A stretch of DNA of 40,129 bases, taken from assembly GCA_022925895.1 (NCBI GenBank), contig JAKSYS010000587.1, forward strand, positions 1 through 40,129, in the 5' to 3' direction. The notes under the pieces were generated by a model. It was not told the DNA's origin. It saw only the letters and a program-made list of their open reading frames with translations, and ran no database searches. Positions 1 to 40,129 of this stretch are shown here, in pieces. The DNA is from Fragilaria crotonensis (Eukaryota > Bacillariophyta > Fragilariophyceae > Fragilariales > Fragilariaceae). The position numbers and the translations under genes were made by a program. How positions within the stretch are numbered: the stretch's first letter is position 1; every line of letters starts with the position of its first letter.

Positions 1-3000
1 AGTGGCCGTGGACTTGCTCCCATCGATACTTCCTCGGCGCCAACCCTTTCCCTCCCACAGGAGTGCATCACGTCCATGTTTGCGAAGGAAGGCATCTTCG
101 CGTTGCAGATCGACTTGCACTAGGTGTCCAGCCATCCGATTAAGCGTCGAAATAGGGTGCGACAGCTTGCTCGCGTCCCCCTCAAACGAATCGACCGCGT
201 CGAGAACCGGTCCAATCAGCGTTCTGACCGCTAGCTGTCCAGCTGCGAACCCACCATCCATGTGAGCGGCGCCCAAGAGTGACTCGACGACATCTGGCAA
301 CATTTTAGGAGGATCGCTCCCCCAAAGAGCTCTACCTCCCTCGTTAATTGACCACTCGTAGTATTCCAGCCTCGACGGTATGGTCTCATCGCGGTGATTG
401 ATGAATTTGTGCAAACCGGTCTTGAAGCACTGATATCCAAGAACTTCGTTCGACACTAGCGCAGCATCCACTGTAGCCATGTCACCAACCGTTAGCGTTG
501 GGAAGGTTCGGAAAATCCAATCGCGAACGGCGATGCAGAGGACGGCGTCCCCAATCCACTCAAGTTTCTGGTATGATGGAACTGCCTCGTGAACAGCGCT
601 CGGGTGCGTGAAGGCCTCCTCAACTAAGAGGGGACAACTGAATTGTCCTCTGCCAGTCGCCATTCTCGCAGCATCATAGGCGTCCGCCCTGGGAACAGAG
701 ATTGGTCGAACAAACTCATCCAAGTTGATTCCTGAACCTATAGGTAAGAGAACACCGCATTCCCGACCGACCGATGTGGCAGCTTCGAACCCGAAATGAA
801 TGAAAATCAATCCAAGTATGGATTCGATCACATCGGCGCACACTTTCATGCTTGGTCCGGACTCTGCACACCTCGTAAGTTGCGAATCGACACCCCTGAC
901 GTAGGATTCTAATTGGCGAGGTACCCACTCCCCCCGAGCTAGAGGAGTGGTCAATACGTACTGCTGGAATCCAACACGCCGGCACGCAGCAGCCAAGTAT
1001 TCGTTGTTACCCATGGCTGATCGGAGTATCGAAAGGTCACCTTCATGCAAATGCTTCACCCAACACCCGAGCGCTGGTGTGCGAAGCAATGCATCGCTTT
1101 GAAGCAATTTAAGGACACCGTCACCAAGCCATTCATACTGCTCGTAGTCGACTTCGAGATTTGCTGATTTTGCAGTCAGCGCGACAGAGACCTCGGCCCA
1201 CGGTAACTTCTCAACACAAGCCCCAAGAACAGGAAAATTCAATAAACAGCATCGAAGAAATGAATCTACTAACAGTTGTCGTTCCAGAGTATACAAAAGC
1301 TGTGGAAGCACTATTGAGAGCAGCGAAAGCGTCGGGTCGGCCAATCTGGCTTCTCGAAGGATCACTTGAGGGAGAAGAACAGTTGCGAGACCTGTACACA
1401 TCTCTAGACCATCTACAAGTCCATCTGGTAAAGTGAAATCCTTCTCCAAAAGAGGAAACGAATCACAAGGATCGGGGGTGCAACTTCGAAACGCAGAGGG
1501 TTGGTACCAAAGTCGCTGCGCGACAAACAGCGTATCGTTGCTTGGCACGTCATAATTGTGCGCAGCCTTGTAGTGTTCTTGGAATGTGCTCGCTCCACCT
1601 GTGCTCTTGGCGGGAAACGGTGCCGAGCAGTCAAGCGAGGTTGGACCAAGAATAATGTAAGTCGAGAAAGCTTGGATCGTCGGATTGCACAGGCGCGGAG
1701 TTGGTAGCTGCTCGTTGTACAAGCGACAAGCGCTTTCTCGTTCGCCAGACGAACGGTTGCTGTCATCGACGATCGTTTGCATTCCCTTCCAGTCAAGCTC
1801 ATCCTCAGTCGTCAGAAGACCGATCGATACAGGAGCGATGACATCTCGTCGTATTTCTCGTCCCTGAAATCGCTGTCCACGTGTCTTTTTCCGCCACCTT
1901 GAGGCCATCAAGATGGAGAAAAAGCTGGCTGCGACTTCCCACTGCAGCTCGTCAAGAGTAGTGGCAATCTCGTCTCCAAGTTCACATTCAACGCGTCCAA
2001 GCTGCCGATGATGATGCGTCATGCAATCTACTTCTACTGAAATCCTCTCGGACGAAATGAGGACCAAACTTCTTGAATCACCTTTGAGGATATGGTTAAC
2101 TTTCGTGATGGTGTCGCCAGTCTGAATGATGGGATAAAGAAAGACAGATATTCTCCCAGTCGCAAAGTGAGACTTGACGCTCGCCGCGTTTGGAGAGATT
2201 GTATCAGTCTGCGCCTTCCCAACTCGTAGAAGCTCCAGCGTTAAATCCAGCTTGCCGAGGGGGAGTAATCGCTGGTTTAGAAGCTTCAGCTTGTGAAGGC
2301 GGACACATGCCATCAATGCCATGACTTGGTGCTTCTTCGCTTTCTTCAACTCTCGGTACTTGTGCGGGACAGTTACGACTCTGACACCCAGAGGCAGGTG
2401 CGCTGGGAGTATAAGCTCATCCTCACCAAACTTGGGCATGTGAAGGAGGAACGAATCCTTTGTGGCTCTCACCATGGACTCGATAGGGATTTTCAGGACG
2501 TATCTGTTTAGGAGCGATTTGGCCGACTTGAGGTCTACAGTCCCATGCTCAGCGCGGTATTCACCCACTTCCACGGCGCGTTGTTCATCCGACAACGAAT
2601 GGATTGATTTTGGTGAAGCAAAATGCATCGGAATTGGGATGTTGAACTTCTTTTCATCTTCTTGCTGCTTGATGAAGGTCTCAACACGTTGCTGTGACAG
2701 CTGAAGGTTGCACAGAGATTCTGATGTCGAAGTTTCTTGGGAGAACAGAAAGAACTTTGCGTCCTTCTGACGGGCTCGGCCTTTCATCTGGATGTATGCT
2801 TTGACGCTGTTGGCAGAGTCGAACACCGCCACGAAAGAGCAGGCTTGAACATCGACTCCCTCCTCGACTATAGATGTCGCGACTAACACGTTTATGTCTT
2901 TCTTTCGCAACGAACTAAGCGTGCCTCTGATTTGCATCACCTGGTGGAGCCATTCCTTTTCGGGATCATAATCAGCCGCGCTTCCGTCACCGAGCACAAT

Positions 3001-5235
3001 GTGATTAGACGCATTGAGATACTTGAATATTTGCGTCGCCCGGCGTACGAGTACACCGCACCGAATAGAGTTATATGGAGCAGGACGTAGAAGCTCATGT
3101 GCGTGCATCAAATGCGACACTTCTTCCTCGACAGCATCGCAAAACTGATCTTCGAGGAAGCACAACGCGGTTGAACGCGACTCTTTTTCTTCAACAGCAT
3201 TGCAGAATCGATCTAGGATGTTAGACACCTTGTCTTTGCGCAAGTCATTTCCTTCTACTGCATCGCAGAACTGACCAGGTATGAAAGGCACCTTGCTTTC
3301 TAGAAACTCTGCTTTTTCAGCCGCATCACAGAACTGACCTGGAATGAAAGTAATCTTGGTTGGAGGCAACTCTTCTTCTACAGCATCGCAGAGTTGGTCT
3401 GGAACGCAAGACGCCGTCGCCGTTTCCAGCACTCTTGTGCACTCGGCGCCACATAACTCATCTTGAATGCAACGCATCTTATGGGCAGGCCGCAGATGTT
3501 CTGACTCAAACGCGAACACACCAAACGATTCATCGGCATCAGCAAATTGATCGCCATTATCATTACCTGTCGTGAGTGTAAGTTTTGTCAATGTCGCGAG
3601 AGAATTCGGGCTCACATCTTCGTATGGGGCGTGAAAGAACGGCGCCGGCGATGATTGTTGTGAACATGCGTCGAGATCGCAAGCATCGGACCCTCCGTTG
3701 AACTCGACATGCGGATTTTCATCTGGTGGATTTGACACCTCTGAAGTGGACGCGTCTGCTTCATCAAATTGATTGGGAATCGGCAGTTCGACAGTTTCGT
3801 GAGGGTTTAGGTTACCGACCTTCTGGGTCCCAAAATCCTTATCCGGATCATCTTTTCGACAAAAGTAATTGTGCAATGCCATTGCGGTTACCCGACGCTG
3901 GACAAAGACCAATCCAACTGAGTCATCTCGGCTCTCGAGCTGTTCCTTGAGAAGCGCTTCCAGTTTCAGGAGCTTGTCGGACCGACCCCCAAGTCGTCCT
4001 TTCCGTTTCGTTTGTTTCTGACAGAAACTAACAACGGCTTGAAGATAATTGAGCAAGAAATGGAATTGTTGGTCGGTCTCCTTCTCGTATATATTGCAGG
4101 ATATCTCTTTGATTACAGTTTGCACGTACAAGGACACAGCAAACGGACCTAGGTCTTGATAAAGGACGATAAGTTGCATCAATTCACGAGGTCGGCATTT
4201 ATGAATGTCAAGACTGTCGTGCGAAGGAAAGTCGCGCGGAGCTTCTATAACAGGCTCAAAGAAGACTTGGCTTTCCATTGCGACAGAAGCGCCATCGCTG
4301 ACTGTCCCGTTCCACGTCGCCAATTTCGAATCCAGTGTCCGTTCAAGGGAAGTCAGCATTTGAGAAAGCTGGTCATCGGAATGAGTGTGCTTGACATTCG
4401 TCAGTGGCGATGCTGTCAAGCCCAGAATGTGGGGTCTCTGATCCTGGGGAAGAGTGTGGTACCATTTGTCCATAATGATTTTGTATTGATGATTTCCAAC
4501 GGCATAGTGACATTCATCGAGGACTACCAAATTAAAGTTTCGGAAGGAAAACAAATCTCCGTAATGCATCAACAAATCGTACATGGCACCATGAGTCGCA
4601 ACCAAAATGTTGGCACGTCGAAGCAGAAGCCGAGACTGGTGTGCGACATTCCAACAGGCCATGGCGACGGAATACGGTAAGTTGGCACGTAGTGCAGTCG
4701 ATTGCTGCACGGCGAGGGCGACGCTAGGTACCAAGAAAAGCGTTTGCTTCGGTAGATCCACATCGCCTGGAGGCGCCGCAAAATGACGGATGCACAAGAG
4801 TGCAATCAAAGTCTTACCCTTACCGGTACCTAGGTGAATGATGGTATTACGAGTCTTTGCGATTTCCAACAAAGCAGTCTGATAATCACGTGGAGATCCA
4901 CGAACAATTGTATCTTTAAGGTCTTGCAGAGCCGCTGATCGAGACCTTTCCTTTTTGTCACTGGAATGAGATTGAATATCTTGGAGGTATGCCTTATAAA
5001 CATCGACGCCACCTGCTTCTAATTCGCACAGTATACGGTCCATATTTTCGTAGATTGAAGCGCAGGTTGCAGTAACTTCAGCTTCAGTTACCGGATCGGC
5101 GAGAAAAAACCTGCGATAGGATTCATCACTGATGCGGGGGAGGATTCTGGGGAGAGGGCATCTTGCCCGACTGCGCATCCTCGCACTCGTGGTATAACTT
5201 ACGTTCTTCCGGAACACCAGCATCCAATTTCTCAT
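1..5235 (-). CDS. DCR: Dicer (helicase-DUF283-PAZ-RNase IIIa-RNase IIIb), C-terminus cut by the window edge
   Basis: Cuts long double-stranded RNA into small RNAs. The minus frame is open without a stop from 5235 to base 1 (1745 codons, no intron); the first in-frame stop upstream is at 5248-5250. Start taken at the ATG at 5235; the next ATG is at 5223. Seen in order: Walker A GTGKGKT (about residue 136), DECH box (240), LTAS motif III (272), motif IV near 440, motif V (ATSIVEEG, about 780), motif VI QMKGRAR (816-822), Dicer-dimerisation/DUF283 (about 885-992, LLNRY and KLHKLKLLNQRLLP-like), a PAZ-like stretch near 1215, then two RNase III domains. IIIa has YEWLGDGVL (E1368, D1372) with ADVIESILG; IIIb has LEWIGDAVL (E1559, D1563) with DVVESLLGA, so both acidic sets look intact. 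Motifs IV and V are about 340 residues apart because of a large insert. A dsRNA-binding domain may lie beyond the edge. Confidence 0.95.
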   Translation of the reverse strand, partial: MRNWMLVFRKNVSYTTSARMRSRARCPLPRILPRISDESYRRFFLADPVTEAEVTATCASIYENMDRILCELEAGGVDVYKAYLQDIQSHSSDKKERSRSAALQDLKDTIVRGSPRDYQTALLEIAKTRNTIIHLGTGKGKTLIALLCIRHFAAPPGDVDLPKQTLFLVPSVALAVQQSTALRANLPYSVAMACWNVAHQSRLLLRRANILVATHGAMYDLLMHYGDLFSFRNFNLVVLDECHYAVGNHQYKIIMDKWYHTLPQDQRPHILGLTASPLTNVKHTHSDDQLSQMLTSLERTLDSKLATWNGTVSDGASVAMESQVFFEPVIEAPRDFPSHDSLDIHKCRPRELMQLIVLYQDLGPFAVSLYVQTVIKEISCNIYEKETDQQFHFLLNYLQAVVSFCQKQTKRKGRLGGRSDKLLKLEALLKEQLESRDDSVGLVFVQRRVTAMALHNYFCRKDDPDKDFGTQKVGNLNPHETVELPIPNQFDEADASTSEVSNPPDENPHVEFNGGSDACDLDACSQQSSPAPFFHAPYEDVSPNSLATLTKLTLTTGNDNGDQFADADESFGVFAFESEHLRPAHKMRCIQDELCGAECTRVLETATASCVPDQLCDAVEEELPPTKITFIPGQFCDAAEKAEFLESKVPFIPGQFCDAVEGNDLRKDKVSNILDRFCNAVEEKESRSTALCFLEDQFCDAVEEEVSHLMHAHELLRPAPYNSIRCGVLVRRATQIFKYLNASNHIVLGDGSAADYDPEKEWLHQVMQIRGTLSSLRKKDINVLVATSIVEEGVDVQACSFVAVFDSANSVKAYIQMKGRARQKDAKFFLFSQETSTSESLCNLQLSQQRVETFIKQQEDEKKFNIPIPMHFASPKSIHSLSDEQRAVEVGEYRAEHGTVDLKSAKSLLNRYVLKIPIESMVRATKDSFLLHMPKFGEDELILPAHLPLGVRVVTVPHKYRELKKAKKHQVMALMACVRLHKLKLLNQRLLPLGKLDLTLELLRVGKAQTDTISPNAASVKSHFATGRISVFLYPIIQTGDTITKVNHILKGDSRSLVLISSERISVEVDCMTHHHRQLGRVECELGDEIATTLDELQWEVAASFFSILMASRWRKKTRGQRFQGREIRRDVIAPVSIGLLTTEDELDWKGMQTIVDDSNRSSGERESACRLYNEQLPTPRLCNPTIQAFSTYIILGPTSLDCSAPFPAKSTGGASTFQEHYKAAHNYDVPSNDTLFVAQRLWYQPSAFRSCTPDPCDSFPLLEKDFTLPDGLVDGLEMCTGLATVLLPQVILREARLADPTLSLLSIVLPQLLYTLERQLLVDSFLRCCLLNFPVLGACVEKLPWAEVSVALTAKSANLEVDYEQYEWLGDGVLKLLQSDALLRTPALGCWVKHLHEGDLSILRSAMGNNEYLAAACRRVGFQQYVLTTPLARGEWVPRQLESYVRGVDSQLTRCAESGPSMKVCADVIESILGLIFIHFGFEAATSVGRECGVLLPIGSGINLDEFVRPISVPRADAYDAARMATGRGQFSCPLLVEEAFTHPSAVHEAVPSYQKLEWIGDAVLCIAVRDWIFRTFPTLTVGDMATVDAALVSNEVLGYQCFKTGLHKFINHRDETIPSRLEYYEWSINEGGRALWGSDPPKMLPDVVESLLGAAHMDGGFAAGQLAVRTLIGPVLDAVDSFEGDASKLSHPISTLNRMAGHLVQVDLQREDAFLRKHGRDALLWEGKGWRRGSIDGSKSTAT
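3103..3480 (-). repeat. Six tandem 21-residue (63-bp) coding repeats inside Dicer helicase lobe 2
   Basis: Six units in the Dicer reading frame at a spacing of 63, 60, 63, 63 and 63 bp (alanine codons at 3445, 3382, 3322, 3259, 3196, 3133). The shared core is F-x-P-x-Q-F-C-D-A-V-E-E; the middle units are the most alike (FIPGQFCDA twice) and the outer ones are weaker (DELCGAE, DQFCDAV). Each has one cysteine at the same place. They occupy about residues 586-711, between helicase motifs IV and V. Degenerate look-alikes (DQFADADE near 3540, NQFDEADA near 3765) lie upstream in the same acidic insert. Function is unknown. Confidence 0.9.
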
Positions 5236-5923
5236 CCATAGTCCGAATCATCTTACGACGATCCCTTGTAGTCGTCGTAGGATCGAACGAGCTCGTTTAC
5301 TGACAATGTGGTAATAATATTCATTTTGGGTTGATCGGTTCGCTCAAGGACTCGCGCAGTGTTCGAGCGTCGAATGCAGGGAGAGGCTTTGTAGTTGTCT
5401 CAGGAGAAGGGTCGTCGTCCTACGTCCTTGGTACCAGGTGTATGGTCTTATTGAACGTCGATGGCCGCACTATGGTTGTCAAAGTGAAGTATGATATGCC
5501 CGAAGCCCGCCTTCACGTGTACTGTACTCGCATGAACACTCGACACTCGCATAAGACAGGAATTGTACAAAGTTCTGGAGTACAGTATAATATGAATACC
5601 AGTATTGGAGCTCATTGACGTCGCATTGCTGACATCATACTGTACCTGGTATCAGAAGCATCGGCCCGAAGACTATGATACATGATACGACACATTACCA
5701 ACTGGATTGAGATTGGACCATCAACATATAGGCATACCATTTGAAGCATTCGAGTAGTGAAGACTACCTCAAATGAATATGGTACCACCCGCTACCGACC
5801 TCCGACATGATCCCTATCATGTGAAATATATGCTAAGATTTTACATGCTGTTAAGTAAGGCAACTTTGCATCTGCGGGTGATACGTCAAACCCTGCTGCT
5901 GCAGCGGTTGACGGCGACCAAAG
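5236..5923. other. Intergenic: Dicer 5' flank and 3' flank of the next minus-strand gene
   Basis: No supported gene. It holds the presumed Dicer promoter. Visible items are a perfect 12-bp palindrome AACGAGCTCGTT at 5286-5297 and GTAC/TATA-rich short words at about 5570-5660. The plus-strand ORF of 95 codons here resembles nothing I know. Confidence 0.5.
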
Positions 5924-7656
5924 TTACGTCCAAGCCCTACCTGGGTGTAGGTTCACACTTTCCAGCGACTCAGTCGGCTCCTGCTGCCGTTGCTTCAATT
6001 TTCGTCTGTATCGGACTCCCAGGAAGGCGATTATCAGCACGACAAAGCCAAAGAAAACCCCAAGCGCAATCCCTGTTGCATTCGATTGCTGCGGCGCTGA
6101 AACGCACGGCTCCGCGAACTGGAAATAAGCGTTATGAGCGCTATCGTAAAAGCCACCAACGTCCGCACAGGAAATACCCATACACTGGTAGTTGCGCTCA
6201 AAGGCCGCCTTGACCGACAAGAAAGAAGGCACTGCAGATCCCACCTTCATGTACCTGTAGATTATCTCAGCGTCATCAGCGCTACAATAATGTACCAGAG
6301 GCAATACAGCGGCTGCTAGGGTGGCGCCTTCGGCCTGTCTCTGTTCAGTATCCTCCAGCAGCTCACGCCGGTAGGCGTGTCGTACCGTAGCTTGAACCAG
6401 CGGAACAACCATTTTGTCTTCGATAGCAACTTTGGTGTTTTCGGCAGTCGTACAATCTGATACCTCCAGACTTACTTTCCCAAAGTCAAATTGGTCGAAA
6501 ATTGTGATTGTGGCCGAAGCATGGCCCGATATCTCGTTTCCAGACTCACCGCAAGTCTTGAAATCGGCACATAAGATGTCAGCGAGGGCATGAATCATCT
6601 GTCCAGTTCGGGTGCCGTTCTCTCCCTCCATGGATCCAGTGTAAAAGGCAACAGCTTGATCCCATGAATTCAAACGATCTCCTTGTTCGCTCTTGCAGAT
6701 ACTGAGCGCCTCTTCCATTTTATGAATGACATACATCCACACATTCAAGAATGCCGATCCAAAGACTATAGCTTGTTTATGCCCCGCACCACCATAGGTA
6801 CTAAAATCTGCGTTACCACGCGCAAAGTGAGTCTGGCTAGTATCGAAAGCAGCCATGACCCACCGATCTCCGTAGTCAGGCACGTCGTAGTAGTTGAAGA
6901 ATTTTTCAAATGTCCTGTGGGGACAGCCCTGACACAACAGCATTTCGCTTTCGGCATTCGCACTGAGCATCTGTAGTGTTAAAGAATTCTTGTTGTCGTT
7001 GAGAAGGCTGTATGTGTACGGGAACGATCCCTTTTTTTCGACGACAAGTGTACCCTCCTCCACGAAACACCCGTCTGTTTCCTGGAAACCGCTTAATATA
7101 AGTGCTCCAACATGACACGAACTCCATTGTGCTTGAACATCTGAAGTTTCGTAGCGGACCTTAAAGGTCGTTTCACCAATTTCAACATCGTCCATGATAC
7201 TACCATTAATAAGAACTCCATTCATGTTCGTTCCTACGACTCGTGTGCCCGCTGGAATGAAGGAGGTGGCGCCCGGATCGTCCTTGAGCTGCACTTCGGC
7301 ATAGGATCCGGAGAATGCACCTTTTGTGTAAAAGGCTAGGGCCGTTTTAAACTGCTCAGCTCGACTGTATTGCAGCTCGACGCGAAGGGCATCTTGGTCT
7401 AGGTCAAGTGCATTCTAGGGTGGTATGCGTCGTGTGCATTATTATTGCGTTGTTCGTTGTTTTGGTGCGATTCATAAGCGTAGTGAGTAAAACACAACCT
7501 CACAAAGCAAATGGGTTGAAGAAGGACTTACTTGATCCGTAACTTGTGTTAAGGCTGATAACCAGCAATCAGTTCATAAGCATTCCCCACACTAGACCAA
7601 CTGATGCTTGCTGTGAGAAGAAAGACTAACACGGTGTTGTGCAGTCGGAATGTCAT
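5924..7656 (-). CDS. Secreted/type I membrane protein, possibly FEA1/phytotransferrin-like; spliced 5' end
   Basis: Main exon 5924-7414 encodes a cysteine-bearing ectodomain, one C-terminal membrane helix (GVFFGFVVLIIAFLGV) and a basic cytoplasmic tail. Within it, WDQAVAFYTGS followed by ALADILCADFKTCG and VPLVQATVRHAYRREL recalls, from memory only, algal iron-assimilation (FEA1/phytotransferrin) proteins; this is tentative. Upstream, ATG 7656 opens a clear signal peptide (MTFRLHN, hydrophobic TVLVFLLTASISW, SSVGNA). A good intron 7415-7531 (CAA|GTAAGT ... CCCTAG|AAT) joins to the main exon, but the signal-peptide frame reaches it only if one base is missing near 7562 (GG for GGG), matching the indel pattern elsewhere. 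An alternative donor at 7562 (CTG|GTTATC) with an acceptor at 7399 needs no indel. Predicted length is about 520-540 residues. Confidence 0.75.
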
Positions 7657-8126
7657 GGTTTGTTCAATAATGAGTGAATGCAGCAAACGTTTCGTTCTGT
7701 ACATACCGTTATAGGCAGTCTGTGAACTGTGAAGGAGTGAAGTTGGACCTCGACTTCGACGAATGTCTGTGATCATATCCGTTAAGAAAAAATATTTCGA
7801 ATGACCGTCGGCCTTGCGTGCCCGATGTCGTCGAGCTTGCAGGCTTTGCCTTTACCAGTACCACTGGTAGTGGCACAAGTGGTAGAGCATGGGTTATGTG
7901 TTATGTGCGCACGAGGACTACCGGTGGGGCAATATGCCATATCCAGTACAAGTACAAGTAAACTGTCATACAATGTTTACTATTACACGCTGAGTAGGCT
8001 CTACGCTGCTTGGCTATGCAACTGTATTTTTGAGTCTACGGTAGAGAGTAGAGAGTATGCATACTTGGTAGAGTCGGATGCACATTGCACATCAGTGTAT
8101 CCTGCTGCATACCTCAGCTGTCGACC
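7657..8126. promoter_or_regulatory. Divergent intergenic/promoter region, membrane-protein gene and THOC1
   Basis: 470 bp between two divergent genes, so it should carry both promoters (inferred from layout). It includes a GTATGT donor-like site at 7706 on the minus strand and short repeats (AGTACAAGTACAAGT near 7948; TAGAGAGTAGAGAG near 8042). No gene is supported. Confidence 0.45.
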
Positions 8127-10696
8127 ATGGCGACGACGGTCGCACTTCCAGCTCCCTTATCAGAGCCTTACGCCTCGATAGTTCAAGACGTCCAGCAGGA
8201 GAGTACTGCTGCCACTCAGTACGATTGCCTAGAGATTCAGCTACGTTCGTTGTTGCTGCAAAGCTGTGAAGCCCTTCAACTCCATCACGATCTCGGAGAT
8301 GGTAGAGGACGAGACATAAATTCTCTTCAAGATACGTTTCGAAGCCTGTATTCAAGTTTGCTGCCAACTTAAAATTGATGGGATCGCCCGACTCGGACTT
8401 GTTCTGCTGGAAGATATTGTTGAGAGTTTGCCTCTCGATCAACTGCAGCTATTCTATACCCAAACTCAGCCCTTTCACCACGTCTCTCGACTTTGGTCAG
8501 ATGCTCTCGGCAGTCACAGTGGATCCCACAGTCTACAATTTATTCGCGTATGTAACGCATTAATACGGAGACTTCCCCCGAAATCAGAATGGACTGGTCG
8601 GATATTGCTTGACCTCGCACAAGGCCTGCCCCTAACTGACAAGTCCTGTTGGAAACCCTGGGGTAGTGTCTCACCGGGACAAGTCGACTTTGACTCCTCG
8701 CAGGACTATGAAGGAGATGATTATACTTTCTACCAAAATTTTTGGTCGCTGCAACAGGATTTCGCGAATCCATTTCACATGTCGTTTGGGACATTTTGTG
8801 CCAAATACACCAAGGTTTTGACAGAATTGGAAGCATACGCGTCGACAAAGGACAACATCCTACGGTTGTTGACTCTCCATCCCTACAATTCCTCACTCAC
8901 TCTCGGATCTTGACGGCACAACTGGAATCCAGCATGACCCTCAAGCTGCACCTATTGACACAGTTTTCCATTGTCGAGGCATTTCTGTCCAGCACCCAAT
9001 TGCCCAACATACAGGCTGCCCTCGGTACGCTGTCGAAGCGATCATGGCAGTTGTTGGAAAACCTTAATCCCAATCATGCCGCGTTACTGCAAAATCTCCT
9101 GCAATCCAGCGAAGTCATGTGGCGAGACTGGAAGAAGAACAAATGCCAACCTGCTGCCATGCAATTACCGGCGCCCGCGCTGGAGAAAAAGTTGGGTACT
9201 ACCTTGGCATCGACCACCATTACAAGACTCAAAACCGAACATCCGCAACAAGACTTCTCTGAATTGGAATTTTTAGCTCCGGTAACAATGGCCGAATTGG
9301 TTACTATATCGTCGTCGATGCGGTTGGTAGTTCCGTCGATACAATGTCATTTGGAAGAATACGTTGAAGCCCTCGACCCAGAAGCTGGAATTGATGAAGA
9401 GTATTCACCGAAACGTGACAAAGTGTTAGGGTGGCAGGCGTTACGACTTTTCAGCGTCCAACATTTGGCCTACTTTGATCAAATTCGGCCCAATGGCGAC
9501 TTTGAGAACTTGGTGCGAAAGGTCTATCAGGAAGAGTACGGCGTGTTGATTCCGGGAGATTATTTGGAGCATGTGATTCAACCAGAAATTGATGATGAGA
9601 ACGAGATTCAAGCGGATTGCGCACCTACAGCTGAGGACGTTGCCGAGACGGTGGAGGTGGATGGACCAGACACGAAGGGAGATGATGAGGTGGACAATAG
9701 TGAGCTAAATAAGATCGAAGTCGAGGATGAGAAGGAATCACCGGACAGCGTGGAAACGTCCGATGACGGCGAAAATGCGCAACCTCAGGACAACATGGTC
9801 CTGGATGGCAACGCTGCGGAACTGCAAGTTGACGATGGCGTAGAACATGTAAGTGACGTAAAGATGGCTGACGAGGTCACTGCCGTGGAAACGGATATCG
9901 TTGAGGAAGAAAACAAGCCTGAGGTTGTCGACGCAGCCGTTACGAAGGTTGAGTTAGAAAAAGATGGCAACGAACCTGCGCCTGTTGCTGTTGCACATTC
10001 ACCTGCCGAACCCGATAAACCGAATGAGCCGGTCGCCGCCATTGCAGGAGCTCCCGTTGAAAAGGAGACGAAGGTCGCCGCGAAAGGGAAGGAAAAGCCT
10101 TCCGTTTCAACAGAGGGCGCCACTGGAAAGGGATCGAAGGTTTCTGGCAGAGATACCAAAACTGCGCCCCAGTCCGATCAAGATGAAGCCTCTCTTCGAC
10201 GTAAGATGGAAGCCGAGGCTCGAGAACGTTTGATTGACCAACGCAAGCGAAAGCGCGGCGGTGACGCACATCCAGGCGATCGTCGGACCCAACCACCAGC
10301 TCGAGATGCGCGTGATCCCCCACGGGGTGCTGGTGCACGAAGTGGTGATGCACGCCGTGGCCCACCGGAAGTCGGAATCCAAAGAAATGGACCAGGGGGG
10401 CGTGGCGGAGGAAGTGGTGGACCTATTGCCACGGGTCGAGGTGGTCCACGAGGACCCCCGCCTCCCCATGGTGGGAGAGGTGGCCCCGCGATGCCGCCCT
10501 CACACCAGCAAGGTGGAAGGGGCCACCACACGCTGATCGCGGAAGTCAACCTCCAGGACGAGGTGGTTGGGATGATCGACGCGGGGGTCCGGACCGAAGA
10601 GGAAATGACGCGAGTCAGCGCGACGACCGACGAGGTGGTCAGCCAGACGATGCTCGACGTGGTAGGGGGAATCGAGACAACAACCAACGGCGATAG
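8127..10696 (+). CDS. THOC1: THO complex subunit 1 (THOC1/HPR1), frame broken three times
   Basis: Core subunit of nuclear THO/TREX, which couples transcription to mRNA export. Start ATG 8127 has a strong context (CGACCATGG). THOC1-like blocks seen: LLEDIVESLPLDQL, RVCNALIRRL, FYQNFWSLQQDFANP, FLTHSRILTAQLES, and GWQALRLFSVQHLAYF. These lie in three frames: frame changes occur at about 8336-8343 (one extra base, or two missing), at AAA 8847-8849 (one missing base restores TKGQHPTVVDSP), and at GGGG 10519-10522 (one missing base restores an RGG tail ending at TAG 10694-10696). Repaired length is 856 residues. If the last break is real, the ORF instead continues to 10919. After the THO core come an acidic segment (about 485-615) and an Arg/Gly-rich tail (about 705-856) where animal THOC1 has a death domain. 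GT-AG introns do not explain the breaks well. Confidence 0.88.
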
Positions 10697-11089
10697 TCGT
10701 ACACACTCCTTATTATATAAGCCGCGCCACAACAATAGTACGAGGAAAATTACCTTTCAATTGCTAAAGCCGATGCTAAACTTATACAAGTCGTCATCCT
10801 CGTCTGGACAATCGGCTGTACCTACTCACGGCGTTGATGATCTTTGCAACGTGAATACTATGGTGAATGAAGCTCCTTCGTCAGCGAACGAAATGGTGCT
10901 TGCTCCATCACGAGATTAGACTCTTGACCCTCAAGCGCATTGTGTAGATACCAAGTTCAGTGAGTAGGGATTTATGATTCCAACGTTCAGTTCGTGGATA
11001 TCAAGGGTCAGAAACGTCGTCCTATAAACTCAAGCTAATGGCGTCGGCTCTTGGGACCCGATGGTAAAGAACTGGCACCGCAGACAGGT
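10697..11089. other. Convergent intergenic gap
   Basis: 3' flanks of THOC1 and the methyltransferase gene. The unrepaired THOC1 frame runs on to 10919 here, but loses the Arg/Gly pattern and looks non-coding. Nothing else is supported. Confidence 0.5.
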
Positions 11090-12373
11090 CTAGGATGCAC
11101 CGGTTCTAGTGCAACATTGAATAATCGACGGCTGCACGACACCCTCTTGTCCTCGAAAGAAAAATGTTGATGATTCAGAAAGTGCATGGGTTTCAACATT
11201 CCATCCCGGCAGTTGCATGGGACACGCCTTGTACCGCACAGGGAGTATGAATGCTACAAAGGCTGCCTTCCAAACGTTGGCACAGTGGAGGAAGAACGCA
11301 AGAGGCAAGTCGCGCTCCACCAGGCTCCCTGATCCAGCACCACTTGTATAAGGTGGTCCACCCAAAACCACAAGTGTTCCCGATGCGTGGTGGTCGCTTG
11401 GTGTTGTTCGCAAAAAGTCGTCGCATATCCATTCCAAGTGATCACTCTGAGGAAACTGCTGTCGACAGCGTTGAATCGCACTATCGTCAATGTCACAACC
11501 CAAAACATGAAAATTATGTTCCACAATGCTGGTACCATCCAAATCTTGCAGAAGTTGGCGAACAATATCACCATGTCCACAACTAGGTTCCAAGAATACA
11601 ACGGGACCTTGCGTCTTGTGTTTTTGTTGTTCTTGTTGTTGCCGAACAAACTCCAATGTTAGATGTACAAGTTGTCTTGCCGTCGCAGGGGAACAAAAGT
11701 ATTGACCCAACTTGCAGGATCGTATTGCCGCCTCATGCTGTGTTCCAACACTGACCGTTTCCTCCTGATGCGGCAGCTCCCGCAAGTTTTGACCGGGTTC
11801 ATGGTCGTCGTCTGGCGACGTGATCAAGGGCATCGCTCCTACTAACGTCGTTCCTTCCGAACATTCCAATGGCAATAACGATAATAATCCATCAGTATCA
11901 TGAGGCCGGATAAAATGGGACCAGGCTTTTGAAACATGCAAATCTTCCTGGTCGCATAGTGCTGCTACAGATCGAAGGTACGTGTCCAGCAGGTATATGT
12001 TCTTTGTCATGGAGGGTTCATAGTTGTTGTTTTGATGGCATGACTTTTGGTCATTTATGTCGACATCTTTCTTCGGTTGCGGCGCTTGGCGATTCCAAGG
12101 TGCCTTCTCGGAAAGCTTATTCAAGGCCGATTTCGGACATTGGAGTTTGGTTTTACCTACCTTGGTGGCACGAAAGAGGAGCAAAAAGTCCTTTTTGGAC
12201 CTCCAGTAGGAACGTTCGGGAGATAGTTGAACCAACCAAGCCGGAAAAGTAAGCGCCGTCTTTGGAGATTGAATTCTACGATAACCACATGCTAGGACTT
12301 GCGGATGCTGATGCAACGCTTGTGTTCTTGATGGTGCGATGCAACTGTCCATATTTTGGAGCTGTCCCGACAT
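11090..12373 (-). CDS. SAM-dependent methyltransferase, amino-methyltransferase type with GGPPY motif
   Basis: 427-codon intact ORF. The C-terminal half is a class I methyltransferase fold: motif I FLEPSCGHGDIV (about residue 260), acidic end of strand 2 GCDIDDSAI, then CDDFL, and motif IV LGGPPYTSG (about 338). The PPY motif is typical of enzymes that methylate amino groups of adenine or glutamine; the usual first residue (N, D or S) is Gly here. It has a Gln/His-rich linker (RQQQEQQKHK) and a poorly conserved N-terminal 120 residues, where an organelle targeting sequence or a later start (MTKNIYLLDT) is possible. Substrate is unknown; an rRNA adenine or protein methyltransferase is a reasonable guess. 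It shares a 332-bp divergent promoter region with VPS50. Confidence 0.82.
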   Translation of the reverse strand: MSGQLQNMDSCIAPSRTQALHQHPQVLACGYRRIQSPKTALTFPAWLVQLSPERSYWRSKKDFLLLFRATKVGKTKLQCPKSALNKLSEKAPWNRQAPQPKKDVDINDQKSCHQNNNYEPSMTKNIYLLDTYLRSVAALCDQEDLHVSKAWSHFIRPHDTDGLLSLLPLECSEGTTLVGAMPLITSPDDDHEPGQNLRELPHQEETVSVGTQHEAAIRSCKLGQYFCSPATARQLVHLTLEFVRQQQEQQKHKTQGPVVFLEPSCGHGDIVRQLLQDLDGTSIVEHNFHVLGCDIDDSAIQRCRQQFPQSDHLEWICDDFLRTTPSDHHASGTLVVLGGPPYTSGAGSGSLVERDLPLAFFLHCANVWKAAFVAFILPVRYKACPMQLPGWNVETHALSESSTFFFRGQEGVVQPSIIQCCTRTGAS

Positions 12374-12705
12374 CGCCGTTTCTCAGGTCACGTGTCAAAT
12401 GCATCGTCGAACGCCTAGAATCCGAACTGTATGTACGAGTATTGTGCCAGAGCTACTGTTGTTTCACGTTCATTCAGGTACTAGTATAGTGTAGTAGTAC
12501 GTCCTACATGTAGTTTACTACTCGAGTATTGCCGTAAGTTCGTTAAATCTGCAAAACTATGATGTATGATGTACAACGCACAAGGGCACCTGTGGATTTT
12601 TGATTCCGGCTCAATAAATGATGATTCCATGGAAGAAAGCATTGGTGCCATCATTATCTCCAACATTCATCCTCCATTCTGAACTCGACGACCAATCAAA
12701 CCACG
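12374..12705. promoter_or_regulatory. Divergent promoter region, methyltransferase and VPS50
   Basis: 332 bp without a supported gene. It contains a GTAC/TAGTAG word island at about 12476-12530 (ACTAGTATAGTGTAGTAGTAC). Promoter role is inferred from gene orientation only. Confidence 0.4.
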
Positions 12706-15700
12706 ATGGCCGCGGAAGAGACAACGAACCATGGAGTGCCGACGCCGACGCGTCGAATGCACTTGTGGTGGAAACACTCGATTGTTAGTGCCACGGTCGG
12801 TCAGCCGAGCTTCCATCCCCGCAAGGAGGCCTACAATGACATGCCCGAGTTTCCAATGTGTCGTAACATTGACGAAGCGCTGCATTCCTTTCGTGTCGAA
12901 GGGGATATTCCAACATGTAGTGTTGTTGATGAATACGACTGGATTCTGGATGGACGCAAAGAAGATGATTATCATTCAAAACGGAGTCTAGAGTTGATTC
13001 AAGAATTGAAGGTTCCGAACGTTGAAGATGTTGTTCTTATTCGAGATATCATTTGGGAAGCATCGCAGCGGGAGTTGCAGTTTGCATCCTTCCCACAAGA
13101 GGAGGAGGAGGAAGAAGAAGACTTTGGAGACTTTCAAGTGGCAGATGGTTGCGAAGACCCAACTTCGAATTCCAACGACAGACTCGACAGAATGAAAGTA
13201 GTTAACGAGGAAGACATCATCGACGGAGAAGCTGATGAAGAGGAGAAAAAGAACGACTCAGAAAGATCGTTAGCGGAACAGCAGCGTGTAGATGACGTGT
13301 TGGACAAAACCTATGACAAGGATGGTGTGACCATCCCCGACCAGGTAGAGGATGTTGAGGAGGAGGAGGACGACGACGACGAATCGGATGCGATCAGTAT
13401 ACCCATGGAAGTCAAAGTGACCTTCACGGAATGCGATCATTCACTTGATATCCTAAGCTGCAGCTCGCATGAAGACGAAGGGTCCAAGGAGGTGAATGAG
13501 TGGGATCTCACAACACCTGAAGGGCGATACCTTCGACGACAAATGCCAGAACAATTGTCATCGCCAATTTCATTGCCGCAGCATTTCTTTCAAGAAGCAG
13601 ATTCCACGACTCTCTGTGAAGCCGTGGTGCGTTCTATTCCATGGAAATATGTTCCATTCGTTCAGAAGGATTTCAGGAATACGTCGTCAAGTGAACACGA
13701 CATGGCTATCGTTGAGGAGCACCTCATGAGCCAACTCATGCAGCTCGATGGATGGTTGGCATCCGTCACAACGCAATCCTTGCAGCAAGTTTCTTGTCAT
13801 AAAAGCTCACTTGAACTTTGCAACCATCATTTACGGGAATTGAATCACAGTCTAGCAATGGCTGACATGTATGCTCAACAATCCAAGAAGAGCCTTACAG
13901 ACGCTCGAGGAGACGAATGTACTGGCTTGACAAGTGCTATGGTCTTGCTGGAAGCCTGGGATCAACGAGACGTCTATCGTGAGTTAGACTCACTCTTGAC
14001 AAGTTGTGACCATCTTTTGGACCAGGAAACGCAGCTGGACCAGAAAATCAAAGCATTTGGGCGGGACACTAGTCGTCTCGACGAGATTGTTGAAGCTGCC
14101 AGGTCATTCTCCATAAATGCGCACGATCAACAGTTGTCGAGATTGACTGCGCTGGACAACGTTCGAGACCGAGCCGTCCATGTTTTGGGTGCGTTTACAA
14201 GGGAGATTGAATCACTGGTTATAAACCTTGTCGCTGGTGCTTGCGTTTCTTGGAAGAAATTTTGCCCAACGAAGTATGGAGACTTTTTGAACGCGATGGT
14301 GCGTATTCACCAAGAGGAAGACCAGCAAAACAATGTCTACGAGGCCTGGACAAAGTGTATTGTCGACACTTTGTTGTTCGAGGCTGACAAATGTCTGGCA
14401 CGGGCGTTGTTGAACCCCACTAAATGTGGGGATTCGGCTCACGACAAGGAACTGCTGACATTGGAATATGCATTGAAAGATGGTCACGGTGATTACGCAA
14501 AACTCAAAACGGTGTCTCACAACCTGGTGACTATTCGCTTCGACTTTGAAGCCAGTCAGAAGTATTTTCCGCTGGTTTTTCATCGCCTATGCCAATTGCT
14601 TACCGACGTGTTGTATTGCCATTATGTTATTGTCAATTGGCACAAAGGTAACTCTGATCATGACAACGAGATACACACGAAGATTCGTCGTCAGCTTCTC
14701 AAGTCGAAATTCAAGGTGTGGAAACGATGTGAGCAAGTTCTGGGCGCTTGTATGGACGAGTACATCAACTTTGCTTCGAAGACGAAGCTGTTTGCCGAAA
14801 AAGGGGACGAATCTCCCTGGATCAGTGACCTAGAAGCCATGCACGATGTCATGCAGCTGACGCAACAGATGTGTGTCATTGGAAAAGAGTTTCTGGGTAA
14901 AGATGCGAAGCATAAAGTGACGTGTCTCTCTGATGAAACATGCGAAACGGCTCTACGTAGCAAATTGTGCTCGGTACACCGCAAACATCTTCGTGCCGTT
15001 CACGTTGAGAGCATGAATTCTATGGGTTCCATGCTCTCGAAGGAGACTTGGCAGCTGGTTCCCATGCACCCGGTTGAAAATGGGCTGACTGGATTTTGCT
15101 CTTCCGAAACAGAACTCAAGGCCTATCTGGCTAAGCTGGTAGATGCCTTCATGGTGATTCCTAATGCGTCAAGAGCGCGTGGGCTAAAGGTGCAGGAAAG
15201 TCGGATGCGCGCGTCCAAGGATCCGGTTTTTCCGTGTTTCGCAGACCATGGTAACCCCTTCGCTGTTTTACCGTCCACCCAAAGGAAGGAGAAACGTAGC
15301 ATTGCTGACTTTGATCACCAACAACGGGAAAGGCTGGAATGGGCACCAACGATCGGGACAACTGACGGGACCAGTTCTAGAGTGTACGAACTTGTCGCAG
15401 CCCTGGTGGAGAACAATCTGACAGAGGAGTCACGAATTGCGATTGAGACTTGTTTCGCGGGATTCGCTAAGTTCGCGGCACGTCTCTTGCTCGTGATGAA
15501 GAAGCTTCCCCTCATTCTTCCGGATGTGGCGAAAGTGATTCAAAACGTATCAGATCTTTTCCTCGCCACGGTTTTTCGCCTTTGTATGGGCAATTCCGTC
15601 AATGAGAATATCATTCTGGGCGTCGAAAACCCAAAGCGGTATATCATGGAATTCCCTGTCGGCAAGCGCAAGAACTCTGCGCCGTTAATAGGCTTTGGCC

Positions 15701-16749
15701 GAAGGTCTTTCCCAGAAGGACCAACACGACCACAACAGCCCATCACGTCCAGACTTGAAGCTGAGATTTGTTCACCACTTCATTGCGACAAGAAAGACGC
15801 TGATCTGTTAAGGAACTTTGTCCGCAGAGCTCAGATGAGCCTTGAAGGAATGGTTAAATTAGACATGGTCCAAGGATGGATTGGAGACCCAGTCGGAATA
15901 GCTTCAGGTGAATCGGACGACGAGTATCTTTGCAGAGTCTGCACTTGCTTGGAGAAGCGACAGGCAGCAGCGTGGAGTTGTCTATTCGTCGCGGCGACGC
16001 TGGACCTTGTCAAGAACTTTGCTGTGGCGAATGTGACGAGAGGAGCACTCGCCAGCATGCTGGGAGAATCTCCAGACGAATTTCACAATAATCCCTTGGA
16101 GGGTGTCGGTTGCACGGTAGACTACGTCGACTCCGTCCTCCATGTCGTACCTATAATGATACAGTTTTCGACCCGGATGGCAAGCTCTCGGGCTATTGGG
16201 AGCCGTCGGATTGTTGAAGAGATCTGTCGCGCCGAATGGGACACTTCCCAACTTAGCGAGTCCTCTCACTACTATGTGGAGCTAGTTGGCGCCAGGTATG
16301 CTTTCATTTGGAGATTTTTGTCTACGTCGGCGAAGCTACCAATTGGTGTCAGGCGTCATGCTTGGGAAAGCCTCGTGGCCATCGGCTACGCCACGTTCTT
16401 GGAAGGTTTTGCTCGCGTTCCGTATTGTTCGACGGAGGGGAGGTCTTCCATGAGCATGGATCTGGCAGCGTTCGGTGCTGCTGTGAGCCCGTCCTCGATT
16501 CAGCAACTGATGGACAACGACTGCATTCCTCGGCCGCCTACGACTGCAACCCAGGCTCGAGGACGTCAGTACGTCGACACGTATATAAAGGTGTCTTACT
16601 TCCCTCAAGAGGACGTCATGAAGTGGATAGCTACAAATTTCTCCGAGTACCACCTCAATCATAGCATTGCGTTAACCGGGGGTCGTGCTGACTTGGTCAA
16701 ATGCGTCGAAAGCCTGTACGAGGATGAGGGCGGCAATGTTGAAAGTTGA
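12706..16749 (+). CDS. VPS50: VPS50/syndetin, endosomal EARP tethering complex subunit
   Basis: Single-exon ORF of 1347 residues, longer than animal syndetin (about 960). Syndetin is the subunit that distinguishes EARP (endosomal recycling) from GARP (Golgi retrieval). Seen: an N-terminal acidic, disordered segment (about 130-260) with a poly-Glu run and DFGDF (139-143); a helical region with heptad-like leucines (about 330-520) matching the VPS54-N/DUF2450 part; and a C-terminal DUF2451 part whose last block is very recognisable (TFLEGFARV, CSTEGRSSM, VDTYIKVSYF, DVMKWI). Start ATG 12706 is the first in frame and lies 332 bp from the divergent neighbour. The match to syndetin rather than VPS54 rests on the C-terminal block. 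Confidence 0.88.
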   Translation: MAAEETTNHGVPTPTRRMHLWWKHSIVSATVGQPSFHPRKEAYNDMPEFPMCRNIDEALHSFRVEGDIPTCSVVDEYDWILDGRKEDDYHSKRSLELIQELKVPNVEDVVLIRDIIWEASQRELQFASFPQEEEEEEEDFGDFQVADGCEDPTSNSNDRLDRMKVVNEEDIIDGEADEEEKKNDSERSLAEQQRVDDVLDKTYDKDGVTIPDQVEDVEEEEDDDDESDAISIPMEVKVTFTECDHSLDILSCSSHEDEGSKEVNEWDLTTPEGRYLRRQMPEQLSSPISLPQHFFQEADSTTLCEAVVRSIPWKYVPFVQKDFRNTSSSEHDMAIVEEHLMSQLMQLDGWLASVTTQSLQQVSCHKSSLELCNHHLRELNHSLAMADMYAQQSKKSLTDARGDECTGLTSAMVLLEAWDQRDVYRELDSLLTSCDHLLDQETQLDQKIKAFGRDTSRLDEIVEAARSFSINAHDQQLSRLTALDNVRDRAVHVLGAFTREIESLVINLVAGACVSWKKFCPTKYGDFLNAMVRIHQEEDQQNNVYEAWTKCIVDTLLFEADKCLARALLNPTKCGDSAHDKELLTLEYALKDGHGDYAKLKTVSHNLVTIRFDFEASQKYFPLVFHRLCQLLTDVLYCHYVIVNWHKGNSDHDNEIHTKIRRQLLKSKFKVWKRCEQVLGACMDEYINFASKTKLFAEKGDESPWISDLEAMHDVMQLTQQMCVIGKEFLGKDAKHKVTCLSDETCETALRSKLCSVHRKHLRAVHVESMNSMGSMLSKETWQLVPMHPVENGLTGFCSSETELKAYLAKLVDAFMVIPNASRARGLKVQESRMRASKDPVFPCFADHGNPFAVLPSTQRKEKRSIADFDHQQRERLEWAPTIGTTDGTSSRVYELVAALVENNLTEESRIAIETCFAGFAKFAARLLLVMKKLPLILPDVAKVIQNVSDLFLATVFRLCMGNSVNENIILGVENPKRYIMEFPVGKRKNSAPLIGFGRRSFPEGPTRPQQPITSRLEAEICSPLHCDKKDADLLRNFVRRAQMSLEGMVKLDMVQGWIGDPVGIASGESDDEYLCRVCTCLEKRQAAAWSCLFVAATLDLVKNFAVANVTRGALASMLGESPDEFHNNPLEGVGCTVDYVDSVLHVVPIMIQFSTRMASSRAIGSRRIVEEICRAEWDTSQLSESSHYYVELVGARYAFIWRFLSTSAKLPIGVRRHAWESLVAIGYATFLEGFARVPYCSTEGRSSMSMDLAAFGAAVSPSSIQQLMDNDCIPRPPTTATQARGRQYVDTYIKVSYFPQEDVMKWIATNFSEYHLNHSIALTGGRADLVKCVESLYEDEGGNVES

Positions 16750-16944
16750 GAATAAAGCAGACCAACAGGTAAACCGCTGATATCGTTGACCTAGAAAAGG
16801 TTCTGCTCTACTAACGTGGGTGGCTCGCAGGCTTGATGACTGGCACTAACAGCGATTGCGAAATAGCAAGCCCGATGCTTGGACGGAATTGCCGGCTTTC
16901 GCCTATGCACAACCGCCGTGTCAGCTATCTACGGTAGTAGTACT
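16750..16944. other. Convergent intergenic gap
   Basis: 195 bp between the 3' ends of VPS50 and the PrmC fusion gene. Both polyadenylation regions must lie here. No other feature seen. Confidence 0.5.
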
Positions 16945-18714
16945 CTAGTATATTCCGAGCGCACCTTCCGCCGTTGGAGTAATATCACGGTGTCTGAGCA
17001 CAAGACATCGCGCTTGGCCTTGGACGTCAAGGTGTGTTTCGATGCAGTCCCAATTCTGGAACATTGCGAGCACCTCGCTCACCTTGCGTTTGCCACCAAC
17101 CTCGAGAATCAGAATGCCTGTGTTCTTTGGTTTCAGAAAAGCGTGCACCTGATTAGCTAGTGATTGATAGCATCCCATTCCCATGTTGTCAGGAGATACG
17201 AGTGCCAAGCGCGGACCCAACAACCCATCCTTGTCGCATTCGGCTTGTGTAAGGTACGGAGGATTGCAGAGAATAATATCAAATCTTGTCTCGCCGAGAA
17301 AGGTCAGGTCTTCGAAATCGCCCTGGCGCAGCACTACTCGATTGAACAATCCGTGCATCTCGGTGTTGATCTTAGCCACACCCAAGGCCCTGACCGAAAC
17401 GTCTACTCCCACACCAACAATATTATCGCTTTCTCCCAGCAACGTGGAAATGATAAGACACCCAGACCCCGTGCCCAAATCCAAAATAGAGACGGAGCTG
17501 TCGTTCTCATTCCTGTGAGTCATGGTGTGGTCCGACAAATACTGCTTGGCGACCCGTACCAAGAGTTCAGAGCTTGCCCTTGGGGTCATGACGTGATCAG
17601 TAACATAGTAGGATTGACCGCAGAAGACCGCCACATCCCACTTCTCAGTTGTCAAGTCCAGATGATGTCCTTGTTCCTGCAGGAATTGCGATCGTAACTC
17701 CTGGTTTTGCTGCTCCTGTTGTTCTAGTCGCAATTGGCGTACTCGATAGAATCGTTCTTCTCGTTGTACTATATTACGGAATTTTGAAGGAACCTCCGAT
17801 TCCACAATCACAGCCTGCTTCGTTTGGTTCGAAAACATCAATTCCACCTTGGTGCAAGCCAAGAAACAACCATTAGTCTTTGATTTGGACCGGGCAGAAG
17901 TTCCCAGTATGGGATATCCATGTCGTAGCAGGCATCCTCTTAGACCGACACCCGAATGATCCAAAACAATTTGAATCATGGACAGCACCGATGATGGGAG
18001 GAGGGTGCCCGATGTCGACGTCGGGGTCATAGTGGTGGAAATGGATTGTACCAAATCCAGAGATTCGAATCCATCAACATCTAAATGGCACGATGGTGGA
18101 GGCATGCCATGAACAATGACCATAAATGTAAATCTGCTTCCAAGTACGTGTTTTTGCATTGCTTTTGTTGTTGGGGTAGGGCTCGTCGTTGCTGTGCGAT
18201 GGTCTCCGTCCAAGTCGTCGACGTCGACTTCGTCGCACTCGTGCAGATGAAAACGAACCAAAATGGGTCCCGATGCAATACGACCTACACAATCGACGAC
18301 ATGATATGAAGAGTTTGGCATTGATGCTGGCAGTGCAGTGGCAACAGTTTCTGATACCTTTCCCTCGAGTGGCATTCCTGCTGGTTTCCATAGAATGGCG
18401 TGGAGGGAATCTTGGTAGCGAACGGTCAAGAGTGGCAGTGCAAATCTGACTTGCCTCATTTGAAAAGACGTTGCATGGGTCGTGACGACATCTCCGGCCG
18501 TCAAGAGGGCTGATTTGTGGCTCCGTACCACGCTATTGACAGTGATCCAATCGCGTTCCAGAAGTCTTCCCACGTGGCCCGAGGATATTCCCAGTTTCCA
18601 TTTCAAGAACCCCACAAGGCGGAGTGAATCATTCTCGACGGTGAACGACAGATATGAAGGCTGCGATTGTGACTTCGAATGCGATTCCGATTGTGATTGT
18701 GATGATGACAACAT
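16945..18714 (-). CDS. S4 + degenerate RluA-type pseudouridine synthase fused to HemK/PrmC glutamine methyltransferase
   Basis: 589 residues, intact. Residues 1-20 are Ser/Gln-rich. About 28-78 fit an S4 RNA-binding domain (LGISSGHVGRLLERDWITVN ... GDVV). About 95-300 follow the RluA fold: KPAGMPLEG at 110-118, a block at 140-149 (VDCVGRIASG) where active enzymes have HRLDxxTSG, and a late GLRGCLLRHGYPILGTS block. The catalytic aspartate position is not conserved, so isomerase activity is unlikely. About 350-575 form a PrmC-type methyltransferase: LDLGTGSGCL (about 412), GVGVDVS, and LCNPPYLTQAE (about 485); NPPY is the glutamine-binding motif of enzymes that methylate the GGQ loop of release factors. 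Likely role: release-factor methylation, perhaps in an organelle; the RNA-binding half may guide it to the ribosome (inference). Confidence 0.88.
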   Translation of the reverse strand: MLSSSQSQSESHSKSQSQPSYLSFTVENDSLRLVGFLKWKLGISSGHVGRLLERDWITVNSVVRSHKSALLTAGDVVTTHATSFQMRQVRFALPLLTVRYQDSLHAILWKPAGMPLEGKVSETVATALPASMPNSSYHVVDCVGRIASGPILVRFHLHECDEVDVDDLDGDHRTATTSPTPTTKAMQKHVLGSRFTFMVIVHGMPPPSCHLDVDGFESLDLVQSISTTMTPTSTSGTLLPSSVLSMIQIVLDHSGVGLRGCLLRHGYPILGTSARSKSKTNGCFLACTKVELMFSNQTKQAVIVESEVPSKFRNIVQREERFYRVRQLRLEQQEQQNQELRSQFLQEQGHHLDLTTEKWDVAVFCGQSYYVTDHVMTPRASSELLVRVAKQYLSDHTMTHRNENDSSVSILDLGTGSGCLIISTLLGESDNIVGVGVDVSVRALGVAKINTEMHGLFNRVVLRQGDFEDLTFLGETRFDIILCNPPYLTQAECDKDGLLGPRLALVSPDNMGMGCYQSLANQVHAFLKPKNTGILILEVGGKRKVSEVLAMFQNWDCIETHLDVQGQARCLVLRHRDITPTAEGALGIY

Positions 18715-19735
18715 AAAGTGAGCAGCAGGTGTCTAGTCTGCACTCGCTCTTGTGTCGTGATGTCTTAGACTCTTGATGGTAGATTAGCCAGTGACCCAGT
18801 GCACGCTGTCAGATTCAACATTCAGTGCACTCCACCACGAATATCGGCTCATACGCTCATACTCGTTGTACAGTTGTACTACTGGTTACTGGTTACTTGG
18901 TACGCACTCTGTTGTATGCGGATTCTTAGAGTCTAGTATCGAGTCTACGGTAGAGACACTATTGGACCGACTTTTGTACTGGTACTGTTGCAAAAAAATG
19001 TGCGTCATCTCATCTGTCATGATGTCATGATTCATGATCATAGATAGCAGATAGCACTTGTACTGGTATGCTCGTACTAGTACCCCTGATGCCTGATGTG
19101 CTCATGTGTATGTAGCCGCCTGTTGAATCTTGGTACAGACCGAACCCACTGATCCTCAACTGATACGGTACACTAAATTCGCAGTCTGATGTGGGATCTG
19201 AATCGTGAATTGAGAGAACAACGCGAAATTTAACCCCGTAGATGTATGTCATACACTCGGAGTACCTCCGTACAAGTACTACAATTTTTAATCTTAGAAT
19301 GAGGTTATTTTTCCATGTGCATCAGACCGCAGCCAAGAAGTCAGCGGGACCACCATCCACCATGAGCTTCACAATGTCATTGCATACGACGATTGAGGCG
19401 GAACTCAGTGTATTATACTCGACCTCGGAGTACTTGGTACGAGTACTGTAGTACAGTAGTTCTTTGTATTCCAATTTTCCAGTACATTACGCTACGAGTA
19501 CTGCTATATTGCAAGGCTACTACCTACTCTAGTACCTATAGTTCTGGTACTGGAGTACCCTCTACTGTACTATGCTGAATGCTGATTGCCGATTGCCCCA
19601 TCAGCGATACACATGAAACATGATGTGTCCATAACCGTTCTACTACTGCAGAAATTATGTGAGCTTGAGCAGTTGAGCATCACACTTATATCCGACTCAT
19701 TTTTTCATCGTCGCCAACGATGCTGAACAGTCACG
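18715..19735. promoter_or_regulatory. Divergent intergenic region with GTAC-rich islands
   Basis: 1021 bp between divergent genes. No coding ORF is supported. Islands of GTAC/AGTACT words lie at about 18868-18985, 19057-19082 and 19428-19575 (ten GTAC in the last 150 bp, where chance predicts about one). A CRE-like string TGATGTCATGATTCATGATCAT lies near 19019-19041. Function unknown. Confidence 0.5.
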
Positions 19736-21139
19736 ATGGCGGCATTCCAGCGTGGGGAGTTTGAAAGACTTTGTTTGCAACTGAGAGAAGGAAAAGTGAG
19801 CGACGTATGCCTTTCGAATCTTCGCTATGGAAATCTGACAGAGGAAATGTTGGCAGAACTGTTTAGCGTTTCCTCCTCCGTGAGGAGGTTGCAACTCAAC
19901 GTTCCTCTATACAAGTCAATGCATCTCAAGTTGGCCTCCTGGCTAGAAGATAACAAGACTCTTGATTTTTTGGGGATGGAATACTGCGATGAGGGTGTAG
20001 TGGACTTCTTCAGAACTGCGGGTCACTTGAGTGTGGAAACGATTCAATTCAGTTTCTTGACAAACTTTGCTCTCGACAACATCGGTGAAGTGGTGGTGCA
20101 CGACTTCTTTGCGAAGAGTGCCTTGACTCATGTGCGGTTTGCAGTTAGCGAGGAGCTTGGATTATGGGGGGCCAGGCAACAAGTTTCCTTACTGGAATGT
20201 CTCGTGACTGGTCTTGCCAAAAACTCCACTGTTGAATCCCTGGAGCTTAAACTCGTGAATGGGGCTGATCTCTCTGAAGATTCCATGGAAATGCTGTTTC
20301 AACATAGCCGATGTCTGCGAACCATACGTATAACGGCACACGATCAGCTAATGGAACCATTCGTCACGGACCTCTCGACGGCCCTGAGGTCAAGCTGCGT
20401 TCCCCGCGACATCAGTCTTAAGAACTTGTCCCTCGAAGCCTCGGTGGCACTTTTTGAAGGGTTGGCTTCTGCAAACATGATCGAAAGTTTGACGATCGAA
20501 AAACTTGAATACGGATCGAAAGACCTAGAGCACTTGTCGGATGGGCTCTCGAAAAACTCGACGATTCGCAAACTGATACTAATCGCCGTTTCTGGAGAAT
20601 TACAAACAACTTTAAATGCGTTGGCGCCGATACTGTCAAGTCATGGTTCACTCCAATCCTTTCAAATTCTGGGGCATGATGCGTTACTCAGCAGAGATGT
20701 ATGCCCAATGATAGAAACAATTTTGGAGAACAACCCCAGGCTCATCGAGTTCGGATTTCCAATCTGCACTGCAAACGATGCCAAGGATTTACTTTCTCTA
20801 ATACCTCGACTTCAATTCCTTCAGTCTCTTCAGATTGTCGATGGGTCGTTTCCTGTGCCACTGATAGACCCCGACGAGCTGCTTGAAGCTCTCGGAAGAA
20901 ACTCCAATCTCATCAGCTATAATTTCTACTCCCCTAAGAAGGATCACAATGTACGTTTACATGCTATCTTGCAACGCAACGTTCAGTTGAGGAGAAGGCG
21001 AGCCATATCCAGAGCGATTCCACAGCTGGAAAAGAGTCCACAGCTATGGCCTTTGGTTCAAAGTGAAATGTCAAATCGAGATGATTGGCTAGATGCAAGG
21101 TATCATTTCACTCGCGAGCTCCTTATGTTGCAACGATAA
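19736..21139 (+). CDS. Leucine-rich-repeat (ribonuclease-inhibitor-like) protein
   Basis: 467 residues, single exon, ATG at 19736 shortly after an AT-rich stretch. Repeats of the type LxxLxLxxx(N/C) occur irregularly through the protein (VRRLQLNVPLY, VESLELKLVNG, IESLTIEKLEYG, IRKLILIAVSG, LQSLQIVDGSF), spaced by about 25-30 residues as in RNI-like LRR proteins common in diatoms. No signal peptide, membrane helix or catalytic domain is seen. Probably a cytosolic protein-interaction scaffold; the partner is unknown. Its 3' end lies 64 bp from the convergent F-box/LON gene. Confidence 0.75.
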   Translation: MAAFQRGEFERLCLQLREGKVSDVCLSNLRYGNLTEEMLAELFSVSSSVRRLQLNVPLYKSMHLKLASWLEDNKTLDFLGMEYCDEGVVDFFRTAGHLSVETIQFSFLTNFALDNIGEVVVHDFFAKSALTHVRFAVSEELGLWGARQQVSLLECLVTGLAKNSTVESLELKLVNGADLSEDSMEMLFQHSRCLRTIRITAHDQLMEPFVTDLSTALRSSCVPRDISLKNLSLEASVALFEGLASANMIESLTIEKLEYGSKDLEHLSDGLSKNSTIRKLILIAVSGELQTTLNALAPILSSHGSLQSFQILGHDALLSRDVCPMIETILENNPRLIEFGFPICTANDAKDLLSLIPRLQFLQSLQIVDGSFPVPLIDPDELLEALGRNSNLISYNFYSPKKDHNVRLHAILQRNVQLRRRRAISRAIPQLEKSPQLWPLVQSEMSNRDDWLDARYHFTRELLMLQR

Positions 21140-21203
21140 TTCTATTTAACCAAATTATAAGGAACCAATACGGAAAAAGCACGCCATTTTGACCTGCCAG
21201 CAT

Positions 21204-22605
21204 TCATGTTGTGATATCAATGATCGCGTCGAATCGTCTTTCACCGTTGGGCCGTTCGACAATGTCACGTAGTCGACCTCTTGCGAGAGGTATTATTTCT
21301 ACATTGAAACTCCCATTGGGAGTAAAGGCACATTTCCGAATCTCAACCACCGTTGCTTCCACGGCATTGGCTTCCGCTTCAGTAGTAGCGGACATTATCA
21401 TGAGGGGGCGATCCCCCGTCGGCGACTCCACCCAATCTGCCATGAGTTCTTGAACAACTTGTCGATGGGGTTCTTGCCAAAATAAAACTTCCAATGACGA
21501 GAACAGAGTCAGGTTGTTGAGAAGTTCCGTGGCTGCGAATCCGGAAATGACGGGCAATCTCATGTCCTCAAATGTGCGCTTGCGCTTTTCGACCGTGGCG
21601 TAAAAGAGCCTGTGGTTTCTGGCAAAGATAGGTTTTGCCACCAAGACTTTGATTCGGGTTTGTTGGACTGGTACAATCCTCACCAAGGCCCGCCCATCTT
21701 TCTTGAGTTGACATTGAAGCAATTCCACAATGAACACAGGGTCACCCACCATGAGCGGGTACGACAGGCCTGAGGAAACGAGGAAGCGGGGTCGAGGGGA
21801 TGCAATCAAGTTTCCGGTCTTCTCCCGGACGGGCCTGTTGAGCATGAGCTGTGCCATCATGAACCGATATCGCGGCTCAAACAGATGCAAGTCCCATGTT
21901 ACGGTCAGGGTCGGCGGATGAAAGCCACCCGTAATGAAGATAGGAGCTGTTAGGGTGAAGGGTTGATACAGCTCGACTACGCGTTGGAAAGTAAGCTTGC
22001 CTTCGCCGGATGGAGAGGCAGCTTGTTCGCCAACGGCAACCATTTGCATTACGGCTGATTTGCTAGTCTGCTTTGAAAACCCTTTTCGATCGCCCTTATC
22101 CTCGTCCTTGTTCTTGGTGAGCTTGGAAATTCCTAATCGCCACACCTCGGGAGATGCTATGGCAAGTCGATGCATGGCTTCTTGCCATAACCAGTCAGAT
22201 TGATGACAAATCTTATGAAATCTCCAGCACACAAGTGGGAGGACGTGTGTCAGGGTGCCGAAAGCGCATTTCGTCAGCCTTGCAACTTCAATACTTCGAA
22301 ATTGTGCTGCTTGGTAGTGCGATGCAGGTTGGAAAGGGGGAGAAATGCGTGGGCTTGCGATTCTTGTTCAAAATGGGAGAGATAAAGTCTGTATATAAAG
22401 ATTCATCATCGGCGAAATCTTCAAAGGGCGCCGAGCTGACGAATGAAAGGATGTGGCTGATCAGATCATCGCTGAGGTCAAGCAGGGGAAAGGTTGCCAA
22501 ACAATCTTGTCCCACAGCCGCCTGGGAAGCCGTTGCCTTTCTCTTCTGCCTTTTCTTGAACAATCGACGAGAAATCCTACGGCGTAGTTCTTTTATGGAT
22601 GGCAT
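21204..22605 (-). CDS. F-box + LON-domain protein, one frame change
   Basis: Two frames join into one protein of about 466 residues. The N-terminal frame (from ATG 22605) has a basic start and an F-box (PLLDLSDDLISHILSFV, about 40-58). The second frame gives LVCWRFHKICHQSDWLW, the usual end of an F-box region, then a LON substrate-binding domain (HLFEPRYRFMM, VGDPVFIVEL, a late PLARGRLRDIVERP). The switch lies near 22295-22305, at TCGAAGTATTGAAG: dropping one T gives SKYEVARL, adding two gives SKYFEVARL. No GT-AG intron fits without removing conserved F-box residues. Inferred role: substrate receptor of an SCF ubiquitin ligase, with the LON domain as the binding module; the LON protease ATPase and peptidase parts are absent. 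Confidence 0.75.
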
Positions 22606-23395
22606 CGCATATCAACTGACAATATCGCGGAGCTTTAATTATGGTGAGGTACCAGGTACAGGGGGAACGGAGTACAATTGTAGCTTAATGAACGGGAATT
22701 GTTAATCTTAGAAGGGGCACTCCTCGGTTAAATCAACTCGCCTAATCGGAAGTATGCATACAAGATACAAGTACTAGTACTTCGGGCTTCGGGGTGCATC
22801 TGCACTCAGAACTCTCCACATGCAAGCATGCAAGTGTAGGTATTCATACATGATACATGTACTGTACGAGAAGTGCGATACACGACTACCAATAGTATGT
22901 AACAAACACCAAACACGACTGTTGCATTGAAGTCCACGTCGTTCCGTTGATATGAATTCCGATGACACTTCACACTTCAAGGATACAGTATACAGTACTG
23001 GTACCATGTTGCGTGCGATGCGGTTTTACTGGTACACGACTACTAGTAAAAGTACTACTACTACCTACTACCCATTTGCCATGCGCTGGTATCATAGCAG
23101 CATCATGTACGACTACTGTTGTAAGATACTGCGTCACTGCTACGTCATAGTGTGATAGTCGACAGTCGATAGTATGCATAGTATTAGGTTGCAACTGGAA
23201 TGGCATACAAGTGCTGGTACCGTACTTCTACTCCCATCCTACTACCGGTAGAGTGACTAAAATCTGTGAAGGGCAACAGCTGAACATACAGTACTCCTTA
23301 AAGTCATTGCTGACAATCTTAGGTTTGTTCACAGGCAAATAGGCTGCCTAGCTGTGAAGATCTGCGTTTGTTAGTGAACATGTACATCCTGGAAT
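22606..23395. repeat. Intergenic GTAC-rich palindromic word island
   Basis: 790 bp between two minus-strand genes. It is strongly enriched in GTAC, AGTACT and GGTACC from about 22740 to 23245 (for example CAAGTACTAGTAC at 22768-22780, GTACTGTAC near 22858, and CAGTACTGGTACC near 22993). Only short ORFs with biased composition occur, none credible. Must include the F-box/LON promoter. Confidence 0.5.
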
Positions 23396-26300
23396 TCAAT
23401 GACTTTCAGAGCTGTCTGTGATCATCACCATCCATTGCAAGTCGCAAGGATGCTGAACTGAATTACCAGCCTCCACAATAGTCAGACGAGTCTGCTGTAG
23501 ATTGTAAACTCCGGGCATTGGAATAATCGCCTGCAATGGGATATTTACTTCATCCCCGCCGTTCATGGTCCACGGAAAAACTTCCGATCCAACCAACTCA
23601 AACATCTTCGGACGCTTCACGGAGAATTCAAACGCAACTGGTGTTTCCACGAGATTATTTCGCAGAGTAATCTCGAAAGGAACGCAAGCCGGACCACCAG
23701 CAACAAAATTGTGGGTCAAACTGTTCGGGTGTTTGCATGTCATGGTGATGGGGCACGAATTGTCCACTGTCTCAGACCGGACAGACAATCCTGGTAGGTG
23801 ATGCTGTCCTCTAAAACCGTCAACTTCGCTCCGAGACGTTCTCCAGGAGCATATCAGGTCGATTTTGGTCTTGCTATTCGCTGCTGGGAAGAGCCGTGCG
23901 ATGGATGTGGGATGCGCATAATCAATGAGGTCGTTCTTTTCGTTCAAAGTGCTCCTGGACCGACGAATTTGCGAGACGTGTCGGGGTTGCTGATCGTCCT
24001 CATCGCCACCTTGACTCAAGACATCTCTTCTATATTTCCTCAATGCCGCTCGGAACCGAGCATGAGCACTTTCCAAACAAAGATATGCAATCTCATCCGA
24101 CGTGATGCATTCTTGACGAGAACTGCCCTCCACACTTCCCGCCAACTTGCATTCGGACATCATGCATGTATCACCGGGTGAGAGCGAGGAAGAACCTTTG
24201 CTGGGAATTAGTCGATAATGCATAGAAACTCGTTCGCGAACATCGAGCGCTACGACATCAGAGTCGTCATTGTCGTGGCTACCTTGACCACCAATTTGTT
24301 CAAGGCGATACTCGCGACTTGCCACACTCAATTTGTCGATGAAAATTTCCTCACTTCGATGATTGGCAATCTCGACAGAAAGATTATACTCCGCCTTGGC
24401 CCACGTTGAAGCCTTCAGGGAAGCTGTGAGCTTCAATGATGGATAGATTGGAACGATAATCATTTGACGCAACCAACGATGGGATGCCTTGGCCCCACCA
24501 ACGAGTTCGTATCGGAAAAGCATGTAAAAGTGTTGTTGGATGTCACCAGCAGTTCGGATGTCTATTGGAATGTCCACTTGCTCACCTGGCTGGATAATCC
24601 CGGGTGATTGAAGCCCCTCACCTTCCAATGCGAGTGACAGCAACGTTCCAGACGGACCAACGCAGCACGAAGTGGGCTCGTGCTCTGGAAACTTTCCCGG
24701 ACCGCCCAGCGAGCGAACTTTTATCCACGGGACGTTAGTCTTGAGTGAAAGCTTCGAGGCTGGGGCTGTCCCAAGATTGGATACTCGAAGTGTCCAAGAG
24801 CTGATCTCGCCTTGAACGAATCGACCGCCATCGCCTGCTTGACTTGCGATGAGGCTTGCAGTAAGACGAGGCATGTCGTCCTCCACCTTTGATTTCAAAA
24901 GCACGGGATCCGATCGAGCGCGATTCGCACGGTTTTCCTGGGTGTTCTGTAAAAGAGTTCCTTGGATATGAAATGGGTGGAAGATCCACACTTCATCAAA
25001 GAGTTTACAACGAACCGCAACAATCTCCAATTCACCCTTCACGAGAGGGCAGATACTCAACGCGACACTTGTCTTGCCACCGGGTTCTAGCGTCTTGTTG
25101 GCTTTCGTGACAACAAAGAAAGGTTCTTCATCGTTTGCTGACTTCCAGGACCTCCTCCCTGGCAGAGGAGCTAAACGACAGAATTCCGGGGCGTAAAAGG
25201 TACCGTCCGAGCTAGTGAAGGTCCATGTTGTCGTTGGAGTAGAACCTATGGCGATCGCATCTTCATTGGTGAAAAGCCTTCCGGTACCCTTCTCCTTCAT
25301 AGTTGCCACGAGTTGCATCTCCTTTACAACAACTTTGACAGCGAGAGGATTGCTCATCTCAAACTCTAATAGCAACGGTTCCATTCGCGCTCGCACTGCA
25401 GGTTGTGGCTTCAGGCTTCCCGACTTTTTGGCTCTCGCCACCATTTTGAGTTCCTTGGTTTCGCGATCGATCTCGTAAATCATTCGACGAATGTACACGT
25501 CGGAAACGCTCGATAAGGCCATTGACATGTCGTCTTCATTAGGCTTCGCCGAACGTTTATCAGATGCTCGAAGCTCGGCAACAGTCTGGCTTTGCAATTC
25601 TTCCCAAACCGATTCCTCCCCTATCGAGGGGTTCCCCAACGCTGAGATACCTTGGCTGCCGGACCGTGCTTCAGCCTCCACTTGAATCGTTATGGACGAA
25701 TCATCCATGAACGGAAGATCGATGTTGGGAAGCTCCAAGACACGTGACGCCCCCCTGGTTGCTCTGATGACTTCCACAATCCTTTGTAAGCGTTCTTGGC
25801 GTCTTCTATCAGTGGGAGACGCAACCATACGATCAGCCCCAACCAGAGCCTTTTTGCTGTGGTCTCTACATATTTCGAGTAAATGGTTGACGAATTTCTG
25901 TTGAGATTTGACAGACACGCGTCCGCCACCAGTAGTTCCGACCAACTTGGCGTAGAGTTCAACTGTAATAGGCATTCGACCCAAGGCATACAGCTGAGCG
26001 GCCAGAGCCGATCGCAAGTGATTGTGCAGCTCATCCCACTGCCCATCATGGTAGATGTACAAAGCCGACGTGAAACACCGAAACGCATGGTGCTCTTGAT
26101 GTGCAGAACGAAACATGTGTCCGGCCATAAGCATGTGAAACGCGTACTTTCGGTACATATCGGCCTTATAGTAATGTGCCGACGATTGTTCCAACAAGAC
26201 AGCAGCACCAAGAGATGTCTCATGCGACGACGCTGACGCCAGTAAGTCGGCTACTTCAAGGTGGCGTTCTTGAGGGTTTTTGACTGACGTAAGGACCAAA

Positions 26301-27855
26301 CACAGCCTTGTCGCCAATCGAGTTGGTACGGGTGCCGTGACTGGACGCGCAGCCCCCGCAGATGCACCCCTGTCCTCTTCCGCAGCGCGCGTGTAGTTAA
26401 ACAGTGCTGTTTCCAAGTATTGAAATATCTCTCTGTTCCGAACAATTGGGTCCAACAAATGTGTGCAAAGGGCCATCATTTCATGGATTGACGCGTAATG
26501 CAACAAAGCTCGGTCGTTCTTGTAGTCGTCTCGAATCAATTTGTACATTGAGAGCGCCGCATCATAGTCCTTAATGAGAAACAGAGAGTCAGCGAGGAGT
26601 CGCACTTGACTTTCCACCGAATCGTATCGGTAGTGGTCATTTGCAAGTGCACTTTTTTCTTCTGCATCATTCCCAGCAGCACGCGTAGGTCGAAAGAGAC
26701 CGCGAAAACATTTCGAACTCCTTTCTTCCGTTCTGTTACAATATGATTTAAATCTGAAATTCGTCGTTCCATGGCAGGCAGGAGGGAGTTTGCGACAAGC
26801 TGTGCAAGGTATCGTCGAATGACGACACGATCATTGACACTCAAACAATTACCGAGTTTGCCTTCGCCATGCCAAAGGTCCGACTTCTCTTCGGCCTCTA
26901 GTGCCATAGCCATGCTGGGTACTATTGAATTGATTCGCAAGAGAGCAGCTGCCGAACCGTAGGTTTGTTTCAACTTCTGTTCCATGAGATCGAGATTCAA
27001 GTCTGCGGGACCTTCGACAGCATCGTGCAATACTAGGACTTCTTTTTTCAACGAGGTTGCATCCCACAGCTTGCTGGCACCGTAGAATGTTTGCGGCAAA
27101 TTGTACGGATTGGCCAGATCCGCGAAGTGAGCATCCAGCTCCTCGTGTTCTTCACTGCTGCAAACGAGCAAACAAAGAGCTGGCTGTTGAATCAAATCGT
27201 GTTCCAAAAAGTTTGTGGAATCATCCAATGCCACTCGGAAGCGCCACAACCACGGAATATCGGGAGGACTTGTAAGAGCGTAGGCATCACGCATAACCTG
27301 TTCCAGTTGTGCCTTTCGTTGACGATTGCGGTCCATTGCGGAAACATTAGACTCGTCCTTTGGGTCTTGTAGCAACTTGTCCACCTGTTCTTCCAACAAA
27401 TCGAGCTCTTCGAGCAGATTACCATCGGATGCTTGCAATGCAGCATTGCTTTGCAGGAGCTCTTGTGGAGAGGCAGATTCTGCAATGTCGTTTGGTTGGA
27501 AGAAAGCCAACTTGAGATCGTCCCATTTGAAGTGCACGGTCCGATTGACGGAGCGAAAAGGCGCAAGGGGAAAACCCGATTCTATGCTCGTCAAATCTTG
27601 TGACAGGCCCTCCAGCATATCGGTAAGACGAAGTTTGTTCTTCCATGCCAAGGCTTTTGCTGTTTCTGTAGCAATGACCAGCACCGGAAGGTGAGTTTGA
27701 CGTTTAGCAAGGAAGGAGTGCGATTTTGGCGCAAAGGCCGTGATTGGGAGTGCTGGAGGTTCTGTCAACTCTTCCTCATCCAAAACTTCTGATGGTGGTG
27801 GTGAAGGTGGCTCTGCAATTGAAGCAGAAATCGAAGGAGCGGGAGGCGCATCCAT
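23396..27855 (-). CDS. TRAPPC8: TRAPPC8/TRS85, TRAPPIII subunit, one missing base
   Basis: Subunit of the TRAPPIII exchange-factor/tether complex for Rab1/Ypt1, acting in ER-Golgi and autophagy traffic. Two overlapping frames join at AAAA 26705-26708 (TTTT in the gene): adding one T turns RNVFAVSFD into RNVFRGLFRPTR and leads straight into SQVRLLADSLFLIKDYDAA, the recognisable TRS85 block of a helical repeat (LIRDDYKNDRALLHYA). Repaired length is 1486 residues. The N-terminal part has the TRS85 segment RRYLAQLVANSLLPAMERRISDLN; the C-terminal part is rich in beta-type segments typical of large TRAPP subunits. Start set at ATG 27855 (ACAATGG context, MDAPPAPS); an in-frame ATG at 27969 lies in promoter-like repeats. 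Confidence 0.88.
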
Positions 27856-28446
27856 TGTCGTTTTCTGTTCGTAGGTTGAGACAGCAGAGCAATCAAACGA
27901 CCAATGAGACGCGGGACGCGGGAGACAGGAGGCGGGAAACGCATTTTTGCAAGGACGCACACAGTACACAGTACACTGTAGAATACATGATACTGTGCTG
28001 GCGGTACCATTTTTATTTCAGTCGGATCAATCGGATCAAGCAATGAAATCCATAGATAATCGTGCTAGTAGCATACTAGAGTACCGGTACCTCTCTAGAG
28101 AGAACACCATGGAGGGACGAGGGCCCTGCGATGGTGGCATAGCGACGGGAGGCGGGGCCTAACGATGAGATCGATATAACAGAAAAAAAACTCACAATGA
28201 CACTCCTTTGTTCAAGAGTCGCGCCCAGAACTCATTTCGCTCTGGGGCAGCCTTTCTCCGAACCACACCAGTCGAGTTGCCTCTCAGCCCTCAACGCAAA
28301 GCCTACCTTTCGAATATGAAAAGTGCATCACAACATGAACACGAAACAACTGATCACATCTATTTTAACCCAATAGAACATAAAATAACGGACTCGTCAA
28401 GATCGCTGACTAAAACCGGAGCCCAAAACACAAATTGACCATGCCT
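27856..28446. other. Intergenic: TRAPPC8 5' flank and V-PPase 3' flank
   Basis: About 590 bp. Repeated ACAGTACACAGTACACTGTA at 27960-27979 and GTACCGGTACC near 28081-28091 lie upstream of TRAPPC8. The plus-strand 76-codon ORF at 28208-28438 shows no recognisable domain and probably overlaps the V-PPase 3' UTR. Confidence 0.45.
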
Positions 28447-31245
28447 CTAATCGTCGTTGGCCTCCACGTATCCTTGCAACTTTGCAACCTCTTCGTCCGC
28501 GAAGTTATTGTCACTAATGTCAGCCGAAACGTCGGCGGCATCGCGCCAGAAGAAATGGTAGACACAATAAGTTCCAAAAATCATGAGCCCAATGGGAATG
28601 AGACCAAAGTACCACATTCCCACGATTCTTGCCCCTTGAGCAATGGTGCAATGATCAGTGCGATGATGCTCATGAGTTTGATTAGGATGTTAAGGGAAGG
28701 ACCCGACGTATCCTTGAAAGGATCACCGACCGTGTCGCCGACAATACAAGCCTTGTGAGTTTCAGTTCCCTGGTAATGATTGGCACAAAAAAAGTTGTGG
28801 GTGAGAAAGTTGAATCCGTGCGAGCGTTGTGGTCCAATTTCTCGCTCACCTTTCCGCCAGCAGCACCCTCAATTTCAATGTACTTCTTGGCGTTATCCCA
28901 AGCTCCTCCAGCGTTTGCCATCATGATGGCAAGCATCATACCCGATGCAATCGAGCCAGCAAGAAGACCGGTCAAGCATTTAGGCCCAATCAAGAACCCA
29001 ACGGCAAGAGGCGAGAGAATGGCGTACAGACCAGGGAGAATCATCTCTTCGACAGCAGATTGAGTGGAGATCGCAACGCATTTATCCGAGTCGGCCTCAG
29101 CAGTTCCTTCTCGCAGACCAGGAATCTCAGAGAACTGGCGACGAACCTCAATAATGATAGCACCAGCAGCCTAATCATGAGGGCAGGCAAGCGAAAACAG
29201 TGAGGAATTGCGGAACTCGATCGATGCACATCGACAGGCAGATTTGGCGCACCTTTTGAACAGAAAGCATGGTCAACGCCGCAAACAAAAACGGAAGCAT
29301 AGCCCCGAGAAGAGCTCCGCTCAACACGATTGGGTCACTGATATCCACAACATCAATCTCTGCGTTTTCCTTAAAGGCAGTGAGCAAAGAAATAGCCGTC
29401 AGAACAGCAGAGCCGATAGCGAATCCTTTCCCAGTTGCAGCGGTGGTGTTTCCAAGCGCGTCAAGAGCATCCGTGGTTTCACGGACCCGTTCGTCGAGCT
29501 CTGCCATTTCCGCGATACCTCCAGCGTTATCAGCAACAGGCCCGTAGGCGTCAGTAGCCAGTGTAACACCGAGAGTGGAAAGCATACCGACTGCAGAAAC
29601 AGCGATTCCGTAGTCACCGTACAGGGCGTTGCATCCCAAGATAGTCGAGACGAGGATAAGTACAGGGAAAACTGTGGAAATCATACCGATGCCAAGACCT
29701 TGAATGATGACGGTTGCGGGTCCAGTAATACCCGCATCTGTAATGGACTTGACTGGATAGTATGCATAGGAAGTAAAGAACTCAGTGACTTGGCCAATCA
29801 GTACACCGGCACAAAGTCCAATGACGATACATGCGAAAATCTCCCATCTGCGACGACGACATTGACCACAGCGTTAGAAACGAGGAAAAGAAATTGTCAG
29901 CAGTGACGACCGGTGTGTAATACTCTACTCACCCGTCCGTGGAGCGCCCTGGGAAGAGAGCCCAGCAGAACACCGCAGTAAAGGCGATAACAAACAGTGA
30001 CGAGACAATCGTTCCCTTATGCAAGGCGAACATGAGATCTTTTTGTGTGGCATTATTTTTTGTCCCAACCGCGAAATAGCCAAGAATGGAAGCAATAATA
30101 CCTCCTCCAGAAACCCACAATGGAAGCATGACAAGGGCAACATCTCCTTTGGCAAGCGTGATAGAAGCGATGATCGCTCCGACGTAAGATTCGAACAAGT
30201 CAGCACCCATGCCAGCAACATCTCCAACGTTATCTCCGACGTTGTCAGCAATGACAGCGGGGTTGCGTGGATCGTCTTCGGGGATATCCATCTCAATCTG
30301 AAGGAGGGCACTTGTTAGTTTGCAATGCGCATTGCGCCGATATTGACATCGTAGTAGTGTTCGGCGACCTTACCTTGCCAACCAAATCTGCACCCACGTC
30401 TGCTGCTTTGGTGAATATGCCACCAGCGACACGGGCAAAGAGAGCAATGGAGGATGCACCAAATCCGAATCCAGCAAGCGAGTCAGCTGCAATTCTAAGC
30501 CTCACTTCATCGACCTCGGGGTATCCAAGGGAGACGACCCAGTACATGAAGGAGAGGCCCACAAGGGCCAAGCCTACGACAGTAAATCCCATGACAGCAC
30601 CTCCAGTAAATGCGACGCGGAGAGCGGCAGCCAGGCCTTGCTTGTCTGCAGCTTGCGTTGTGCGGACGTTTGCATCCGTAGCAACTGACATTCCGCACCA
30701 ACCGGCAGAAGCCGAGAGGAACGCACCGGCGACGAAGCAACTACCATAGCGAATACCGTCAGTACGCGACCCAGTTGGAGGGTCTAGGGTATAGAGGAGT
30801 ACCAGGATACTGAAAACGACAACCACATACATGGCCAAATACTTGTATTCCGTGATCAAGAATGCGCGAGCACCAGATTTGATCTGATCCGATATCTTGT
30901 TCATCTTGTCGTTACCGCGAGGTGCCTTATTCAACTACCACAACAGTATGGAGTATCAAGGACAACGAGTAAAGGAGTAGTATCGGACAGCACATCAGTG
31001 AGTTCAAACTTAAAACCGCTCAATGCTGCGTGTCTTTTAGCAACGTTGCGACGCACGATACAAGAGTGAGCAATAAACGAAGACCATTCAACTCAAAAAC
31101 GCACCTTGAACATAAGGTAGAACACCATGAGCAACCCAAAGAATCCGGCACCCAAGCTGAAGGTGACCGCAACAATCGGACTTGTATTGCATGGGAACCC
31201 CGCCTCGGCCGATGCTATAAAGCAACTACTCATTGAGTCGGTCAT
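28447..31245 (-). CDS. VHP1: Vacuolar-type H+-translocating pyrophosphatase, K+-dependent type, six exons
   Basis: Membrane pump using pyrophosphate to acidify the vacuole. Exons (high to low): 31245-31105, 30934-30374, 30297-29933, 29847-29253, 29170-28850, 28769-28447. All five introns are GT-AG (170, 76, 85, 82, 80 nt) and phases agree. Motifs: DVGADLVGK at the end of exon 2, [19 protein letters not shown] in exon 3, [12 protein letters not shown] and [10 protein letters not shown] (488-497) in exon 4, [12 protein letters not shown] in exon 5, [15 protein letters not shown] in exon 6. Ala in GNTTAA (not Lys) indicates the K+-stimulated class. In exon 6, CCCC 28632-28635 lacks one base: restoring it gives [12 protein letters not shown] and a final helix plus an acidic tail to TAG 28447; otherwise the frame stops early. 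Length 768 residues. Start MTDSM chosen; ATG 31305 is possible. Confidence 0.95.
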
Positions 31246-34200
31246 GTTTTGCCGATAACAAAACCTGGAACTATGACTACGGGTAGGATCTGACTTGACA
31301 ATCAAGCGTTTTTGGTTGCTGAAGGCAATCTTTTTTCAGGGCTTCTGAGGTGTCACGATTTCATGATGCTCAACCAAGAACATGAAAATTTCCAGTCATT
31401 TCGAGCAGAGGATGACCACAGCGTGGATGCATACTACTAGCTAGTAGTATAGAAGTTGTGTCGAACCCACTCTTGAGTATGCGAAACGTATAACACATAC
31501 TGTACTACATAATGGATACACCCTCTCAAACGGTATTTATTAATTTAGCTGTCTTCGCTTTAGATGGTAACCGTCAGTTGCCGGACCTTCTGGGCTCGTC
31601 ATCTCGACATTGCTACACTGATAGTAGTCAATACAGTACGCAGTAGACAATAGCTTGAGCCCCATCGGTAGGAATTTGCAGAAATCAACTTGTCCCATAG
31701 TGGTGGCACAAGTTCCTAATCAATGCAAGGAGACTGATTGTTTCAAAACAATTCGACTAACTTTGATGTTTACAACTTCCTTCAGAGTTGTTTGTGACTC
31801 TATATGTTGTAGGGCCGCTGTAGGTGTATTTCGATGAATACTAGGAGCAATTTCCTGATGTAGCAGAATCAAAATCTTGAAAGCATTTGCTCTCAATGAG
31901 AGGATCATGTCAATGACAAGGTAGGCATGTTGTCCTAAAATTGGCAGCCAAGTATCCAAAAGTGGAAGACCCAAGCCGGTCATGAGAATTGACAATGCTG
32001 TCAACTTGATCAGTGGCTGGTTCACCTGAAGTTGCTGGCTGTGAAAGTATGCCATGTTGGCTATGAGTTGTGGTTCTGAGTTCAATCTAGTAGAGTATTG
32101 CTGATCTCCAATGTTTTGCATGCAGGAGCTCGGACTGATGAATTGTCTCCGTCAAGCTATCAGGGTATGTAACCTCAACAGCATGCCAGCAACATCTAAA
32201 CATGAACCTAAACTGTGAACGGCATGAAGCTATCGTGTGAAAAAGAGGAGGAGTGAAAAGTGGGCATGAGTTAGAATGGTAGTAACAGTGGTTTCTGTAC
32301 AAAGAAATAGCAACAACAGGAGGAACATCTCTCAGTTCCATTGATAGCACCAACCACCAGCAATGAACAAACCTGCCTGGTCAAGAATCAAAGGTCAGCA
32401 CCGCCATCCTCACGTCAAGAAGGAAGGAATCCACAAGGAGGTCTCCGCAGCAGGCTTGGAGCTCCAGACATGTAAAGTTAGAGTTCAACTATCTTTGTTT
32501 TTGCCACATGATGGTATTCAAGAAAGCCATTGCACTGGCATCCAAGAACCCGCCCATTACAGGATGAGCCAGTTGGTTGACTTTGATTATTGAGAGATTG
32601 AATCTGAAGGACAGTTTGATTGGCACAAGCAAACCACCCTTACTGAAATCCCAGATCTATTTGATGTTCTGCAACTGTGCTCATGATTAGGAGGACTTGA
32701 CCTGCCACAGCACGGTAGCACGATACTATCCTCTAGTCGATAGCATCATACTGTAGGTTCATGAATCCAAAGGGTCTTGTTGATTTTCTGCAGGACTTGA
32801 ACCAACAGCCTCACCCAAAAGGTTACCTCTGCTTGAGATTTTAGCCAACTATTCTATACATCAATCCCCAAGGAAACCCAAACTTGTGGGAGCACTCTAT
32901 AAAGAGCGGCAGCAACCACGGAGAGTTATGGTGCACAGATCCCAGCAGCCAAGAATCAAAGGCCACAAGCATAGATTCTGGATGTCCCTGGGGTTCTTGT
33001 TGCAAATGTTGTAATAGTCATCCGACTGCTGCGCAGGTAGGGTGTCCATGAAAATGTTAGTGTGTGTTTTCCCCAGGATCCCGTCCCAAAACTGTCTCTT
33101 GTAGAGATTTGGTGAATAAATACCCTTAATTTTGCAGCATTGTTTGGAGTTGCCTCACTTTGATGTTTGAAGCTTACGCACCATCATTGAGGTCCAACTG
33201 ACAACCTTGCTTCTCTTGACTTTCATTTTATGGCACTCTAGTTGTTCCTGCTGCTTTTCAACATTGGATGTTGGGTACTGGCTAGTAGTACTTGTTTACT
33301 CCTAGTAGTAGTATGACCTCAGATGAAATGGAATACTTTGTGTTATAATTGTGCTAACTCAACTATTTACCAGGCCACCTGTGCCAAACAAAATTGGCCT
33401 GCAATTTTGACTTTTAATGTCAGGGTGTACGGTAAAGGAATTGAAAGCCCATGTTCTCAGGTTACCGAGATCATCGGCACCAATATACTCCTCTTCAACG
33501 ATATAACACTTAATGCGTGCAAATGTCCTCTTCAATTTCAACTCGTCTTCCGTTGTGCTTTTCAAGAAATATACATGCAATCGTGTGGCAATCAACCGCT
33601 AGAAGCAGCTCCAGCCATCCTTGCTCAGACGGATACGATAGCATTTTGCAGTCACGACATGGAAACTCTTGGAAAGTTCTAGCGACAATGATTTAGCCCT
33701 AGATTCACTACAAAGGGTTGTGATTAGGGTGGCAGCTTCCCTGACAATCGCAAGTCCGGATTTTTTAAGACAAGAATCTATTATGGTGATGACCGCTTCA
33801 GTGTAGCGGATGTACTACATGCCTGTTCGCTCCTTAGTACCTCTAACGCCTATCATCTTCCCAAAATGGTCGTTCTCTTCTCAATGATCATGATAAACCC
33901 TTTGGGTTGATATCGGGGTTAATACCTTTCTTCCACATACCACACAATGATACACTGTTTTCCATGGATGTTGCTCGCTGTTGGTAAAGCAAGAACTCAA
34001 CTCGGGCGATGGCCGTGTGGGAAATAGAAATGGCAGTCCACTGGTGTCGCAAGATGATGGTACCTTAGCGAGTGAGAGGGAATGGTACCCGTCCTACAAA
34101 TTTTCTGTAGGTTTGAGGGCGATCATGGTGCTAAGGGACTAGCTAGGCATGTGCTATGAAGCCCAGTTCAAGTTGCATGGTTATTTGGCGTCGTGACGCC

Positions 34201-36083
34201 GGTGAGAGAGGACACTGATCTCATCGTTATGGAGACTCTTTTTACAAGGGAAGAAACTATTCGGGCAACATACAGAGAATAGTATGCAACAATGTGCTGT
34301 GTGATGAGCAGCGTCGGGAAAAGGCATTTAAATGAGCAACCATGCATGCAAGCATGGAGGCATTCCTTATATGTCTCAATTGATGACTTGATGATCATGC
34401 CAAGGTGCTGACTGTGGCGTGGGTAAATGTTTATTTGGATGGGTTGAATGTGCTCCTCATGACTGCATTCAAACTTAATGTGAGGTGATATTGTACTACT
34501 ACTACTATGTTGCTGATGTGCAAGCTGTTGTTGTGACTGAGCTCAATGAGGACTGCGAGGGTCTTGCGTGCAGTGGTTCCTAAATATGCTGATGGGTGCA
34601 GGGCTGAGAGAGGTAGTACCGAAAGAGATGTTGCGGGAAAAGGTGTAGCGATAGAACAAAGGTTGCACACACAAATGAAATCCATGACACCAAGCGTGAA
34701 CCTCACAAATCAATGTCGTATCAACCTCCAAATATGGTTGCACCTATCAGCAAAGGTACTCCCTCAAACAAATACAGGGCAACAAGAGATAAACAGCAGT
34801 CAAAAGAACCCACAGTACTGACATAATGACTCAACACTCGGTATCTTGACACAAATATAAGCCGTTCCTGACAACAACATTGCTCAAACCACTCAATAAA
34901 GATTCCAGGACATGTTGAGAGCAATATCTGCCAACAACATTGTGACATAGAAATACACCAGGTGAAATTATACAATGTAAGAATTCAATAAAGTCAAATT
35001 GAACAAAGTTAACCAAGGATTCAATGGCCTGGACAATCACACCCTGTCAGAAATGATGTTCTGCAAACTAAAAATATGATAAAATGTTCTCAAAGTCATG
35101 AAGGGGCAGCATATTCACAAGAATTCATAGCCATCTTCGCTCGCAGGAGAAGCATATTCAACGCTTGGGCAGTCCATATTAGTGCCCTATCTTCTCCATC
35201 AGTAACTGGTTTGACAGATGAGCAATCATGCTGAGCATCAGAGGAAACATCAGCAGATGGATAATTCAGAGACAAACAACAAAACCACCAAGAATTAACT
35301 TTATCAATTGAATTGAGAAAACGGAATATCAGGGAACTTTACCGCAAACAGGGAGGTCAAATGCAGTATATCAACAGCAGACTCCAATCCCGTCAAGAAC
35401 CAACAAAACGCCCATCATGACCGGGATCCAAGTGCATCTCAAAAGTGAACATGATGGTGCATCAAACAGATATCACCCTGACAAACATAACTATAATTGC
35501 TCGATGCTTAGCGAGGAGGATGGGCATCACAAAATCCTCTGTATAATTTCAGAGCTCTCCAGGCTGCATTCATAATGGAACCACGACCTTCATTGATGAC
35601 AATAAAAAAGACGGTGCCTCTAATCATATTCAGAATTCAAAAGGATTAGTTATCTCCTAAATCATGTCTAGTATAAGCTAGTATCTGACATGCGCATAGG
35701 ACCTTCGGGCAGACGTTAATGCTATGGTAACACAACCAATTGAAATCAGTCTTGCATTGAGAGACAAAAACTAGCGTGATGGAGTGGTCAAATAAACATA
35801 CAGGACTCTGGACGCCGCAGTGTGTGACACAGTTCCGGAGAAACAGTTACTGATCCAACAGGCATGGGCAGATGGAAGGGTCAGAGTATCATGGGGAAAA
35901 CAATTCCATTTTTCATCATCACTGCAATTCAAGTATGCACCGATTTGATCTGCATATACATCATCAATCCAGAGTGTATTCAGCAGAGAATAAGAATTAC
36001 TTTGTTAAGGACAAAAATGTCTCACCTCCTCATTGCAGAAAACTCATGATCAAAGACATCACCATATTGGCTGATAGAGGCAC
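31246..36083. other. Gene-poor, AT-richer region without supported genes
   Basis: Includes the presumed V-PPase promoter at its left end. The longest open frames are 133 codons (31720-32121, minus) and 119 codons (33323-33682, plus); neither shows a domain I recognise. Sequence is AT-richer than the left part with many stops in all frames. It may be decayed mobile DNA. Small GTAC/TAGTAG islands occur near 31431, 32720-32755, 33285-33315 and 34495. Confidence 0.5.
31431..31450. repeat. Perfect 20-bp palindrome
   Basis: ATACTACTAGCTAGTAGTAT reads identically on both strands and could form a cruciform or bind a dimer. It lies about 185 bp upstream of the V-PPase start codon, so it may be a promoter element, but its words also match the intergenic islands found elsewhere. 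Confidence 0.85.
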
Positions 36084-36521
36084 TTGATAAAAGGGCGCAT
36101 CCTACTCATGCTTGATGTACATGATCTTCAACAAACTGATCTTGCCTCTTCCACCAATACTGCATCCACCATACAACAAATTGATCACATGCTAGCTAGT
36201 GGAACTAGGATGCGTGAACATACTCGTCCCCGTACTCACCAAAAGTCAATCACTCTCATATCTGGAAGGTCCACGATGCGACCGTTACTTTGCAGATTCA
36301 AGTACGTTGTACTACCTGGTACTACTTTGAACAACAGCTAGATGACAACTGTTGATCCCGTTGAACACATGGTAGAGCAGGTCAAGAACTCCACCTTTGC
36401 TCTCCCTCATTGCAACACTACTCTCTCCACTTACCATGACGAATCATCTAAATACCTGCAACAATGCCAGATTACTCCCTGGACTTCCGACTATGCAGCA
36501 ACGGCACTGACCTTCTTGTAA
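36084..36521 (+). pseudogene. Broken ORF, probable upstream part of a decayed retroelement
   Basis: One plus frame runs 36084-36521 with a single TAG at 36339-36341. Before the stop is a basic stretch (MREHTRPRTHQKS); after it a 59-codon piece (MTTVDPVEHMVEQ ... LQQCQITPWTSDYA). It precedes the reverse-transcriptase-like fragment on the same strand. No domain is certain; assignment to a retroelement rests on position and on a loose resemblance to basic linkers before reverse transcriptase domains. Confidence 0.35.
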
Positions 36522-37307
36522 CTGACAAGATAACAGGGCCACAAAAAACAATCAGATTCAGAATCAAAAAATGTCAGTTCAACAATCAGATGAGCAGAGC
36601 AACGCCAATGTCTGTAGGGAGTATCAGAAACATTGTCAAACGGTCTTCAAACAGTGGACCAAAAAACTGATGAAATAGTGGTACTGCATCGAAACAACCA
36701 AACAGAGCTTCAATGATTGTTATGGAGTTTGGCACACACTCCTGATTGCAAGGATATCCTTTGGGGTTTAGTTCTTGAGAAGCAAGCGTTATTGAGACAA
36801 CTTTTTGAAAGACAATAGCCACTCTATTTGAGCAGCAGCTGCATCTATGCGGGCACAGCAAAATCTTTCTGGGTTCCACATTCATCACCGTATCAGGAGA
36901 GCCATTGGCTTGCTTCTCACAGGAAACATACCGCATCATCTACTCCTGGCTGGTATATGAAGAAATAGCTATGATTAGAAATTTTGACATCCATGCAAGA
37001 TCTTAGGAGGCATACTAAAGACCGACATACTAAATGAGGACGATCATGTCCGTAATAGATTGAACAAGAAATGAAAGAAATCGCATCCACCACCCACTGA
37101 GGAAGCCATTGTGTAAGATGCCACGCATATGTCATGTCAGACGCAATTTATGCACATCATTTCAATACAAAGTTGTGGTTTGTTGGATCTCTGCTTACTG
37201 TGCAAAACTGTCAATTTTTTCAGAAAAATCCACAAGTTTTACGCCCTTCAGCACTCTGTTCCTGAAGCTGATATGGTGCTCAAGACATTTTCAGAAGGAC
37301 ACTCTCT

Positions 37308-37563
37308 TTGAATCTCATAAATCCAATGCAGGGCAATATTCCAAGGCTCAAAGCCGCCATCAATCCAATAATGCAGACACAACTCACGACAGATCTGGTG
37401 TGCGGTCTTTTGCTGAAGCCCGACATGGAGCATTTTGACAATGATGTCACTGCCTGCTATGATACAGTAATTGCTGCCCTGCTGTATGGCTTGCACTGAT
37501 GGTGGTACTCATGAAGAACATGTTGGACCATTATACACATGAAACAATAACGGTCTCGTAGCC
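37308..37563 (+). pseudogene. Decayed reverse-transcriptase fragment
   Basis: The frame at 37308-37499 contains MEHFDNDVTACYDTVIAALL, which fits motif A of non-LTR-type reverse transcriptases (FxxDxxxCYDxI, with the catalytic Asp pattern). It is preceded by QTQLTTDLVCGLLLKPD in the expected place. A frame change near 37485-37500 leads to LALMVVLMKNMLDHYTHETITVS, matching the helix that usually follows. Then stops accumulate. No YxDD motif or flanking endonuclease can be seen, so this is an inactive remnant. Confidence 0.55.
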
Positions 37564-39636
37564 TGCTGACTCTCTCACAAAACATTTGTGTCTCATTGAT
37601 GCCGTACTAGTCAATGATTCATCAGGGTACATGGTCTTGCAATTCTTGATGCTGTAAACAATGATAACCAGAATTACCAACATTGTGCAAACATGGAGAA
37701 ATCTCTCTATTTCTTTCCGGTGGAGCATTCTTGAAGTTGAAAAATGCTCCTTGTACATGATGCTTTGCGACTGGAAATAGCAACGCCCCCCTAGACTGAC
37801 TGTTTGGCCTGAGGACCCAAGTACTCTCAGGCCTCAGGCTCGCTCCACAAACTGAAGGAAACTTACAGACAAAGCCCGGTCCAATGCACTGCCGGCCGCA
37901 TTCTTAGCCTGCACTCCTCACCCGATAGAAATCTTTTTGGAACTGACAGTCCTCATCACAAACACTGATGGATTTGCGATTCGACTTACCAGTGCTCCAA
38001 CACTGACTTAGTACTCAGCATTACAACGTTTTTATCGGACCGTATACCCCCCGCTAAGTGAATGAGTTCCCTTCTCTTGCAATTAAAGAGAAACAAGGAG
38101 AAGAAAAATCTGCTCGGATCATAGTTGTCTATATTACGCAACTGCTGGATGACATTGACCAGATAAATTGGTGGACTGGTAATTCTCAACCTGCGCTCCC
38201 AAATTGTTGTATCAACCAAAAATACATGAGGAATTTCAAAAGCCATGTTTGGAGTGAAGTGGGCAAACTCATGATACTAAGCAAAATACTATAAAGTACT
38301 AAGCACAAGTTGGGGAGTAGATTGCTGAACCTCCCGCCCCTGGAAAATCCAGGCATCCTGAATTTGTAGTACTGCGTACCTAATCACAACATGCTTCAGT
38401 GTGGCGATTTCCCTTTGAACAATAAATTAAGCTTTCCCTGATGGATACAATCACAGTGAAAATCTACAGCTCCAATGATCAATGCACTATTAATCCAGCA
38501 GCTCTCTCACAACATAGTACCTAGCAACAACAAATTAACATAAACTGGAAGGACTGTTAGCTCCTCCAAATCAAAATATTATTCAACATGTCAGACACTG
38601 ACAGACTCCATAACAAGTGCAAAGATTGCATCTAAGGACAGCACAGCCTGAGTAAAAGATTCTGCTTAGTACACACCTCCTGGCCTGTCGACCATGCCAA
38701 GAGACGACATCAACCCCACAACAGCAAGAACTCTGCACACAATTTACCTACTAGGCCAATCTGTATTTGACAGCAGCATGTAGTGCCACATAATCAACTC
38801 CACCAGATTTGCCTTCAGCATCAGGAGCACATCCAATCTTTACCAATGTGGTATCGGTGACTCTTATTTGATTACCACCAAGTGGCAACTCATTAGGAAA
38901 ATGACATGCGTTTCACTCTTGTGGTTAACTGAGAATTGCACTTTATGGTAGTCTTTGGGAATATGCCGGCATGTTTGGGTGGAAATAAAGAATGGTACAA
39001 CACTGTAAAGAGTAAAGATACTACTAGGATAAAACAACAACAAAAGGTTTGCAATACAACATAATTCCATTTCCAATGCTTAAGGTACCCAACCATGCTC
39101 CTTCACACCACCCTCAACCCATCCAAGATGGCTAGGAGAAACACCACCCAACAAGGCATTACTGCCTCCTTTCCTGGACTACCTCCCAACACTCCCCATC
39201 ACTCCTGAAGTCCTTGTTTGCACTCTTACAAATAGAGAGCTGGTTCCCAAGGTTGGGTGCCGTGTGATTCCTTGGAAAGTTCCTACCAGAGGAACCAATA
39301 AAATTTGTTTTGTCCTTTTCTGGAACAAGGAAATCTATGCACCAGTCCAACAAAGTAAACCAGCAACGTCGCCAACCACAACAACAGGATTATGTTTTCT
39401 GTTAATGCAGGGGTGGTAATTTTATGCAATCTGGTCGGAGCGCCAACCAGCTTAAAAAAAGGTTGATTTAGGTGCTATCATGATATTATGATGTCAAATG
39501 TCAAAGCCTAAACTTGAGCCGGTGGGGTCAGGGCTGCACTCGGAGTAGTTGTTATCGTAATCGTAGTTATGTCTACTGTGTATGCATGCTCAAAGACTGC
39601 AAGTATGACATCCTGATTACAGCATTACAGCATCCT

Positions 39637-39674
39637 CATATGTCATATGTCATACTATACGTCATACGTCATAC
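39637..39674. repeat. Short heptamer repeat cluster
   Basis: CATATGT occurs twice in tandem (39637-39650), followed by CATACTATAC and two tandem GTCATAC units (39661-39674). A 7-bp period with small changes, suggesting slippage. Confidence 0.7.
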
Positions 39675-39872
39675 AGTTTTCGTTTGTTGAAGTCTAATAA
39701 AATCCAAGGACATGATGTCCTTAACGCTTAACGTATGCACGCGCCTTCCGAAAGCACATTTGATAGGTACCGTAGCGTTTGAAGGAATGGCCTTTGGCCT
39801 AACGAGCCAACGAGGGATCATCTCAGTATTGCTGTACGTAGTATGAATTACTTTGTGCCATGGGGTGTATTC

Positions 39873-39891
39873 TATGTCATACTATGACATA
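39873..39891. repeat. Inverted repeat, 8-bp arms with 3-bp loop
   Basis: TATGTCAT-ACT-ATGACATA. It uses the same GTCATA word as the heptamer cluster 200 bp upstream and is followed by CTACTAGTAG (a 10-bp palindrome, 39896-39905). Confidence 0.75.
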
Positions 39892-40129
39892 CTCTACTAC
39901 TAGTAGAGAGAGAGGTGTTCAGTGTTCACAATAGCGACCAAGCAAAAAATGACTGTGTTGGATGTCTCGACCAATTCGGAAATGCCTCGACATAGACGTA
40001 TTCGCATCAGTATATATTCAGTGTCGTAGTTAACCAGAATTACTGGTGATATTAAGTAACTCTTTTTTGGATATAACCCCTTTTAACCCTGCTCATCTAA
40101 ATGAATTCTTGAGAATAATTTAACGGTTT

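Follow-up and report, generated by a model that had tools for sequence, protein, structure and literature searches.

A tandem array of short repeats in the helicase lobe of a Dicer from Fragilaria crotonensis: a possible docking loop

Introduction

The locus analysed herein raises the question of what a tandem array of cysteine-bearing repeats may be doing within the helicase lobe of a diatom Dicer. The Dicer-like proteins of Thalassiosira pseudonana and Phaeodactylum tricornutum have been described as carrying paired RNase III domains (PMC3155517, PMC4247016, PMC3145265, PMC4156623) and, by these descriptions, are without the helicase-DUF283-RNase III fusion present in F. crotonensis. A Dicer (K11592) has been reported in Fragilariopsis cylindrus and an Antarctic Nitzschia, but not in six non-polar diatoms, by a further study (PMC13149256). 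We analysed a window comprising the whole of contig C544 (JAKSYS010000587.1, 40,129 nucleotides), on the minus strand of which all features given below are located.

Results

A canonical Dicer with a large insert in HEL2

An unbroken open frame of 1749 residues occupies positions 1..5247 and is cut by the contig end inside the gene, such that any C-terminal dsRBD would lie beyond the sequence. The DEAD (PF00270), Helicase_C (PF00271) and Dicer_dimer (PF03368; 35.5 bits versus a cut-off of 23.7) domains and two RNase III stretches all scored above the Pfam cut-offs, which bore out the earlier assignment of the gene as a Dicer. The HEL1 lobe (4390..4878, residues 124-286) contains GTGKGKT at residue 140, DECH at 244 and LTAS at 277, and is followed by motif IV (FVQRR, residue 448, 3892..3906) and by the Helicase_C stretch with motifs V (VLVATS at 787) and VI (QMKGRAR at 820) of HEL2 (2773..2922, residues 776-825), the motif names being those that we presume to apply to these strings. 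The Dicer_dimer domain (DUF283) lies at 2251..2523 (residues 909-999), and RNase IIIa (793..1143) and RNase IIIb (250..570) both retain E/D signatures, YEQYEWLGD and CADVIES in the former and YQKLEWIGD and LPDVVES in the latter, whose acidic residues we take to be catalytic. No PAZ was found among the Pfam matches of the frame at E ≤1; a diverged PAZ could sit in residues 1003-1340.

This order of HEL1, HEL2, DUF283 and paired RNase III domains is the same as in human and mouse Dicer, Drosophila Dicer-2 and Dcr-1, DCL1, DCL3, DCL4 and AncD1D2, and the 16 best solved relatives were all Dicers or the AncD1D2 construct. Among diatoms, the Dicer-like protein 242149 of F. cylindrus likewise combines a helicase (DEADc/HELICASEc) with two RNase III domains and a dsRBD; as described, however, it begins with a DNA methyltransferase domain (PMC4156623), none of which was seen in the present protein. 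Two other proteins of the F. crotonensis genome resemble T. pseudonana proteins as these have been described, namely that on C658 the PAZ plus two RNase III protein and the C250 helicase the DEAD-HELICc-dsrm protein.

The array had been placed between helicase motifs IV and V, and both the motif positions and the alignment agreed with this location. The two motifs are 340 residues apart, as the initial annotation had stated, versus 59 in the C250 helicase of the same genome and, by our own count on the alignment, 69 in AncD1D2, such that the norm of about 100 residues put forward there did not hold. Judging from these distances, HEL2 carries an insert of ~270 residues, whose limits we set at residues 463-735 (3043..3861). 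It is acidic (D+E of 19-22% versus 11% in the remainder of the protein), and residues 465-735 received no best-scoring stretch from the solved chains, canonical Dicers included (best 60 of 76; best 60 of 62). A candidate duplication of motif IV at residues 727-745 (resembling VLVRRATQIF) was rejected, its best local score of 23 being equalled by 855 of 5000 shuffles. No Dicer with a tandem-repeat insert was found among the literature matches listed (titles and abstract starts), which is weak evidence of absence, subscription journals and preprints lying mostly outside the collection.

Units and register of the array

An in-frame array of ~21-residue repeats within this insert was confirmed. 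The Phe or Leu preceding the core Cys occurs at residues 598, 619, 639, 660, 681 and 702, giving spacings of 21, 20, 21, 21 and 21, and the self-match of the insert at lag 21 was 154, whereas 5000 shuffled versions of it reached at most 53 at lags 20-22. The pattern TGYRAYGCNGYNGAR matched five times in the window (expected 0.01), every time inside the array. Five units are clear, namely unit 1 (3346..3405, residues 615-634, VPDQLCDAVE), which has 20 residues, unit 2 (3283..3345, residues 635-655, IPGQFCDAAE), unit 3 (3220..3282, residues 656-676, IPGQFCDAVE), unit 4 (3157..3219, residues 677-697, ILDRFCNAVE) and unit 5 (3094..3156, residues 698-718, LEDQFCDAVE), with scores of 29.5-35.1 bits on a matrix derived from these five units themselves. 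Of the six units originally proposed, the remaining one (3409..3471, residues 593-613, CIQDELCGAEC, with the core CIQDELCGAE) scored 5.6 bits, i.e., at chance level, and has the 21-residue register as its only backing. The array itself, first placed at 3103-3480, was retained on the minus strand at 3094-3471.

The core consensus is roughly [ILV]-x-x-[QR]-[FL]-C-[DN]-A-[VA]-E, in which C, A and E are invariant across the five clear units, and the spacers are of ~11 residues; the core QFCDAVEE given at first occurs exactly in just one unit. The middle copies, as had been noticed, are the most alike, units 2 and 3 sharing 12 of 21 residues and 44 of 63 bases. Upstream in the protein, NGDQFADADE (3529..3558, residues 564-573; 11.0 bits, which exceeds the 95% point of each null but stays under the maximum of each) is suggestive only of a decayed copy, and IPNQFDEADA (3751..3780, residues 490-499; 8.1 bits), another possible one, falls within the null.

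Conservation of the cores at the protein level

The most alike pair of units has a dS of 0.82, the values over the 15 pairs of the six units range from 0.56 to 2.25 with four pairs too saturated to compute, and change at silent sites between units approaches saturation. These values do not support the suggestion that the array is young or still changing in number, and by this measure it is not young. Since the cores differ at silent positions, recent DNA copying fails to explain their likeness.

Over the 10 pairs of the five clear units, which are non-independent and come from one gene of one species, the seven core columns (QFCDAVE) showed 33.0 synonymous changes on 42.0 sites and 16.0 nonsynonymous changes on 168.0, whereas the 10 linker columns showed 35.9 on 63.7 and 140.1 on 236.3, respectively. 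Extending the core by the three leading columns gave 48.5 on 65.3 and 40.5 on 234.7. The contrast in the nonsynonymous to synonymous ratio between core and linker was also seen in the four adjacent pairs alone (Fisher p = 4e-5). As the seven-column core had been picked after viewing the alignment, the order of the 20 columns was shuffled, and an equally conserved seven-column run appeared in 11 of 50000 shuffles. By these counts, the cores are demonstrably held at the protein level while the linkers drift freely. A short conserved core with drifting linkers, found here within one gene of one species, is the pattern of a docking array of short linear motifs.

Occurrence of the motif and of coding repeats elsewhere

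In the 62-Mb genome, the degenerate pattern Q[FL]CDA[VA]E, which leaves out unit 4 and was searched without mismatches, matched four times, all in the Dicer array (reversed control, 0). The sole other match of the array protein, on C701 (E 0.17), lies in a frame without the repeat and was rejected. Searches for relatives by Dicer or array in the IMG/VR and GTDB contigs, both non-eukaryotic collections, gave 3, 8, 53 and 7 pattern matches, none of which was confirmed; given the make-up of these collections, this carries little weight.

Tandem repeats within coding frames are a common feature of the F. crotonensis genome: they were found in four of 33 sampled frames of at least 250 residues (35 control frames minus the C544 Dicer and the C250 helicase; region L036 gave none), two of the four (L038) adjoining and perhaps being one gene. 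Possession of an array is therefore not exceptional. Moreover, the third-position excess over the whole unit was stronger in two of the four, L016 (0.75) and L039 (0.58), than in the Dicer array as a whole, where change from the first to the third position was 0.38, 0.43 and 0.48, and thus selected repeats are not peculiar to Dicer. Nor was an enrichment of coding arrays among RNAi proteins shown (three of eight loci versus four of 33 control frames; Fisher p = 0.12), the eight loci, chosen by us, being two Dicers, the C250 helicase, an Argonaute and four RdRP loci. The C34 RdRP frame (219 residues) and one C199 frame (196 residues), both below the length limit, were checked separately and had no array. 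Left out of the count were a Gly-rich 209-residue frame near the Argonaute flagged at lag 12, a flagged low-complexity 912-residue frame near the C34 RdRP, a single RNase III on C437 without an array, and C239, the second haplotype.

Discussion

The docking reading

The suggestion that the array is a protein-docking module is the reading we favour, because the cores, though changed at silent sites, are conserved as protein, and the linkers drift; more precisely, the array may be a multivalent docking loop on HEL2. The acidic and probably flexible insert would leave the HEL2 lobe between motifs IV and V and display five, perhaps six, copies of the short motif joined by the spacers. Each core, perhaps in the form of a short amphipathic helix, would fit into a pocket on a partner protein or on Dicer itself, and the presence of several copies could confer higher avidity or recruit several partners. 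We infer the flexibility, the helical form, the docking and the link to RNAi partners alike. The helix idea is weak: the helical moments of the cores were 0.30-0.54 versus a protein median of 0.26, and only two of the five passed the 90% point of 0.46. An AlphaFold2 model of the array made without an alignment had a mean pLDDT of 36.4, reliably showing neither disorder nor helix. On account of the helix results and those of the control arrays, our confidence in the docking loop was lowered to an even chance.

GW/WG AGO-hook platforms such as GW182/TNRC6 are RNA-silencing proteins in which a short motif recurs on a flexible chain, and the array would work alike; it sits inside a helicase lobe, however, and the insert has 0 Trp in residues 463-735 where an AGO hook has repeated Trp beside Gly, such that it is not a member of that class. 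A likeness to the ubiquitin-interacting motif, judged by eye against the consensus, was likewise rejected, the Ser and the preceding acidic run being missing. Short-motif docking on a HEL2 lobe has a precedent in Drosophila, where the short hydrophobic tail of Loqs-PD is described as docking Dicer-2 on HEL2i, HEL2 and the pincer (PMC9279154); there the motif acts in trans, being carried by the partner, whereas the diatom Dicer bears the candidate motif itself, repeated.

Alternative explanations

The array could instead be a coding minisatellite that has no function in itself and that the protein tolerates in a surface loop, with the core likeness stemming from common descent alone. The frequency of coding arrays in the sampled frames would fit this, as would the linkers, in which synonymous and nonsynonymous changes per site are about equal (0.56 and 0.59), but plain descent predicts equal rates in cores and linkers, and the cores have kept their protein sequence with silent sites near saturation; we thus regard it as unlikely. 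It appears quite unlikely that the repeats form a folded, solenoid-like module rather than a flexible loop. The regular period of 20-21 residues, the helices drawn across the array by the low-confidence model, and the long, selected units of other arrays in the genome, which resemble folded repeats, point that way; on the other hand, the linkers vary freely, as the framework positions of known solenoids do not, the pLDDT is low, and no solved chain among those listed had its best-scoring stretch in the insert.

A metal- or thiol-based switch, in which the invariant Cys of several units would bind a metal or form disulfides and thereby set the shape of the loop, is improbable. The core Cys is present in all six units, the weak one included, and Cys makes up 8.0% of the array versus 2.1% of the remainder of the protein; with 10 Cys in its 125 residues, the array exceeds the one Cys per unit initially counted. 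Beyond this invariance and high content, nothing supported the metal/redox module that had been proposed: the core Cys are 20-21 residues apart, each core has one Cys and no CxxC pair (the weak unit has C-x3-C) where metal-binding repeats have closely spaced Cys/His ligands within a unit, and the invariance of the Cys is shared by A and E. Removal of part or all of the array by splicing is scarcely credible, for although the length of 3103-3480 is a multiple of three, the cores are conserved at the protein level and the frame is open across the 273 codons of the insert (0 stops, the other two frames having 8 and 21) with coding-like codon use resembling the remainder of the gene.

Implications

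Should the cores be docking sites, Dicer could itself serve as a scaffold, and the motif would be a ready bait for diatom RNAi partners. One tentative and rather doubtful extension of the docking reading is a Dicer with a built-in multivalent recruiting platform, in which the cores of the HEL2 loop would gather copies of an RNAi partner, e.g., a dsRBD protein, Argonaute or RdRP; were this true, Dicer itself would do what is assigned in animals and plants to separate cofactors. By the accounts in PMC3145265 and PMC4156623, no canonical Dicer was found in P. tricornutum or T. pseudonana, and one is described as present in F. cylindrus and polar Nitzschia (PMC4156623, PMC13149256); in view of this reported distribution, the helicase-DUF283-RNase III enzyme of a freshwater araphid diatom bears on the evolution of diatom RNAi.

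The repeat array and its Dicer host

The array was found in a single open frame of 1749 residues on the minus strand (window 5247-1), interrupted solely by the contig end, past which a C-terminal dsRBD would fall. Its identity as a Dicer was supported by Pfam matches over cut-off, on the same strand, to DEAD (residues 124-286), Helicase_C (residues 776-825), Dicer_dimer (residues 909-999) and two stretches of RNase III, and by its solved relatives, the best 16 of which were all Dicers or the construct AncD1D2. The helicase motif strings, under their usual names, were located in the frame, and both RNase III domains retained the acidic signatures to which catalysis is usually ascribed. No Pfam match to PAZ was found in the frame at E up to 1.

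Motifs IV and V are separated by 340 residues in this Dicer, as initially annotated, versus 59 in a Dicer-type helicase on contig C250 of this genome and 69 in AncD1D2 (hand count from the alignment), so that the usual spacing of about 100 residues given in that annotation was an overestimate. The insert (residues 463-735) is acidic and devoid of Trp, with Cys making up 8.0% of its array part versus 2.1% elsewhere in the protein, and no best-scoring stretch of solved chains fell inside it (best 60 of 76 and best 60 of 62 sequences). It reads like coding DNA; its 273 codons contain no stop in frame, whereas the alternative frames have 8 and 21, and its codon scores were 0.145 and 0.162 (0.08-0.12 for the remainder of the gene).

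The array itself (residues 593-718) has five clearly recognisable units plus a weak one, with successive cores spaced by 21, 20, 21, 21 and 21 residues. Its lag-21 self-score was 154, compared with a maximum of 53 among 5000 shuffles of the insert. A matrix of the five clear units scored these same units, hence circularly, at 29.5-35.1 bits; the next best matches in the Dicer were NGDQFADADE (11.0 bits), LPDGLVDGLE at residue 1273 (8.2 bits), IPNQFDEADA (8.1 bits) and the weak unit at residues 593-613 (5.6 bits). The 95% point and maximum were 9.9 and 12.9 bits in 200 protein shuffles, and 8.7 and 22.5 bits in 2000 insert shuffles. Since its score lies inside the null, the sixth of the six in-frame units originally proposed is supported by register alone. 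Decayed older copies upstream of the array are only a possibility.

Age of the units and conservation of the core

The array had been suspected to be young, a view contradicted by the divergence of silent sites between units. Even the most similar pair gave dS 0.82 (dN 0.30), and dS across the 15 pairs of six units ranged from 0.56 to 2.25, with four saturated pairs giving no value. Because silent sites differ, recent copying is not the cause of the likeness of the units.

Over the 10 pairs of clear units, synonymous differences in the seven core codons (QFCDAVE) numbered 33.0 on 42.0 sites and nonsynonymous ones 16.0 on 168.0, versus 35.9 on 63.7 and 140.1 on 236.3, respectively, in the ten linker codons; three leading columns were excluded from both counts, and adding them to the core gave 48.5 on 65.3 and 40.5 on 234.7. 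When only the four adjacent pairs were counted, the values were 14.0 on 16.8 and 7.0 on 67.2 for the core, and 10.8 on 25.8 and 53.2 on 94.2 for the linker (Fisher p = 4e-5 for the contrast in N:S). As the core had been chosen after the alignment was seen, we permuted the 20 alignment columns, and an equally conserved contiguous 7-column run arose in 11 of 50000 random orders. These counts, few in number and taken from units related by descent in one species, indicate that what was retained is the protein sequence of the core. The array is real and old, and its cores are conserved.

Coding repeats elsewhere in the genome

The genome searched comprised 62.11 Mb in 881 contigs (61.85 Mb, 879 contigs and 47.4% GC are given for F. 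crotonensis SAG 28.96 in PMC9476933) and contained silicic-acid transporters, which mark it as that of a diatom. GC per kilobase across the window was 41-56%; window 31000-40129 was low (41-46%) and lacked frames of at least 150 residues, tRNAs and Rfam matches that reach the gathering score. A THOC1-like gene (window 8320-10919, plus strand) is split over two frames that overlap and that an intron or a frame change probably connects; its C-terminal part is RG/GG-rich.

The exact core pattern had no match outside the array across the genome. Coding tandem repeats in general are common in it, occurring in 4 of 33 sampled frames (at least 250 residues); the sample covered the window, six regions evenly stepped by contig number and two loci retrieved for unrelated purposes. 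As two of these four control arrays showed a strong third-position excess across the whole unit, selection on repeats is not confined to Dicer; the Dicer array may differ from them in conserving no more than a short core, a core/linker contrast measured in the Dicer array. On contig C496 (L038:7146-9730, minus strand), two adjoining frames carry 89- and 103-residue repeats of 77-83% identity, and this coding array is younger than that of the Dicer.

Arrays were present in three of eight RNAi loci (the Dicer of the window, a second Dicer and one RdRP), and enrichment in such loci is not supported (p = 0.12). The second Dicer-type protein (contig C658, L014:2431-7593, plus strand; 1720 residues) combines a pair of RNase III domains with a weak match to PAZ (E 0.00075, below cut-off) and an N-terminal 94-residue tandem repeat of 3.1 copies, three of which contain a VLVDLSED-like stretch resembling a SUMO-interacting motif. 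An RdRP frame (contig C335, L027:3-3059, plus strand) bears an acidic N-terminal array with a 102-base unit in 8.6 copies (TRF) and about 12 DDDSSGLFSKSxDE-like cores by eye. Contigs C335 (L027, L028) and C239 (L029, L030) each hold Piwi-domain frames and two RdRP loci within about 17 kb; as their long matches are 98.6-99.5% identical, they seem to represent a single RNAi gene cluster in two haplotypes. The sole other match of the Dicer search at E 0.001 was part of the stand-alone C250 helicase (L016:3481-5427, plus strand), which lacks a repeat insert, matches dsrm weakly (E 0.0048, below cut-off) and is like a DEAD-HELICc-dsrm protein reported from T. pseudonana (PMC3155517).

Possible function of the array

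Such a pattern, in which a brief core is kept while the spacers around it drift freely, typically marks linear motifs whose repetition serves avidity. We rank first, at roughly even chances, a putative docking role, in which the cores would bind a partner and their multiple copies would provide avidity. The helicase is a known partner site: in Drosophila Dicer-2 the Loqs-PD tail, which is short and hydrophobic, docks on the same lobe (PMC9279154), and HEL2i is given as the binding site of mammalian TARBP2 (PMC10328071). The core could be drawn as an amphipathic helix; the helical moment exceeded the protein's 90% point in only two of the five cores, and a single-sequence AlphaFold2 model of the array (mean pLDDT 36.4) was too poor to judge a helix. 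Metal or thiol chemistry at the cores, to which their invariant Cys would lend itself, is an alternative of low probability. No Dicer described with such an array appeared among the literature search listings. The protein represents a known enzyme in a new form, for which docking through the repeated cores is a plausible role.
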